From Ferruginibacter sp. (GTDB taxonomy: Bacteria; Bacteroidota; Bacteroidia; Chitinophagales; Chitinophagaceae), in contig JANXTG010000216.1 of NCBI GenBank assembly GCA_025352525.1, forward strand, positions 1 through 58,738: a stretch of 58,738 nucleotides of DNA. Reading direction: 5' to 3'. Below the pieces are notes generated by a model. The model made no database searches. It had not been told where the DNA came from and saw nothing but the letters and a program-made list of their open reading frames with translations. Position numbers and translations under genes: made by a program. How positions within the stretch are numbered: position 1 is the stretch's first letter; each line of letters starts with the position of its first letter. Positions 1 through 58,738 of the stretch are shown in pieces.

Positions 1-126
1 TATTTAAAGTTTTTAATTGTGCAGGTTATGTAACCTCTAAATACACTATAACATCATAATTTAGTTTTATAAAATTATAATGTTTTTAGAATTTATTTAC
101 CCATATTGTCAAATTAAAATTGAACG

Positions 127-522
127 ATGTTTACATTGAATGATATTAAAAATGCACATTCTACAGTTAAGAGTGGTGCCGATTTTCAAAATTATGTGCA
201 GGATCTTATTAAATTAGGCGTAAAAAAATATGACCTTTATGTAAGGGATGGTCATGCTTGGTATTTTGGGGATAACGATTATCAACTTAAAACTAAGTCT
301 GCTTATAAACCTTTAAATATTGCTAATATTAGCGACAAAGAAAGATTTAAGCATTATTTAAAAAATCACCAACGAGGTCAAACAGATTATCCATCGTTTT
401 GTAATCATTCAGCCGAAACGGGTGTACTAAAATGGACAGTTGATATGGATAAAATGAGTTGTACTTATTATGACAAGTTCAACAATAAAATGCTGGAAGA
501 ACACATTGCTACACCTTTATAA
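127..522 (+). CDS. DUF1398 (YbcV-like) family protein
   Basis: This 131-residue cytosolic protein has no signal peptide or membrane segment. Its layout matches the DUF1398/YbcV family: an N-terminal 'KSGADFQNYV..L..LGV..YD.YVRDG' block and a C-terminal block with 'TDYPSFC', 'ETGVLKWTVDMD' and 'CTYYD'. No biochemical function is established for the family. The gene stands alone, followed by about 190 bases without a convincing gene. The ATG start at 127 is the only start that precedes the conserved N-terminal block. Family assignment is from recalled motif similarity. Confidence 0.8.
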   Translation: MFTLNDIKNAHSTVKSGADFQNYVQDLIKLGVKKYDLYVRDGHAWYFGDNDYQLKTKSAYKPLNIANISDKERFKHYLKNHQRGQTDYPSFCNHSAETGVLKWTVDMDKMSCTYYDKFNNKMLEEHIATPL

Positions 523-716
523 GAAAAATAAAGGGATGATTGTTGGAATGCTGAAAGATTAATCTGATAAAAAATAAGGTAATATAAACTACACTTAAAA
601 AAAATGAATACTGCCTAACTAAGTTTTAATTTATTGGGTATAGGTTAAACCAATATCAATTTTAAACTAAAATATTATATCTTCATTCCTTTACTGCTAA
701 CACAAAAATATCCACT

Positions 717-1676
717 TTGAACGCTGGTATAAACAGTCCATTTTCAGTTGTTGTACTCATTCCCTTATATAATGAGGAAAAGAATGTGGCGGCTATCAGC
801 GAAGCCATCAGTAAGGTTTTTGGTACCGTTGCAAATGCAGAATACAAAATACTTTTTGTAGATGATGGGAGTAAAGATGCAACACTGGATGTTATTAAAC
901 AACTTGCTGCCGTAGATGAGAATGTAGCTTACATTAATTTCTCAAAAAACTTTGGCAAAGAAGCCGCCATGCTTGCTGGCTTTCAAAATATACCTTCTAC
1001 AATTGATGCGGTTATTACAATTGATGCCGATATGCAGCATCCTCCATCATTAATACCAACACTCATAAAACACTGGCAGGCAGGTAATGATGTAGTCTAC
1101 ACGTATCGGGAAAAAAGTAACGAGCACGTATCCTTTTTTGCTAAGACAAGTTCTAAAATGTTTTACTGGGTAATGTCAAAACTGGCAGATGTAGAACTGG
1201 AAAACGGTATTGCTGATTTTAAGATTTTTGATAGAAAAGTGCTTGCTGTAATTAAGGAAATGAAAGAAGATGCACCCTTTTTTAGAGGACTTTTTAAGTG
1301 GGTTGGTTTTAAGCAACTGGGTATTCCATACAGGGTAGAAGCACGGTTAAACGGTGAAACAAAATATCCTACCAAAGCACTTGTAAAAATAGCTCTGCAT
1401 AATATCACTTCTTTTAGCACCAAGCCGCTTACCATGGCCATCTATGTAGGTTTTTTTACATCGTTTATTTCAATTTTATATGTGCCGTATGTACTGTACA
1501 GTTTATATCAAGGAATGGCTATTTCAGGTTGGGCCTCTATTATTGCTACCATTGCTTTTTTTGGCGGTGTCCAATTAATGGTGCTCGGTATTATTGGTCT
1601 TTATTTGGGTAAAATATTTATGCAGTCTAAACAAAGACCCCGCTATATTGTAAATGAAATTAAAGCTTTGTTTTAA
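717..1676 (+). CDS. GT2 family glycosyltransferase (GtrB/ArnC/DPM1-like)
   Basis: This 319-residue protein probably moves a sugar from a nucleotide donor to polyprenyl phosphate at the cytoplasmic membrane. The GT-A domain opens with 'VVLIPLYNEEKNV', followed by 'ILFVDDGSKDAT' and the metal-binding 'ITIDADMQHPP' (DxD-type). 'LNGETKYP' is typical of the GtrB/DPM1 branch. Two membrane helices follow at about residues 235-265 and 270-300. No in-frame ATG precedes the catalytic domain, so the TTG at 717 is the best start. Its stop codon overlaps the ATG of the next gene (TAATG), so the two are probably translationally coupled. The GT87 and deacetylase genes downstream suggest that a lipid-linked sugar is made, transferred and trimmed. 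Confidence 0.88.
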   Translation: MNAGINSPFSVVVLIPLYNEEKNVAAISEAISKVFGTVANAEYKILFVDDGSKDATLDVIKQLAAVDENVAYINFSKNFGKEAAMLAGFQNIPSTIDAVITIDADMQHPPSLIPTLIKHWQAGNDVVYTYREKSNEHVSFFAKTSSKMFYWVMSKLADVELENGIADFKIFDRKVLAVIKEMKEDAPFFRGLFKWVGFKQLGIPYRVEARLNGETKYPTKALVKIALHNITSFSTKPLTMAIYVGFFTSFISILYVPYVLYSLYQGMAISGWASIIATIAFFGGVQLMVLGIIGLYLGKIFMQSKQRPRYIVNEIKALF

Positions 1677-2917
1677 TGGCGGTAACAACAAGATTGAAAC
1701 AGGCAAAGCAATGGATATTATCTGGAGATTTTTTATATAACGGGCGTCTAGCCATTTTGCTCTGGTTTGGTTTGCCAATTTTTAGTATTGTAAGAACGCT
1801 CATAGTAGATAACCGAATTAATAATTTCCTCATTTTTAGAGGAGTTTTTTATCATGCTGTAAGCAACTTAAACCTTTACAATGCATATCCGCAAGAATAT
1901 GGAGATGTTAATTTGTACGGACCAATATTCAGTATAGTAATTGCGCCTTTTGCATTGTTGCCTGTAAAACTTGGTTTTATTTTTTGGAGTCTGTTTAATG
2001 CATGGATACTTTATTATGCCATACGAAAACTGCCTATTCAAAAACAGTGGCAAAATGCAGTACTTATTTTTAGCTGTAACGAAATGCTCAACAACACTGC
2101 ATGGAGCCAGATAAACCCTTTTATACTTGCCCTGCTTATCTTGGGTTTTGTATATGCTGAAAAAGGAAAAAACGGTTGGGCACTGCTCTTTATTTTACTG
2201 GCAACATTTATAAAACTGTACGGTATTGTTGGCTTTGCATTTTATTTCTTTAATGAAAAAAAATGGTCATTTATAGTATGGGCAGTTGTATGGTCTGTTG
2301 TTTTGTTTTTATTACCGATGATAATTGCGGGCCCTTATTTTGCCACGCATTCTTATGTGGACTGGTATAATGGAGTTGTAGAAAAGGCAGCTAAAAATAT
2401 AAGAATGGATATACACAACGACCTGCAGGATATTAGTGTGATGGGTATGATAAAGCGCATATTTAATTTGCCCAATTTTAAAACAATTTGGGTGCTTTTT
2501 TTTGCGGCGGTTATGTTTGCTTTTCAGTTTTTACATGTTGCTTATTATAAAGATCTCCGCTTTAAACTTTATATACTTTGTTCGGTATGCATTGCCGTTG
2601 TTATTTTTAATACAAGTTCAGAATCGCCCACTTACATCATTGCATTCCCCATGGTTTGTGTTTGGTACCTAATGCAAACACCAACTAAAATTAATAATGC
2701 ACTGTTTATTTTTGCATTGTTGTTAACCTGTTATTCTTACTCTGATATTTTTACACCATACGTGCGCACACATATCGTAAGGCCCTATTCTTTAAAAGCT
2801 TTACCTTGTTTTGTAATATGGATAATTTTAAGCTTGCAGCTGTATACCAAACAATTTTTACAGGTTGACCTTGCCCGGAAAAGAAAAAATAAATCTGCTT
2901 TAAATGATGCTGTTTAA
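1676..2917 (+). CDS. GT87-like polyprenyl-phosphate-sugar glycosyltransferase (DUF2029)
   Basis: This 413-residue integral membrane protein has roughly ten hydrophobic helices spread along its length. The pattern resembles GT87/DUF2029 mannosyltransferases of the GT-C class, which use a polyprenyl-phosphate sugar as donor on the outer face of the inner membrane. Visible family traits are an early extracytoplasmic loop with acidic and aromatic residues ('NLYNAYPQEYGDVNLYGPIFS'-type region, about residues 66-87) and the 'NPFILALLILGF' helix. It overlaps the upstream GT2 gene by one base and the downstream deacetylase gene by 14 bases. The upstream GT2 is the likely supplier of its donor. Acceptor unknown. 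Confidence 0.82.
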   Translation: MAVTTRLKQAKQWILSGDFLYNGRLAILLWFGLPIFSIVRTLIVDNRINNFLIFRGVFYHAVSNLNLYNAYPQEYGDVNLYGPIFSIVIAPFALLPVKLGFIFWSLFNAWILYYAIRKLPIQKQWQNAVLIFSCNEMLNNTAWSQINPFILALLILGFVYAEKGKNGWALLFILLATFIKLYGIVGFAFYFFNEKKWSFIVWAVVWSVVLFLLPMIIAGPYFATHSYVDWYNGVVEKAAKNIRMDIHNDLQDISVMGMIKRIFNLPNFKTIWVLFFAAVMFAFQFLHVAYYKDLRFKLYILCSVCIAVVIFNTSSESPTYIIAFPMVCVWYLMQTPTKINNALFIFALLLTCYSYSDIFTPYVRTHIVRPYSLKALPCFVIWIILSLQLYTKQFLQVDLARKRKNKSALNDAV

Positions 2918-3677
2918 ACAACCAACCATATTGCTGACGTTTGATGTGGAAGAATTTGATTTGCCACTCGAGTTTAAAGAAGAGATTGCTTTACACCGAC
3001 AGATGGAAATTGGTAAAGAAGGTCTCGATGTAATTACCAATGTTATAAATGAACATGCTGTTGCATGTACACTCTTTACTACAGGTTCATTTGCTAAAAC
3101 TTATCCCGGGGTGATAAAAGATTTATCAGTTAAACATGAAATTGCTTCTCATGCACTTTTTCATTCTACATTTAAATTAACCGATCTGCTCGAATCAAAG
3201 CTGCTGTTGCAGGATATTACCGGTAAGCCTGTAGAGGGTTTTAGAATGCCCAGAATGAAGCCGGTAAATGTTTTTGACCTTAAAAATGCAGGTTACACTT
3301 ACGATGCGTCTATCAACCCAACTATTTTACCGGGTCGGTATAACAACCTTCACCTTTCAAGAACTTTTTACAGAGAAAACTATTTTTTAAGAATGCCAGG
3401 GTCTGTTACACCAAATCTGCGTATTCCATTGTTCTGGCTTAGTTTTAAAAACTTTCCTTATAAATTATACCTTAAATTAGCCATGCAAACCTTACAAAAA
3501 GATAATTATTTATCGCTGTATTTTCATCCATGGGAGTTTATAGATATCAGTAGTTTTAAATTGCCATTTTATATAAAAAGGTTATCAGGAATTGCACTGA
3601 CAGAAAGACTTAATTTACTGATTCATGATCTTAAAAAAGTTGCAGAATTCAGTTCTGTAAAAGATTATATTAATTAA
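2904..3677 (+). CDS. Polysaccharide deacetylase family protein (NodB-like)
   Basis: This 257-residue protein is a divergent NodB/CE4-type deacetylase. The first block 'LLTFDVEEFDLP' supplies the acidic residues, 'HEIASHALFH' the two metal-binding histidines, 'EGFRMPRM' replaces the usual RxPY motif, and 'LYFHPWEF' supplies the late histidine. The FHPWE ending is characteristic of deacetylases in exopolysaccharide and lipid-linked glycan clusters. There is no signal peptide, so it probably acts on the cytosolic face. It starts 14 bases inside the preceding gene, in a different frame, making a tight three-gene unit. The inferred role is removal of an N-acetyl group from a sugar attached by the two upstream enzymes. 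Confidence 0.85.
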   Translation: MMLFKQPTILLTFDVEEFDLPLEFKEEIALHRQMEIGKEGLDVITNVINEHAVACTLFTTGSFAKTYPGVIKDLSVKHEIASHALFHSTFKLTDLLESKLLLQDITGKPVEGFRMPRMKPVNVFDLKNAGYTYDASINPTILPGRYNNLHLSRTFYRENYFLRMPGSVTPNLRIPLFWLSFKNFPYKLYLKLAMQTLQKDNYLSLYFHPWEFIDISSFKLPFYIKRLSGIALTERLNLLIHDLKKVAEFSSVKDYIN

Positions 3678-3779
3678 GATATTATAAAATAATAATCTGT
3701 CTGTATTAATGCTTTGAATGCCCTAAAAATTGTGGTGAAAGATTTGCAGGGAAGTTTATTTAACTAAAATTAAATTATT

Positions 3780-3986
3780 ATGACAGACCAAACCGTAGAA
3801 AATAAAAGCAGAAAAGAACAGCACAAAGATGCAGCAGTAAAACCAGAGCCCGAAACATTGCATACACCTGACCCACAGGATAAAATGGAAGGGCCCATAT
3901 CATCACTTGTACAGGGATTGAAAGATGGTTTGGATAATGATGAAACCCAAAAAGAAGCAGATAAAGAAAAAGACAGAAAAATGTAA
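3780..3986 (+). CDS. Small hydrophilic protein of unknown function
   Basis: This 68-residue protein is almost entirely Lys, Glu, Asp and Gln, without hydrophobic segments. It is probably disordered apart from a short stretch around 'GPISSLVQGLKDGLDND'. I do not recognise a family. The coding call rests on a clean ATG after an A/T-rich leader and on its position 100 bases after the deacetylase gene with a bidirectional terminator just downstream. It could be a stress-related disordered protein, but nothing in the sequence proves that. Confidence 0.5.
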   Translation: MTDQTVENKSRKEQHKDAAVKPEPETLHTPDPQDKMEGPISSLVQGLKDGLDNDETQKEADKEKDRKM

Positions 3987-4028
3987 AAAGGCTTTCTTTT
4001 GTTTTCTTAAATAAAATATTTCTTAAAA

Positions 4029-4147
4029 TAAAAGAGGCTGTCTCATAAGTACGAGTCAGCCTCTTTTTATTCGGATCCCTATCGGAGAGGGAATGTCATT
4101 TAAGCAGATCTCAGAGCCTTTTTTTTATAATGAGACAGCCTCTTTTA
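4029..4147. repeat. Three-armed inverted repeat / bidirectional terminator
   Basis: An 18-base arm at 4029-4046 (TAAAAGAGGCTGTCTCAT) is a perfect inverted repeat of 4130-4147. A third arm at 4055-4065 (GAGTCAGCCTC) also pairs with the first, with one mismatch. The first and middle arms form a hairpin followed by TTTTTA on the plus strand and TTTTATTTTA on the minus strand. It lies between convergent genes (ending at 3986 and 4166), so a bidirectional terminator is the simplest function. The perfect outer arms enclosing 119 bases also resemble a miniature inverted-repeat element or the remnant ends of an insertion sequence. No target-site duplication is visible. Confidence 0.7.
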
Positions 4148-4165
4148 AAATACATTATAAATATT

Positions 4166-5098
4166 TTATCTTCTTATTCTTTCTCTGCCGATAATTACGC
4201 TTAGTTTTAAACAGACAGTAAAATAACCATCTGTATTTTTAGGATTTCCCCTTCTGCCATTAATGCCACCATGTTTTTCCAGTTGCTGGTCATAAAGTGC
4301 TCTTGCGTTAATAGCTTTCTGAGAGCCTACGCCAAAATATTTATCAAACAAAGCAGGATCAATATAAGTAGTACTTAAATCGTCAAGATAATCAGTAAAA
4401 GTTGTACGATAAACTACCTCTGCTCGTGCATTAATGAGTGGTGATACCTCATACTTTACACCTGCGCCTAAAGGGATGTTTATCTGGTTTAATTTATACA
4501 CTTTTCTCTCAGGATATTCGGCAAAGCCCTGGCCTTCTGTACTTAAGGGTTGCAAATCAATGTACCTGTTACCCTGTTTTGTTTGCGGGTTAAATGAAAA
4601 ATAACCAATACCACCAACAATGTAAGGTGAGGTGCGTGGAGGTGTTGTTTCTTTTGCCGGCCAATCTATAAAAATATACATTGGATGTAATTCCAGCATA
4701 GCTGTTACGTCGATTATATAACTTCTAAAATTTAGGTTCCTGTTAAAACGTTCTTTAGCAATATCTGTGACACCAACCAAAACGTTGTCGTTTCCTGAAA
4801 TCTGTCCAAAAGTACCTTCTAATCTTAATGCAACTGCATTTTTGTAAGCTGCACTAAAAAAAACGCCACCGCTTATATGGGTTTTGCCGATGTTTAAATC
4901 TTTCAAAAATTTTGTTCCTATTCCCTTCTTTCCGCCCATATCGGTAAGACAATTCATGGCATTTACTGAAATGCCTGCTTCATATAAAATAGGATTGTCG
5001 TAATATTCACCATCAAAAAAATAATACTGGGCACTGGTATTTTTTGAACCAATTAATAAACCAATAATTAAACCTGTAGTAAAAAATATGTTTTTCAT
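4166..5098 (-). CDS. Secreted outer-membrane beta-barrel-like protein
   Basis: This 310-residue protein begins with a signal peptide (MKNIFFTTGLIIGLLIGS...TSAQ, cleavage about residue 23). The mature part is rich in alternating hydrophobic and polar residues, with glycine- and tyrosine-rich turns ('YIVGGIGYFSFNP', 'GAGVKYEVSPLINARAEV'). The chain ends in an amphipathic strand, 'GYFTVCLKLSVIIGRERIRR'. This is typical of small Bacteroidota outer-membrane barrels of the OmpA/PorT type. No enzymatic motif is visible. It lies 59 bases downstream of nth on the same strand and is convergent with the small gene to its left. Confidence 0.7.
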   Translation of the reverse strand: MKNIFFTTGLIIGLLIGSKNTSAQYYFFDGEYYDNPILYEAGISVNAMNCLTDMGGKKGIGTKFLKDLNIGKTHISGGVFFSAAYKNAVALRLEGTFGQISGNDNVLVGVTDIAKERFNRNLNFRSYIIDVTAMLELHPMYIFIDWPAKETTPPRTSPYIVGGIGYFSFNPQTKQGNRYIDLQPLSTEGQGFAEYPERKVYKLNQINIPLGAGVKYEVSPLINARAEVVYRTTFTDYLDDLSTTYIDPALFDKYFGVGSQKAINARALYDQQLEKHGGINGRRGNPKNTDGYFTVCLKLSVIIGRERIRR

Positions 5099-5157
5099 TA
5101 CGATACTTATTGAAGATATAAACTTTTATTTTAATAATAAATTTACAAAATAATGCA

Positions 5158-5820
5158 TTACGCTTTGCTTTTGAAAAATTCAAATTCATGCTTGACATAA
5201 AATTTGCATACCGGCTTCAGCCCACATTCGGAACATTTTGGTTTTCTTGCCACACAAGTATAACGGCCATGTAATATTAACCAATGGTGTGTACGGTACA
5301 CATATTCTTTTGGCAGGTGCCTTATTAATTGCTTTTCGGTTGCTATAGGATTTTTTGCACCCACAGTCAAACCTATTCTTGCACTTACTCTAAACACATG
5401 CGTATCGACTGCCATGTTTGGTTGTTCATCAATCACAGAAGTTACTACGTTAGCAGTTTTTCTGCCAACACCCGGTAACTCTACCAATTCATCTACTGTC
5501 ATTGGTACAACCCCGTGATACTTATCTACCAGCAGTTTGCTCATACCTGCCAAATGTTTTGCTTTGTTGTTAGGGTATGATATACTTTTTATTAACGCAA
5601 AAAGTTCCTCCACTGTTGCTTTGCTCATTGATAAAGCATCAGGATATTTTTCAAAGATAAAGGGAGTGGTCATATTCACTCTTTTATCTGTGCATTGTGC
5701 AGATAAAATTACCGATACCAATAACTGAAATGGATCATCGTAAATTAACTCTGTTTCCGCTTCAGGCGCATGTTCTAAAAAATATGCAATAATAAATTTG
5801 TATCTGTCACCTATTTTCAT
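5158..5820 (-). CDS. nth: Endonuclease III (DNA glycosylase/AP lyase)
   Basis: Endonuclease III removes oxidised pyrimidines and cleaves the resulting abasic site in base excision repair. The 220-residue length is typical. The helix-hairpin-helix 'LPGVGRKTANVV' carries the catalytic lysine (K121), and 'AVDTHVFRVSARIG' carries the catalytic aspartate (D139). The [4Fe-4S] ligands follow the canonical C-x6-C-x2-C-x5-C spacing (C189, C196, C199, C205). Its ATG directly abuts the T-run of an intrinsic terminator belonging to the preceding gene, so it probably depends on read-through or on a promoter overlapping that hairpin. Confidence 0.97.
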   Translation of the reverse strand: MKIGDRYKFIIAYFLEHAPEAETELIYDDPFQLLVSVILSAQCTDKRVNMTTPFIFEKYPDALSMSKATVEELFALIKSISYPNNKAKHLAGMSKLLVDKYHGVVPMTVDELVELPGVGRKTANVVTSVIDEQPNMAVDTHVFRVSARIGLTVGAKNPIATEKQLIRHLPKEYVYRTHHWLILHGRYTCVARKPKCSECGLKPVCKFYVKHEFEFFKSKA

Positions 5821-5848
5821 AAAAAAGCCCGCAGTTTAAAGTACGGGC
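5821..5848 (-). terminator. Intrinsic terminator touching the nth start codon
   Basis: On the minus strand a 7-bp stem (GCCCGTA paired with TGCGGGC, one G-U pair) with an 8-base loop is followed by six T residues. The T-run ends directly against the nth ATG. It ends the transcript of the small gene at 5873-6115. Confidence 0.7.
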
Positions 5849-5872
5849 CATAAGATTTAATAATAATTGTTT

Positions 5873-6115
5873 TTAATCGTGTGAGTGCAGCTCTATAACC
5901 CCTCGTTCTGCATAATTAAGTATATTATCCACCGATCTGCTGTTCGGGGATATTAATTTTATTTGATCGAGACGAGATTTTGCAGTTTTTAAAACCTGAA
6001 ATCTTTCCTGCAAGTCAACATCTGTTTCTAATAATTGCTGTATGTATTCTATCTTTTCTGCAGAACCCTCATTATACAAATAGTTAAGAAGGTCATCCTG
6101 CGTGATATTCGCCAT
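5873..6115 (-). CDS. Small cytosolic protein of unknown function
   Basis: This 80-residue, mostly helical, acidic protein starts 'MANITQDDLLNYLYNEGSAE', which looks like the N-terminal helix pair of Bacteroidota anti-sigma-type proteins ('DLLxYLYNE') without their zinc-binding histidine or cysteines. There is no membrane segment. It follows the FtsB-like gene on the same strand and is ended by a clear terminator. I do not assign a function. Confidence 0.6.
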   Translation of the reverse strand: MANITQDDLLNYLYNEGSAEKIEYIQQLLETDVDLQERFQVLKTAKSRLDQIKLISPNSRSVDNILNYAERGVIELHSHD

Positions 6116-6195
6116 AAATTCTTTTAAATGGTTAAAAAAGTCTCTTTACCAACTAATAACGCAAACATAATAAACATATTGTTTGATGATCAATA

Positions 6196-6495
6196 TTATT
6201 GTGGCATTTTAACTATAAATAAGTCTTCATTGTCTTTTTTCATAAAGAACTTCTCTCTTGCATATTTTTCAATCGATGCTGCATCAGTCTTTAAAAGAGA
6301 TAATTCCTTTTTAGTATCCTTTATTAATATTGTTAGATGGTGCTCACTCAGCTTCAATTCTTTTAATTTATTGTTTCTGGATGTTATCAGGCCCCAATCT
6401 TTAGGATCGAAAAATAACATCCATATCACAAACCCTACAGCTGCAATAAAGTATTTGTTTTTTAAAACATTTAAAACAGGAGTAATAAATTTCAT
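6196..6495 (-). CDS. Septum formation initiator, FtsB/DivIC-like
   Basis: This 99-residue bitopic protein has a short cytosolic N-terminus, one membrane helix (about residues 14-30, 'YFIAAVGFVIWMLFFD') and a periplasmic coiled coil (about residues 38-75). It ends in the family signature 'IEKYAREKFFMKKDNEDLFIVK'. This matches FtsB/DivIC, which join FtsL and FtsQ in the divisome and help activate septal peptidoglycan synthesis. It begins 16 bases after the eno stop, an order often seen in Bacteroidota, so the two genes are probably co-transcribed. Confidence 0.88.
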   Translation of the reverse strand: MKFITPVLNVLKNKYFIAAVGFVIWMLFFDPKDWGLITSRNNKLKELKLSEHHLTILIKDTKKELSLLKTDAASIEKYAREKFFMKKDNEDLFIVKMPQ

Positions 6496-6511
6496 ACTTT
6501 TAAATTAATGA

Positions 6512-7801
6512 TTATTTACCGAATTTTATTTTGCCTGCAGGATACTGGCCACTGTCAGCCAATATTTCTTCAATTCTTAAAAGCTGGTTGTATTTTGCCA
6601 TTCGGTCACTACGGCTTGCAGAACCGGTTTTAATTTGTCCGCAATTTAGTGCAACTGCAAGGTCAGCAATCGTACTGTCTTCTGTTTCACCACTCCGGTG
6701 GCTCATAATTGTATTGTAACCTGCCTGTTGTGCCATGCTTACTGCATTAATGGTTTCGGTAAGTGTCCCAATCTGGTTCACTTTAACCAACAAAGCATTG
6801 GCAATATCTTCTTTAATTCCCCTTGCTAAACGTTCTACATTGGTTACAAATAGGTCATCTCCTACAATCTGGCATTTTTTACCCAACGATTCAGTCATCA
6901 TCTTCCAGCCTTTCCAGTCATCTTCGGCCATACCGTCTTCTATAGAAATAATCGGATATTGTTTAACCCAACTTTCCCAGTATTTCACTAATTGCTCACT
7001 TGTCATTTTCTTGCCGTCGCTCTTATGGAAGATGTATTTTTTCTCTTTGGCATTCCACAACTCACTATTGGCGGCATCCATAGCTATACTAATCTGGCTG
7101 CCTGTTTTATAACCTGCTGCCTGTATTGCTTCCAATACTGTTTCTATTGCTTCTTCGTTGCTTTGAATGTTTGGTGCAAATCCACCTTCATCACCTACGT
7201 TTGTACTGTATCCTTTTTTCTTAAGTACGGTTTTAAGCGCATGAAAAATCTCAACACCCCATTGCAGACCTTCACTAAAAGTTTTTGCACCTACGGGCAT
7301 TACCATAAATTCCTGAAAATCTATTTTATTATCTGCATGCGCACCTCCGTTTAAAATATTCATCATCGGTATAGGTAAAATCTTTGCATTTGTACCGCCA
7401 ATATATCTGTACAATGGTAAGTTAGCTTCCAATGCTGCGGCTTTCGCTACTGCAAGACTCACTGCTAACATTGCATTTGCACCTAATTTACTTTTGTTTG
7501 CAGTACCATCAAGTTCACACATCATGGCATCAATACCGGTTTGGTCAGCAACATCCCAGCCAACAAGTGTTTCGGCTAAAACTGTATTTACATTGTTTAC
7601 AGCTTTTAAAACAGATTTGCCGCCATAGTAATTTTTTTTATTATCACGCAATTCAACTGCTTCATGTATGCCTGTGCTGGCGCCACTTGGTACTGCGGCA
7701 CGTCCAAGTCTTTCATTTTCTGTAAGAATATCTACCTCTACTGTAGGGTTACCACGACTGTCTAAAATTTGGCGGGCATAAATGGATGCGATGTAGCTCA
7801 T
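6512..7801 (-). CDS. eno: Enolase (phosphopyruvate hydratase)
   Basis: Enolase interconverts 2-phosphoglycerate and phosphoenolpyruvate in glycolysis. The 429-residue length is standard. The protein starts with the conserved '[16 protein letters not shown]' and contains the mobile loop 'VPSGASTG'. It has 'GDEGGFAPN' with the acid/base glutamate, the Mg-binding '[11 protein letters not shown]' and 'VGDDLFVTN', the catalytic-lysine block '[10 protein letters not shown]', and '[10 protein letters not shown]'. Upstream there is a 109-base gap to gldA with a good promoter core. Confidence 0.99.
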
Positions 7802-7863
7802 TTCGGTTTAATAGGTTTTGAAGTTTAAGGGCCTCGAAGATAAAAGATGCCTTTTTAATATTT

Positions 7864-7871
7864 CAAATTTA
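7864..7871 (-). promoter_or_regulatory. Putative promoter -7 element for eno
   Basis: The minus strand reads TAAATTTG, an exact match to the Bacteroidota TAnnTTTG core, about 62 bases upstream of the eno ATG. No convincing -33 TTTG was seen at the expected spacing, so the call rests on one element. Confidence 0.4.
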
Positions 7872-7910
7872 TAAATAAAATTTGGTTTCTGTATGTCGAA
7901 AATATCAGTA

Positions 7911-8819
7911 TCAGGCAGAAGTCGTTAAATCTCTAAACACATCTTCCAGGCTGTTGTTTTGGTTTTGCAGCGAAACGATGTTTAAGTTTTTATCGATGCT
8001 CAACTTAAGTATTTGTTTGCGCAGGTTTTCAGCATCGTTTGTTTGTATGCGAAAAGTATTACCGTTAGAAGATATATTTATGGCGGCCTGTAAATTCTTA
8101 AGGTCACTTATATCGATATCTTCTTGAAAAGTTACACTAACAAACTGTTGCCCTGCTTTTGCAAGTTGTAAGTTTTGCAGGCTGTCGTCTGCTACAATAT
8201 TTCCTTTGTTGATGATGATTACCCGGTCGCAAATGGCTTCTACTTCCTGCAAAATATGCGATGAAAACAGAACGGTTTTATTTTTTGCCAATGCCTTGAT
8301 CACGTTTCTTATTTCTATGATCTGGTTGGGGTCTAACCCTGAAGTTGGTTCATCTAAAATTAATACTTCAGGCTCATGAATAAGCGCTGCAGCAAGCCCC
8401 ACACGCTGTTTGTAACCTTTGCTCAATTGCCCTATTTTTTTATTAGCTTCCAGTGTAAGCCCAACGGTTTTAATTATTTCTTCTGTTCTTTCTTTGCTGT
8501 TTTTTAATTGATGAACACCTGCGGTAAATAATAAATACTCCCGTACATACATTTCGAAATACAAAGGATTTGCCTCCGGCAGATAACCGATCTTCTTTTT
8601 GCTTTCAACATTATTTTTTGTAACATTAATTCCACAAACTTGTATGTTGCCGGCATCTGCATCAAGATAGCCGGTTATCATTTTCATGGTAGTAGATTTA
8701 CCAGCACCGTTTGGCCCAAGGAAACCTACAATTTCTCCTTTATTTACATTAAAAGAAATATTATTTACAGCTTTTTGTATACCGTAATTTTTAGAAAGAT
8801 TGCTTATGCTGATGGACAT
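7911..8819 (-). CDS. gldA: Gliding-motility-type ABC transporter ATPase, GldA-like
   Basis: This 302-residue ABC ATPase has Walker A 'GFLGPNGAGKSTTMKMI', Q-loop region 'IGYLPEANPLYFEM', signature 'QLSKGYKQRVGLAAAL', Walker B 'VLILDEPTSGLDPNQ' and switch histidine 'LFSSHILQEVEAICDRV'. The C-terminal DUF4162-like extension (about residues 220-302) and the 'PEANPLYFEMYVREYL' segment match GldA of Bacteroidota. In Flavobacterium, GldA works with the GldF and GldG membrane proteins and was first linked to gliding. Those partners are not in this window, so gliding itself cannot be claimed. Confidence 0.88.
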   Translation of the reverse strand: MSISISNLSKNYGIQKAVNNISFNVNKGEIVGFLGPNGAGKSTTMKMITGYLDADAGNIQVCGINVTKNNVESKKKIGYLPEANPLYFEMYVREYLLFTAGVHQLKNSKERTEEIIKTVGLTLEANKKIGQLSKGYKQRVGLAAALIHEPEVLILDEPTSGLDPNQIIEIRNVIKALAKNKTVLFSSHILQEVEAICDRVIIINKGNIVADDSLQNLQLAKAGQQFVSVTFQEDIDISDLKNLQAAINISSNGNTFRIQTNDAENLRKQILKLSIDKNLNIVSLQNQNNSLEDVFRDLTTSA

Positions 8820-8843
8820 TTAAATCTGTATTGTTGTGCCTTT

Positions 8844-8851
8844 CAAAATTA
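8844..8851 (-). promoter_or_regulatory. Putative promoter -7 element for gldA
   Basis: The minus strand reads TAATTTTG, an exact TAnnTTTG match, about 25 bases before the gldA ATG. It lies just downstream of the ricT terminator, which fits a new transcription unit. Confidence 0.4.
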
Positions 8852-8866
8852 CAAAACTAGTTGCAT

Positions 8867-8897
8867 AAAAAAAGTTCCGGTATAAACCGAAACTTTT
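8867..8897 (-). terminator. Intrinsic terminator of ricT
   Basis: On the minus strand a hairpin (AAAAGTTTCGGT, loop TTAT, ACCGGAACTTTT with one wobble pair) runs into a seven-T tract. It starts about 14 bases after the ricT stop codon. Confidence 0.7.
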
Positions 8898-8910
8898 AAA
8901 ACTTTTATTT

Positions 8911-10332
8911 TTATTCTCCTTCCTTCCTTGGCGCCTGCGAATCCCTGTTTTGTGGTGGTCTGGGACCCTGTGGCCTTGGTGGACGGTTATTGTTGTTTTG
9001 ATTTCTGTTTTGTGGTGGCCTTGCATCCCGGTTTTGCTGAGGCGGTCTATTGTCCTGCTGCTGTTGCGCCGGTCTGGCTTCTCTGTTTTGTTGTGGACCT
9101 CTTGGATTATTATTAGCTCTTTGTTGCGGTCTTTGTCCTTCGTTATTTCCCTGCGGCTGACGGCTGCGCTGCTGCTGGTTTTGTTGCGGTGGCCTTTGTT
9201 CGTTTTGTTGCTGGCTGCGCTCTTTATCTCTACGTTTACGGGTTGTTTTCTCCAGGCTTTTTAAACTTATCTGGCCTACGATATCTGCATATTCAGGCTC
9301 AACTTCTTTCGGCTTGGCAGTTACAATTTCTGCAGCTTCCAGTTCTTCGGGTTTTATACCTTCTTTATTTTGCGCTTTAATTTTTTTAACGGTTTCAAGC
9401 GCTAATGGAATATGGGCAGATGTGCCTGGAAGTGCATACCACATTAAATTTTTAAAAATATCTTTCTTTACCAAAAATGCACGACCCTTACCAGTCTCCA
9501 ATGTATCTGCATCGGTAGGGAAAAACTGCAAAGCATCCATATAAGTATCCAATTCATAATTTAAACAGCATTTTAAACGACCGCACTGCCCGCTTAATTT
9601 CGTTTGGTTAATGCTTAAATTTTGATATCGGGCCGCATTGGTATTTACACTTTTAAAATCTGTAAGCCAGGTTGCACAACAAAGCTCCCGGCCGCAACTA
9701 CCAATCCCGCCTACTTTTCCTGCTTCCTGCCTTGCACCTATCTGGCGCATTTCTACTTTTACTTTAAACTCGCCTGCGTATAATTTAATGAGTTCTCTAA
9801 AATCTACTCTGTCATCAGCTATGTAAAAAAAAGTTGCTTTTTTACCATCTGCCTGTACTTCTACCTCTGCCATTTTTAAATCTAAATTTAACTGGCGGGC
9901 CATTGCACGGCTACGGATAAGTACCTGAGCTTCTCTGGCTTTACTTTCCTCCATTTTTGCAAGATCGGTTTCTGTAGCACGACGCAAAATCTTTTTAATA
10001 TCAGCACTTTTTTCGTCTATATTATTTTTCTTAAGCTGCAGGCGTACGAGTTCTCCGGTTAGATTTACCATACCCACATCAAAACCGCTTACACCTTCGA
10101 GAGAAATCATTTCACCTTTCTCAAAATAATGAAGGGTAGTGTTTTTAAAATAATCTTTGCGGCTGCCGTTGTTAAAGCTTACTTCAACAATTCGGCAACT
10201 GCTTTCAGGGTCTGCAAACGGCAAATTTGCAAGCCAATCGTGTACATTCATTCGGTTGCAGGCGCCGCTGCTGCAACTGCCTTTACTTTGGCAACCGCCT
10301 GGTGATCCTGTTCCGCAACTTCCACAAGCCAT
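8911..10332 (-). CDS. ricT: RicT/PSP1-domain protein with Cys-rich head and P/Q/N/R-rich tail
   Basis: This 473-residue protein carries a PSP1 domain (about residues 50-300). In Bacillus the PSP1 protein RicT (YaaT) forms an iron-sulfur complex with RicA and RicF that affects RNA processing. The N-terminus is cysteine-rich ('MACGSCGTGSPGGC', then further CxxxxxC pairs), and two cysteine clusters lie inside the domain ('GSCGRELCC' and 'GQCGRLKCC'). From about residue 365 the chain becomes low complexity, built of PQQNR-type repeats with many arginines, likely disordered and perhaps nucleic-acid binding. It lies downstream of holB on the same strand, separated by about 320 bases. A clear terminator follows. 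Confidence 0.88.
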   Translation of the reverse strand: MACGSCGTGSPGGCQSKGSCSSGACNRMNVHDWLANLPFADPESSCRIVEVSFNNGSRKDYFKNTTLHYFEKGEMISLEGVSGFDVGMVNLTGELVRLQLKKNNIDEKSADIKKILRRATETDLAKMEESKAREAQVLIRSRAMARQLNLDLKMAEVEVQADGKKATFFYIADDRVDFRELIKLYAGEFKVKVEMRQIGARQEAGKVGGIGSCGRELCCATWLTDFKSVNTNAARYQNLSINQTKLSGQCGRLKCCLNYELDTYMDALQFFPTDADTLETGKGRAFLVKKDIFKNLMWYALPGTSAHIPLALETVKKIKAQNKEGIKPEELEAAEIVTAKPKEVEPEYADIVGQISLKSLEKTTRKRRDKERSQQQNEQRPPQQNQQQRSRQPQGNNEGQRPQQRANNNPRGPQQNREARPAQQQQDNRPPQQNRDARPPQNRNQNNNNRPPRPQGPRPPQNRDSQAPRKEGE

Positions 10333-10651
10333 TTTTTATATTTTACAAATCGTTAGTTAATAATTTCCTCACAAACATTGTGAGCCTTTTCTTTCTTTTC
10401 CCTTTGTGATTTTAAAAGATTTTGATCACAGATTAGTCTGATTTGCACAGATTTTTTTTTGTGAACAATAATTGGTAAACTGATTTAGATAGAAGGTTTT
10501 TCCTGTTTATAACAACATATTAAATTACATTAATACGTGGAAAAAGCTAAATAGTTGTACCCAAGATGAAATGTGCGACGCCACAAATGCTGAACATTGC
10601 TGTTGCTTAGTTTGGCTAACAAAAAACATGAATGGATAAAATGCAATTTAC
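10333..10651. other. Intergenic region between holB and ricT
   Basis: No convincing gene was found in these 319 bases. The stretch 10405-10461 is T-rich and contains the 8-base word CACAGATT twice, at 10427-10434 and 10446-10453, 19 bases apart, ending in a run of ten T residues. It resembles decayed low-complexity intergenic sequence rather than a regulatory site. The ricT promoter presumably lies here but no perfect TAnnTTTG was found. Confidence 0.5.
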
Positions 10652-11872
10652 CTATTGTACCAAAATTAATGATTTGTTGCTAATAATGTGGTATAACCTG
10701 ATGGTGAGGGAATGGAAAAGTATTTTTGCATTGGCATTGCGTTCAATATAATAGGCAGCTTTGTCCAGCTCTTCGGCTATGGCTTCCTGCTGAGATACAT
10801 CGCAGATTTTATTAATTCTATTTGCAAAATCTACATATGCAGTTGGCGTATTTTTATTTAGCCCATCAGAGGAAACCCTTAACCGTATTGCCTGTTCAAG
10901 CAAATGTGTAAAATATTTAAGGAATTGCTTTTGTTTTTCACGACCCAACTTGGCTGCTTCTTCAATCCATTTTACCTGTGCTACCGGACCGGTTTTTAAA
11001 ATGCTGTTGAGCCATCCTCTTAGTAAAACTTCCCAATCGTCATCTGCATGTTGAAGCTGCTGCAGGGCTTCGTGGTAATTGCCTTCTGCAGTTGCTGAGA
11101 TTTGAATTGCTTTTTGCAGATCAATATTTTCTCTTTGTTGCAAGGCAATCTGTATATCCTGCGGGTATAAAATAGGAATTTTTATGAGTTGGGTTCGGGA
11201 TAATATTGTTGGCAAAACGAGGGCATCATTTTCTGCTGCCAAAATAAATAGAGAATCGGGTGGGGGTTCTTCAATAAGTTTTAATAATTTATTACCGTTT
11301 TTGCCGAGAAATTCGGGCATCCAGATAATGAGAATTTTATAACCGCTTTCAAAACTTTTTAGGCTCATTTTATGTATAATGTCGCCACATTCTTCCGAGG
11401 TGATATTACCCTGCTTGTTTTCTGCATTAATGCTTTGCAGCCAGTCGAAAGAATTACCATAAGGATTGCGGCTTACAAAACTTCGCCATTCTGTTATATA
11501 ATCGGTACTGATGGGTTTATCGCCCGGTTTGCGTGGTATAACCGGATAGCAATAATGAATATCCGGATGGATCATTTTTGCAGCCTTCGTACATGCGCTG
11601 CAAACTCCACAGGCATCTGTAAAAACGGATTCATCTTCTGCTGCTGCTTCTTCGCCAAACATACTTGCAGGAGCAGTTACTGGTTTTTTTCGTCCTGATT
11701 GTAGTGGATTTTTTTCGCAGGTAATATATTGCGCAAAAGCAAGTGCCATAGGCAAACCTCCGCTACCTTCTTTGCCCAAAAACAACAAAGCATGGCTAAG
11801 CCTGTTTTGCTGTATCATGTGGGTTAGCTGGGCTTTAAGATCTTGCTGGCCTATTACTTGAGAAAATTGCAT
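10652..11872 (-). CDS. holB: DNA polymerase III delta-prime subunit
   Basis: The delta-prime subunit is part of the clamp loader that places the sliding clamp on DNA. The 406-residue chain begins 'MQFSQVIGQQDLKAQLTHMI', the typical start of the family. It contains 'HALLFLGKEGSGG' (P-loop region), a zinc-binding set ending 'CGVCSAC', and the block 'GKNGNKLLKLIEEPPPDSLF' ending in 'ILSRTQ'. The reading frame stays open 30 codons further upstream, but that part is Cys/Ser-rich translation of the intergenic repeat, so the ATG at 11872 is preferred. The alanine-rich, acidic insertion 'TAPASMFGEEAAAEDE' between the zinc cysteines is longer than usual. Confidence 0.93.
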   Translation of the reverse strand: MQFSQVIGQQDLKAQLTHMIQQNRLSHALLFLGKEGSGGLPMALAFAQYITCEKNPLQSGRKKPVTAPASMFGEEAAAEDESVFTDACGVCSACTKAAKMIHPDIHYCYPVIPRKPGDKPISTDYITEWRSFVSRNPYGNSFDWLQSINAENKQGNITSEECGDIIHKMSLKSFESGYKILIIWMPEFLGKNGNKLLKLIEEPPPDSLFILAAENDALVLPTILSRTQLIKIPILYPQDIQIALQQRENIDLQKAIQISATAEGNYHEALQQLQHADDDWEVLLRGWLNSILKTGPVAQVKWIEEAAKLGREKQKQFLKYFTHLLEQAIRLRVSSDGLNKNTPTAYVDFANRINKICDVSQQEAIAEELDKAAYYIERNANAKILFHSLTIRLYHIISNKSLILVQ

Positions 11873-11882
11873 GATGCAAGAT

Positions 11883-11952
11883 ATTTGATTTGAGACGTAA
11901 GACACAAGACACGAGACAAAAGACAAAAAGCAGGTAACACAAGAGCAAAAAA
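11883..11952. repeat. Purine-rich AGACACAAGA-type intergenic tract
   Basis: The plus strand is almost pure purine plus C and T in the words GAGAC, AAGAC, ACAAGA and ACGAGAC, with no open frame of interest. Related tracts occur at 26570-26615, 43405-43445, 49091-49128 and 52586-52640. The same wording continues into the adjacent terminator hairpin. Confidence 0.6.
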
Positions 11953-11994
11953 CGAAAGACACAAGATTAGAGTTTGTTAATCTTGTGTCTTTCG
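11947..11994 (-). terminator. Intrinsic terminator of the glutathione peroxidase gene
   Basis: A perfect 17-bp inverted repeat (CGAAAGACACAAGATTA at 11953-11969 with 11978-11994, 8-base loop) is followed on the minus strand by TTTTTTG. It begins 24 bases after the gene's stop. The stem is built from the same AGACACAAGA words as the neighbouring repeat tract. Confidence 0.8.
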
Positions 11995-12018
11995 TCTAAT
12001 ATCTTATGTCTGTTCCCT

Positions 12019-12588
12019 CTACAGTTTACCGGTAATTTCTTCACTCATTGGTGTTGTACCGCTGTCAAATTTGGCAATTACATGACCGTTTTCATCCAAC
12101 AAAAATTTGTTGAAGTTCCATTTAATTTCAGCATCCAATACACCATTTTCCGCTTTGTTTGTAAGCCATTTGTAAATGGGAGCTATGTCGTTTCCCTTCA
12201 CTGATATTTTTTCTGCCATTGGGAAAGTAACGCCATAATTTTTTTCGCAGAATGTTTTTATTTCTGTGTTGCTGCCCGGCTCCTGACCTCCAAAATTGTT
12301 TGCGGGAAAACCAACAATCACTAATTTGGTTTTATACTTTTCGTACAACTCCTGCAACGCTTTATATTGTGGTGTATAACCACATTCTGATGCGGTATTT
12401 ACAATTAATATTTTCTTGCCTTTGTAATCTGCAAAATTAATGTTGCTGCCATCCAGTGCTTTTACTGTAAAGGAATGAATGCTTGCGGCTGTTGATATTT
12501 CGGTAGTGCTCATATTTGTTTTTGTTGAATTGTTTTGTGACTGTGCGCAACTCATCAACATAATGGCTGCACTTATAAATTTTATCAT
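12019..12588 (-). CDS. Glutathione peroxidase-family lipoprotein
   Basis: This 189-residue thiol peroxidase reduces hydroperoxides. The peroxidatic cysteine is C69 in 'VNTASECGYTPQY' (Cys rather than selenocysteine), with Q102 in 'NFGGQEPG' and the W157-N158 pair in 'IKWNFNKFLL' completing the tetrad. Bacterial Cys-type members usually take electrons from thioredoxin. The N-terminus 'MIKFISAAIMLMSCAQS' has a hydrophobic stretch ending in a lipobox-like LMSC, so C14 is probably lipidated and the enzyme faces the periplasm. It lies 35 bases after the beta-helix lipoprotein gene and ends at a strong terminator. Confidence 0.92.
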   Translation of the reverse strand: MIKFISAAIMLMSCAQSQNNSTKTNMSTTEISTAASIHSFTVKALDGSNINFADYKGKKILIVNTASECGYTPQYKALQELYEKYKTKLVIVGFPANNFGGQEPGSNTEIKTFCEKNYGVTFPMAEKISVKGNDIAPIYKWLTNKAENGVLDAEIKWNFNKFLLDENGHVIAKFDSGTTPMSEEITGKL

Positions 12589-12623
12589 TTTATTTTTTAA
12601 TGAAGTTATGCATGAAAAGGGGT

Positions 12624-14021
12624 TTACTGTTTTTCGTAAGCACCTATATCGGGTATTCCTATATTTCGATTTTTATCATCAAGATCTTTTAAAAGTGCTG
12701 TATTAACTCCTTTATTAATACCAGGCGCCAATGCATTTTTAGAAGTTCTAAAATCGTAGTACCGGTGTGTAACATCAATACTGTCAAATGCAGGATCAAT
12801 ATTTTTTATTGATTGGGTAATCACGGTATTAGCAGGGTCAATTGTTGCACGGTAAAGGCAATGATCAATATTTAAGGTAAAACTGTTGCTGCCTGTTTTT
12901 TTTGTTTGAAGCTCATTTTCAACAAACCCGGCATCGCCATAAATTATGCAGTTGCGCATGGTGGCACTAAGTGCGGCAGTCTGGTTAGCAGCATCTGCAT
13001 CTGAAAAATAAACAGCAGATTTTTGGTGGACGACAAAATTATTTGAATAGGCTGCAATTGTACAATGTGTAAAGGAATAGACGCCGCCTTTTTCAACGTA
13101 AACGTTTCTGCCGTTGTTGCTAAACAAACAGTTTTCTGCAAGCACATTGCTGTTATTGCAAAGCAGACCCGCATCAAAGGCATTGTCAATAATGGATTGT
13201 TTTAAAATTAATTTGGGGTTGGCATTTACCGAAGGTTGCAATACTACAACTGCCTGAAAAGCATTTTTTATGGATGTAAATTGTAATAAATTGTCTTTGC
13301 TTGTTCCTCTAAAATAAATGCCTGGCCATGATGCAGCAAAGTTTTTGTAGGGATCATCGAGCCTGTCACCGCTAAAAATAACAGGCTGGTTTTTTGTTCC
13401 GTTGCAAACCAATTGCCCATCAACAAGTATAGGCGCATCTGCATGGCAATAAATTTTAGTACCTGCATTAATTGTTAGAAAAGCACCACTTGAAATTTGC
13501 AGTCCTCCTAAAATTACATAAGGCAAATTGTTAGTAAAAGTAACATTACCATCCACCAAACCATTGCGAATGAAAATGGCATTTTGTCCGAATGCTTCAA
13601 GCTGAATATACCTGGTAATCCCGTTGTAATTTATTGCAATACTGTCGCTTAAAATGAATGGAAGGTTTGCAGAAGTTGGGTTTACGGTTACTGTTACAAA
13701 AACATAAATGCTGTCGTTGCCTGCAATTTCTATGTTGTTTGCTTCGGCAGTGGCAAGGCCGTTAATATTCATTTTGTAAGGAGATAATATACCGCCGCCC
13801 AGTTTTATTTTTGAGAGTAATAATTTTTGATCGTTGTTGTTGAATATTTTAAATGACTTTGTGATAGATCCTGTCACTGTAAAAACAGTATCAAATTTTA
13901 AACTGTCTGCAGATGTTTCTAACCTCGCATCTTTACTTGTAATAAAACTGTCTTTTTTGCAGGATGTAAAAAAGCTGCAGCTAAGAACCAGACCTATTAA
14001 AATGAGAAGAAAGTTTTTCAT
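12624..14021 (-). CDS. Right-handed beta-helix lipoprotein
   Basis: This 465-residue protein begins with a type II signal peptide ending in the lipobox 'SFFTSCKKD'. Its middle shows the short repeating strands of a right-handed parallel beta-helix ('GGLQISSGAFLTINAGTKI', 'LVCNGTKNQPVIFSGDRLDD', 'IIDNAFDAGLLCNNSNVLAE'). It ends with 'IGIPDIGAYE', a motif found at the end of choice-of-anchor Q proteins. These are common cell-surface proteins in Bacteroidota. No catalytic residues were recognised, so it may bind or process a polysaccharide, or be structural. It sits 21 bases after comF. Confidence 0.85.
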   Translation of the reverse strand: MKNFLLILIGLVLSCSFFTSCKKDSFITSKDARLETSADSLKFDTVFTVTGSITKSFKIFNNNDQKLLLSKIKLGGGILSPYKMNINGLATAEANNIEIAGNDSIYVFVTVTVNPTSANLPFILSDSIAINYNGITRYIQLEAFGQNAIFIRNGLVDGNVTFTNNLPYVILGGLQISSGAFLTINAGTKIYCHADAPILVDGQLVCNGTKNQPVIFSGDRLDDPYKNFAASWPGIYFRGTSKDNLLQFTSIKNAFQAVVVLQPSVNANPKLILKQSIIDNAFDAGLLCNNSNVLAENCLFSNNGRNVYVEKGGVYSFTHCTIAAYSNNFVVHQKSAVYFSDADAANQTAALSATMRNCIIYGDAGFVENELQTKKTGSNSFTLNIDHCLYRATIDPANTVITQSIKNIDPAFDSIDVTHRYYDFRTSKNALAPGINKGVNTALLKDLDDKNRNIGIPDIGAYEKQ

Positions 14022-14042
14022 TAAAACAAATTTACAATGAAA

Positions 14043-14783
14043 TTATTTACTTGCAGTTGCCAGTGTGGCGATGCTGATTTTTATTCCTTCAATATTGTTT
14101 AATACCTGTGCACATGCATCTAATGTTGCGCCGGTTGTTATAACATCATCCACCAACAAAATATGTTTGTTTTTTAAAACTGTAGCATCATTTACTTTAA
14201 AACTTTCATGTACGTTATCCCATCTTTCTGTTCGGTGTTTTTTTGTTTGTGTTTCGGTAAAGCGAATGCGAACGATGTTTTTTAGGAGTACGGGAATATT
14301 CATTGATGTTGAGAACCCCCGGCAAATTATATCTGCCTGGTTAAAGCCACGTTTGTATTCTTTTTCGGCAAATAAAGGCAGCGGAATCAAATAATCAATA
14401 TTATTAAAACGGTTACTCTGCAGCATAAGTGTACCCATTATTTCGCTTAAATAAATACCGGCTTCTTTGTTGCCTTTGTATTTTAAATCGTGAATAAGGT
14501 ATTGAATTAAATCTCCTTTTGAAAAATAAAATCCACTGGTTGCAGCAACAACTGCTAACCTTCCTGTAAACATTCTTTCAATTGGGTTATTGGGGATATT
14601 TTCAAAAGAAGTGTGTGGTAACTCATTTATACAATGTAAACAAAGCAATGAATTTTGTTGCAACAAATCGCTACCACAGCCAATACATAAATGCGGATAA
14701 AAAAGATGAGTTGCAGCGTTGAAGAGCCTTTTGAACAAATAATTTATTTTAGAAAATTTAAATTTCCATTTTAAAGTTAGCAC
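14043..14783 (-). CDS. comF: ComF family phosphoribosyltransferase-like protein
   Basis: This 246-residue protein has an N-terminal four-cysteine zinc site ('CIGCG' and 'CLHC', C33, C36, C48, C51). The C-terminal type I phosphoribosyltransferase fold carries the PRPP loop 'HILLVDDVITTGATLDACA'. The middle has 'YKGNKEAGIYLSEIMG' and 'PLPLFAEKEYKRGFNQADI', typical of ComF. In naturally competent bacteria ComF helps handle incoming single-stranded DNA, but it is widespread outside competent species. The gene begins 12 bases after the terminator of the M28 peptidase gene. Confidence 0.93.
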   Translation of the reverse strand: MLTLKWKFKFSKINYLFKRLFNAATHLFYPHLCIGCGSDLLQQNSLLCLHCINELPHTSFENIPNNPIERMFTGRLAVVAATSGFYFSKGDLIQYLIHDLKYKGNKEAGIYLSEIMGTLMLQSNRFNNIDYLIPLPLFAEKEYKRGFNQADIICRGFSTSMNIPVLLKNIVRIRFTETQTKKHRTERWDNVHESFKVNDATVLKNKHILLVDDVITTGATLDACAQVLNNIEGIKISIATLATASK

Positions 14784-14794
14784 TTATCAACTAT

Positions 14795-14825
14795 AAAAAA
14801 AACGCACCCTAAATGGATGCGTTTT
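14795..14825 (-). terminator. Intrinsic terminator of the M28 peptidase gene
   Basis: On the minus strand AAAACGCATCC, loop ATTTA and GGGTGCGTTTT form an 11-bp stem with one wobble pair, followed by more T residues. It begins 5 bases after the peptidase stop codon and ends 12 bases before the comF start. Confidence 0.8.
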
Positions 14826-14829
14826 CTAT

Positions 14830-16413
14830 TTATCTTGTTGCTGTTGGCAGGGGTTTATCTCTTTTAGCCATCTCATTTCTGTTGGCAAATTCCCATGCGG
14901 TATGAAAGATCATGCGAACTCTTTTTTCATAGAGCTCAAAATTTATTTTATCAATTGTGTCTGTTGGTTTGTGGTAATCTGCTTTTAGCATACCATCATA
15001 AAAAAATAATACCGGTACTCCTTTGCGTGCAAAATTATAATGGTCACTTCTAAAATAAATTCTGTTTACATCATTAGGGTCATCGTATTTATAATCTAAA
15101 ACAAGATTACTGTATTTATTGTTTGCGGCCTCATTTACTAAAGGAAGTTCGCTGCTCAATTTATCGTGCCCAACAACATATACATAGTTTAACGTGTCTC
15201 CGGTTTTTCTTTCTGTATCAATTCTACCAACCATATCTGTATTTAAATCTATAGATGTTTTATCTAACGGAAATATTGGATGATCGCTGTAATACTCGCT
15301 GCCCCACAAACCTTTTTCTTCGCCGCTTACAGTCATAAACACCAGTGTTCTTCTTGGTCTGTGGCCTTCTGCTGCAGCTTTTGCAAATGCTTCTGCCATT
15401 GCAATAACCCCACATGTTCCGCTGCCATCATCATCTGCGCCATAATAAATTTTACTGTCATGTTTACCCAAATGATCATAATGCCCGGTTAGAAAAACAT
15501 ATTCATCTTTCTTATCTGTACCTTCTATTATGCCAATAACATTGCTTGCATTGATGATGTTGCGCTGCTTCTTAAACTCATATAAAATATTTGTTGTGCC
15601 TTCTGTTGGTTGAGGCGAAAAAGTATTCTTTGCCTTTGCATTTATTATTGCCGAATCAAATAAAACAGGAAAAATAGTTTTTGCATATGCATGAGAAATG
15701 AGTGCATAATTCAATGATCTTGGGTTGCCTGACGGCAGGCTTTCAAAGTTTACACCGCCACTCATATTGTTGTCTACCTGGCGCTTTGAAAATGTTTCTG
15801 CATTTGGATTTACAATTAAAACACCTACGGCACCTCTTGCTTTTGCAGCATCCAGTTTTTTGCCAATGCCGGGATATGTCCACGCAGAAGTTTTACCTGC
15901 TGCATCTATAAAATATTTACCGTCTCTTTTTGGTTCTCCTAAAAAAACTACAACAACTTTTCCTTTTACATTAATGTTTGCATAATCGTTGTACGCTACA
16001 TCATCAATACCATAACCTGCAAAAACCAGCTTGTTAGATGTAAATTTTGCATTGTCATTTGATCCTAAGGGAATTAAAAAGTCTTTACCGTTGTCAGCAT
16101 TTTTGCCGTTTACAGAAAATACAGGAAGCGATACGATACTATCCTGCGTAAGCGGATAAAGTTGCTGGTAACTTTTTAATGCATCAGGTTTTTTTAACCC
16201 CATTAATGCAAACTGTGTTTCAATATATGCTGCTGCTTTCCGCTGGCCTTCCGTACCTGTTTCTCTGCCTTCAAAAGCATCGCTTGCAATAATCGTAAGA
16301 TGCTTTCTCAATTCAGCAACTGTAATTTTTTGTGCATATTTTGCTGAAAAATCTACCTGCGCAAATGAGTAAGTACATAAAAAAGCAAGTGGTAAAAAGA
16401 ATAATTTCTTCAT
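14830..16413 (-). CDS. Secreted M28-family zinc aminopeptidase with PA domain
   Basis: This 527-residue exopeptidase has a signal peptide (MKKLFFLPLAFLCTYSFAQ). A PA-type insertion (about residues 120-250) is followed by the di-zinc catalytic core. Visible ligands are H311 in 'TGHYDHLG', D328 in 'YGADDDGSG', the catalytic and zinc-binding pair E365-E366 in 'VSGEEKGLWGS', D393 in 'LNTDMVGR' and H458 in 'FRSDHYNF'. All expected residues are present, so it should be active in the periplasm or outside the cell, releasing N-terminal residues from peptides. It appears to be a single-gene transcript ended by a strong terminator. Confidence 0.95.
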   Translation of the reverse strand: MKKLFFLPLAFLCTYSFAQVDFSAKYAQKITVAELRKHLTIIASDAFEGRETGTEGQRKAAAYIETQFALMGLKKPDALKSYQQLYPLTQDSIVSLPVFSVNGKNADNGKDFLIPLGSNDNAKFTSNKLVFAGYGIDDVAYNDYANINVKGKVVVVFLGEPKRDGKYFIDAAGKTSAWTYPGIGKKLDAAKARGAVGVLIVNPNAETFSKRQVDNNMSGGVNFESLPSGNPRSLNYALISHAYAKTIFPVLFDSAIINAKAKNTFSPQPTEGTTNILYEFKKQRNIINASNVIGIIEGTDKKDEYVFLTGHYDHLGKHDSKIYYGADDDGSGTCGVIAMAEAFAKAAAEGHRPRRTLVFMTVSGEEKGLWGSEYYSDHPIFPLDKTSIDLNTDMVGRIDTERKTGDTLNYVYVVGHDKLSSELPLVNEAANNKYSNLVLDYKYDDPNDVNRIYFRSDHYNFARKGVPVLFFYDGMLKADYHKPTDTIDKINFELYEKRVRMIFHTAWEFANRNEMAKRDKPLPTATR

Positions 16414-16504
16414 TAACGTAGTTTTGTTTTTGGCAATTTATAAAAATAAAGGAACAGGAAAGTAGAAATTACATGAAAGGTAATAATGTTTAATCTTGTG
16501 CATT

Positions 16505-16978
16505 TTACTGATCCCCATCATGGTTTTGCACAATGGCAATCTTGTCTACTCTCAACGCATGCCTGCCTCCTTCAAAAGCAGTAGCTATAAAAGTATCTAC
16601 CATTTGCATAGCTAATTCCAATGTTACAAACCTTGATGGTATGCAAAGAATGTTTGCATTATTGTGCATGCGTGCAAGAGATGCTAATTCGTTTTCCCAA
16701 CAAATGGCTGCACGAATATGTTCATGCTTGTTTGCTGCAATGGCAACACCGTTTGCACTGCCACACAATAAAATACCAAAAGAATATTCTTTGCTTTCTA
16801 CAGCGTTTGCCACCGGGTGAGCAAAGTCAGGATAATCAACCGAGTCGGCACTGTAAGTACCAAAATCACGTAGGGCGATTCCTTTTTCGTCTCTTAAATA
16901 ATTTACCAGTTTTGCTTTGTATTCAAAGCCTGCATGGTCGCTGCCAATGGCTAAAGGTTTTGTAAGATCGAATTGCAT
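16505..16978 (-). CDS. rpiB: Ribose-5-phosphate isomerase B
   Basis: RpiB interconverts ribose 5-phosphate and ribulose 5-phosphate in the pentose phosphate pathway. The 157-residue chain has 'AIGSDHAGFEYK' at the N-terminus, 'YPDFAHPVA', the active-site loop 'LLCGSANGVAIAANK' with catalytic C72, and 'RMHNNANILCIPSR'. In place of the usual G-[IN]-G after CG[ST] the loop reads CGSANG, with Ala at a normally glycine position, which is a minor variation. The C-terminus is slightly longer than in E. coli RpiB. Confidence 0.95.
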   Translation of the reverse strand: MQFDLTKPLAIGSDHAGFEYKAKLVNYLRDEKGIALRDFGTYSADSVDYPDFAHPVANAVESKEYSFGILLCGSANGVAIAANKHEHIRAAICWENELASLARMHNNANILCIPSRFVTLELAMQMVDTFIATAFEGGRHALRVDKIAIVQNHDGDQ

Positions 16979-17238
16979 AATTTATAATTTATAATATTTT
17001 AATTTAACCAGAAGTTTGGTCGTGCATAAACTACTTTGTAAAAAACCCAACTTATTTTATCAAAGCTTATTCAGACATCATAAGAAATTCAAATTCAGCT
17101 ACAACCAAATTCCTGTGTAATGCTTCGTGATAATCTACAAAACTGATCACAAGATATTTATTTCCTAAGTTCCTTTAAAAAGGGTTTCTCTGTTATAATA
17201 GCCACTCAATTGTATTTACAACCCCGTTCCATTACCGG

Positions 17239-20200
17239 TTATACCTGAACGGTTTGTTTTACGTTTCCTGTTCTTTTTAATACACCCCAACCTTGTAATT
17301 CTCCCTTAAGCGCTTTGCTAAAGGACTTAAATAAAATATAATACATTAACTGCCTGTAAATTAATTGTTGAGGAAACAGCCATAATAATTTTCTGTAATT
17401 TTCTTTTTGTCTTTTCCCTTCTGTTCCCTGTGTATGTTTTAATGCCGAGTTTTCAAAATTATAAGCAATAGCTGCACCTGCCATATCCACCAGTGTAAAA
17501 ATAACATAATACAATGCAATATGACCAAGGCTTGCAGGAATAATGCCAAGCGCTGCTGCTATGAGACTTAAAACCAGAATAATATCTGCCAAAGGCGCAA
17601 GAAAAGGCAAAATCATCTGGAAGATGAGTATATGAGGTAGGGCTATCATACCAAAATTTTTATATTTTGGGTTCAGGAAAGCCTCTTTGTGTTTCCAAAA
17701 ACTTTGCATAATACCAAAGCTCCACCTAAACCTTTGTTTTAAAAACTGGCTAAAAGTTTCGGGTGCTTCTGTGTAAGAAATAGCCTGCCTGCAATTGCGT
17801 ATACGGTAACCCTTTTTGTGCATGCGCATAGTAAGGTCGCAGTCTTCTGCCAATGTATCGGATGTGAAACCTCCCGCTCCTATAACTGCCGTTTTTTTAA
17901 AAGCACCTATAGCACCTGGCACTACTGTTATACAATTTAAGTAATCAAAAGCTGAGCGATCAAAGTTTTGAGAAGTGGTGTATTCAATACTTTGCCACCT
18001 GGTAATCATGTTTATTTCGTTGCCTACTTTTACATTACCTGCAACTGCGCCTACAGGCCTTTCGCCTTGGGCACTGTAAAACTTTTTCATTAACTGTGAT
18101 ACTGCATCCTGTTTTAGCTGCGTATCTGCGTCTATACAAACTACATAATCATTAACAGCTAAATTAATTCCATAATTTAAAGCAGTTGCTTTACCACCGT
18201 TGGTTTTTGTTACAACCTGTACATTTGGTACAGCGGCAAAAAAATCGCTTACTTTTTTATAAGTAGCATCTTTACTGCCATCATCTACAAAAACAATTTG
18301 TAGGTTTGGATAATCCTGTTGTAAAAGACTTTCCACTGTTCTTACTGCATTTATTTCTTCATTATATGCGGGTACAATAATGCTTACACCTGGCTGCTCA
18401 TGGCTAACAGGTAAAAAAGCTTCTTTTCTTTTTTGTTTAAACGCAAGCACTGCCATTATAACTATGCGACTCATAGACAAAGCTATACCTACAAGGAAAA
18501 GTGCGAAAATAAAATGCGTTCCCCAATATAATACCATGCTAAAAAAATAATCGAACCGAAGTTTTAAGTTTTGTGGTACAGCAGGCATAACATCATTTTT
18601 TGTTTTACCCATTAATGCTGCCACGGTTGTAAAGTCACAATTTTTATCTTTAAAATATTTAATAATTCTTGGTAAAGCATCAATGGTGGCTTGTCTGGTA
18701 TCGCCACCGGCATCGTGCAGTAAAATAATATTGCCCTTTCCATCTTCTGCAAGCCTAATAATTCTGTTAAAGATGGTATCTGCATTTACATGATAAACAT
18801 CCCAATCCTGTGGATCTATACTTTCACCTACAGTAATGTAATTATCTTTTTTACTTCGGGCTATGGGTTCTATTTCCTCAAATGTCTGTGGCTGACTATC
18901 GGCATTGTAAGGGGCTCTAAATAAAATAGTACTTCTGCCGGTAATGGCTTCTATAAGCAATCTGGTAGATTTCATTTCGAGATCTGCCCGCTGCACACTC
19001 ATTTTCGCTATGTTGCTGTGCGTAAAAGTATGGTTACCAATTTCGTACCCATTTTTGTAAATTCTTTGCAGTATGGGAATATTGTTGGCTACATTAATAC
19101 CAACCACAAAAAAGGTGGCCGGCACTTTTTCTTTTTCCAGAATATCCAGGATTTTAGGTGTCCATTCAGGGCTTGGTCCGTCATCAAAAGTGAGAATAAT
19201 TTTATGTTTTGGGCCTATCTCAGTTGTATCTTCCCCAAACTTTTCATACACATAACCTGATGGAAGCTGCACAAAAGTTTGTTCTGTTATTAACTGCTCA
19301 ACGTTGTCGATTTCTAATTTCACCAAACCCGGTTGTGGTGTATATAAAATTCTCAATAACTCACCTTCGCCTACCGGTGTAGGTTTTTGATTCACATCAA
19401 AAGGCAATTTTAACAGCGTATTATAATCAAAAGGTTTTACGGCCAGAGAAGAGTTGTTCAGCGATCTTCCATAAAAATCCCATAACCTGCGGTCCTCTTT
19501 GCCCAATACCCATAACGCTGTACCTGCGGTGCCATATTCATCGGCAAAGCGCATAATGTTATATGCTGTAACAGCACCCGTAAACCATACAACATGTTGC
19601 ACAATTTTGCCCTTGTCCTCCTTAGAATATTCGTAATGAAGGTTAAAATTATCATTATCAAAGTCTACGGTGGCGTTGGAAAGTTTAGCAATATCTAATG
19701 CCTGAGAATAAGTGAGGGCATCAGGTTCTATGGGCTTTCCTTCATCATCTTTAAGAACTTTTCCATTATTATCTACACTCCAGTCACGACCATAACCTGC
19801 AACGCCCAAAATTATTTTTTTATTGTCTATTTTTTTAGCTGCGTCATCTAAAACTTCTTCAATCCATTTTTGTGCAGATATGGGACCGGGACCGCTTTGG
19901 GCATCGCTGTACTGGTCGTAAGCCATTAAAATAATATGATCGTTGTATTTATTTAATTCTACAAAATCATAATCTTGGTTCATGGGAACTACATCTTGTG
20001 TTACCATTAAGCCTTTGGCATGAAACACTTCGTATAATCTTTTTTGAAAAGCGGTTAGCGGCGCATTAGAAGTTTCGTTTATTTCTTCAAAATCAATATT
20101 TATACCCTGCAGGTCGTATTTTAATAATGTATCTCTAAGATTATCTATAAATTTATTTCTTTTAACGCTGTCATTAAGCATTACATGTAGCAATGCACCA

Positions 20201-20769
20201 TCAAAATCTCCAATTGGGGCTTTGGAAGAATTGTAATTGCTGAAAATGGGTAAAATTTTCAGGTTATTTTTCTTCATAATTGCCAGACCTGCCGAATCAA
20301 TGCGTGTTTCTATTTGACCGTTGTCTTTTAAACTAATAAAAAACCATTGCGGGAAAATGGTATTTAGCTTGGAGGCATTAGCTTCTAAATCGCTGACAGA
20401 GGCTGCGTGATTCCATGCCGGGTCGTAAAAAGCTGCCCTTATGTATTCATTTTGCTCTGCGGGTTTTTTTCCTTTTGCTTTATTAATAGAATCCTCTCTG
20501 TCTTTAGATTCTAAGAATGTTTTAAACCCTTTGCCTTTAAACTTTTGCGACATTGAAAGTTTAAGTGCCTTTGAAGATTCCTTGTCGTCTTTAAAGTATC
20601 CGTTATTTGTTTTAATTATTGTAAGTGCGGGGGAAGTACCCTGCACCACTGCGACTATTACCACACTAATTAAAAATATGGCAATAACAAGAATTATTCT
20701 TGTAGTCCATTTAATACTGTTCCACCTAAAAGCGCTGCTTGTTTGAAAGATTTGGTTTTCTTGCGACAT
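17239..20769 (-). CDS. Tripartite GH18 / polysaccharide deacetylase / GT2 membrane protein
   Basis: This 1176-residue protein joins three carbohydrate-active domains. After a membrane helix (25-44) comes a GH18-like barrel (about 105-435) with 'GINIDFEEI', where E228 is the expected acid. A NodB deacetylase domain (about 520-720) has D529-D530 in 'LTFDDGPSP', H580 and H584 in 'GNHTFTH', 'FRAPYN' and 'LLHDAGG'. After further helices (about 742-778) a processive GT2 domain carries 'FVDDGSKD', 'CIDADTQ', 'AEDCD' and the QxxRW motif 'QRFRW' (1012-1016). C-terminal helices follow. The GT2 resembles NodC/hyaluronan/PgaC synthases. The inferred role is synthesis of a beta-linked N-acetylglucosamine-type polymer at the inner membrane, with deacetylation and hydrolysis on the outer face. 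It has no close neighbours in an operon. Confidence 0.92.
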   Translation of the reverse strand: MSQENQIFQTSSAFRWNSIKWTTRIILVIAIFLISVVIVAVVQGTSPALTIIKTNNGYFKDDKESSKALKLSMSQKFKGKGFKTFLESKDREDSINKAKGKKPAEQNEYIRAAFYDPAWNHAASVSDLEANASKLNTIFPQWFFISLKDNGQIETRIDSAGLAIMKKNNLKILPIFSNYNSSKAPIGDFDGALLHVMLNDSVKRNKFIDNLRDTLLKYDLQGINIDFEEINETSNAPLTAFQKRLYEVFHAKGLMVTQDVVPMNQDYDFVELNKYNDHIILMAYDQYSDAQSGPGPISAQKWIEEVLDDAAKKIDNKKIILGVAGYGRDWSVDNNGKVLKDDEGKPIEPDALTYSQALDIAKLSNATVDFDNDNFNLHYEYSKEDKGKIVQHVVWFTGAVTAYNIMRFADEYGTAGTALWVLGKEDRRLWDFYGRSLNNSSLAVKPFDYNTLLKLPFDVNQKPTPVGEGELLRILYTPQPGLVKLEIDNVEQLITEQTFVQLPSGYVYEKFGEDTTEIGPKHKIILTFDDGPSPEWTPKILDILEKEKVPATFFVVGINVANNIPILQRIYKNGYEIGNHTFTHSNIAKMSVQRADLEMKSTRLLIEAITGRSTILFRAPYNADSQPQTFEEIEPIARSKKDNYITVGESIDPQDWDVYHVNADTIFNRIIRLAEDGKGNIILLHDAGGDTRQATIDALPRIIKYFKDKNCDFTTVAALMGKTKNDVMPAVPQNLKLRFDYFFSMVLYWGTHFIFALFLVGIALSMSRIVIMAVLAFKQKRKEAFLPVSHEQPGVSIIVPAYNEEINAVRTVESLLQQDYPNLQIVFVDDGSKDATYKKVSDFFAAVPNVQVVTKTNGGKATALNYGINLAVNDYVVCIDADTQLKQDAVSQLMKKFYSAQGERPVGAVAGNVKVGNEINMITRWQSIEYTTSQNFDRSAFDYLNCITVVPGAIGAFKKTAVIGAGGFTSDTLAEDCDLTMRMHKKGYRIRNCRQAISYTEAPETFSQFLKQRFRWSFGIMQSFWKHKEAFLNPKYKNFGMIALPHILIFQMILPFLAPLADIILVLSLIAAALGIIPASLGHIALYYVIFTLVDMAGAAIAYNFENSALKHTQGTEGKRQKENYRKLLWLFPQQLIYRQLMYYILFKSFSKALKGELQGWGVLKRTGNVKQTVQV

Positions 20770-20870
20770 GTATAATTTTAGCTGTTGTAAAGTTGCTTAA
20801 ACTATCAGCTAAATAGTTCAGTTCAAAATAAGTTTAATGATAAATTTGTATAAATTCTTTATCAGATAGG

Positions 20871-20878
20871 CAAAAATA
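20871..20878 (-). promoter_or_regulatory. Putative promoter -7 element for the GH18-deacetylase-GT2 gene
   Basis: The minus strand reads TATTTTTG, an exact TAnnTTTG match, about 100 bases upstream of the ATG and downstream of the terminator at 20971-20999. Confidence 0.35.
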
Positions 20879-20970
20879 TTGTTTTGCACCCGTATGCGTA
20901 AACATATATTTTAAAAATAAAAGTTAATCAAAAAGAAAATATAACATCCAATTTTAGGAATTATCAGTAC

Positions 20971-20999
20971 AAAAAGAAGCCCCCGTAGAAACGGGAGCT
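20971..20999 (-). terminator. Intrinsic terminator downstream of prfA
   Basis: On the minus strand AGCTCCCGT, loop TTCT and ACGGGGGCT form a 9-bp stem with one wobble pair, followed by TCTTTTTG. It lies about 180 bases beyond the prfA stop codon. Confidence 0.7.
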
Positions 21000-21180
21000 G
21001 TTTACCAAAACTAACTGCTTATGAGAAATTTAAATTGATCGTTGTTATATTATAAACTGTGCAAATGAGGTGCCAAAAAATAAAACTTGTTTGTTAAATA
21101 ATTGTGAACACTCTTTTACAATTTGTAAATGTTTAAAGTATAAATTTAAGGATGCAAAAAAACCTTCGGTGATTAAGATA

Positions 21181-22245
21181 TTACCTATGTGCAGTAAGCT
21201 TTTCAGCATTTTCGGCAAACTGCAATGCCTCTATAAATTCGCCCACTTCTCCGTTTAAAACAGCATCCAAATTATAAACCGTCATACCAATTCTATGATC
21301 TGTAACTCTACCCTGTGGAAAATTATAGGTTCTTATTTTTGCGCTTCTGTCCCCTGTACTAACCAAACTTTTGCGCATGTGGGAAATTGCTTCCTCAGCC
21401 TTTCTAACTTCCTCATCGTAGAGTCTTGTACGCAACATTTCCATTGCCCTAAGTTTGTTTCCAAGCTGCGATCTATCTGTCTGGCACATAACTACAATGC
21501 CTGTTGGTTTGTGCGTAAGAAAAACTTTTGTTTCTACCTTATTTACATTTTGACCACCGGCACCACCACTGCGGGCAGTCTCCATTTTTACATCACTTTC
21601 CTTCAATTCAAAATCTATTTCTTCAGCCTCAGGCATTACTGCAATTGTTACTGCACTTGTATGCACACGACCACTTCCTTCCGTATCGGGCACACGCTGC
21701 ACCCGGTGCACGCCGCTTTCAAATTTCAGTAAGCCATACACATCATCGCCGGTAACTTCTACCTGCACCTCTTTGTAACCACCTACTGTTCCTTCACTTT
21801 CACTAAGCAAGGTGGCTTTCCATCCTTTCTTTTCAAAATATTTAAGGTACATACGCAACAAATCACCACTAAATAGGGAAGCTTCATCACCACCGGTACC
21901 GGCACGTATTTCCAGAATAGCATTTTTTTCATCGTAAGGATCTTTGGGAATAAGCATATTGCGCAACCCTTTTTCCTGTGTTTCTTTCAGCTCTTCCAAA
22001 ACAGGTATTTCCATCTTTGCCATATCCCTCATTTCAACATCATCGCTGTTAAGCACTTCTTTGTTAAACTCAATATCATCAAGCGTTTTAATGTAGGCAT
22101 TGCGTGCATTAATGATCTTTTCCAGGCTACGGTATTCTTTACTTAGTGCCACATACCGTTTATTGTCGCCCACTACTTCGGGGTTGGTAAGCGCCACACT
22201 TAAATCATCAAACTTTGCTTTTATGGCATTTAACTTTTCTAACAT
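21181..22245 (-). CDS. prfA: Peptide chain release factor 1
   Basis: RF1 recognises UAA and UAG stop codons and triggers peptide release. The 354-residue length is typical. The catalytic GGQ lies in '[16 protein letters not shown]', preceded by '[16 protein letters not shown]' and '[20 protein letters not shown]'. The C-terminal part has '[21 protein letters not shown]'. The HRVQRVPxTE and GGQNVNK blocks place it in the RF1/RF2 family, and the full N-terminal domain excludes the short ArfB/YaeJ-type hydrolases. RF1 is favoured over RF2 by the '[12 protein letters not shown]' ending and by the absence of an RF2-type programmed frameshift. Confidence 0.96.
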
Positions 22246-22400
22246 GAGAAAGTATTTAGTATAGAGTAATTAGTTTTGATATGGGTGCATTGCACAATCA
22301 AATTTTGAATTGAATAAAATTCTTTGTGCAACTTTACATAATTGCGATTTAGCGATTGTACTAATATTGCGGCTGCGAAATTACGTTTTATCATTTTACC

Positions 22401-23558
22401 ATGTTATACAGAAAATTAAAAGGTAGTAATATTTTTGACGGTTATACTTTAAGGGGTGAAAACAAAGTGCTTATTATAGAAGAGTCCGGTATTGTTGAAG
22501 CTATTGTTGATGAAAAAGATGCAGGGGAAGGGATTACGGATTTTGATGGAATATTATGCCCGGGTTTTATAAATGCCCATTGCCATATTGAGCTCAGTCA
22601 TTTAAAAGGCAAAATACCCCAACATACAGGGTTAGTAAATTTTGTGCAGAGTGTAATGCAGGAACGTACAGCAGGCGCTGAAGAAAAGCACAACGCTATT
22701 GAAGATGCTACACGAGAACTTTACGACAGCGGAACCGTTGCTGTAGGCGATATCTGCAATACAACAGATTCCATTTCTATAAAACAAAACGGCAATATGC
22801 ACTGGCATAACTTTATAGAAGTTAGTGGCTTTGTACCTGCAGGTGCGCAAAAAAGATTTGATGAGGCTAGCAAAATAATGAATGCTTTTATAACAGCATT
22901 AAAAGCCCCGGAAAATACTATTGCATTGGTGCCACATGCCCCATACAGTGTATCTGCCACATTGTTTGGTTTGCTTAACAATGCCTCTGCAAACAAAACC
23001 ATTAGCATACACAACCAGGAGTGCGCAGCAGAAAATGAATTGTATATGAGCAAAAGCGGTGGATTTTTAGAACTCTATAACAATTTTGGTATTGACATCA
23101 GTTCGTTTTTGCCAACAGGCAAGAGATCTTTAGAAAGCTGGCTGCCTTATTTTACACTGCAGCAAAAGATAATACTGGTGCACAATACGTTTACCAAAAA
23201 AGAAGACATACTTTTTGCTGCAAACATTACCCGCAACGATCAGCTTTTTTACTGCCTTTGCCCCAACGCCAATTTATACATTGAAAATACGCTGCCCGAT
23301 GTAGAAATGATGCTGCAACAAAACTGCAACCTTGTGGTGGGTACTGACAGCTATGGCAGTAACAAACAGCTAAATGTTTTTGAAGAAGTAAAAACCATTA
23401 ACAAAAAATTTCCAACAATTGCTCTTGCTACGGCGTTAAAATGGGCTACAATAAACGGGGCCAAGGCTTTAGGTATTGAAAAGATTGCGGGCAGTTTTGA
23501 GACCGGCAAAAAACCCGGTGTAGTGTTACTGGGAGAAGTTGCGAAACGGGTTGTGTGA
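22401..23558 (+). CDS. Amidohydrolase-family metal-dependent deaminase/hydrolase
   Basis: This 385-residue amidohydrolase belongs to the ATZ/TRZ-SAH deaminase-like group. The metal and substrate residues are visible: H60 and H62 in '[13 protein letters not shown]', H204 and E207 in '[10 protein letters not shown]', H261 in 'LVHNTFT' and D316 in 'VVGTDSYGS'. The '[18 protein letters not shown]' opening and '[12 protein letters not shown]' are typical of aminofutalosine deaminase and S-adenosylhomocysteine deaminase-like members. A role in futalosine-route menaquinone synthesis is possible, but no other pathway gene is present, so the substrate stays open. It is divergently oriented from prfA. 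Confidence 0.85.
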
Positions 23559-23644
23559 GTTATTTACCGGATTACTATACATTAAACAGGGCTTGGGGAT
23601 TTAATAGGCAAAGTATGGCGTATCTAAGGCTTTACAACGGACCA

Positions 23645-23688
23645 AGTTCCCTATAACTTCCCTATAAGTTCCCTATAGATTCTGTATA
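23645..23688. repeat. Four-copy 11-bp tandem repeat
   Basis: Three near-identical units of [AG/AC]TTCCCTATA (23645-23655, 23656-23666, 23667-23677) and one degenerate unit (GATTCTGTATA, 23678-23688) lie head to tail. The last unit runs into a promoter-like TAACTTTG. The region is non-coding. Confidence 0.8.
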
Positions 23689-23694
23689 ACTTTG
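23687..23694 (+). promoter_or_regulatory. Putative promoter -7 element TAACTTTG
   Basis: An exact TAnnTTTG match lies at the end of the tandem repeat, 143 bases before the GT39 gene start at 23837. If used, the transcript would have a leader of about 135 bases. Confidence 0.3.
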
Positions 23695-23836
23695 ACAATG
23701 ATTATAAATTTAATATCAAAACAGGTTTCATTAAAACAATTCCTTCATTTAAAGCATTTGCAAAGTCTATATTTGGTAAAACGCAGAAACTGTTATAACA
23801 ACCTTTTGTTGGCAGGAAATTTACCGGACCTAGAGC

Positions 23837-25360
23837 ATGACAAGAAAGACTATTATTTTACTTGGATTTATTCTACTAAAATTCTTGCTGCAATCCATTT
23901 TAATAAGTTCTGACTACGACTTACAAAGAGACGAATATTTGCACCTTGACCAAGCCCATCATTTGGCCTGGGGTTTTCAGTCTGTACCACCTTTCACTTC
24001 CTGGATTTCCTATATTATCTACCTACTCGGTAATACTATTTTTTGGATTAAATTTTTCCCCGCATTATTTGGAGCATTGACAATTTTTATTGTTTGGAAA
24101 GCTATTGAAGCATTAAATGGAAATCTATTTGCTTTAATTTTAGGAGCAACCTGTGTTTTATTTTCCTCTCTTTTAAGGTTAAACACATTATACCAGCCAA
24201 ACTCTTTTGATGTGTTAAGTTGGACAACTTTTTATTATGTAGTAATCAGGTATTTTAAAACAGAAAATACAAAATGGCTTTTTGTTGGTGCTGTTGTTTT
24301 TGCTTTTGGCTTTCTAAATAAGTACAATATTGTATTCCTTTTAATTGGACTTTTACCCTCTATTCTGTTCACTGAGCAACGTAAAACATTTGCCAAAAAA
24401 GAATTTTACTTTTCGCTTATTATTGGACTTCTCCTTATTTTACCCAATCTTATTTGGCAATACAAAAATAACTTTCCGGTTATACATCATTTAAAAGAAT
24501 TGGCAAATACTCAGTTGGTTAATGTAGAAAGAATAAACTTTATAAAATCTCAATTATTTTTCTTTATCGGGTCCATCTTTGTAATCTTATCAGCCTTATT
24601 TGCCTTAATATTTTATCTGCCTTTTAAAAAGTTCAAGACATTTTTCTTGGTAATATTTTTTACGTTATTTGTTTTTATTTATTTTAAAGCAAAAGATTAT
24701 TATGCAATCGGACTTTACCCAATTTATATTTCTTTTGGTTCTGTTTTTATTGCCGAAAAAGTAAAACAGGGTTGGAGAAAATATCTGCAACCGGTTTTTA
24801 TTGCCATCCCCATTTTATTTTTTGCTCTTATGTACAACATATTTTTTCCAAACAAAAGCCCTGAATATATAATAGCCCACAAACAATCTTATCAAAAACT
24901 TGGCTTACTTCGTTGGGAAGACGGTAAAGACCATTCAATACCACAAGACTACGCTGATATGTTAGGTTGGAAAGAATTAGCAATTAAAGTTGACAGTATT
25001 TATTTAAAATTACCAAGCAGGGAAAAGACACTTATTCTTTGTGATAATTATGGACAGGCAGGAGCCATAAATTATTACACGCAGCAAAACATAAAGGCCG
25101 TTTCTTTTAATGCTGATTATATAGATTGGTTTGATTTAACTAAAAAGTATGAAAACTTACTGCGGATAAAAGAAATAAAAAATACAGATAATGAACTTAA
25201 AGAAACATCGCCTTTTTTTCAATTTTCATTTGTAGGAGGTTCTATAACAAACAAATATTCAAGAGAATTCGGAACTACAATATTTGTTTTTGTAGGTTCA
25301 ACAATTGACATCAATAAAAGAATTGAAGCTGAGATTTTAGAGAAGAAAAAATACTGGTGA
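23837..25360 (+). CDS. GT39-family (ArnT/PMT-like) membrane glycosyltransferase
   Basis: This 507-residue membrane protein has about nine to eleven helices in its first 350 residues and a soluble C-terminal domain. The first extracytoplasmic loop contains 'SSDYDLQRDEYLHLDQA', with the aspartate and RDE acidic motif of GT-C/GT39 glycosyltransferases such as ArnT and protein mannosyltransferases. These take a sugar from a polyprenyl-phosphate donor. The ATG at 23837 puts a hydrophobic helix at the N-terminus as expected. The acceptor is unknown (lipid A, protein or another glycan). It stands alone between an amidohydrolase gene and a convergent two-component pair. Confidence 0.85.
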   Translation: MTRKTIILLGFILLKFLLQSILISSDYDLQRDEYLHLDQAHHLAWGFQSVPPFTSWISYIIYLLGNTIFWIKFFPALFGALTIFIVWKAIEALNGNLFALILGATCVLFSSLLRLNTLYQPNSFDVLSWTTFYYVVIRYFKTENTKWLFVGAVVFAFGFLNKYNIVFLLIGLLPSILFTEQRKTFAKKEFYFSLIIGLLLILPNLIWQYKNNFPVIHHLKELANTQLVNVERINFIKSQLFFFIGSIFVILSALFALIFYLPFKKFKTFFLVIFFTLFVFIYFKAKDYYAIGLYPIYISFGSVFIAEKVKQGWRKYLQPVFIAIPILFFALMYNIFFPNKSPEYIIAHKQSYQKLGLLRWEDGKDHSIPQDYADMLGWKELAIKVDSIYLKLPSREKTLILCDNYGQAGAINYYTQQNIKAVSFNADYIDWFDLTKKYENLLRIKEIKNTDNELKETSPFFQFSFVGGSITNKYSREFGTTIFVFVGSTIDINKRIEAEILEKKKYW

Positions 25361-25515
25361 CCGGTTTTTTTCCGATTAATTGATTATGAAGGAACAAGAT
25401 TATAGTTATGCAAATATCAATCTTTTCGCAATATTGAGAAAAGCAAAGCAGATTTATAAAACTGTTTTTACAGACGGGAGGTTGAGTTGCTTTCAACAAT
25501 TAAAACAGCTTTTTA

Positions 25516-26565
25516 TTATTCTTTTTTTGCAGGCAGTGTAAAGCCAAAGCTGGTGCCAACATCAACTTTGCTGCGTACATGAATTGTTTGTTGGTGCGCT
25601 TCTACAATGTGTTTGCAAATGGCGAGGCCAAGCCCGCTGCCACCTGCTTTGCGGCTACGTGCAAGATCGGTTCTGTAAAAACGTTCAAATATTCTGGAGA
25701 GGTGTTCTTCAGCAATTCCATAACCATTATCGCTTATTTCTATCAACACGTTATTGCCATCAACGTTGTAAAAACTGGCTTCTATTATACCGTTTTCTTT
25801 TCCGTATTTTATACCGTTTTCTGAAAAATTTAAAAATACCTGTCTTATCTTTTCTTTATCTGCAAATACGGTTAAAGGAAATTCGCAGCCTTTTTTTATA
25901 CCGAAAACTATATTTTTTTCTGCAGCCTGCAGTTGCAGCGAATCGAAAACTTCTTTTATAAGATCCTGCACAATAAAAGGTTGGTGGTTTAACTTCATTT
26001 CACCAATTTCCAGGCTTGAAATTTCATCCAGATCATCGAGCAGATTTACCAGCCTGTCAATGTTTCGGGATGCACTTGCCAAAAACTTTTCGTTTACTTC
26101 ATTGTTGTGTAATGCACCATTTAGCAATGTGTGTACATACCCCTGTATGGCAAAAATTGGTGTCTTTAATTCGTGGCTGAGGTTCTGCAAAAACTCCTTT
26201 CTAAAAGTTTCGTTTTGCTGAAGGGTTTCTATTTCTTTTTTTCGCTGTTCTGCCCACGCCTCCACATCTTCCCTTACTTCATCAATACCTTTTTGAGGTA
26301 AAATATTTTTATAATAAAACTCTTCTCTTTTGGTGGCTTTTGTTTGATAAATGAGTTTATATATCAATTTTATTTTTCGGTAAATAAATGTTTGCAGTGT
26401 AAATAAAATTAACCAGTAACTGCCTGCAAAAATGATGATAAACGATAAAGGAGCCACCCACCAAAGCGGTTCAAAAATTAAAATAGCAATGCTTATGGGT
26501 ATGGATAATATAGCTGCTGTGAGAAGCGATAATTGTTGTGGAGATAGATGTCTTGTAGAAGGCAT
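25516..26565 (-). CDS. Sensor histidine kinase, PhoR-like
   Basis: This 349-residue kinase has two N-terminal membrane helices (about 13-31 and 36-60), with almost no periplasmic domain between them, and a linker coiled coil (about 95-122). The HisKA domain has H131 in 'NLSHELKTPIFAIQGYVHTL'. The HATPase domain has the N-box 'FSENGIKYG', G1 'ISDNGYGI' and G2 'GGSGLGLAI'. The minimal sensor loop suggests it reads a membrane or partner-protein signal. It lies 139 bases after the response regulator gene on the same strand. The arrangement and kinase type match PhoR, but the stimulus cannot be read from sequence. Confidence 0.94.
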   Translation of the reverse strand: MPSTRHLSPQQLSLLTAAILSIPISIAILIFEPLWWVAPLSFIIIFAGSYWLILFTLQTFIYRKIKLIYKLIYQTKATKREEFYYKNILPQKGIDEVREDVEAWAEQRKKEIETLQQNETFRKEFLQNLSHELKTPIFAIQGYVHTLLNGALHNNEVNEKFLASASRNIDRLVNLLDDLDEISSLEIGEMKLNHQPFIVQDLIKEVFDSLQLQAAEKNIVFGIKKGCEFPLTVFADKEKIRQVFLNFSENGIKYGKENGIIEASFYNVDGNNVLIEISDNGYGIAEEHLSRIFERFYRTDLARSRKAGGSGLGLAICKHIVEAHQQTIHVRSKVDVGTSFGFTLPAKKE

Positions 26566-26569
26566 GGGT

Positions 26570-26615
26570 TAGATGTTAGACACAAGATGTTAGGTGTAAG
26601 ACAATAGCCACAAGA
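26570..26615. repeat. Purine-rich AGACACAAGA-type intergenic tract
   Basis: The gap between the kinase and response regulator genes is filled by words such as TTAGACACAAGATG, TTAGGTGTAAGAC and CACAAGATATG. This is the same wording seen at 11883-11952 and 52586-52640. Confidence 0.55.
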
Positions 26616-26704
26616 TATGAAAAGGAATTGGTAAGGAGTTTTAGGTTGAAAGTTATTAAGTGGCGATCTCAGTTCAAGGTCTGTGATCAGTCGTCTGTTG
26701 ACAA

Positions 26705-27379
26705 TTATATCTCAAATTTATACCCCACACCTTTTACAGTTGAAATACAATCAACACCCAACTTTTGCCGTATTTTTCTAATGTGCACATCAATCGTTCT
26801 GTCGCCCACAATAACATCTGTACCCCATATTCTATTTAGTATTTCATTTCTCAAAAAAACCTTTCCGGGTTTTGATGCGAGCAGCGCTACCAGCTCGAAC
26901 TCTTTTCTTGCAAGTACAATTTCGGTTTCCCCAAAAGAAACCAAATACTTTTCTCTGTCTATTACAAAATTGCCCACTCTTATTGTACTGGTTCCTTCAT
27001 TTGCTATCCTTCTAAAAAGAGCATTTACTTTACTTGTAAGTATTTTAGGGCTTACAGGTTTGGTTATGTAATCGTCTGCACCGGTTTCTAGCCCTTTAAT
27101 TTCGGAATTCTCATCAGCCATTGCTGTTAAAAAAATAATTAGTGTTGGGTTAAATATTGGCTGAGACCGGAGTATGTTGCAAACTTCAATACCATTTTTG
27201 CCGGGCATCATTACATCAAGAATAATAAGATCAGGCATGTGCTGCTTTGCTTTCTCTAAAGCCTCATTCCCATTTTTGGCGGTAACTATTTCATATCCTT
27301 CGGCTTCAAGATTAAAAGATAAAATTTCAAGAATATCCGGCTCATCGTCGGCAATAAGAATTTTTTTTACTGTGCTCAT
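26705..27379 (-). CDS. OmpR/PhoB-family response regulator
   Basis: This 224-residue regulator has a receiver domain with D11-D12 in 'IADDEPDILEIL', the phosphoacceptor D55 in 'LIILDVMMPGKNG', T85 and K107 in 'DDYITKP'. A winged-helix DNA-binding domain follows with 'VLARKEFELVALLASKPGKV' and the recognition region 'VGDRTIDVHIRKIRQKLG'. All residues needed for phosphorylation are present. Together with the kinase gene downstream it forms a PhoB/PhoR-like two-component system. The target regulon is unknown. Confidence 0.95.
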   Translation of the reverse strand: MSTVKKILIADDEPDILEILSFNLEAEGYEIVTAKNGNEALEKAKQHMPDLIILDVMMPGKNGIEVCNILRSQPIFNPTLIIFLTAMADENSEIKGLETGADDYITKPVSPKILTSKVNALFRRIANEGTSTIRVGNFVIDREKYLVSFGETEIVLARKEFELVALLASKPGKVFLRNEILNRIWGTDVIVGDRTIDVHIRKIRQKLGVDCISTVKGVGYKFEI

Positions 27380-27547
27380 AAACTAGAAGTTGAGCAAAAG
27401 TAAACTTTCTGCTAAGCCATAGTTGCGTTAAATGAACGTTATAACATTATTAAATTGTTAAGGGTTGTGCAACAGTTTATTTAAAATATCAGTCATGGCA
27501 ACATACAGCAACAAAAATGTACCATATTTGCAAATGAATAATATTAT

Positions 27548-29758
27548 ATGAAGGTTATATTTTTTACCTGTTGTTTTTTCCTTTTTTTGTTTGATGCAGT
27601 TGCCTTTTCGGATACCACAAATATTCCTATCGGGCGAAAAAGCAGGCACGATGATATACGAAAAGAACAAATAAACATTGATAAACTCGATGGCAAATTT
27701 GATGGCTTGGTTAGCGCCGGAGCAGATGAAAATATTAATAACCAGCTTGCTGATGCGCTTTACCGCAAACCCAATGAAATGCGCCAGTGGATTGAAACCA
27801 ATGATACGCAATTGCCCACCAACAATGATAAGGTCCGTTATTTAAGAAATATAGCAGAAATATTAAATTATTTTAAAATAAGCAGAAAATTAAATGAAAT
27901 AAAAATTACTGAACTCCCGGCATTGCTTTACACATTTGAAAAAATGCTGAAAGCAAAAGTTTCCGGGCAATCTATTTTACCATTTTTACAGGCCTCATCG
28001 TACATGGTAGCTAAATTAAATACCAGAATATTTGTAGAAGAAAATGATAGAAATGCTGCTGAAGCTATAATATATCTAAAATATGTAAGCCTTCATACCG
28101 ACAAAATATTAGAGACCATTGCGCCATTTGCTAAAGAAACATTTGCTGACAGCCTTGTGGTGGTTGCATGTAAATTAAACCCAGTGCAGTTTTATAACTA
28201 CGCCCAATCTGATGGCAGCACTGTGGGTAAATTAATACGGCGCAATACAGACAGAATGGTAGTGCAGGTTGCAGCACTTAGCAAAACAGACAATGCGCTT
28301 TTTTACTTTCCTTTTTTGGATGATCTGCTATCTGAAAGGCAAAGCATAGACAGCATTAAAAAATTTGTGGGTGATGGCGACAAAGGATATGACAGTGTAG
28401 GATATTTTAAGCTGCTTGTGAAAACTGCAACGGCGTACTCTAAAAGAATGGCGAAGCCTTTTTACGATACCGCTATTGCCTATTACGGTGCAAACGGCCT
28501 TTTAAAAACGCTGCACAAAAAAGCATTTCAACATTTTATATCGCCCATAAATAACCTGCACGAAGAAAATAACCTTGCTGTAAGAATGCGAGCCATACAA
28601 CCCCTTGGCCTGGCCGAACTTTATTACATGATGGTGGTGGGTGAAAACGATATTTTTACCAGCAGTTACAAGCACAGCTTTGAAAGACTTCTACAGTTGA
28701 TGGGGCCAAAGCCAAAGGGCGATTCCCTTTTACTTGCTGTAAATTTTAACCAGTTTAGAAAGTTTATAAAAATGGCTGCCAACTATAACCAGCTGGATAC
28801 TTTTTTAAAAACAATGCCGCCTGAAAGGTCGGAGCAGCTCATGAAAGCTTTTGTAGCGCAGCTGGAAAACAACCTGGAAGGCGCAGTAGATGTTGCAGAT
28901 TCCTACAGCAGTGTTTCTAACAATGATTTACAACAGGCCATGCTGCAAAATGTAACCGATAATGAGGGTAAAGCAATTGTAGCAAACAATGCAAAAGCAA
29001 AAGTTATTTATGGGTTATTAAAAACCATTTTTCTTTCTTTAAAGGATAACAAGATTGATATTTCTACACAAATTGGCATACCGCCTATTTATGAAGTTGA
29101 CGATAAATATATAAGGGATGGAAATGGCAACCTTGTAGAGCAGGTGTTTTTTTATGGAGATAAAGACGGTAAATTATTTTATCCATCCTTTAGAAATTCT
29201 TTTTCAAATAAAGAATGGAAAGTAACTGAAAAGAAAGAATGGATGGAGGCGTTTTCATTAAAAGGAAATGTAATGGTTTTTGCAAATAAACCGCTTGATA
29301 ATGACGCCAATTTAGATGATACAGCACAGATACACCTTGCAAAATATTTACAGGAACAAAGCCTAAAACCTGCAGTAATAGTGCATCGTGGCCATAGTTA
29401 CTGGCTGGATCGTACTATGAGCAGAATGCCTGGTGATGCAAAGATTGTAGTGTTGGGATCATGTGGCGGTTACCAGAACTTAAATGAAATTTTGGAAATA
29501 AATCCGGAGGCACATATCATATCTACAAAGGAAATTGGAACCGGAGATATTAACCGGCCGATACTTACTTATATAAACCAGGTGTTTGCTGCCAACAATA
29601 ATTTATCGTGGCCCAAAATGTGGCAAAGTCTTACAGGAATTTTTTCTAAAGACCCAAGCAAAAGTGTAAGAGACAGCTGGGATGATTATATACCTCCTTA
29701 CAAAAACCTTGGTGCTATATTTTTAAAAGCATACAATAAAAATATACAGAGCGAATAA
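27548..29758 (+). CDS. Secreted protein with a caspase-like His/Cys C-terminal region
   Basis: This 736-residue protein begins with a signal peptide (MKVIFFTCCFFLFLFDAVAF). The long middle is helical and I recognise no domain there. The last 130 residues contain 'PAVIVHRGHSYW' (H613, H616) and, about 20 residues later, 'KIVVLGSCGGYQNL' (C639). A hydrophobic strand followed by His-x-Gly-His, then a second hydrophobic strand followed by [AGS]-Cys, is the clan CD pattern of caspases, gingipains, clostripain and CHAT domains. That suggests a periplasmic or surface cysteine peptidase, with the helical region as substrate-recognition or inhibitory part. The functional claim is inference from this motif pair. 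Confidence 0.7.
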   Translation: MKVIFFTCCFFLFLFDAVAFSDTTNIPIGRKSRHDDIRKEQINIDKLDGKFDGLVSAGADENINNQLADALYRKPNEMRQWIETNDTQLPTNNDKVRYLRNIAEILNYFKISRKLNEIKITELPALLYTFEKMLKAKVSGQSILPFLQASSYMVAKLNTRIFVEENDRNAAEAIIYLKYVSLHTDKILETIAPFAKETFADSLVVVACKLNPVQFYNYAQSDGSTVGKLIRRNTDRMVVQVAALSKTDNALFYFPFLDDLLSERQSIDSIKKFVGDGDKGYDSVGYFKLLVKTATAYSKRMAKPFYDTAIAYYGANGLLKTLHKKAFQHFISPINNLHEENNLAVRMRAIQPLGLAELYYMMVVGENDIFTSSYKHSFERLLQLMGPKPKGDSLLLAVNFNQFRKFIKMAANYNQLDTFLKTMPPERSEQLMKAFVAQLENNLEGAVDVADSYSSVSNNDLQQAMLQNVTDNEGKAIVANNAKAKVIYGLLKTIFLSLKDNKIDISTQIGIPPIYEVDDKYIRDGNGNLVEQVFFYGDKDGKLFYPSFRNSFSNKEWKVTEKKEWMEAFSLKGNVMVFANKPLDNDANLDDTAQIHLAKYLQEQSLKPAVIVHRGHSYWLDRTMSRMPGDAKIVVLGSCGGYQNLNEILEINPEAHIISTKEIGTGDINRPILTYINQVFAANNNLSWPKMWQSLTGIFSKDPSKSVRDSWDDYIPPYKNLGAIFLKAYNKNIQSE

Positions 29759-29778
29759 CCTTTTTGAAAAAATATTGA

Positions 29779-30420
29779 ATGAAAACAGTGTATGTTTTTA
29801 GTGGCCTGGGTGCAGATGAACGGGTTTTTCATAAAATTGATTTCAGCAGTTATGATGTTCATTTTATTAAATGGATAACTCCTCAAAAAAATGAAAGTAT
29901 TGAAAGTTATGCGCTGCGGTTAACCTTACAAATAACAAAGCCACTTCCGGTTTTAATTGGTCTTTCTTTTGGTGGAATAATGGCGGTAGAAGTTGCCAAA
30001 CATATTGCTACAGAAAAAATTGTTTTAATATCATCAGCAAAAAGCAAAAATGAAATTCCACTTTATTTTAGGCTTGCGGGCAAACTTAAACTCCCTAAAA
30101 TAATTCCTTCAAAAACTTTAATAAATATAAACGTTTTTACCAACTGGTTTTTTAGCAACAGAACTGTCGAAGATAAAAAAATGCTTTCGGCTATTTTGCA
30201 CGATACTGAACCGATATTTTTAAAATGGGCAGTTGAAAAAATAGCTTGCTGGCAAAATACTTTTGTACCTACAAATCTTTTTCATATTCATGGCAATAAA
30301 GACAGAATACTTCCTTATAAATATGTAACATGCCATGCTACAATTAATGGCGGTGCGCATTTAATGATTGTAAATAAAGCCAAAGAAGTTACAGAACAAA
30401 TAAAGTTGTTTATTGATTAG
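29779..30420 (+). CDS. Alpha/beta-fold hydrolase
   Basis: This 213-residue hydrolase has the nucleophile elbow 'LIGLSFGGIMAVEV', the acid-residue strand 'HIHGNKDRILPYK' and the histidine loop 'INGGAHLMIVNKA', giving a complete Ser-Asp-His triad. The N-terminal 'VYVFSGLGADERVF' is the oxyanion-hole region. No signal peptide is present. It starts 20 bases after the preceding gene on the same strand. The small lid region between the serine and the aspartate suggests a small acyl or ester substrate, but none can be named. Confidence 0.85.
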   Translation: MKTVYVFSGLGADERVFHKIDFSSYDVHFIKWITPQKNESIESYALRLTLQITKPLPVLIGLSFGGIMAVEVAKHIATEKIVLISSAKSKNEIPLYFRLAGKLKLPKIIPSKTLININVFTNWFFSNRTVEDKKMLSAILHDTEPIFLKWAVEKIACWQNTFVPTNLFHIHGNKDRILPYKYVTCHATINGGAHLMIVNKAKEVTEQIKLFID

Positions 30421-30608
30421 CCGACACAGCTTTTTAGGTTTAAATTATACACGCACACAGCAACACTTATTTTTTAAGAACAAAATTAAATGTGTTTGGT
30501 ATGTTAATAATTACAGTGAAATAAAACTATATTGTACCACAGCCTTATTTCTTTTAACCATACTTGATTTTTTATAAGACAAGAGCCGTCACAGAATATA
30601 AAATTTAC

Positions 30609-31100
30609 ATGAATAAAAATGTACACACCCATAAAATTGATAGTTTAGCCAATAAAAGATATATTTTACTGGCAGATGATGATAGTGATGACTGTATGTT
30701 TTTTGCTAATGCGCTTTAAGAATTAAAAGTGCCTTATAAATTAAAAACTGTTTTTGACGGTGAGCAACTGATGAATTTTTTAGAATATTTGGAAAATTTG
30801 CCTGATATTATTTTCTTAGATATGAATAGGCCATGTAAAAATGGCTTTGAATGCCTGGTAGAAATAAGGCAGAGTGAGCGTTTTAAAATGATTCCTGTCA
30901 TCATCATTTCAACATCTCTCGACGAAAATATTATAAAATCTCTTCACGAAAACGGTGCTTTTTTTTATATTAAAAAACCAAGTTTATTTGCCCATTTAAA
31001 AATGTTACTGTCATTGGTTATTAATTTAATTGCGGCAGGTAATTACCAGCAACTTTCCATAGAAAAATTTGTGCTTACTGCCGAAATTAATGCGTTATGA
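30609..31100 (+). pseudogene. Response regulator (CheY-like) interrupted by an in-frame TAA
   Basis: Reading from ATG 30609, the frame gives 'RYILLADDDSDDCMFFANAL', then a TAA stop at 30717-30719. It continues in the same frame with 'ELKVPYKLKTVFDGEQL', 'IIFLDMNRPCKNGFE', 'VIIISTS' and 'YIKKP'. Together these are a complete single-domain receiver of the type that accompanies phytochrome and CheB/CheR kinases, with acidic pocket, phosphoacceptor Asp, Ser and Lys. Either half alone lacks essential residues. The 3' part overlaps the start of the downstream kinase gene (ATGA). It is a nonsense-mutated gene or a sequencing error; a one-base change at the stop codon would restore it. Confidence 0.8.
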
Positions 31101-34100
31101 CTTTCAAAGAAAACGATAACAGCCCCGATAAAGAATTAATAAAATCTGCCAACAATTTTCCGGTTGTAGGTATAGGCGCATCAGCCGGCGGGCTGGTTGC
31201 CTTTAAAAAATTATTAAAGGCTATACCCGAAGATTCAGGAATGGCTTACGTTTTGGTTCAGCATCTTCACCCGGGTCACGAAAGTTTTCTTGCAGAAATT
31301 TTACAAAAAGTTACTAAAATCCCGGTAGCGGAAATAGCAGATAATGTTATTGTTTTACCCAACCATATTTATATTATTCCCAGCAATAAAATGCTGATTG
31401 CAAATGATGGTAAGCTGGAGTTAAGCCTAAGGCCTGAGAAAACTAAAAACAAACTCAATTTACCAATAGATTTATTTTTTACCTCTCTGGCAGAAATTCA
31501 CCAGAGTCATGCAATTGGTGTTGTATTATCCGGCACCGCATCTGACGGTACACTTGGCTTAAAAGCCATTAAAGACAATGGTGGTATAACCATTGCACAG
31601 GATTTATCTGCAGAATATGATGGAATGCCACAAAGCGCTGTATATGCCGGCGTGGTAGATTTCATATTAGCACCGGAAGAAATTCCCCAAAAATTAGGAG
31701 AATTGGTAGCGAAAATAAATCTTGATGAAAATGAATTTGATAATTTACCCAAGCGCCAGGAAGATATTTATAAACAGATTTTAACCCTGCTGAGATTAAG
31801 AAAAGGAACAGATTTTACTTACTATAAACAAACAACCGTACGCAGGAGAATATTGCGCAGAATGGCAATAAACAAAAAGGAAAATATTGAAGAATATCTT
31901 ACCTACGCCAAAAAGCATAAGCCCGAACAGGATGCGTTGTATCAGGATTTGCTGATACCCGTAACATCATTTTTTAGAGAAGCAAAAGTTTTTGATAATT
32001 TATGTGAAACTGTTTTTCCCCTCATTTTAGAAAATAAAGATAAAAGTACTCCCATAAGAGTTTGGGTTGCGGGCTGCAGCACGGGCGAAGAGGCATATTC
32101 AATAGCCATGTGCATAAAAGAATTTTTGGGAAACAGCCCCGAAAGAGTACAGATTTTTGCAACTGATATAAGTGTGCCTGCCATTGCAAAAGCACGAACA
32201 GGCATTTATACAAAAGCAGAACTAGATAAAGTAAGCGATGAAAGAGTGAAGGATTTTTTTACTAAAACGGAAATTGGCTTTAGCATAAACAAAGAGCTGC
32301 GGGATATGTGTGTATTTGCTGTACACAATTTTTTAAAAGATCCACCTTTTAGTAAAATTGATTTTGTAAGCTGTAGAAATGTGCTTATTTACATGGAGCA
32401 ATATCTTCAAAAAAAAGCATTCTCAACTTTTCATTACGCATTAAATCCACACGGTTATTTATTGTTAGGTAAATCAGAAACATGCAACAGTATGCCCGAT
32501 CTTTTTTTATCAAAAGTAAAGAATGATAAATTATTTGTAAGAAAAGACGGGCCATCTAAATTTGTGCACGTTGCCAATCCACGAAGCGAAAGAAGGGTAC
32601 AGAATTTTCCTACCTATCTTAAAAGTGAACCCATTCAAACTGATTTTCAAAAAACGGCTGATGAAATAATTCTCGAAAAATATACACCTGCAGGCGTTGT
32701 GGTAAATGAGGCCATGGATATTGTACATTTTAGAGGTAATACAAATTTATACCTGGAACAGGCAGCGGGTAAACCAAGCCACAACTTATTAAAAATGGCA
32801 CGCAGCGGTTTAGCATTTGAACTCCGCAATATTTTGCACAAAGCAAAAAAATTAAAAGCAGATGTATTAAAAGAAAATATTGTTTTAAACATAGATAATG
32901 TAAAACGGTTTGTAGATATTGAAGCAATGCCTATTCCAAACATGGAAGAGCCGCATTATTTAATACTTTTTCACGATAATCAAACTTTACATATTTCAAC
33001 TCCTACCAAGGCAAATGCTGTTATTGAACCTACCTTGTTAATTGAAGAAAAAGACCTTTACATAAAACAACTTGAAAAGGAACTTGCGCAGACAAGAGAA
33101 GATATGCGCAGTATTACCGAAGACCAGGAAGCTGCCAATGAAGAACTACAAAGTGCCAATGAAGAATTGCTTAGTGGCAGCGAAGAGTTGCAAAGTTTAA
33201 ATGAAGAACTGGAAACCAGTAAAGAAGAATTGCAAAGCTCCAACGAAGAACTTACCGTTGTAAACCAGGAGTTGATAAGCCTTAACGAACAAATAACCAG
33301 TGCAAGGCGTTATGCAGAATCTATTGTAGCAACCATTAGAGAACCTATTTTGGTGCTTGATAAAAACCTGCGGATAAGCAGTGCGAACAAAGCTTTTTAC
33401 AGCACTTTTCATATTTCAAAAAACGATACAGAAGGTATTTTAATTTACGACCTTGCAAATAAACACTGGAACATTCCGGCATTGCGAACCTTATTAAATG
33501 GTATTGTAGAAGAAAATAAAACTTTTACAGATTTTGAAGTTGTACACAATTTTCCGTTGGTTGGTAAAAAAATTCTGTTGTTAAATGCCCGAGAGGTAAT
33601 GAGCGAGGCAGGTGCTGAAAAATTTATTTTATTGGCTATTGAAGATGTTACAGAGCAAAAAAAATACAAGCTAAAAGATGATCAATTTTTAGGAAGGTTT
33701 AAAAATATATTGTTACAGGTTTCAGTAGGTGTAAGCATTTTAAAGGGTATACATTTTCATGTAGAGATGGCAAATGAAGCTTTTTTGCAAATTGTAGGAA
33801 TGAATGAAAAAGATTTTGTCGGAAAAAATCTTTTTGAAACAATGCCCGAAAGCCAAGGTATTGCTGAGCCAATATTGCACAGGGTTTTAAAGACAGGTAT
33901 TCCTCATCATATAACAGAACAGGAGTACACAAGTGTTACAGCGTTTAATGAAAAAGGCTTTTATAACTTGGTTTACCAGCCAATGTTTGATGAAGATGCT
34001 ACAATTACCGGTATTATTTGTATTACTAATGATATAACTGATGTTGTGGTAGCCCGAAAAAAAATGGAAGCACAGGCATCAATGGTGCAGGAACTTTTGC

Positions 34101-35335
34101 TAACAGCGCCCGCATTTGTTTGTACACTGATTGGGCCTAATTATGTATATGATTTAATAAACGACCGGTACCAAGCATTGTTTGGTAAACGGAAAATACA
34201 GGGTAAACCAATAATGATTGCATTGCCCGAACTGGAAGGACAGGGTTTTGATATTATATTGAAAAAAGTTTATGAAAGGGGTGAATCTTTTGTTGGAATG
34301 GATATGCCAATTACATTGGTAAGAGATGAAGGACTGCCCCCAGAAATAGGTTATTTTAATTTTAGTTACCAGCCAATATTCAACGAAAATAAAAATATAA
34401 ATGGAATACTGGTTTTTGGTTATGAAGTTACAGAGCAGGTTATAGCAAGAAATAAAAACATGCAGACTGAGCTAACTCATTCAAAAGAACTGGAAGAAAA
34501 AGTTGCTGTACGTACGCTTGAATTAAGTGCTGCAAATGCGCTTCTTAAATTTCAAAATGAAGAAAAACAAAAACAGTCAGAACAGCTAAGTGATGCTAAT
34601 AAAGAATTGCAGTCCTTTAACTATATTTCCAGCCACGATTTGCAGGAGCCGCTGCGTAAAATTCAAACATTTGCATCGCTAATAACAGCAAAAGAGGTAA
34701 ATTTATTGACACCGAAAGGGAAAGATTATTTTGGCAGAATACAGGTTTCTGCCAAACGCATGCAAACATTAATAGAAGATTTGCTTGCATATTCCCGTGC
34801 AAACGTTGCCGACAGAAATTTTGTATCTACAGATCTTACCATTGTTGCAGCTGAAGTAATGGAAGAACTTTCTGAACTTATTGAAGAGAAAAAAGCTGTT
34901 ATTGAATTAGACGTTTTATGTGATGTAGAAATTATTCCTTTTCAGATAAGACAGGTGTTAAACAACCTTATTACCAATTCAATTAAATTTGCCAAAGCCA
35001 ATGTAGCCCCACACATTACAATAACTGCAACTACTTCCAATTCATCTGAATTTACAGCTGAAATAGCCAAACTTACAACCGCTAAACTGCATAAAAATAA
35101 ACCATACTGCCATATAGCAGTAACAGACAACGGTATAGGTTTTAATCCGAAATACAGAGATAAAATTTTTGAAGTCTTTCAAAGGCTGCATGTTAAAGAT
35201 GAATACCCGGGTACGGGTATTGGACTTGCTATTGTAAAAAAAATTGTGCAAAACCATAACGGGATTATTACTGCTGACAGTACACCAAATGAAGGAGCTA
35301 CTTTTAATATTTATTTACCTGTTGTTTTACATTAG
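31097..35335 (+). CDS. CheB-CheR-PAS hybrid sensor histidine kinase
   Basis: This 1412-residue protein fuses a CheB methylesterase domain (about 22-205; S29, H56, D150) and a CheR methyltransferase domain (about 220-490; 'VAGCSTGEEAYS', 'FATDIS', 'DFVSCRNVLIYM'). A long Glu/Leu/Asn-rich coiled coil follows (about 650-740), then three PAS-like domains (about 740-855, 865-985, 995-1115). A second coiled coil precedes HisKA with H1180 in 'YISSHDLQEPLRK' and a HATPase domain ('NNLITNSIKFA', 'DNGIGF', 'GTGIGLAI'). Such fusions are soluble and likely sense signals by PAS domains. No classical chemotaxis genes are nearby. Its natural partner is probably the single-domain regulator directly upstream, which is interrupted here. 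Confidence 0.94.
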   Translation: MTFKENDNSPDKELIKSANNFPVVGIGASAGGLVAFKKLLKAIPEDSGMAYVLVQHLHPGHESFLAEILQKVTKIPVAEIADNVIVLPNHIYIIPSNKMLIANDGKLELSLRPEKTKNKLNLPIDLFFTSLAEIHQSHAIGVVLSGTASDGTLGLKAIKDNGGITIAQDLSAEYDGMPQSAVYAGVVDFILAPEEIPQKLGELVAKINLDENEFDNLPKRQEDIYKQILTLLRLRKGTDFTYYKQTTVRRRILRRMAINKKENIEEYLTYAKKHKPEQDALYQDLLIPVTSFFREAKVFDNLCETVFPLILENKDKSTPIRVWVAGCSTGEEAYSIAMCIKEFLGNSPERVQIFATDISVPAIAKARTGIYTKAELDKVSDERVKDFFTKTEIGFSINKELRDMCVFAVHNFLKDPPFSKIDFVSCRNVLIYMEQYLQKKAFSTFHYALNPHGYLLLGKSETCNSMPDLFLSKVKNDKLFVRKDGPSKFVHVANPRSERRVQNFPTYLKSEPIQTDFQKTADEIILEKYTPAGVVVNEAMDIVHFRGNTNLYLEQAAGKPSHNLLKMARSGLAFELRNILHKAKKLKADVLKENIVLNIDNVKRFVDIEAMPIPNMEEPHYLILFHDNQTLHISTPTKANAVIEPTLLIEEKDLYIKQLEKELAQTREDMRSITEDQEAANEELQSANEELLSGSEELQSLNEELETSKEELQSSNEELTVVNQELISLNEQITSARRYAESIVATIREPILVLDKNLRISSANKAFYSTFHISKNDTEGILIYDLANKHWNIPALRTLLNGIVEENKTFTDFEVVHNFPLVGKKILLLNAREVMSEAGAEKFILLAIEDVTEQKKYKLKDDQFLGRFKNILLQVSVGVSILKGIHFHVEMANEAFLQIVGMNEKDFVGKNLFETMPESQGIAEPILHRVLKTGIPHHITEQEYTSVTAFNEKGFYNLVYQPMFDEDATITGIICITNDITDVVVARKKMEAQASMVQELLLTAPAFVCTLIGPNYVYDLINDRYQALFGKRKIQGKPIMIALPELEGQGFDIILKKVYERGESFVGMDMPITLVRDEGLPPEIGYFNFSYQPIFNENKNINGILVFGYEVTEQVIARNKNMQTELTHSKELEEKVAVRTLELSAANALLKFQNEEKQKQSEQLSDANKELQSFNYISSHDLQEPLRKIQTFASLITAKEVNLLTPKGKDYFGRIQVSAKRMQTLIEDLLAYSRANVADRNFVSTDLTIVAAEVMEELSELIEEKKAVIELDVLCDVEIIPFQIRQVLNNLITNSIKFAKANVAPHITITATTSNSSEFTAEIAKLTTAKLHKNKPYCHIAVTDNGIGFNPKYRDKIFEVFQRLHVKDEYPGTGIGLAIVKKIVQNHNGIITADSTPNEGATFNIYLPVVLH

Positions 35336-35430
35336 TATTTAATATTAAAAACTAAAAATTAATTTAAATGTAACTATCAATTATAGTTTTTTACACAGTT
35401 CATCGTACATTGGTTTTTTAAATTTCATGT

Positions 35431-37860
35431 ATGAGAAAATTATTTTTGTTTCCGATTGTATTGTTGTCTGTTGCTGTATTCAGCCAAAGTCTTCAACAAC
35501 TAAGTTCCAAAAAAATAACGCTTCCTAATGGGTGGAGTCTTTCTCCTGCAGGAAAAAGTTTGCCTCTTGGAGATCTGCCGCTCAACATGGTTGTAAGCAA
35601 ATCAGGTAAGCTCATAGCCATAACAAATAATGGCCAAAGTACACAAACCATACAGCTAATAAATTCGGTAACAGATAAGCAACTTGATGAAGTGGTAATT
35701 GCAAAATCATGGTATGGGTTAAAGTTCTCTGCGGACGAAAAGAAATTGTATGCAAGTGGTGGAAATGACAACTGGATTTTGCAGTACAACATCATCCGAA
35801 ATAAACTGATACTTGCAGACAGTTTTTTGCTTGGTAAAAAAATGAAAGACCTGATTTCGCCTGCAGGTATTGAGGTAGATGATGCTGCACAAAGAATGTA
35901 TGTTGTTACCAAAGAAAACAATTCTCTTTACCTTGTTGATTTAAAAACAAAACAGGTTTTACAAAAAATAAAACTCGACGGAGAAGCATACAGCTGTCTG
36001 CTTTCAAAAGATAAAAAAACGCTGTACATCAGTTGCTGGGGCTGCGATAAAATTATTTTGTTTGATACAAAATTGCTGATCGTTAAACAATCTATTGCGG
36101 TAGGTGATAACCCGAATGAAATTATCATCAATAAAAGCAATACACATTTATTTGTAGCAAATGCAAATGACAACAGCGTTTCAATAATAGACCTTGCAAC
36201 AAACAAAGTAATAGAAACCCTTAATGCAGCATTGTATCCAAATGCGCCAAGCGGCAGCACCACAAACGGTTTGGCAATAAGTGCAGATGATAAAACGCTT
36301 TACATTGCCAATGCCGATAACAACTGTCTATCTGTTTTTGATGTAAGTAAAATTGGTGCCAGTAAAGTCAAAGGTTTTATACCGGTGGGTTGGTATCCAA
36401 CAAATGTAAAAGTTATTGGCAATAAAATATATGTTACCAACGGGAAAGGATTTTCATCACAGGCAAATCCGTACGGACCAAATCCATACCGCAGCAGAGA
36501 AGCTGTAATTTACCAACAGGGTGATACTTCAAAGCCAATGGGCGTGCAATACATAGCAGGATTATTTAAAGGAACCCTCAGTATTATTTCTACGCCTTCG
36601 GCTAAGCAGTTAGCCATTTTTTCAAAAGCTGTTTATGCAAATACTCCTTACACAAAAGCAAAAGAATTAAATGCAGATGGGCTTGTGGGAAACCCGGTGC
36701 CAAAAAAAGTTGGTGACAAATCACCCATAAAATATGTATTTTATATCATTAAGGAAAACAGAACTTATGACCAGATACTTGGAGATATGGTAAAAGGAAA
36801 TGGCGATACAAGTCTGGTTTTGTTCGGCAAAAATGTTACACCTAACCAGCACAATCTTGCAAATGATTTTGTGCTGCTCGATAATTTTTATGTAGATGCT
36901 GAAGTAAGTGCAGACGGCCACAACTGGAGTATGGGCGCTTATTCCACTGATTACTTAGAAAAAACATGGCCCACAAATTATGGCGGCAGAGGTGGACGAT
37001 ATGATGCAGAAGGCAACCGTAGTGTGGCAAATAATAGGGACGGATTTATATGGGACAATTGTAAAAGAAACAATGTCAGTTACAGAACATACGGAGAGTT
37101 TGCTGATGAAGGGAAAGCAAATATTCCGGCCTTAAAAAATAATATGTGTAATTACTACACAGGCTATAATATGACGGTGAAAGACACTACAAGATTTGCA
37201 CAATGGAAACGGGATTTTGATTCGTTGATAGCCATTAATGCAGTACCGCAATTAAATACCGTACGTTTTGGAAATGACCATACTGAAGGATTGAGAAAAG
37301 GAAGACCATCACCCAATGCCCATGTTGCAGACAATGATATGGCTGTTGGAATGTTTATTGAATATCTCAGAAAATCATCAATATGGAATGAATCAGTAGT
37401 TTTTATTTTGGAAGATGATGCACAAAACGGCGCAGACCATGTAGATGCGCACCGAAGTCCTGCGTATGTTGCAGGTGGATTTGTAAAAAGAAATTTTGTA
37501 GATCACAGCATGTATTCAACATCATCTGTTTTGCGTACCATTGAATTAATTTTAGGACTACCTCCAATGACGCAATATGATGCAGCAGCAATGCCCATGT
37601 GGCGTTGTTTTGCAAATAAATCAGCAGCTTCAGATTATACTGCGGTAACACCATTAATTAATTTAAATGAAAAAAATATCGCTGAAAATAAATGGCAGCG
37701 CCGTTCAGAAGAGTTTAATTTAGCAGTAGAAGATGCTGCACCTGATCTGGAATTAAATGAAATCATATGGGTAGCAGTAAAGGGAGAAAAAATACCTTTC
37801 CCCGGACCAAAACGTGCTGCATTCATACGACTTGAAAATAAAAAAGATGTTGATGATTGA
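35431..37860 (+). CDS. Secreted YncE-like beta-propeller / phosphoesterase fusion
   Basis: This 809-residue protein has a signal peptide (MRKLFLFPIVLLSVAVFSQS). The N-terminal half (about 35-340) is a YncE/YVTN-type seven-bladed propeller with recurring 'LFVANANDNSVSIIDLATNK' and 'LYIANADNNCLSVFD' blades. The C-terminal half (about 425-765) is a phosphoesterase of the phospholipase C/acid phosphatase AcpA family. Its motifs are 'YIIKENRTYDQILGD', 'LDNFYVDAEVSADGHNW', 'GNDHTEGL' and 'ILEDDAQNGADHVDAHRSP'. The family removes phosphate from or cleaves phosphoesters outside the cytoplasm. The gene is followed by a strong terminator and appears monocistronic. Confidence 0.9.
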   Translation: MRKLFLFPIVLLSVAVFSQSLQQLSSKKITLPNGWSLSPAGKSLPLGDLPLNMVVSKSGKLIAITNNGQSTQTIQLINSVTDKQLDEVVIAKSWYGLKFSADEKKLYASGGNDNWILQYNIIRNKLILADSFLLGKKMKDLISPAGIEVDDAAQRMYVVTKENNSLYLVDLKTKQVLQKIKLDGEAYSCLLSKDKKTLYISCWGCDKIILFDTKLLIVKQSIAVGDNPNEIIINKSNTHLFVANANDNSVSIIDLATNKVIETLNAALYPNAPSGSTTNGLAISADDKTLYIANADNNCLSVFDVSKIGASKVKGFIPVGWYPTNVKVIGNKIYVTNGKGFSSQANPYGPNPYRSREAVIYQQGDTSKPMGVQYIAGLFKGTLSIISTPSAKQLAIFSKAVYANTPYTKAKELNADGLVGNPVPKKVGDKSPIKYVFYIIKENRTYDQILGDMVKGNGDTSLVLFGKNVTPNQHNLANDFVLLDNFYVDAEVSADGHNWSMGAYSTDYLEKTWPTNYGGRGGRYDAEGNRSVANNRDGFIWDNCKRNNVSYRTYGEFADEGKANIPALKNNMCNYYTGYNMTVKDTTRFAQWKRDFDSLIAINAVPQLNTVRFGNDHTEGLRKGRPSPNAHVADNDMAVGMFIEYLRKSSIWNESVVFILEDDAQNGADHVDAHRSPAYVAGGFVKRNFVDHSMYSTSSVLRTIELILGLPPMTQYDAAAMPMWRCFANKSAASDYTAVTPLINLNEKNIAENKWQRRSEEFNLAVEDAAPDLELNEIIWVAVKGEKIPFPGPKRAAFIRLENKKDVDD

Positions 37861-37896
37861 TACAAATTAAAAGCATAATTTCTTTGGCGATTATGT

Positions 37897-37937
37897 AAAA
37901 AAGGCTCATTCGTATTGTTTACGAATGAGCCTTTTTT
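37897..37937 (+). terminator. Strong intrinsic terminator
   Basis: A perfect 18-bp stem (37897-37914 with 37920-37937, 5-base loop) is built on AAAAAAGGCTCATTCGTA, and its right arm ends in TTTTTT. It follows the phosphoesterase gene by about 36 bases. The rest of the 303-base gap to 38163 is AT-rich and shows no gene. Confidence 0.9.
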
Positions 37938-38163
37938 CTTTTTAAGAAATACAAAAAGGTCCTAAGCGTATCAAAGTGTTTAACCTAATTTTTTTAAATT
38001 GTAAAGTATAATGCTAAGTATTTTTTGGCGTATCGTATACATGTAATTGAGTAAATGACCGTTTGCTAAATGTGGAAAGCATTTATTAATAAAATGTTAC
38101 TATGCAATAACACAAATTAAATCAGTTAAATTACTGAACAAATGCAAATTTAAAATACATTAA

Positions 38164-38673
38164 ATGCAACAGCAACAGCAGTGGAGAAAATTGAGTGGCC
38201 AAATTATAGAAGGTTTAATTGAAGATGAAGTAAGAGAGACTGTGCTAAGAGAAAAAGAAAATGGTAATGAGCTAAAAGTTTGCATTGGTACTGACAGCCA
38301 GGTAAAAACTTTTATTGAAAAAACTGCCCGAGGAAAAGAAACTGAATTTGCAACAGTAATTGTATTTGTAAGAAAAGGCAAAGGTGGGTTTATGTATATA
38401 CACAACGAAGTAACCCGCCAAAAAATGAGCATTAAAGAAAGGATGCTGCTTGAAGTTGCAAAAAGCATTGAAATTGCTTATTCACTTTGCAATATTTTTA
38501 CGATGTATGGTGTAGATATGGAAGTGCATGCAGATATAAATACGAACCCAAATTTTAAAAGTAACGATGCTTTAAAAGAAGCCATGGGCTATATACAGGG
38601 AATGGGGTTTGCATTTAAAGCTAAGCCGGAAGCATTTGCCAGCAGCAGTTGTGCAAATAAGGTTGTGCAATAG
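38164..38673 (+). CDS. YkuK-like (DUF458) RNase H-fold protein
   Basis: This 169-residue cytosolic protein matches the DUF458/YkuK family: 'LKVCIGTDSQVK' with the first conserved aspartate, 'VIVFVRKGKGGFMYIH', 'VHADINTNPNFKSND' with further acidic residues and the ending 'KPEAFASSSCANKVV'. The family is thought to have an RNase H-like fold, but its substrate is not established. The N-terminal MQQQQQ run is unusual and may be disordered. It is convergent with acs. Confidence 0.88.
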   Translation: MQQQQQWRKLSGQIIEGLIEDEVRETVLREKENGNELKVCIGTDSQVKTFIEKTARGKETEFATVIVFVRKGKGGFMYIHNEVTRQKMSIKERMLLEVAKSIEIAYSLCNIFTMYGVDMEVHADINTNPNFKSNDALKEAMGYIQGMGFAFKAKPEAFASSSCANKVVQ

Positions 38674-38853
38674 GTTGTTTTAAAAGGTTCCTAAAAATTA
38701 TTATTCATTTTCATTTGTAAAAGATGCAAAAAGTATTAAGATCTGTGGCATATCAAAAATCATATAGAAAGTAATATTCAATAAACCTACAGTATGTTTT
38801 AGCAGAACAGCAAGCGTATACTCTAGGATACATATCTGCCAAAGTAAAAAACC

Positions 38854-41349
38854 TTATACCCTTCCATCTCTTATCTCATTTACCACATCAGGGTCTAACA
38901 ATGTTGTAGTGTCTCCCAAATTTTCTGTTTGCCCTTCAGCAATTTTTCTTAAAATACGGCGCATTATTTTTCCGCTGCGTGTTTTTGGAAGTCCGCTGAC
39001 AAACTGTATTTTATCTGGCTTTGCAATGGCACCAATTATTTTTGAAACTGTCAGGCTTATATCCTGTCTTCTTGAATTTTCATCGCCATGATGTCCGTTG
39101 TAAATTACAAATGCATAAATGCCCTGGCCTTTAATTTCGTGCGGATAACCAACTACTGCGCTTTCTATTACACCGGAGTGCATGTTAATTGCATTTTCCA
39201 CTTCTGCTGTTCCAATTCTATGCCCACTAATATTTAATACATCATCAACCCTTCCTGTGATTTTATAATTTCCATTTTCATCTTTTATTGCACCATCACC
39301 GGTAAAATATAAATTCGGATATGCAGCAAAATAATTCAGTCTGCATCTTTCATGATCACCATAAGTAGTTTTTAAAATTCCTGGCCATGGAGCTTTAATA
39401 CATAAGTTTCCAGCCCCCTCCAAACCTCCCCCAAGAGGGGAGGCTTTTAAGCACTCTGCTGCATAATCACTTCCTTCAACAATATTGCCTTTTTCATCTA
39501 CTAAAACAGGCTGCACACCTGGCATTGGCAAAGTTGCCCATCCAGGCTTTACGGGGGTAATGCCTGCAAGGTTTGATATTAATGTTCCTGCAGTTTCTGT
39601 TTGCCACCAGGTATCTACAATTGGGCAATTCTTATTACCGATATTTTCATTATACCAGTGCCATGCTTCTTCATTTATGGGTTCGCCTACAGTAGCCAAA
39701 ACTTTTAAAGATGAAAAATCTTTGCCTAATAAAGGGGCATTTCCAAAGCTCATTAAACTTCTAATTGCTGTAGGCGCAGTGTATAAAATATTCACTCTAT
39801 GTTTACCGATAATATCCCAAAATCTGCCTGCATCCGGCCAGGTAGGGGTTCCTTCAAACATAAGACTGGTACCGCCTGCAGCCAAAGGACCATATACAAT
39901 GTAACTGTGGCCGGTTATCCAGCCTATATCTGCAGTACAAAAATTCACATCGCCTTTGTTGTATTGAAACATATTTACGAATGTATAGGCTGTCCAAATC
40001 ATATAACCGGCAACACTGTGTACAACACCTTTTGGTTTTCCTGTACTTCCAGATGTATAAAGAATAAACAGTGGATCTAACGCATCCATTTCTGTGGCAG
40101 CCCAAGATACATCTGCCCCTCCTAAATCCTCCCCCGAAGGGAGGACTTCTGAACTATCAGATATTTTTGCCTCGTTCTTTACATCAGGCATACTATCCAA
40201 TTTTTCTTTTATTTTTTTTATTACTTCATCGATATTATTTATTACATCATCATTACTAAATCTTATTTCAGTATACCCTAACTCTGCTAAAAATTTAGTT
40301 CTTGCTACATCGTAATCTTGCTGTTCAGTTGTGTTATGGTACCCTCCATCTACCTCTATGGTTAGTTTCTTTTTTAGGCAAACTAAATCAACAATAAATT
40401 CATCAATGATATGCTGCCGCCGAATGTGGTAGCCTGTTTTATTTGCTCTTAAACTTTGCCACAATATATCTTCCTCTTTTGTTGCATTGTCTTTTAATTG
40501 CTGACTAAATTCCTTAAAGAGCCGATATGTCGAGTTTCTTGCAGTCTCTCGATAATGGGGACGCTGCTCCTTCCCCTCTGGGGAAGGTTGGGAAGGGGCT
40601 GTCTTTTGCTCCCCTCCTCGGGAGGGGTCGGGGGAGGCTATCTTTTCCAGTTGTGATTCTGCAAATTCCATCTCATCTTCCCACCAAACATCTCTGCCTT
40701 TTATCATACTTACCGGTGTTCTTGTTCTTGTATAAACAATAACTTTTTTTACGGTTTTATTTCCTACCAATGCATCATCAATTACCGCTTTTAAAGGAAT
40801 TATTTTATCACCTCGGTAAGATCCATCGCAGGTAATAATAAATTCTGCCTGCGCATCTTCTAATCTGTCTGCAATACTTTGCGCACTAAAGCCCCCAAAT
40901 ATTACGGAGTGTATAGCACCAATTCTTGCACAGCCAAGTACCGCATAAGCAAGCTCAGGCACCATACCCATGTATATACAAACGCGGTCACCTTTTTTTA
41001 CGCCATTGTTTTTTAATACCTGTGCAAACTGGCAAACTCTTTTGTGCAGGCGTGCGTAAGTAACCGTCCTTACCCGTTCTTCGGGGTTATTTGGTTCCCA
41101 AATAATTGCAGGTTTATCTGCCATGAGCGGCAAATGCCTATCAATACAATTTTCAGTAATATTTAATTTACCTCCTTTAAACCATTCAATTTTTGGCTCA
41201 GTAAAATTCCATTCCAATACCTTATCCCACTTTTTTCTCCAGTAAAAACTTTCAGCAACTGCTCCCCAGAATGATTCGGGATCTTCAACAGATTTTTTAT
41301 AATCTGCGTGGTATTGTTCTAATGATTTTATTTGATAAGCGTACGACAT
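38854..41349 (-). CDS. acs: Acetyl-CoA synthetase with an in-frame DUF559 nuclease-domain insertion
   Basis: Acs makes acetyl-CoA from acetate, ATP and CoA. The 831 residues exceed the usual 640-650. ACS blocks flank an insert: residues 1-236 end 'VWWEDEMEFAESQLEKI', and ACS sequence resumes with 'EMDALDPLFILYTSGSTGKPKG' (P-loop motif). Later come 'DIGWITGHSYI', 'DTWWQTETAG', 'YFTGDGA', 'GRVDDVLNISGHR' and the acetylatable lysine K794 in 'RSGKIMRR'. Residues about 237-412 are foreign: two repeat-derived Pro/Gly-rich segments, a DUF559-like domain (about 268-385) and a third repeat segment. A fourth repeat lies at 636-646 ('ASPLGGGLEGA'). All inserts keep the frame and ACS motifs are intact, so the enzyme may be functional as a large fusion. 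The MHS transporter gene is divergent. Confidence 0.95.
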   Translation of the reverse strand: MSYAYQIKSLEQYHADYKKSVEDPESFWGAVAESFYWRKKWDKVLEWNFTEPKIEWFKGGKLNITENCIDRHLPLMADKPAIIWEPNNPEERVRTVTYARLHKRVCQFAQVLKNNGVKKGDRVCIYMGMVPELAYAVLGCARIGAIHSVIFGGFSAQSIADRLEDAQAEFIITCDGSYRGDKIIPLKAVIDDALVGNKTVKKVIVYTRTRTPVSMIKGRDVWWEDEMEFAESQLEKIASPDPSRGGEQKTAPSQPSPEGKEQRPHYRETARNSTYRLFKEFSQQLKDNATKEEDILWQSLRANKTGYHIRRQHIIDEFIVDLVCLKKKLTIEVDGGYHNTTEQQDYDVARTKFLAELGYTEIRFSNDDVINNIDEVIKKIKEKLDSMPDVKNEAKISDSSEVLPSGEDLGGADVSWAATEMDALDPLFILYTSGSTGKPKGVVHSVAGYMIWTAYTFVNMFQYNKGDVNFCTADIGWITGHSYIVYGPLAAGGTSLMFEGTPTWPDAGRFWDIIGKHRVNILYTAPTAIRSLMSFGNAPLLGKDFSSLKVLATVGEPINEEAWHWYNENIGNKNCPIVDTWWQTETAGTLISNLAGITPVKPGWATLPMPGVQPVLVDEKGNIVEGSDYAAECLKASPLGGGLEGAGNLCIKAPWPGILKTTYGDHERCRLNYFAAYPNLYFTGDGAIKDENGNYKITGRVDDVLNISGHRIGTAEVENAINMHSGVIESAVVGYPHEIKGQGIYAFVIYNGHHGDENSRRQDISLTVSKIIGAIAKPDKIQFVSGLPKTRSGKIMRRILRKIAEGQTENLGDTTTLLDPDVVNEIRDGRV
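39411..39446 (-). repeat. GC-rich palindromic element a, in frame inside acs
   Basis: On the minus strand the element reads GCCTCCCCTCTT followed by GGGGGAGGTTTGGAGGGGGC and encodes 'ASPLGGGLEGA' (acs residues 636-646). It lies directly before the conserved 'GNLCIKAPWPG' block, where ACS proteins normally have a short linker. Confidence 0.8.
40113..40146 (-). repeat. GC-rich palindromic element b, right edge of the DUF559 insert
   Basis: On the minus strand it reads TCCTCCCTTCGGGGGAGG followed by ATTTAGGAGGGGC, encoding 'EVLPSGEDLGGA' (acs residues 401-412). It aligns with element a in the same orientation and is inverted relative to elements c1 and c2 on the other side of the nuclease domain. 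Confidence 0.8.
40567..40642 (+). repeat. GC-rich palindromic elements c1 and c2, left edge of the DUF559 insert
   Basis: Two adjacent units, 40567-40601 (TCCTTCCCCTCTGGGGAAGG then TTGGGAAGGGGC) and 40608-40640 (TCCCCTCCTCGGGAGGGG then TCGGGGGAGGC), read in the consensus sense on the plus strand. On the acs strand they encode 'ASPDPSRGGEQ' and 'APSQPSPEGKEQ' (residues 238-262). Confidence 0.8.
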
Positions 41350-41422
41350 ATAAATTTTTATATAAATTCGATTCAGTCTAAATTAATATATTTATAGCAG
41401 ATGCGCTAAAGAAAGCGATTTA

Positions 41423-41430
41423 CAAAACTA
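41423..41430 (-). promoter_or_regulatory. Putative promoter -7 element for acs
   Basis: The minus strand reads TAGTTTTG, an exact TAnnTTTG match, about 75 bases upstream of the acs ATG. It lies within 10 bases of the divergent MHS transporter start, so the two genes may be co-regulated from this 90-base gap. Confidence 0.4.
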
Positions 41431-41439
41431 ACATGAGCT

Positions 41440-43005
41440 ATGGCAGAAATTTCCACAAAGGGAATTGGTAAGGTAATATTTTCTTCATCCCTTGGCACGT
41501 TAATAGAATGGTACGATTTTTATATTTTCGGCATGCTTGCCAAAACAATTTCTGCTCAATTTTTTCCCGAAGGAAATGATACTGCAGCATTATTAAGCAC
41601 CCTAGCCATTTTTGCTGCCGGTTTTTTAGTTAGGCCTTTTGGTGCTTTGTTTTTTGGCAGACTTGGAGATATGATTGGCAGAAAATATACCTTTTTACTT
41701 ACGCTTGTTTTAATGGGTGGTTCAACTTTTTTAATTGGGCTTGTACCGGGTTATAAAAGTATCGGTATTGCAGCACCGCTTCTTGTTTTAATGCTAAGAT
41801 TAATACAGGGGCTTGCACTAGGTGGCGAGTACGGTGGTGCGGCAACTTATGTTGCAGAACATGCACCGCCACATCGTCGTGGTTATTTTACCGCATGGAT
41901 ACAAACCACCGCTACATTAGGTTTGTTTGTTGCATTAGGCGTAATAATGTTTGTAAAGAATAATATGACTGACGCATCTTTTAACGCCGAGTGGGGCGGT
42001 TGGCGTTATCCCTTTTTGATGTCTATTTTATTGGTGGGCGTATCAATTTACATTCGGTTGCGCATGAACGAATCACCTGTTTTTGCCAAACTAAAAGCAG
42101 AAAACAAAACTTCATCAAATCCTTTAAAAGAAAGTTTTGGCAGAAAGGAAAATTTTAAAATAGTATTGCTTGCTTTGTTTGGTGCAGTTATGGGGCAGGG
42201 CGTAATTTGGTATACGGGACAGTTTTATGCACAAAGTTTTTTAGAGAATACGGTAAAAATTGAGTTCATACAAAACCGTGAAATTCTGTTGTGGGCAATA
42301 GGTTTAGCTACGCCTTTCTTTTTATTTTTTGGTTGGCTTAGTGATAAGATTGGAAGAAAATGGATAATGCTCACCGGTATGTTGCTTGGCATAATTTTTT
42401 ACCGGCCCATATTTGGAGCGCTGTTGAAAAGTGCTAATGCAAAGGAGTGGAGAAAAGACACAAATCTTCTTTCAAATGTTTTGCTTAAGCATTCGACTAT
42501 AAAAATTGATTCCCTTTTACAAAACGGATATCCTTTACAAATAATACATCAAAAAAATCTGTTTCAATTTAAGGATGGTATAAGGTTTACAGAAGTTATT
42601 GCTGATACTTCAAGTCTGTCAAAAGATGCGTCTTTTTCAACAAGCGTGAGAAACGATACAAAACCTATTTATTCTGACATTATCCTTTCTCCTCAACTTA
42701 AAATAAAATTCATTTTCCTCATTTGGATTATGATCATTTTTGTTACAATGGTATATGGCCCGGTAGCAGCTTTTTTGGTAGAATTATTTCCAACAAAAAT
42801 AAGATACACGAGTATGAGCTTGCCTTATCATATTGGTAATGGAGTGTTTGGTGGGTTGGTACCTTTTATAGCTACGCTTTTATCTGCAACATTTACCGGC
42901 GATCCATTGGTAGGACTTTGGTATCCGATTGGCGTTGCGGCCTTGTGCTTTATAATTGGTGCTTTGTATTTAAGTAATAAGAAAAATGAAGATGTGAGCG
43001 ATTAA
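41440..43005 (+). CDS. MFS transporter, metabolite:H+ symporter (MHS) family, with a large extra loop
   Basis: This 521-residue transporter has the MHS signature 'SSSLGTLIEWYDFYIFG' at the start, motif A 'GRLGDMIGRKYTF', 'RLIQGLALGGEYGGAATYVAE' and the second-half motif 'GWLSDKIGRKWIM'. MHS proteins import organic acids, betaines or dicarboxylates with protons. Residues about 327-422 form a hydrophilic loop between two helices that is roughly 80-90 residues longer than in standard members (about 430 residues). The divergent position next to acs suggests uptake of acetate or another short organic acid. That substrate is inferred from context only. Confidence 0.9.
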   Translation: MAEISTKGIGKVIFSSSLGTLIEWYDFYIFGMLAKTISAQFFPEGNDTAALLSTLAIFAAGFLVRPFGALFFGRLGDMIGRKYTFLLTLVLMGGSTFLIGLVPGYKSIGIAAPLLVLMLRLIQGLALGGEYGGAATYVAEHAPPHRRGYFTAWIQTTATLGLFVALGVIMFVKNNMTDASFNAEWGGWRYPFLMSILLVGVSIYIRLRMNESPVFAKLKAENKTSSNPLKESFGRKENFKIVLLALFGAVMGQGVIWYTGQFYAQSFLENTVKIEFIQNREILLWAIGLATPFFLFFGWLSDKIGRKWIMLTGMLLGIIFYRPIFGALLKSANAKEWRKDTNLLSNVLLKHSTIKIDSLLQNGYPLQIIHQKNLFQFKDGIRFTEVIADTSSLSKDASFSTSVRNDTKPIYSDIILSPQLKIKFIFLIWIMIIFVTMVYGPVAAFLVELFPTKIRYTSMSLPYHIGNGVFGGLVPFIATLLSATFTGDPLVGLWYPIGVAALCFIIGALYLSNKKNEDVSD

Positions 43006-43035
43006 GGCCTCCCTAAAATCCCTCCGGAGAAGGGA
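43006..43035 (-). repeat. GC-rich palindromic element d, after the MHS transporter stop
   Basis: Starting immediately after the TAA stop, the plus strand reads GGCCTCCCTAAAATCCCTCC then GGAGAAGGGAC. Its reverse complement aligns with element b. It sits between genes rather than inside one. Confidence 0.6.
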
Positions 43036-43126
43036 CTTTTGGGAAGATTGTTGAAAATAAATATGGAGATTATTTGTTCATACTTAAACCAAAAAAAATT
43101 AATTCTTATTTAAATATTTTGACTTT

Positions 43127-43408
43127 ATGAAAAAGGAAAATAGCAGTTCAGTACCAGATTCTGAGGCCTCTCCTTCAAGGAGGTTTGGAGGGGCTGTTAA
43201 AAGAACAATGGGCTTTGTCTGGATAATTATTGCACCGGTAATAATTTTCTTTTTGATCTCCGGAGCCATAAATAATATTGGCAATGGCAGCAAGGATATT
43301 AATAAACCTATTCCATGGATTATTATCATAACTATTTTTACACCAATTGCAGCAGGGCTAATGGTCTTTGGATATTATGCAATAAAAGGTGAATACGATA
43401 AGAACTAG
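43127..43408 (+). CDS. Small two-helix membrane protein with a palindromic element in its N-terminus
   Basis: This 93-residue protein has two membrane helices (about 28-47 'MGFVWIIIAPVIIFFLISGA' and 63-82 'IPWIIIITIFTPIAAGLMVF') and ends 'GYYAIKGEYDKN'. Small proteins of this design are often found beside MHS/MFS transporter genes in Bacteroidota and may assist the transporter. Residues 14-23 (ASPSRRFGGA) are encoded by the GC-rich palindromic element found in acs. The native protein may begin near 'VKRTMGFVWII', with the first 25 residues an element-derived extension, or an alternative start at M28 (43208) may be used. Confidence 0.75.
   Translation: MKKENSSSVPDSEASPSRRFGGAVKRTMGFVWIIIAPVIIFFLISGAINNIGNGSKDINKPIPWIIIITIFTPIAAGLMVFGYYAIKGEYDKN
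43165..43196 (+). repeat. GC-rich palindromic element e, in frame in the small membrane protein
   Basis: The plus strand reads GGCCTCTCCTTCAAGGAGG then TTTGGAGGGGCTG and encodes ASPSRRFGGA. It aligns closely with element a of acs and starts in the same codon phase (GCC TCY CCT). Confidence 0.8.
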
Positions 43409-43445
43409 ATTTTAGACTTAAGATTAAAGACAAAAGACTTAAGTT
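43405..43445. repeat. Purine-rich TTAGACTTAAGA-type intergenic tract
   Basis: Words such as TTTTAGACTTAAGA, TTAAAGACAAAAGAC and TTAAG fill the gap after the small membrane protein gene. The wording matches the tracts at 11883, 26570, 49091 and 52586. Confidence 0.5.
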
Positions 43446-43487
43446 TTCAAATTCCGTATTAACCTTTTCTCTGCGGTCAATAGAACG

Positions 43488-43495
43488 TAACTTTG
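43488..43495 (+). promoter_or_regulatory. Putative promoter -7 element for the ABC exporter
   Basis: TAACTTTG is an exact core match ending 5 bases before the first in-frame ATG (43501). Initiation at the usual distance would give a leaderless message, or a leader of about 20 bases if ATG 43522 is used. Confidence 0.45.
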
Positions 43496-43500
43496 TCGTA

Positions 43501-45297
43501 ATGTCAATTCCCAAAAAAAAGATGGATGTTTCGGTGCTGAAAAGAGTTTTCACTTTTGCTGCTCCGTACAAAAAAAAATTCTACCTCTCTATTTTTCTTG
43601 CTGTTTTCCTTGCAATAATAGCACCTGTGCGCCCATTGCTTATACAGCTCACCATAAACAATGGTATTAAAAACAGCAGTATTGGTCATTTTATAAATGG
43701 GCCAGGAGGTTTTATCATAGAGATAACTATCATACAAATTGTACTTTTATTAATCGAAACCACCTGTCGTTTTTTCTTCACATTTACGACAGCATCCCTT
43801 GGCCAAAGTGTGGTTAAGGATTTGCGTATTACAACCTACAATAAAATTGTGCATCTAAACCTTTCGCAATTTGATAAAACGCCTATTGGTACGCTTACCA
43901 CAAGAACGATAAATGATATAGAATCTGTAAACGATATTTTTAGTGATGGGCTCATTCCTATTATTGCAGATATGCTGTCCATAATTTCTATTCTTACATA
44001 CATGTTTATTGCTGACTGGAGTCTTACGCTTATTTGTTTAACCCCGTTTCCATTTCTTATTATAGCTACTTATTATTTTAAAGAAAGTGTAAATAAATCT
44101 TTTATAAAAGTTCGTAATGCAGTAGCAGCGCTCAATGCATTTGTGCAGGAGCACATAACCGGTATGGGGATCGTGCAGGCGTTTGCCGCAGAAAAAAGAG
44201 AACAAGAAAAATTTAATGATATCAATAATGAACACCGCAATGCAAATGTTCGATCCATTTTTGCCTACTCTGTTTTCTTTCCGGTAGTGGAACTTGTTTC
44301 GGCATTGTCTGTAGGTTTATTGGTTTGGTGGGCAGGCATGCAGGCGGGTATTTCAACAGAAAAAGCAGCACAGGCCGGTGGTATTATTACTTCTTTTATT
44401 TTGTGTTTAAATTTATTGTTTCGGCCACTAAGGGTAATTGCAGATAAGTTTAATGTTTTGCAGATGGGCGTTATTGCCAGCGAACGTGTTTTTAAAATTC
44501 TTGATAATGAAGATGTGTCTGACAGATCAGGAAAATACATTCCGGCAGCTATTAAAGGCAATCTTACTTTTGATCATGTTTGGTTTTCTTACATAGAAAA
44601 CCGATATGTTTTAAAAGATATAAACTTTACTATCAAGGCCGGTGAAACCCTTGCTATTGTTGGGCATACGGGCAGTGGTAAAACTTCCATCATCAGTTTA
44701 ATAAACAGGCTTTACCAAATACAAAAGGGAAGTATAAAAATTGATGGTACCAATATTGAGGAGTATGATTTAGATTTTCTGCGCAGCAAAATCGGTATTG
44801 TTTTACAAGATGTATTTTTGTTTAGCGGCAGTGTATTGGATAATGTTACGCTTAGAAATGCTGATATAAAAAGAGAAGAAGTTATACAGGCAGCAAAGCT
44901 TATTGGTTTGCACGATTTTATAGAAAGGCTACCTGGCGGTTACGATTATAATGTAATGGAACGTGGTGCCACATTATCTCTTGGGCAGCGGCAGTTGCTT
45001 TCTTTTGTGCGTGCGCTGTTGTACAATCCTGCAATTCTTATTTTAGATGAAGCCACTTCTTCTGTAGATTCTGAAAGTGAAGGCCTCATACAACATGCCA
45101 TCGATAAATTGATTGCAGGCCGTACTTCCATCGTTATTGCACACAGGTTAAGTACCATTCGCAAGGCAGATAAAATTTTGGTATTAGATGCCGGTGTTGT
45201 AAAGGAAATGGGCAGCCATGCAGAGCTTATGGCAAAGCAGGGGCATTATTACCAGCTGCATAAAATGCAGTTTGAAAAACAGGTGGAAGCTGTGTAA
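43501..45297 (+). CDS. ABC exporter, fused permease and ATPase (MsbA/LmrA-like)
   Basis: This 598-residue half-transporter has a six-helix type I exporter domain (about 20-330) and an ATPase domain with Walker A 'IVGHTGSGKTSIISL', Q-loop 'IGIVLQDVFLFSGS', signature 'ATLSLGQRQLLSFVRALL', Walker B 'ILILDEATSSVD' and H-loop 'IVIAHRLSTI'. It should function as a homodimer moving lipids, drugs or peptides outward. The first ATG at 43501 lies 6 bases after a promoter core. An internal ATG at 43522 ('MDVSVLK') is an alternative start. The Walker A has His before Thr-Gly (GHTGSGKT), common in Bacteroidota members. Confidence 0.94.
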   Translation: MSIPKKKMDVSVLKRVFTFAAPYKKKFYLSIFLAVFLAIIAPVRPLLIQLTINNGIKNSSIGHFINGPGGFIIEITIIQIVLLLIETTCRFFFTFTTASLGQSVVKDLRITTYNKIVHLNLSQFDKTPIGTLTTRTINDIESVNDIFSDGLIPIIADMLSIISILTYMFIADWSLTLICLTPFPFLIIATYYFKESVNKSFIKVRNAVAALNAFVQEHITGMGIVQAFAAEKREQEKFNDINNEHRNANVRSIFAYSVFFPVVELVSALSVGLLVWWAGMQAGISTEKAAQAGGIITSFILCLNLLFRPLRVIADKFNVLQMGVIASERVFKILDNEDVSDRSGKYIPAAIKGNLTFDHVWFSYIENRYVLKDINFTIKAGETLAIVGHTGSGKTSIISLINRLYQIQKGSIKIDGTNIEEYDLDFLRSKIGIVLQDVFLFSGSVLDNVTLRNADIKREEVIQAAKLIGLHDFIERLPGGYDYNVMERGATLSLGQRQLLSFVRALLYNPAILILDEATSSVDSESEGLIQHAIDKLIAGRTSIVIAHRLSTIRKADKILVLDAGVVKEMGSHAELMAKQGHYYQLHKMQFEKQVEAV

Positions 45298-45339
45298 TTA
45301 AAAAATTATTTAGGCGTTCAGCTATTAGTTTTATTTCAA

Positions 45340-45425
45340 CTTTTGTTCGGGCTTTTCGTTACAAGTCCTCGTTTTGCTGCGCTCCACTTTGGGCTTTCCA
45401 CTGCAATCCCGCCGCTCTTCAACAG
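45340..45425 (-). repeat. Dispersed GAGGACTTG repeat, copy 1
   Basis: The minus strand contains GGGATTGCAGTGGAAAGCCC and AACGAGGACTTGTAACGAAAAGC. It aligns along about 80 bases with the plus strand at 49852-49922. It fills the gap between two convergent genes (ending at 45297 and 45443). Confidence 0.65.
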
Positions 45426-45442
45426 AATAACAATTTCAGCTT

Positions 45443-46633
45443 TTATTGTGCATTATTTATAGCTGCAACTTTTTCTTTGGCATAAAATCCAATATAAATA
45501 ACGACAGCAAAAGCCATAGCAGCAGAAAGTAAAAACGTTGTTTTACTACCGTATGCAAACCAAATAATACCTGCAAGGCTGCTGGCAAGCATTGTACAAA
45601 TACTTTGAAAAGCCGAATAAGTTCCTATAGCCGTAGCAGTATTTTCATTCGCAGAAATATTGCTGATCCATGCTTTGGAAATACCCTCTGTAGCTGCTGC
45701 ATATATTCCATATAAAAAGAATAAGCCGTAAAAATATATTGGTAAATCTGCATAAGCCATGCCTGCATAAACAATGCTAAAAATAAAAAGTCCGGTAATA
45801 AATATTTTCTTCAATCCAATTTTATCAGCCAATATACCTAATGGGAATGCAAAGACTACATACACCAAGTTATAAAAAATATAAATGGTTATAATGTTGG
45901 TATCATTGAGCCCTGCCTGTTTTGCTTTTAATAATAAAAAAATATCGGAGCTGTTAAATAAGGTAAAAACCAATAATCCCGCAACAAGTTTTTTGTATAA
46001 AACGGGGCTTTGTTTCCAATACCCTAAAAAAGAAAAAAAAGCAACTCTTGGTTTGTCAGATTTTACGATAACCTTTTTATCTTTTAATAATAACGAACAT
46101 ATAACAGCTATAACACCGGGTATAAAGGCGATAAAGAAAAGTGTTTTATAATCTTCCGGGTACCATTGCAAATACAGTAAAGCAAACAGTGGTCCAAGCA
46201 CGGCCCCCAATGTGTCCATCGACCGATGAAAACCAAAAACCTTTCCTTTTGTTGCAGGAGTGGATTCATCAGATAAAACCGCATCTCTTGCGCCAGTTCT
46301 TAAACCCTTTCCAATTCTGTCAAACGTTCTTACAAAAAACACCCAGACAGGTGCAACAAAAAATGCCATCAGTGGTTTCGACAGCGCACTTAAAGCATAA
46401 CCCCATTGCACAAAAGGCATTCTTCTTCCGGTACTATCAGATAATTTACCAAAATATCCTTTGCTTAATCCTGCAGTTGCTTCGGCTACACCTTCCAATA
46501 TCCCAATTAGCACAATAGAAAAACCGATACTTTTTAAATATAAAGGCATTATGGGGTAAAGCATTTCGCTTGCAGTATCTGTAAAAAGACTTACCAATGA
46601 TAAAATCCAGACTGCACGAGTTATAACTTTCAT
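45443..46633 (-). CDS. MFS transporter of unknown substrate
   Basis: This 396-residue protein has twelve predicted helices. Motif A appears as 'GYFGKLSDSTGRRMPFVQWG' after the second helix and weakly again as 'GILADKIGLKKIF' in the second half. 'RTFDRIGKGLRTGARDAVLSD' with 'GKVFGFHRSMDTLGAVLGPL' is the hallmark of an MFS subgroup common in bacteria with no assigned substrate. The gene is divergent from the ATP synthase genes and convergent with the ABC exporter. There is no operon context that indicates substrate. Confidence 0.9.
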   Translation of the reverse strand: MKVITRAVWILSLVSLFTDTASEMLYPIMPLYLKSIGFSIVLIGILEGVAEATAGLSKGYFGKLSDSTGRRMPFVQWGYALSALSKPLMAFFVAPVWVFFVRTFDRIGKGLRTGARDAVLSDESTPATKGKVFGFHRSMDTLGAVLGPLFALLYLQWYPEDYKTLFFIAFIPGVIAVICSLLLKDKKVIVKSDKPRVAFFSFLGYWKQSPVLYKKLVAGLLVFTLFNSSDIFLLLKAKQAGLNDTNIITIYIFYNLVYVVFAFPLGILADKIGLKKIFITGLFIFSIVYAGMAYADLPIYFYGLFFLYGIYAAATEGISKAWISNISANENTATAIGTYSAFQSICTMLASSLAGIIWFAYGSKTTFLLSAAMAFAVVIYIGFYAKEKVAAINNAQ

Positions 46634-46968
46634 ATTTAAAAGTATTATAAATAAAGCGTAACCTTTTTTGTTTTAATAATCCCTAATCTTTTAATTTTCA
46701 CTGCAAATACTTCGCTAATTTACTTTTTTATCATCTCAAATACAATAATGTATCTCTTAAAAACGGCTCAATAGCTTAATGGGTTATCAAAGAGTTCTAA
46801 TACCTAAACCGTTATTTATTTAAATTGATAAGGATGTCAGTTTTTTAATTCGGTAAAACCCAAAAATTATATTCAAATTTTAACTGTAAACCACGTCTTT
46901 TCAGTCATTCCCTCTCTTCAAATTTCTCTTTTACCTATTCTGCCCTTATCTTTGCGGCAAAATTGAGG
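46634..46968. other. Divergent intergenic region before atpB
   Basis: These 335 bases separate the divergent MFS gene and atpB. They are AT-rich and contain no convincing gene or tRNA. The atpB promoter core at 46947-46954 is the only recognised signal. Confidence 0.5.
46947..46954 (+). promoter_or_regulatory. Putative promoter -7 element for the atp operon
   Basis: TATCTTTG matches TAnnTTTG exactly and lies 15-21 bases before the candidate atpB ATGs, giving a very short leader. No clear -33 TTTG lies at the expected spacing. Confidence 0.45.
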
Positions 46969-48075
46969 ATGTATATGGTAACAAAGCGCTTCAAATCGTT
47001 GGTAGTATTGGCTTTCAGTCTTTTTTTGATTATGGGTTCTACATTTTCTTTTGCGCAGGAAACTGCTCATGAAGGTACCGCAGAGCACAAAGAAGAAAAA
47101 CTTGATCCGGCTAAGATTATTATGGATCATATTAAAGATGACCATGAATTTCATTTTTTTTCTGTAGGTAATTTCCACGCTACTCTGCCGTTGCCCGTAA
47201 TTCTTTATACTGCTTCAAAAGGGCTTTCTGTTTTCTCATCCTCACAGTTTGGTCATGAAGGTCATCGCATCATTTACAATGGGTTTGAATCAAATGAAAA
47301 TAGAGAAATAATATCCTCGGACGGCAGCAAAGTTTATGACTTTTCCCTTACAAAAAATGTGGTACAAATGTTTATAGCACTTGCAATACTTTTCTTTTTG
47401 ATGAAAGGAATTGCCAATAAATATAAGCAAGGTATTGGTGTTACATCTGCCCCGAAAGGATGGCAAAATGCAATTGAGCCGGTAATTACCTTTGTAAGAG
47501 ATGAAGTTGCTAAACCTAACTTAGGTAAAAAATGGCTTCGTTATATGCCTTACCTGCTCACGGTTTTCTTTTTCATATTGATAAATAATTTATTCGGCTT
47601 GTTACCGGGTTCTGCAAACGTAACAGGAAATACTGCGTTCACAGCCGTACTTGGTATAATTTCTTTAATAGTAATTTTAAGTAGTACAAACGGCCATTTT
47701 TGGGGTCATATTTTCTGGCCTCCCGGGGTTCCAATCTTTGTAAAAATAATTTTAATACCAATTGAATTATTAGGCTTTTTGGTAATTAAGCCTGCTGCTT
47801 TAATTATTCGTCTTTTTGCAAATATGGTAGCGGGGCATATTATTATTCTAAGTTTTATTTCGTTGATATTTATTTTTGGAGCTATGGCAAAAGGAGCGGG
47901 CTGGGGCTTTAGTCCAATTTCAGTTTTATTTACTGTATTTATTTATTTTATTGAATTATTGGTAGCATTTATACAGGCATTTATTTTTACCAATCTTACT
48001 GCTGTATTTATAGGGCAGGCTTTTGAGGGAGGTCATAGTGATGTTGATGGACACGAAGATGCGGTGATAATCTAA
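46969..48075 (+). CDS. atpB: F0F1 ATP synthase subunit a
   Basis: Subunit a forms the proton half-channels next to the c ring. The essential arginine lies in 'KPAALIIRLFANMVAGHI', and 'NNLFGLLPG', 'GFLVIKPAAL' and 'IELLVAFIQAFIFTNLTAVFIG' are also conserved. As in other Bacteroidota, a long N-terminal part precedes the first core helix. It consists of a signal-like helix (to about residue 30, ending FSFAQ) and a charged, His-rich extracytoplasmic segment, giving about 368 residues in total. ATGs at 46969 and 46975 are both plausible; an upstream TTG at 46963 is less likely. It is the first gene of atpB-E-F-H. Confidence 0.96.
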   Translation: MYMVTKRFKSLVVLAFSLFLIMGSTFSFAQETAHEGTAEHKEEKLDPAKIIMDHIKDDHEFHFFSVGNFHATLPLPVILYTASKGLSVFSSSQFGHEGHRIIYNGFESNENREIISSDGSKVYDFSLTKNVVQMFIALAILFFLMKGIANKYKQGIGVTSAPKGWQNAIEPVITFVRDEVAKPNLGKKWLRYMPYLLTVFFFILINNLFGLLPGSANVTGNTAFTAVLGIISLIVILSSTNGHFWGHIFWPPGVPIFVKIILIPIELLGFLVIKPAALIIRLFANMVAGHIIILSFISLIFIFGAMAKGAGWGFSPISVLFTVFIYFIELLVAFIQAFIFTNLTAVFIGQAFEGGHSDVDGHEDAVII

Positions 48076-48095
48076 AACAGTATTTAGATTTTAGA

Positions 48096-48171
48096 ATTGA
48101 GTATTTAGATAACTAAATGCACAGATTTTTCTCAATACTAATTTCTCAATACTCAATACTAATTTTTTTTT
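48096..48171 (+). other. Inverted repeat with T-run between atpB and atpE
   Basis: ATTGAGTATT (48096-48105) is complementary to AATACTCAAT (48148-48157), followed by ACTAA and nine T residues. The right side contains CTCAATACT-type words three times. It looks like a weak attenuator or processing site within the operon. Confidence 0.4.
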
Positions 48172-48180
48172 CACATATAA

Positions 48181-48444
<264 letters not shown>

Positions 48445-48467
48445 GCCTGATTTGCACACAAAACTTT

Positions 48468-48506
48468 ACTGCATCTAAAGCAAAGGGCGGCGGATGCAGT
48501 ATTTTT
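48468..48506 (+). terminator. Hairpin with T-run downstream of atpE (partial terminator)
   Basis: ACTGCATC (48468-48475) pairs with GATGCAGT (48493-48500), with a 17-base loop, followed by ATTTTTA. It lies 24 bases after the atpE stop, inside the operon. A second inverted repeat (GGTATTGAAA 48521-48530 with 48557-48566) follows. Confidence 0.5.
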
Positions 48507-48595
48507 AGATTTTAAACACCGGTATTGAAACGTTAGATAATTAATAAAAAAATATCTTTCAATACCTAAAACTTAATACTTAATTTTTTTACAAA

Positions 48596-49090
48596 ATGGA
48601 TTTATTACAACCACATCTCGGTCTCTTTGTATGGATATTGCTTGCATTTATAGTAGTATTCTTATTGTTAAAAAAATATGCCTGGGGTCCTATATTAAAA
48701 GGGCTTGATGAAAGGGAAAATACGATTGCAGGTTCTATTGCACTGGCGGAAAAAGTGAAACTGGAAATGGTTCAGCTTAAAGGTGAGAACGAAGCATTGC
48801 TTGCAGCTGCCCGTGAGGAAAGAGCAACAATGATTAAAGAAGCTAAAGCTACCAAAGACAAAATGATTGCTGATGCAAAAGAAGAAGCAAAAATACAGGC
48901 GGCAAAAATTTTAACGGAAGCCAATGCTGCTATTCAACATCAAAAAATGGCTGCGATAACAGACATTAAAAACCAGGTTGGTAAATTGGTGGTTGAAGTA
49001 AGTGAGAAAGTTTTGAGAAGAGAACTTGCTAATAAAAATGAGCAGGAAACTTTTATAAACCAACTTGCGCAGGAAATAAAGTTGAACTAA
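48596..49090 (+). CDS. atpF: F0F1 ATP synthase subunit b
   Basis: Subunit b is the peripheral stalk that holds F1 static against F0. The 164-residue chain has one N-terminal membrane helix (about 9-27, 'LGLFVWILLAFIVVFLLLKK'), 'YAWGPILKGLDERENTI', then a long alanine- and lysine-rich coiled helix ending with the delta-binding segment 'KVLRRELANKNEQETFINQL'. Length and layout are standard. It follows atpE by 151 bases that contain two inverted repeats. Confidence 0.96.
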   Translation: MDLLQPHLGLFVWILLAFIVVFLLLKKYAWGPILKGLDERENTIAGSIALAEKVKLEMVQLKGENEALLAAAREERATMIKEAKATKDKMIADAKEEAKIQAAKILTEANAAIQHQKMAAITDIKNQVGKLVVEVSEKVLRRELANKNEQETFINQLAQEIKLN

Positions 49091-49128
49091 AAATAAGATA
49101 TTAGAAACAAGATATTAGACAAAGAACT
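49091..49128. repeat. Purine-rich AAGATATTAGA-type intergenic tract
   Basis: The words AATAAGATATTAGA, AACAAGATATTAGAC and AAAGAAC fill part of the gap between atpF and atpH, in the same style as the other AGACACAAGA-type tracts. Confidence 0.5.
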
Positions 49129-49161
49129 GCAAATCCGTTTAATGTTCTTCATTAGCAAATT

Positions 49162-49722
49162 ATGACCAACCCACGTTTAGCTACCCGATATGCAAAAAGT
49201 TTATTAGATCTTTCTATTGAACAAAACCAGCTTGAGGCTGTATATGCAGATATGAAACTGCTGAAAGGGATTAATAAATCTAATCCTGATTTTGTTGCAT
49301 TACTGCGCAGCCCCATCATTACCGCTGATAAAAAGGATAAGATCTTAGATGCAGTAATTGGTAAAAATATAAGCCAGATCTCTATGTTGTTTATACGATT
49401 GCTTACAACAAAAAAAAGAGAGAGCAACCTGCCTGAAATTGTAACTGCATTTTTGGAGCAATACAATAAATTAAAAAATATTCAAACTGTAAAACTTACA
49501 ACTGCAACTCCTATAAGTGAAGAATTAAAAAACAATATTATAGCCAGAGTAAAATCTGCTGACAGTTCTGCTATTGAAATTGAAACTGCTGTGAAAGAAG
49601 AATTAATTGGTGGTTTTAAACTGGAAATCGGCGGTACTTTAATTGATGCAAGTATTTTGCGTGACTTAAATGATATTAAGAGGCAATTTTTAAACAACGA
49701 GTATATTCATAACATAAGATAA
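49162..49722 (+). CDS. atpH: F0F1 ATP synthase subunit delta
   Basis: Subunit delta (OSCP homologue) joins the top of F1 to the b stalk. The 186-residue chain has the helical N-terminal domain ('RLATRYAKSLLDLSIEQNQ', 'LLRSPIITADKKDKILDAV') and the C-terminal signature 'ELIGGFKLEIGGTLIDASI' plus 'LNDIKRQF'. It is the last gene of the local atp cluster. A strong terminator follows 22 bases after the stop, and no atpA or atpG follows. Confidence 0.95.
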   Translation: MTNPRLATRYAKSLLDLSIEQNQLEAVYADMKLLKGINKSNPDFVALLRSPIITADKKDKILDAVIGKNISQISMLFIRLLTTKKRESNLPEIVTAFLEQYNKLKNIQTVKLTTATPISEELKNNIIARVKSADSSAIEIETAVKEELIGGFKLEIGGTLIDASILRDLNDIKRQFLNNEYIHNIR

Positions 49723-49744
49723 GAATTTTATTTTTTTGAAGCGG

Positions 49745-49773
49745 GAGCAGACATTAAGTCTGCTCTTTTTTTT
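49745..49773 (+). terminator. Strong intrinsic terminator after atpH
   Basis: A perfect 8-bp stem (GAGCAGAC, loop ATTAA, GTCTGCTC) is followed by eight T residues. It closes the atpB-E-F-H unit. The 313-base gap to the sigma factor gene also holds a dispersed repeat (49852-49922) and no gene. Confidence 0.9.
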
Positions 49774-49851
49774 CGTCAATTTATATTATTACGTATTTGA
49801 AATTATTGTTCTTAAAAATGATGAAATATTATAAAAGGCTGAATAACTACG

Positions 49852-49922
49852 CCCGATTGAAGCGTAAAGCCCACAGCCTGAGGAACGAAGGCGAGGACTT
49901 GCAGCGTAAAGCGGGACCAAAG
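49852..49922 (+). repeat. Dispersed GAGGACTTG repeat, copy 2
   Basis: The plus strand contains CGATTGAAGCGTAAAGCCCA, AGGCGAGGACTTGCAGCG and TAAAGCGGGACCAAAGTG. It aligns with the reverse complement of 45340-45425 over about 80 bases, so the two copies are in opposite orientations, about 4.4 kb apart. Confidence 0.65.
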
Positions 49923-50035
49923 TGAAAATAAGATTTTATGACGGCGTACCAAAAATTTAAATAATATTTTAAACTTTGTAGAAAATCATTAGTCATATAA
50001 TTGGTTTTTAAAAATTGCAATACTTTTAAACTTAT

Positions 50036-50587
50036 ATGGGCTTACCACAAGATGATATTGAATTGCTTCTGCAGTTTAAAGATCCTGCAACTAAAGAGCG
50101 GGCTTTTACTGCTATTTTAAAAAAATACCAGGAAAAACTATATTGGCACATCCGTAGAATGGTTGTGGAACATGAAGATGCAAACGATGTATTGCAGAAT
50201 ATGTTTGTGAAAGCCTGGAAGGGTCTTGAAAACTTTAGAGAAGACAGCCAATTGTACACGTGGTTGTATAGAATTGCGACCAACGAAAGTCTTACATTTT
50301 TAGAAAAGCAGAAAAAAAGAAGTACATTTTCTATGAGTGATGAAGAGAGCGGACTTAGCAATAAAATAAAGGCTGATACAAATTTTGACGGTAATAAACT
50401 GGAGTGGAAATTGCAGCTTGCAGTACAGAAATTACCTGAAAAACAGAAGGCAGTTTTTAACCTCAGGTATTTTGAAGAGATGCCCTATGCGCAAATAAGC
50501 ACAGTTTTGGAAACAAGTGAAGGTGCTTTAAAAGCAAGTTATCACCACGCAGTTAAAAAAATAGAACATTACATTTTAAATAATTAA
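50036..50587 (+). CDS. ECF-type RNA polymerase sigma factor
   Basis: This 183-residue sigma-70-family protein has region 2 ('KYQEKLYWHIRRMVVEHEDANDVLQNMFVKAW', about 31-62, then 'FREDSQLYTWLYRIATNE') and region 4 ('LPEKQKAVFNLRYFEEMPYAQIS' with helix-turn-helix 'TSEGALKASYHHAVKKIE', about 132-178). Region 3 is absent, as expected for an ECF factor. The two genes that follow closely are its likely membrane-bound regulator and a periplasmic partner. The signal sensed is not known. Confidence 0.94.
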   Translation: MGLPQDDIELLLQFKDPATKERAFTAILKKYQEKLYWHIRRMVVEHEDANDVLQNMFVKAWKGLENFREDSQLYTWLYRIATNESLTFLEKQKKRSTFSMSDEESGLSNKIKADTNFDGNKLEWKLQLAVQKLPEKQKAVFNLRYFEEMPYAQISTVLETSEGALKASYHHAVKKIEHYILNN

Positions 50588-50618
50588 ACGATTAACCAAT
50601 AAACCGGTCAAAATATAG

Positions 50619-51353
50619 ATGAATAACAGAGAAGACATATCAACTGAAATTAATGGAATTAGTAAGACTTTAGGATCTATACCTTTTATAAATGTTTTTA
50701 CTGTTGATGCGGACTATTTACCTTCTCTTGTTCAGGTGATAATAGCAAAGATTTATGAGGAAAATTCTTTAAACAATTTTTCCGTGCCCGATGGTTATTT
50801 TGAAAGTTTGGCTGGTAATATTCTCACAAAAATACATGCACTTGAAAATGATGTTAATATTGAATTGAAAGGAATCTCATCTTTAATTGCAGGTATTGAA
50901 AAGAAAGAAACTTATACTGTTTCTGAAGGATATTTTAATAACATTACTTTTTTAAACAATAAACGGAAGTCTGCAAAAGTTGTAACCATAAATAAGCCAA
51001 GGTTATTTTTTAAATATGCGGCTGCAGCTGTAATTACAGGTTTGTTGGGTTTAAGTATTGTAAATATTGTTGATAAAAGTAATACAAAGAACAGTGTTAA
51101 AACAAGCCTAGAAACTATTACCGGCACTATGCAGCCTAACACTGTTTTAAAGAATGCCAGTTTTGATGAAGCTTTGCAAAATGTTTCAGATAATGAAATT
51201 GAACAATATTTACAAAAAAGTGGACATGATGTAAATGCAGCATTGGTAGCATCTTCCACTGACGATGTAGAGAAATTACCGGAGGTTACAGATTATTTAC
51301 TGGACGAAAACGTATTGGAGAATTACTTAAAAGAGAATAATCTTAAAAATTAA
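50619..51353 (+). CDS. Single-pass membrane protein, likely anti-sigma partner
   Basis: This 244-residue protein has one membrane helix (about 132-152, 'YAAAAVITGLLGLSIVNIV'). The cytosolic half contains three degenerate repeats with a V-x3-Y-[FL]-x2-[LI] pattern ('VDADYLPSL', 'VPDGYFESL', 'VSEGYFNNI'). The extracytoplasmic tail is acidic and ends with 'ENVLENYLKENNLKN'. It lacks the zinc-binding anti-sigma signature. Its position 31 bases after the ECF sigma gene and its topology suggest that it holds or releases the sigma factor. This is inferred from context. Confidence 0.7.
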   Translation: MNNREDISTEINGISKTLGSIPFINVFTVDADYLPSLVQVIIAKIYEENSLNNFSVPDGYFESLAGNILTKIHALENDVNIELKGISSLIAGIEKKETYTVSEGYFNNITFLNNKRKSAKVVTINKPRLFFKYAAAAVITGLLGLSIVNIVDKSNTKNSVKTSLETITGTMQPNTVLKNASFDEALQNVSDNEIEQYLQKSGHDVNAALVASSTDDVEKLPEVTDYLLDENVLENYLKENNLKN

Positions 51354-51357
51354 GAAA

Positions 51358-51813
51358 ATGAAGAAAATTATATTATATATTTCTGTTGTGTTTGCAGCGT
51401 TTACCACATCTGCGCAGGCAGTTTCAGAAGACGTGCAGGTAAATCAGAAAAAGGAAGAAAAAATTAAAGCGCTTTACATAGCTTATATTTCTCAACAGTT
51501 ATCTCTTACACCAACCGAGGCTGAAAAATTTTGGCCTGCACATACACAATACGAGGCAGATTTACGAGCAATAAACAAGGGTGAAATTAATGAACTTGAC
51601 AGGCAGCAGGCAGTATTAAATGTTAAGAAAAAATATCAGAATAATTTCAATAAAATTATTGGTAACGAGCGTAGTAATAACTTTTACAGACAGGACGCAG
51701 AATTTAGAAAAAAGCTTGTTGATCGTTTAAAACAAATGAGACAGCAAAGTAATAACACTAATAATATTAATAACCACCGGGCTCCAAAAAATGGCCGGCT
51801 AAGAATACAATAA
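51358..51813 (+). CDS. Secreted helical protein, Spy/CpxP-like
   Basis: This 151-residue protein has a signal peptide (MKKIILYISVVFAAFTTSAQA) and an all-helical mature region with 'ISQQLSLTPTEAEKFWPAH', which resembles the LTxxQ-type motif of Spy/CpxP periplasmic chaperone and stress-sensor proteins. The tail is Asn/Arg-rich. It starts 4 bases after the anti-sigma-like gene, so the three genes form one operon. A role in sensing envelope stress for the sigma factor is inferred. Confidence 0.75.
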   Translation: MKKIILYISVVFAAFTTSAQAVSEDVQVNQKKEEKIKALYIAYISQQLSLTPTEAEKFWPAHTQYEADLRAINKGEINELDRQQAVLNVKKKYQNNFNKIIGNERSNNFYRQDAEFRKKLVDRLKQMRQQSNNTNNINNHRAPKNGRLRIQ

Positions 51814-51833
51814 ATATTTACTTACTGATATTA

Positions 51834-52577
51834 TTACCTCTGTAGAAAAGGAGTTTTTATATCATGGTAAAATAAAAATGTCCAATGTTCTTTTTGTGCC
51901 TGATCCCACCACAGCGTACGAAGTTCCATAGATTTTTTTCCATCAAAATCATATTTGGCAATAAATCTGCTTTTCATTTGTTGTAACTGGGGTGCTACAT
52001 CTCCACCAAAAAATATTTTTTCACCATCTTCTTCAATCATAAATGTTTGGTGAAAAGGGCAATGTGCCCCTGTAACTTCGTATGAAATATATTGATTTAT
52101 TATGCCACTGCCTTCGGTAAAAATTACGTTATCGGCATTTGCTAAAATTTCAAATTCTTTAGTTGTGTAAGATGGTGTACCTTTTTCAATTGCGTAATCA
52201 AACTCATTTTTATTTACATAATAAGTTGCCTGCGGAAAACTTAAAAAGTGGTGATTAAGAATTTTATCTTTTTTACAAACTCCACCTGAATGATCTTTAT
52301 GTAAATGAGAAAGTAAAACTTTGGTTACATCCATCGGATCAATACCATTATTTATTAAATTTTGGTGGATCTGTAAAATTCCATCTGGATTGCTAAAACC
52401 CAAACCGGTATCTATTAATAACATATCTTTTTTTGTGATGATGCAAAACGGTTGAACCTCTACCAGCAAACTACCTGAAGCCCTATCCTGCAAATCATCT
52501 TTTTCTTTATTGAAAGGGATAAACACTTTTGTTTTATCTATTGTAAAAGCGCCTTCGCTGAGTGGAATTATTTTCAT
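51834..52577 (-). CDS. Metallo-beta-lactamase-fold hydrolase
   Basis: This 247-residue MBL-fold protein has the metal-binding motif 'LLSHLHKDHSGG' (H91, H93, D95, H96), a later histidine in 'EVTGAHCPFHQTF' and the bridging aspartate in 'FFGGDVAP'. 'MLLIDTGLG' is the usual strand before the metal site. No signal peptide is present. Such proteins cleave diverse esters, thioesters and lactones (for example quorum-sensing lactones), so the substrate cannot be named. It is convergent with the sigma-factor operon. Confidence 0.9.
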   Translation of the reverse strand: MKIIPLSEGAFTIDKTKVFIPFNKEKDDLQDRASGSLLVEVQPFCIITKKDMLLIDTGLGFSNPDGILQIHQNLINNGIDPMDVTKVLLSHLHKDHSGGVCKKDKILNHHFLSFPQATYYVNKNEFDYAIEKGTPSYTTKEFEILANADNVIFTEGSGIINQYISYEVTGAHCPFHQTFMIEEDGEKIFFGGDVAPQLQQMKSRFIAKYDFDGKKSMELRTLWWDQAQKEHWTFLFYHDIKTPFLQR

Positions 52578-52585
52578 AGAAAAGA

Positions 52586-52640
52586 AGAATTGAGATTTGA
52601 GATATGAGACACAAGAAATTAGATTAAAGACAAGAGATGA
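52586..52640. repeat. Purine-rich GAGACACAAGA-type intergenic tract
   Basis: Words such as GAATTGAGATTTGAGATATGA, GACACAAGAAATTAGA, TTAAAGACAAGAGA and GAAAGACGAAC fill the gap between rodA and the MBL gene. This is the most typical copy of the family with 11883-11952. Confidence 0.6.
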
Positions 52641-52694
52641 AAGACGAACGCTGATATTATTAATGATCTTTAATTCGTCATTCGTAATTATTTT

Positions 52695-54044
52695 CTACCT
52701 CAACACCATTTGTCTGTCTGCATCTAGCTTAATCAAAATAAAAATTAAAATGGTAAATGTAATTAATGATGAGCCACCATAACTCATTAAGGGCAGTGTA
52801 ATACCGATAACAGGTGCAAGCCCAATGGTAACGCAAACATTTACTGCCACATGAAAAAATATTATTCCCGCAACACAGTATGCATAAACCCTACTAAAAG
52901 AGCTTCTCTGTCGCTCTGCAATAAATACAATGCGTAGTAAGAGTCCTAAATATAAAAGCATTAAAAAGATTGTTCCCAAAAAACCGAAATTTTCTCCTAC
53001 AGATGTAAAAATAAAATCAGTATGTTGCTCCGGCACAAAATCGCCTTGTGTTTGTGTGCCTTTTAAAAATCCCTTACCTGCAAAGCCCCCCGAACCTATT
53101 GCTATTTTAGATTGTTTTACATTATAATTCTGCTGGGCATTTTTTCGTTGTTTTAACTTTTCTTCTTCTGGGCTTAGGCTACCTGTTCGGTTATCTGTAA
53201 ATGGATTTTCAACACCTACCATACTGAAAATTCTATCCGCCTGATATTTCTTAAAAACTTTATTAAATACAAAAGGAACACCAATGCCTACAAAGGCTGC
53301 ACAAAAAAGCCACACACCAACAATTATAAATAAAATATCTTTATTTCGCTTTATTTGTTTCCTGTTTAACAAGACTAAAACTATGGCTAAAATTGTAAAC
53401 ACAATAAGTAATGTTTTTGTATGAAACAACAAAGACACCACTAATAAAACTGCCATTAAAATACCTGCTATTAAATATCCTGGCGGTAACCCTTCTCTGT
53501 ACATTGGTATTAAAAAAGAAAAATAAACCAAAGCCAATCCTGTTTCTCCCTGTAAAATAGAGAGAGCAGCGGGCGCAAAAGATATGGCGGCTGCAATTAT
53601 CTGTGATTTTGGTTTGCTAAAATCGGTATCCTGCAAAGAGAGAAATTTTGATAACGCCAGCGCTGTAAATATTTTACAGAGTTCAACAGGCTGAAGGTTC
53701 ATAAAACCAAGTGGAATCCAACTTTTAGAGCCTTTTATTTCTTTACCCACAACAAACGTAGCAAGTATAAGTACAATCCCTATTACGTAAGAAAGGTTAG
53801 CAGTTGCTGTAAAAAATTTACTGTCAGTTAATAAAATAAAGACGCCTATTAAACAACATGCAAGAAAAAAGAAAAACTGTTTGCTGTAATTTTTTTTAAA
53901 TCCAAAAAATGTTTGTACAAAATTATCTGTGCTTTTATATTCTACAGAAATAATGCAGACAAGACCAATAAAAATAAGGATAGCATACAATGCCAACATG
54001 ACTTTATCGTTGCCTTTTGTTATGGGTATATTTTTTTGAAACAT
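52695..54044 (-). CDS. rodA: Rod-shape peptidoglycan polymerase RodA
   Basis: RodA is the SEDS-family glycosyltransferase that polymerises lipid II during elongation together with PBP2. The 449-residue protein has about ten helices. It contains 'GSKSWIPLGFMNLQPVELCK', 'ILQGETGLALVYFSF', 'QTQGDFVPEQHTDFIFTSVGE' and the C-terminal 'TIGLAPVIGITLPLMSYGGSS', all hallmarks of SEDS proteins. A cytosolic or loop segment around 'TDNRTGSLSPEEEKLKQRKN' is longer than in E. coli. It begins one base after the mrdA stop, so the pair is coupled. Confidence 0.97.
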   Translation of the reverse strand: MFQKNIPITKGNDKVMLALYAILIFIGLVCIISVEYKSTDNFVQTFFGFKKNYSKQFFFFLACCLIGVFILLTDSKFFTATANLSYVIGIVLILATFVVGKEIKGSKSWIPLGFMNLQPVELCKIFTALALSKFLSLQDTDFSKPKSQIIAAAISFAPAALSILQGETGLALVYFSFLIPMYREGLPPGYLIAGILMAVLLVVSLLFHTKTLLIVFTILAIVLVLLNRKQIKRNKDILFIIVGVWLFCAAFVGIGVPFVFNKVFKKYQADRIFSMVGVENPFTDNRTGSLSPEEEKLKQRKNAQQNYNVKQSKIAIGSGGFAGKGFLKGTQTQGDFVPEQHTDFIFTSVGENFGFLGTIFLMLLYLGLLLRIVFIAERQRSSFSRVYAYCVAGIIFFHVAVNVCVTIGLAPVIGITLPLMSYGGSSLITFTILIFILIKLDADRQMVLR

Positions 54045-56174
54045 TTAATTATCAAGTTTTGTAACTGAATCCTGTACTACCTGCTTTTGTTTACCCGGTA
54101 ATATGGCTTCAGGTTTTATTGGATCCTCTTTTTTATTGTCTCTGTTTTCTTTGTCTTTTTTATCCTTTATTAATTTTGTTAGTCCCACTTCATCTTCACC
54201 ATCATCTATCCCTGTTGTGTCTTTAATTATTTTTATAAATCCTTTTGCTATTAAATAAGCAGAATCTTTTGAGTGACGCAGAGAATCCTGTTTTCTGACC
54301 TCAACATAAATACGTTTTGGTATTAAACTTAATTTTGAAAGACTTTCAATTTTTGCCAGTCTTTCTTTATCCGTAATAGAATCATTTAAATATTTCTCAA
54401 TCATTAAACCTGCAATTGGCGCTGCATAAGTACCGCCAAAACGACCACTATTTTCCACCACACACATAATGGCAATTTTTGGATTTTCTCTAGGTGCGAA
54501 AGCACAAAAGAACGAATGGTTTTCCTGTTTTACGCCTCTGTAATAATTTTCTACTGTACCTGTTTTACCACAAATGGTTATGCCTTTTACTTTTGCATTG
54601 CCACCGGTTCCTTTTTCCAACACGCCCTGCATTCCATCATGCACCACATCAAAAATACTGTCAGGAATATCAATTGGGTCATGGTGTTTTCTGTACTGTT
54701 CAAGTATTGCATATTTGTCTCCGCCCTCAATAGAATCAACAACATGCGGGGTGATGTACCAACCCTTATTGGCTATATAAGCCATTTCGTTTGCAACCTG
54801 AAGAGGTGTAACATCTACCTCGCCCTGGCCGATACTTACTGATCTAAAACTGCAGTAATTCCAATGGCCTTTTCCAAATACTTTATCATAATCCTGCGGT
54901 CTTGGAATGTTACCTTTTTTTTCTGAGGGAACATCAACCCCCAATTTATGCCCAAGCCCAAATGCATACATGTATCTATCCCAGCTTGCCAAACTACTGT
55001 CAACTGTTGGAAAAATTGGATTGTTTATTACCCTTTGCATAACTGTTGCAAAGTATGTATTGTCAGATACGGTTATGGCACTGCGTAAATTAAAAGTCCC
55101 AAAATCCAGACACCTCATTGGCTTACCGGTGCCACACCCATAAAAAGCACCACTACAACTTACCTGAAAATTGGGCGTTATAACGCCTTCGTGTAAGCCT
55201 ACCAAAGCCTGCAAAGTTTTAAAGGTTGATCCTGGAGAATATGTAGCACTTACCGTTCTGTTAAGCAATGGCAAAGCAGGATTTAAAAACAATTCAGAAA
55301 AATGTTTTCTTCTTTCACTACCTGTTAAAAATTTTGGTTGATAAGTTGGTGCACTAACCATTGCAAGGATGCCGCCTGTTTTAGGATCTATTGCTACAAT
55401 GGCACCCAGTTTATTCTGCATTAATTTTTCTCCCAGTTCCTGGAGTTCAATATCAAGAGAAGTATGCAAATTATTTCCTGCCATAGGAACCGTATCATAT
55501 TTTCCGTTTTCCAGTTTTTCTGTTAGCCTGTTTTTATTATCTCTTTTCCAATACTCAATTCCTCGTTCGCCCATCAGCACTTTTTCATAGCTCCTTTCAA
55601 TGCCAGTCATACCTGCATAATCGCCGGATACATAACCTTCATTTTTATGTTTTTTTAAAAAATTAGTATCTACTTCTGCAGTGTAGCCAAGCACATTTGC
55701 TGCAGCATTAAATGGGTAACTTCTTACCGATCTTTCCTGCAGGTAAAAACCGGGTGTAAAGAGATACATACTTTCATTGAGCATTGCCTGTTTATCATCA
55801 TTTAACAAAGCTTCAAAAACTGAAGTTCTTGTACGACCGTTTTTAATAATTACCTCTACTATTTTTTTGTTGAATTGCGCCGTATCAATATTTAAAATTT
55901 TACAAAGGGCTGCTGTATCCATACCTTTTAATTTGTTAGGTGTAACCATTAAATCATAAATAATGGTATTTTGTAAAATTGATTTTTTATGTCTGTCGTA
56001 TATTATTCCTCTGTCAGGATAAATAACTTTTCTAAAAGTTCCCTGTGCATCTGCCTGCAGGCGCAGGTCTGAAGAAAAAAGCTGCAGGTGTGCAAGTTGA
56101 GAAATAATTACAATAAACATAAGTACAAATACAAACACCACAATATTTTTTCGGGACTGGTTGAAGGCGGACAT
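54045..56174 (-). CDS. mrdA: Penicillin-binding protein 2 (elongation transpeptidase)
   Basis: PBP2 crosslinks peptidoglycan in the elongasome. The 709-residue protein has one N-terminal membrane helix, the dimerisation/pedestal domain ('YPDRGIIYDRH', 'RSYPFNAAANVLGYTAEVD', 'GMTGIERSYEKVL') and the transpeptidase domain. The catalytic S316 lies in 'YSPGSTFKTL' (SxxK), SxN in 'VSDNTYF' and KTG in 'CGKTGTVENY'. The C-terminal 60 residues are Lys/Asp/Glu-rich and absent from E. coli PBP2. The leader just upstream of the ATG is a 15-bp tandem repeat. It is co-transcribed with rodA. Confidence 0.97.
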   Translation of the reverse strand: MSAFNQSRKNIVVFVFVLMFIVIISQLAHLQLFSSDLRLQADAQGTFRKVIYPDRGIIYDRHKKSILQNTIIYDLMVTPNKLKGMDTAALCKILNIDTAQFNKKIVEVIIKNGRTRTSVFEALLNDDKQAMLNESMYLFTPGFYLQERSVRSYPFNAAANVLGYTAEVDTNFLKKHKNEGYVSGDYAGMTGIERSYEKVLMGERGIEYWKRDNKNRLTEKLENGKYDTVPMAGNNLHTSLDIELQELGEKLMQNKLGAIVAIDPKTGGILAMVSAPTYQPKFLTGSERRKHFSELFLNPALPLLNRTVSATYSPGSTFKTLQALVGLHEGVITPNFQVSCSGAFYGCGTGKPMRCLDFGTFNLRSAITVSDNTYFATVMQRVINNPIFPTVDSSLASWDRYMYAFGLGHKLGVDVPSEKKGNIPRPQDYDKVFGKGHWNYCSFRSVSIGQGEVDVTPLQVANEMAYIANKGWYITPHVVDSIEGGDKYAILEQYRKHHDPIDIPDSIFDVVHDGMQGVLEKGTGGNAKVKGITICGKTGTVENYYRGVKQENHSFFCAFAPRENPKIAIMCVVENSGRFGGTYAAPIAGLMIEKYLNDSITDKERLAKIESLSKLSLIPKRIYVEVRKQDSLRHSKDSAYLIAKGFIKIIKDTTGIDDGEDEVGLTKLIKDKKDKENRDNKKEDPIKPEAILPGKQKQVVQDSVTKLDN

Positions 56175-56180
56175 GAATTA

Positions 56181-56225
56181 GTGAATTGTGAAGTGGTGAA
56201 CTGTGAAGTGGTGAATTGTGAATAT
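56181..56225. repeat. Three-copy 15-bp tandem repeat upstream of mrdA
   Basis: Units 56181-56195, 56196-56210 and 56211-56225 follow GTGAA[TC]TGTGAAGTG; the first two differ at one base and the third diverges at its end. The array begins 7 bases before the mrdA start codon, so it is probably in the 5' untranslated leader or the mreD-mrdA spacer. The remaining 220 bases to mreD show no gene. Confidence 0.85.
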
Positions 56226-56446
56226 GTTTTTTATTAGATGGTAACTATTGTGTAAGATAATTTTTATTAGGGGCTTTAAACTAAGAAATAAAAGGGAACT
56301 TTTGATCGCTGCCCGCCTCCAATGTTTTTGCTCAAAGGCAGCAAAAACGATTTTCGTCTAAGCAGCGCAGCCCTTCATCTTTTTATCCATATTCAACAGG
56401 TTAAAGTATTTCATTTTTTTAACAAGAAAACCTATTATCATCACAG

Positions 56447-56980
56447 CTATACCGTATTCGTTCTAAACTTTTGCTTCCTTACAAAAATCAATTCGGTAAT
56501 TATTATTAACAGTAAACTTATTACTGTAGATAAAACTGTTTTTACTAAAAAATACCAAATGTTTCCAAACTGCCAGGCTTCCAATAAAAATAACCATGCG
56601 TTGTGCAAAAAACTAAGAATACCCATAAAAATAATATAAGGTAAAAGCCCACCCATACTTTTAATAGAAGGCTCTTCAAAATTAGCATCAGCCCCTTCCT
56701 GCGGTATAAAAATATTTACCAAAAAAGGTCTTACATAAGCAATAAGTACACATGCTGCTGCATGGAAACCCGGGTTGTGCCAAAAACTATCCAATATAAA
56801 ACCGTAAATAAATGCAATGATCATTAACCAGGTACGCTGCATTTTAAAAGGCAGCCATAAAATAAATAAAAAATATAAATAGGGCGTTACCATTTGGTGC
56901 AGGTGTATTTTGTCTAAAATAAAAATCTGTACAAACAAAAACAACACAGCCCTTAATATATTTTTTACAAGAATACTCAT
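56447..56980 (-). CDS. mreD: Rod shape-determining protein MreD
   Basis: This 177-residue protein has five to six hydrophobic helices and little else, typical of MreD. MreD is a membrane scaffold of the elongasome that works with MreC. Weak primary-sequence conservation is normal for MreD. The assignment rests on size, topology, the 'FGNIWYFLVKTVLSTVISLLL' C-terminal region and its position directly after mreC, with adjoining ends. Confidence 0.9.
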   Translation of the reverse strand: MSILVKNILRAVLFLFVQIFILDKIHLHQMVTPYLYFLFILWLPFKMQRTWLMIIAFIYGFILDSFWHNPGFHAAACVLIAYVRPFLVNIFIPQEGADANFEEPSIKSMGGLLPYIIFMGILSFLHNAWLFLLEAWQFGNIWYFLVKTVLSTVISLLLIIITELIFVRKQKFRTNTV

Positions 56981-57838
56981 TTAATTTACTGAGGCTTTGG
57001 CTTTATCTAAAATGGTTTTTACCGCATCTGCATCTGCGCTTTCAATAGCATAAACATATTCCAAGTTATAAAAATTGGCTGCAGATTTTAAAGTAATTCT
57101 GTAATTGTTGTTTGTGGTTTCAGGTTTAATATCCGTTATTCTACCAATCATAATCCCTTTAGGAAAAATGGCACTAAAGCCACTCGTAATAATTGTATCT
57201 CCAATAGAGATCTTTGCACTTTTAGGAATGTTGTTTAGCGTAAGAATGTTGGGTTTTTTACCGTCCCAGCTTAAGGTTCCTGTCTCGCCACTTTTTAAAA
57301 GTTTACCACTTAATTTACTGTCTTTATGCAGTAAACTCATTACTGCCGCATAGTCTCCGTTTACTTCTGTTATTACACCCACCACATCGTTGTTTATTCC
57401 TATTATGCCCATACCTTTTTTAAATGTATGTACATTGGTTCCGGTAATTACAATAAAATTGCTTTGGGCAGCTATGCTGTTTGCAATAACTTTTGCATTT
57501 AAATAATTAAATTTTTTGTACCGTAAAACAGAATCTATGCGCATGGTATCGATTACCATCTTATCTAAAGAGTCATTAATATTATAATTACTCCTAAGTT
57601 TATTGTATAAAACTTCATTGGCTTTTAAAAGAGAGTCGTTGGTTTTTTTTAGCTGAAAATAATATTCCACCCGGTTTACTTGCTTATTAATGAGACCTGT
57701 AAATTTATTGGCTGTATTACCAAAAGCAGCTTCATGGTATTTACTGTAACTAACAATAAAATAAAAAGAGAGAACCTGTAAAAACAGGAAGATTAAAAGA
57801 TTGGCATACCGCCTGATAAAAAGAAAAATGTTACTCAC
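56981..57838 (-). CDS. mreC: Rod shape-determining protein MreC
   Basis: MreC is a bitopic periplasmic scaffold that activates PBP2-RodA. The 285-residue protein has one N-terminal helix (about 10-30), a coiled coil (about 55-90, 'KKTNDSLLKANEVLYNKL') and the beta-rich core with 'IVITGTNVHTFKKGMGIIGI', 'VVGVITEVNGDYAAVMSLLH' and 'ISIGDTIITSGFSAIFPKGI'. These are the conserved MreC blocks. It lies about 93 bases after mreB and abuts mreD. Confidence 0.95.
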   Translation of the reverse strand: MSNIFLFIRRYANLLIFLFLQVLSFYFIVSYSKYHEAAFGNTANKFTGLINKQVNRVEYYFQLKKTNDSLLKANEVLYNKLRSNYNINDSLDKMVIDTMRIDSVLRYKKFNYLNAKVIANSIAAQSNFIVITGTNVHTFKKGMGIIGINNDVVGVITEVNGDYAAVMSLLHKDSKLSGKLLKSGETGTLSWDGKKPNILTLNNIPKSAKISIGDTIITSGFSAIFPKGIMIGRITDIKPETTNNNYRITLKSAANFYNLEYVYAIESADADAVKTILDKAKASVN

Positions 57839-57931
57839 AGAAAGAAGAAGTATTATGAATAATAAATTATAAATTTTTTGTGCTGTATGACTAAAAATTT
57901 ATAATTTATCAATCAACATTTATAATTTAAA

Positions 57932-58738
57932 CTACCTCATTACAAATGGGTATCTGTCATAATTTTTAAGTGCAATACCGGTTCCTCTTACAACACTTTT
58001 TAGTGGATCATCAGCAACATGAACCGGTAACTTTATTTTGTTAGCAATTCTTTTGTCGAGCCCACGAAGCAATGCACCACCGCCTGTTAAGTAAAGCCCA
58101 CGACGGTAAATATCTGCTGAAAGTTCCGGTGGTGTAGTTTCTAAAGCTTTTAATATAGCTTCTTCAATCTTAAAAACGCTTTTATCCAACGCATCTGCAA
58201 CTTCCTGATAACTTACCATAACCTGTTTTGGGATACCGGTCACAAGATCCCGGCCGTTAACAGGAATATCTTCCGGCGGGTTTTCCAAATCTTTCATGGC
58301 TGCACCAACCTGTATTTTAATTTGCTCGGCAGTACGTTCACCAATTAATAAACTGTGGTAGCGGCGAAGGGCCTCCATAATATCAGCTGTAAATTCATCT
58401 CCTGCCACTCGTATACTTTGATCGCAAACTATTCCCGCAAGAGCAATTACAGTAATGCCCGTAGTTCCACCACCAATATCAATAATCATGTTTCCTACCG
58501 GTTCCTCAACATCTATCCCAATACCCAATGCAGCCGCCATTGGTTCGTGAATCAAATAGACTTCTTTTGCGCCCGCCTGTTCGGCGCTATCTCTTACAGC
58601 ACGTTTTTCAACCTCTGTTATGCTGCTTGGTATGCAAATCATCATTCTCCAACTTGGTGCTATCCATGGTTTTTTTGGATATACCATTTTAATCAGTTCT
58701 CTGATCATTAATTCAGCCGCATTAAAATCTGCTATCAC
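57932..58738 (-). CDS. mreB: Rod shape-determining protein MreB (C-terminal part, cut by window edge)
   Basis: MreB is the actin-like filament that guides lateral wall synthesis. The visible 268 residues contain 'ICIPSSITEVEKRAVRDSAE', 'EPMAAALGIGIDVEEPVGNM', 'IDIGGGTTGITVIALAGIV', 'RVAGDEFTADIM' and 'GLYLTGGGALLRGLDKRI'. The first 'VIADFNAAELMIRELI' is internal sequence of full-length MreB (about 340 residues), so the gene continues beyond 58738 and the GTG at the edge is not a start. It heads the mreB-mreC-mreD-mrdA-rodA block. Confidence 0.97.
   Translation of the reverse strand: MIADFNAAELMIRELIKMVYPKKPWIAPSWRMMICIPSSITEVEKRAVRDSAEQAGAKEVYLIHEPMAAALGIGIDVEEPVGNMIIDIGGGTTGITVIALAGIVCDQSIRVAGDEFTADIMEALRRYHSLLIGERTAEQIKIQVGAAMKDLENPPEDIPVNGRDLVTGIPKQVMVSYQEVADALDKSVFKIEEAILKALETTPPELSADIYRRGLYLTGGGALLRGLDKRIANKIKLPVHVADDPLKSVVRGTGIALKNYDRYPFVMR

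Follow-up and report, generated by a model that had tools for sequence, protein, structure and literature searches.

In-frame nuclease cassettes inside housekeeping enzymes appear to be a mobile element that remains part of the host protein

How does a complete nuclease domain come to lie, in frame and between inverted palindromic repeats, within the acetyl-CoA synthetase (ACS) gene of a Ferruginibacter genome? The gene was found in a contig stretch of 58,738 nucleotides, which was analysed as a whole and is called the window here. An earlier note, made from the letters alone, had interpreted the insert as a nuclease-encoding unit that came into acs without breaking the frame and that moves together with the inverted repeats, much as REP palindromes accompany RAYT transposases. 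Our analysis supports this reading, with movement and cutting of the repeat elements still unproven. The gene and its insert are composed of the following parts.

38854..41349, minus strand: acs, acetate--CoA ligase ORF with an in-frame cassette, 831 aa (ORF call, Pfam, ACS lengths in the family)
40642..41349, minus strand: N-terminal part of ACS, aa 1-236 (relatives align to 1-236/237)
40111..40641, minus strand: cassette inserted in acs, approximately aa 237-413, 531 nt or about 177 codons (alignment with relatives, empty sites)
40198..40515, minus strand: DUF559 nuclease domain within the insert (profile E 8e-30 and 4.6e-31; AlphaFold model and fold search)
38854..40110, minus strand: C-terminal part of ACS, aa 414-831 (alignment with relatives)

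The reading frame of the window acs ran without a stop across 831 codons. Pfam assigned ACAS_N, AMP-binding (in two stretches) and AMP-binding_C to this ORF, together with DUF559 (PF04480) at aa 279-384. The DUF559 match scored 103.4 bits against a curated cut-off of 20.6 and covered profile positions 4-108 of 109 (E 8e-30), which agrees with the earlier impression of a complete domain. The break in ACS homology, previously put at about residues 236 and 413, was also recovered: the first match block of the relatives covered aa 1-236/237 and the second began at aa 408-420. Without its insert the enzyme would have normal length, as 27 of 29 related ACS ORFs had 640-711 aa and the remaining two were shorter.

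The empty site sought in relatives was present. It was displayed for 28 of the 29 relatives, reading like AE.QVEKDGVVSFPAEEMDAEDP, and compared with these the window ACS has the stretch after LEK swapped for about 177 residues. In seven relatives the insert-free site had a GAA AAR GAN GGN-like DNA sequence. A search with the window protein found ACS in 135 of 144 genomes of the family, and the matches listed for 133 other genomes were all located in frames of 557-715 aa, which could not accommodate ACS together with the insert; some of the short ones may reflect contig ends. Relatives of the same genus have ACS without the insert, and one ACS match only was found in the window genome. The insert could not be placed on the whole-ACS fold because the predicted model was too poor (mean pLDDT 60.2, from an alignment of 27 sequences). 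A mixed alignment of ACS and DUF559 fragments had the fragments scattered, and this alignment was excluded from folding.

Five palindromic elements were located in the window with R1, a model of one element subfamily, some of whose matches look like chance.

40608..40639, minus strand: upstream palindromic element, outer copy, tag plus hairpin (R1, E 0.003)
40567..40600, minus strand: upstream palindromic element, inner copy (R1, E 3.5e-6)
40114..40147, plus strand: palindromic element downstream, in the opposite orientation to the two upstream copies (R1, E 1.5e-4)
39412..39445, plus strand: solo palindromic element, in frame in acs (R1; 12 extra residues compared with aligned relatives)
43165..43195, minus strand: weak, degenerate element, in frame in the small downstream ORF 43127-43408 (R1, E 0.19)

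The first three correspond to the GC-rich inverted repeats that had been noticed around the insert. The solo element, which is the top R1 match of the whole genome, had not been recorded before, and the weak downstream element is likewise an addition. A scan of the window (35.6% GC) for the hairpin pattern recovered all four elements of acs, plus an unrelated site at 20980. Across the genome, R1 gave 10 matches at E <0.01, four in acs and six at other places. Two of the latter, C171 and C83, read as element peptides inside frames, and another, C98, sits on a conserved radical-SAM motif and looks like chance. C191 carries two weak matches (E ~0.2), one of them in a MetRS-like frame. An exact-pattern search of the same genome gave one site only, a criterion that was too strict.

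The nuclease domain itself was modelled well (AlphaFold, mean pLDDT 88.7). The solved structures nearest to the model were 3hrl and the homing endonuclease I-Bth0305I (3r3p; Foldseek E 7e-5 and 2.3e-4, TM 0.70-0.76), with Vsr further off (TM by query length 0.55 for 1vsr and 0.61 for 1cw0). A profile search agreed on 3hrl and I-Bth0305I, the latter at E 1e-5. The suggestion that DUF559 is Vsr-like therefore held as to a related fold, but the domain lies closer to the EDxHD enzyme I-Bth0305I than to Vsr. The predicted model has the catalytic-domain fold of the EDxHD homing endonucleases. Residues D43, E54, D56, H60 and D69 were invariant in 38 DUF559 rows, though not mapped residue by residue onto 3r3p. 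Against a library of defence systems the window domain gave weak matches only, the best being a homing endonuclease model (E 3.4e-5).

The arrangement is not peculiar to acs. DUF559 was present in 76 of 147 family genomes. Regions were fetched for matches of at least about 86 bits, weaker and mostly partial ones being excluded; the 119 fetched regions gave 124 records including the window, of which one had too little flank, leaving 123 for the flank test. Of these 123 loci, 62 lay in stop-to-stop frames of at least 205 aa. Representatives of the host clusters were named by NCBIfam as LeuRS, MetRS, MetH, IcmF, chorismate synthase, CinA, adenine deaminase, a DEXH helicase, HsdR, IspG and others, and N-terminal DUF559 fusions to ArgB, HisA, ThrB and MurU were named in the same way.

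A maximum-likelihood tree of 120 DUF559 domains (four records were removed for stops, N or short length) contained one clade (support 99/87) of 51 domains, all 51 of which were in frame within host genes, with no solo gene. Their hosts were LeuRS (23, at two sites assigned by motif), MetH (8), IcmF (5), AroC (4), CinA (4), MetRS (2), adenine deaminase (2), and one each of ACS, a DEXH helicase and an M23-peptidase-like frame. The window domain clustered with LeuRS inserts (100/96). It should be noted that the tree rests on few columns, so that its deep forks are uncertain.

Named genomes were scanned with A2, an alignment of this clade, which yielded 497 relatives. The best 80 of the 497 were kept; all 80 were in frame, in frames of at least 282 aa, and nine repeated earlier loci. 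Cassette-bearing isolates in the scan included members of Flavobacterium, Aequorivita, Marivirga, Nubsella and Formosa; Flavobacterium hercynium and F. frigidimaris (loci L270 and L286), for example, have the cassette in MetH. Ten scan loci were named by NCBIfam, adding as hosts urocanate hydratase, MiaB, a 3-oxoacid CoA-transferase and, with weak support, a SiaA-like phosphatase. One DUF559 group is thus found in frame in 14 host families, 10 through the tree and four more through the scan. In a phylum sample of 395 genomes, 98 had DUF559 matches at E 1e-25 or better, of which the top 21 were all in frames of at least 425 aa, and solo genes appeared at lower scores. The use of A2 biases the scan towards the intragenic clade; the phylum sample is based on A2 as well.

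These loci bear on two alternatives. Many of the sources are metagenome bins, and an assembly or binning artefact might be suspected; we give this practically no credence, since the pattern is present in the single-contig genomes G004 and G141 and in the five genera of named isolates. Alternatively, the insert could be removed or skipped during expression, as a cryptic intein, an RNA intron or a ribosome bypass over paired elements, and the inverted copies could conceivably pair in mRNA and loop out the cassette. We consider this very improbable. A frame kept in all 80 scan loci would be needless for an intron or a bypass, the Pfam scan of the acs ORF gave the ACS domains and DUF559/MTES_1575 only, without a Hint or splicing domain, and Rfam gave nothing credible, just two matches far under their gathering scores.

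The association between DUF559 and inverted repeats lay beyond the power of the window genome to test, because that genome has only one full and one weak DUF559. For the family loci, the 250 bases upstream were scored against the reverse complement of the 250 bases downstream, with a threshold score of 32. Inverted copies flanked the nuclease well beyond chance, as the mobile reading had anticipated: 61 of 123 loci reached the threshold (28/62 in-frame and 33/61 standalone), compared with 1/123 in same-locus controls, 1/123 in cross-genome pairs and 0/123 in shuffles. The threshold was missed by the other 62 loci. The direct orientation reached it in 28/123, which is expected from palindromes and tandem copies. 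That cross-genome pairs scored so low suggests that element sequences are particular to each DUF559 lineage. A second set of 69 loci (the 80 scan loci minus nine repeating earlier DNA and two with too little flank) gave 45/69 against 0/69 in controls, and 18/69 across loci. Among 12 plasmid-borne DUF559 loci from Cyanobacteriota, Pseudomonadota and Deinococcota, seven had inverted-flank scores exceeding all 200 shuffles, one was reached by 1/200, and four were negative.

When the flanks of 134 in-frame loci were searched for hairpins, 257 were obtained; 11 flanks lacked any. The best 95 of the 257 were mostly of one form, a tag (A)GCC plus pyrimidines, a few bases, and a GC-rich hairpin of about 5-9 pairs, the pairing being perfect by search design. 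By pattern search, 74/134 loci had tag and hairpin on both sides with the tags pointing outward, and the base preceding the tag was A in 47/74 and 50/74 on the two sides. The cassette-end elements have frames free of stops, and the peptides read from them are short linkers, SPxGGxxxGA and LTPNPSPKERG being examples. Among the R1 matches listed, neighbours within 200 nt comprised 15 tag-outward pairs, three tandem pairs and no opposite pairs, an arrangement like that of REPINs. One of the tag-outward pairs was located in a 795-aa frame, which we take to be UvrA from its motifs. The cassette elements meet the criteria of REP sequences in having a short tag with a hairpin, dispersed copies and inverted pairs, but not the criterion of a GTAG or CGTC tag.

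Dispersed elements accompanied the cassettes across genomes. In a set of 15 genomes, R1 matches occurred in 8/8 cassette carriers (1-50 each) and in 0/7 non-carriers. Across 144 genomes they occurred in 27/36 carriers against 16/108 others (Fisher 5e-11), the carrier counts including the elements of the cassettes themselves; nine of the 36 carriers had no match. In genome G126, none of the 11 R1 matches listed was on the cassette contig. Among non-carriers, matches were seen in 9/25 having another full-length DUF559 and in 7/83 without one.

Might the elements be moved by another enzyme, for example a Y1/RAYT transposase, with the DUF559 genes as passengers caught between two elements? The elements are REP-like in form, REP families are tied to RAYTs in the available text of PMC3733652, and Y1 matches were found in 11 of the 15 genomes. 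However, the number of elements is not tied to the presence of Y1. Genomes G141 (a single contig) and G012 (72% complete) had 11 and 31 R1 matches, respectively, without Y1, whereas G034, G055, G085, G116 and G119 had Y1 matches without any R1 match. Nor would a passenger be expected to form a clade with 51/51 in-frame members. We regard this alternative as unlikely, while not dismissing it. Y1, the only transposase family searched, did not track the elements across the 15 genomes, and RAYT as the driver is unsupported.

Insertion sites were used repeatedly, by cassettes and by solo elements. The ACS of L249 (Chitinophagales MAG WC_3) bears two cassettes. One occupies the same site as the window cassette and resembles it in sequence; the other, a different cassette, is located where the window has its solo element. 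The site of the weak match in the MetRS-like frame of C191 is a cassette site in L252, L255 and L276. At LeuRS site 2, an element-like peptide was recognised by eye in L072, L079, L087, L093 and L143, and a full cassette is found there in other genomes. The LeuRS of G123 and of G013 carries two cassettes each, with no other LeuRS above the cut-off among the matches listed, and G012 has two incomplete LeuRS loci with a cassette in each.

The inserted nuclease is under purifying selection. Its dN/dS was 0.013-0.385 in the 45 computable of 60 listed same-host pairs, which overlap one another, and was at most 0.2 in 40 of the 45; the hosts gave 0.018-0.170. In 12 close pairs picked by hand from the 60 (two share a row), the cassette was younger than the host split in five, older or different in two, and of the same age in five, these counts being approximate. 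A Met within 30 residues ahead of the domain or in its first five residues was found for 46/122 intragenic domains compared with 54/61 solo domains. In many cassettes the nuclease could hardly be produced outside the host chain, because a start Met is often missing.

Purifying selection would also suit a nuclease that has been domesticated and adds a function to each host, such as DNA binding or a damage response, with the repeats as leftovers. In line with this, the accessible portion of PMC12907096 proposes a DNA-repair role for a DUF559 protein. We consider domestication improbable nonetheless: the host enzymes are mutually unrelated, the cassettes at LeuRS site 1 are spread over several DUF559 lineages in the tree, the age of some cassettes departs from that of the host split in either direction, and the acs insert is missing in same-genus relatives.

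These results are best explained by a mobile, in-frame, non-splicing homing-type nuclease cassette with REP-like ends, a reading that in our judgement is probably right. The cassette would consist of inverted REP-like elements, each a tag plus hairpin, as its ends and a DUF559 nuclease of EDxHD/Vsr-type fold as its cargo. The host mRNA would be translated straight through, giving a single fusion protein. The nuclease may introduce nicks or cuts in, or close to, element copies or empty alleles, and repair from the filled copy would then spread the cassette in the style of a homing endonuclease. Solo elements and short pairs may represent non-autonomous relatives or remnants. Conserved essential genes would be retained as homes because only precise, frame-keeping changes survive there. 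The cassette anatomy is observed. No movement, DNA cleavage or fusion protein has been seen, and these three rest on inference. With only slightly more confidence than doubt, we extend this reading to DUF559 proteins as mobilising enzymes of a REP-like repeat class across phyla, with one Bacteroidota clade as an obligate, non-splicing gene-in-gene homing element through which conserved enzymes carry an active nuclease in their own chain.

If true, this would be a new mode of survival for a mobile element in conserved genes, in which the frame is kept, the element brings its own linkers and the product stays in the protein. A class of palindromic repeats would gain a nuclease partner; one REP superfamily (CGTC) apparently has no dedicated transposase, according to the available part of PMC3733652. 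It would also account for odd peptides such as SPxGGxxxGA within bacterial enzymes, warn annotation and structure pipelines of nuclease domains in synthetases, and indicate natural insertion sites in LeuRS, MetRS, MetH and ACS. We did not find the in-frame DUF559 cassette pattern in the open-access literature searched.

The cassette resembles several known systems in part. I-Bth0305I shares its nuclease fold, and homing endonucleases likewise reside in conserved genes, which their link to self-splicing sequences frees them to invade; the sections of PMC3943268 at hand make both points and assign I-Bth0305I to the homing endonucleases that belong to group I introns, where splicing of the host RNA takes place. 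What is surprising about the DUF559 cassette is that Pfam and Rfam revealed no splicing element. Unlike the EDxHD homing endonucleases, DUF559 lies not in an intron, an intein or a free-standing ORF but in frame inside the host ORF, between inverted palindromic ends. Moreover, as far as the partial source on I-Bth0305I allows the inference, the DUF559 domain (107 residues) leaves no room for a long extra DNA-binding region. Vsr has a related fold, and Caulobacter VsrA contains DUF559; in the text of PMC12907096 available, Vsr and VsrA are presented as repair enzymes, VsrA being proposed to act in mismatch repair, without a link to repeats or in-frame insertion. In contrast to DDE-type insertion sequences, the cassette showed no target-site duplication (mean match 0.61 versus 0.72 when reshuffled; 74/134 loci usable). 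Inteins with a nested homing endonuclease are also in frame in conserved enzymes, with occupied and empty alleles and reused sites, but the cassette has no Pfam protein-splicing domain and its insert appears, by inference, to be retained in the mature enzyme. The palindromic elements of Rickettsia lie in frame in protein-coding genes and are not known to carry a nuclease gene, whereas the cassette has a nuclease between its inverted copies. Like REP/REPIN sequences with their RAYTs, the cassette elements are short tag-plus-hairpin repeats that form inverted pairs, occur as solo copies and flank their gene. They differ in that this gene encodes a DUF559 nuclease rather than a Y1 transposase, the tag is (A)GCC-pyrimidine rather than GTAG or CGTC, and many of the copies are intragenic and in frame.

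The sole other DUF559 match in the genome of the window (G000) lies on one of its contigs at G000:C43:6168-6449 (loci L002 and L153), within a frame of 1461 aa. This match is weak, with a score of 24 bits that is barely above the cut-off. Further repeats were found in the window itself:

43165-43195, a fifth, weak copy of the palindromic element, in frame within a small ORF
20980-20997, a single GC-rich inverted repeat that differs in sequence and does not match the element

The small ORF is located immediately beyond the transporter adjoining acs, and the peptide read from its weak element is SEASPSRRFGGAV.

A separate group of DUF559 domains is fused N-terminally to ArgB (four), MurU, ThrB, and HisA (L069, L076, L090, L109, L101, L104, and L132), and most of these fusions begin with an MKENMFYGA-like start. 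At locus L334, a solo element precedes what looks like ArgB. Bacteroidota-type cassette genes were also found at L237, L248, and L250, in bins whose titles name Streptomyces griseus, Saccharibacteria, and Bifidobacterium breve; these bins are probably mislabelled or contaminated.

The in-frame cassette of CinA (L148) is decayed. Since its motif reads IKIDE in place of the conserved IE.DG and it forms a long branch, cassettes seem, judging from sequence, able to degenerate in place. LeuRS at L041 and L038 carries two DUF559 cassettes from different subclades, at two sites of a single protein. In an Emticicia MAG (L291), the A and B subunits of 3-oxoacid CoA-transferase form a single frame with a cassette between them, as if its insertion had joined two genes.
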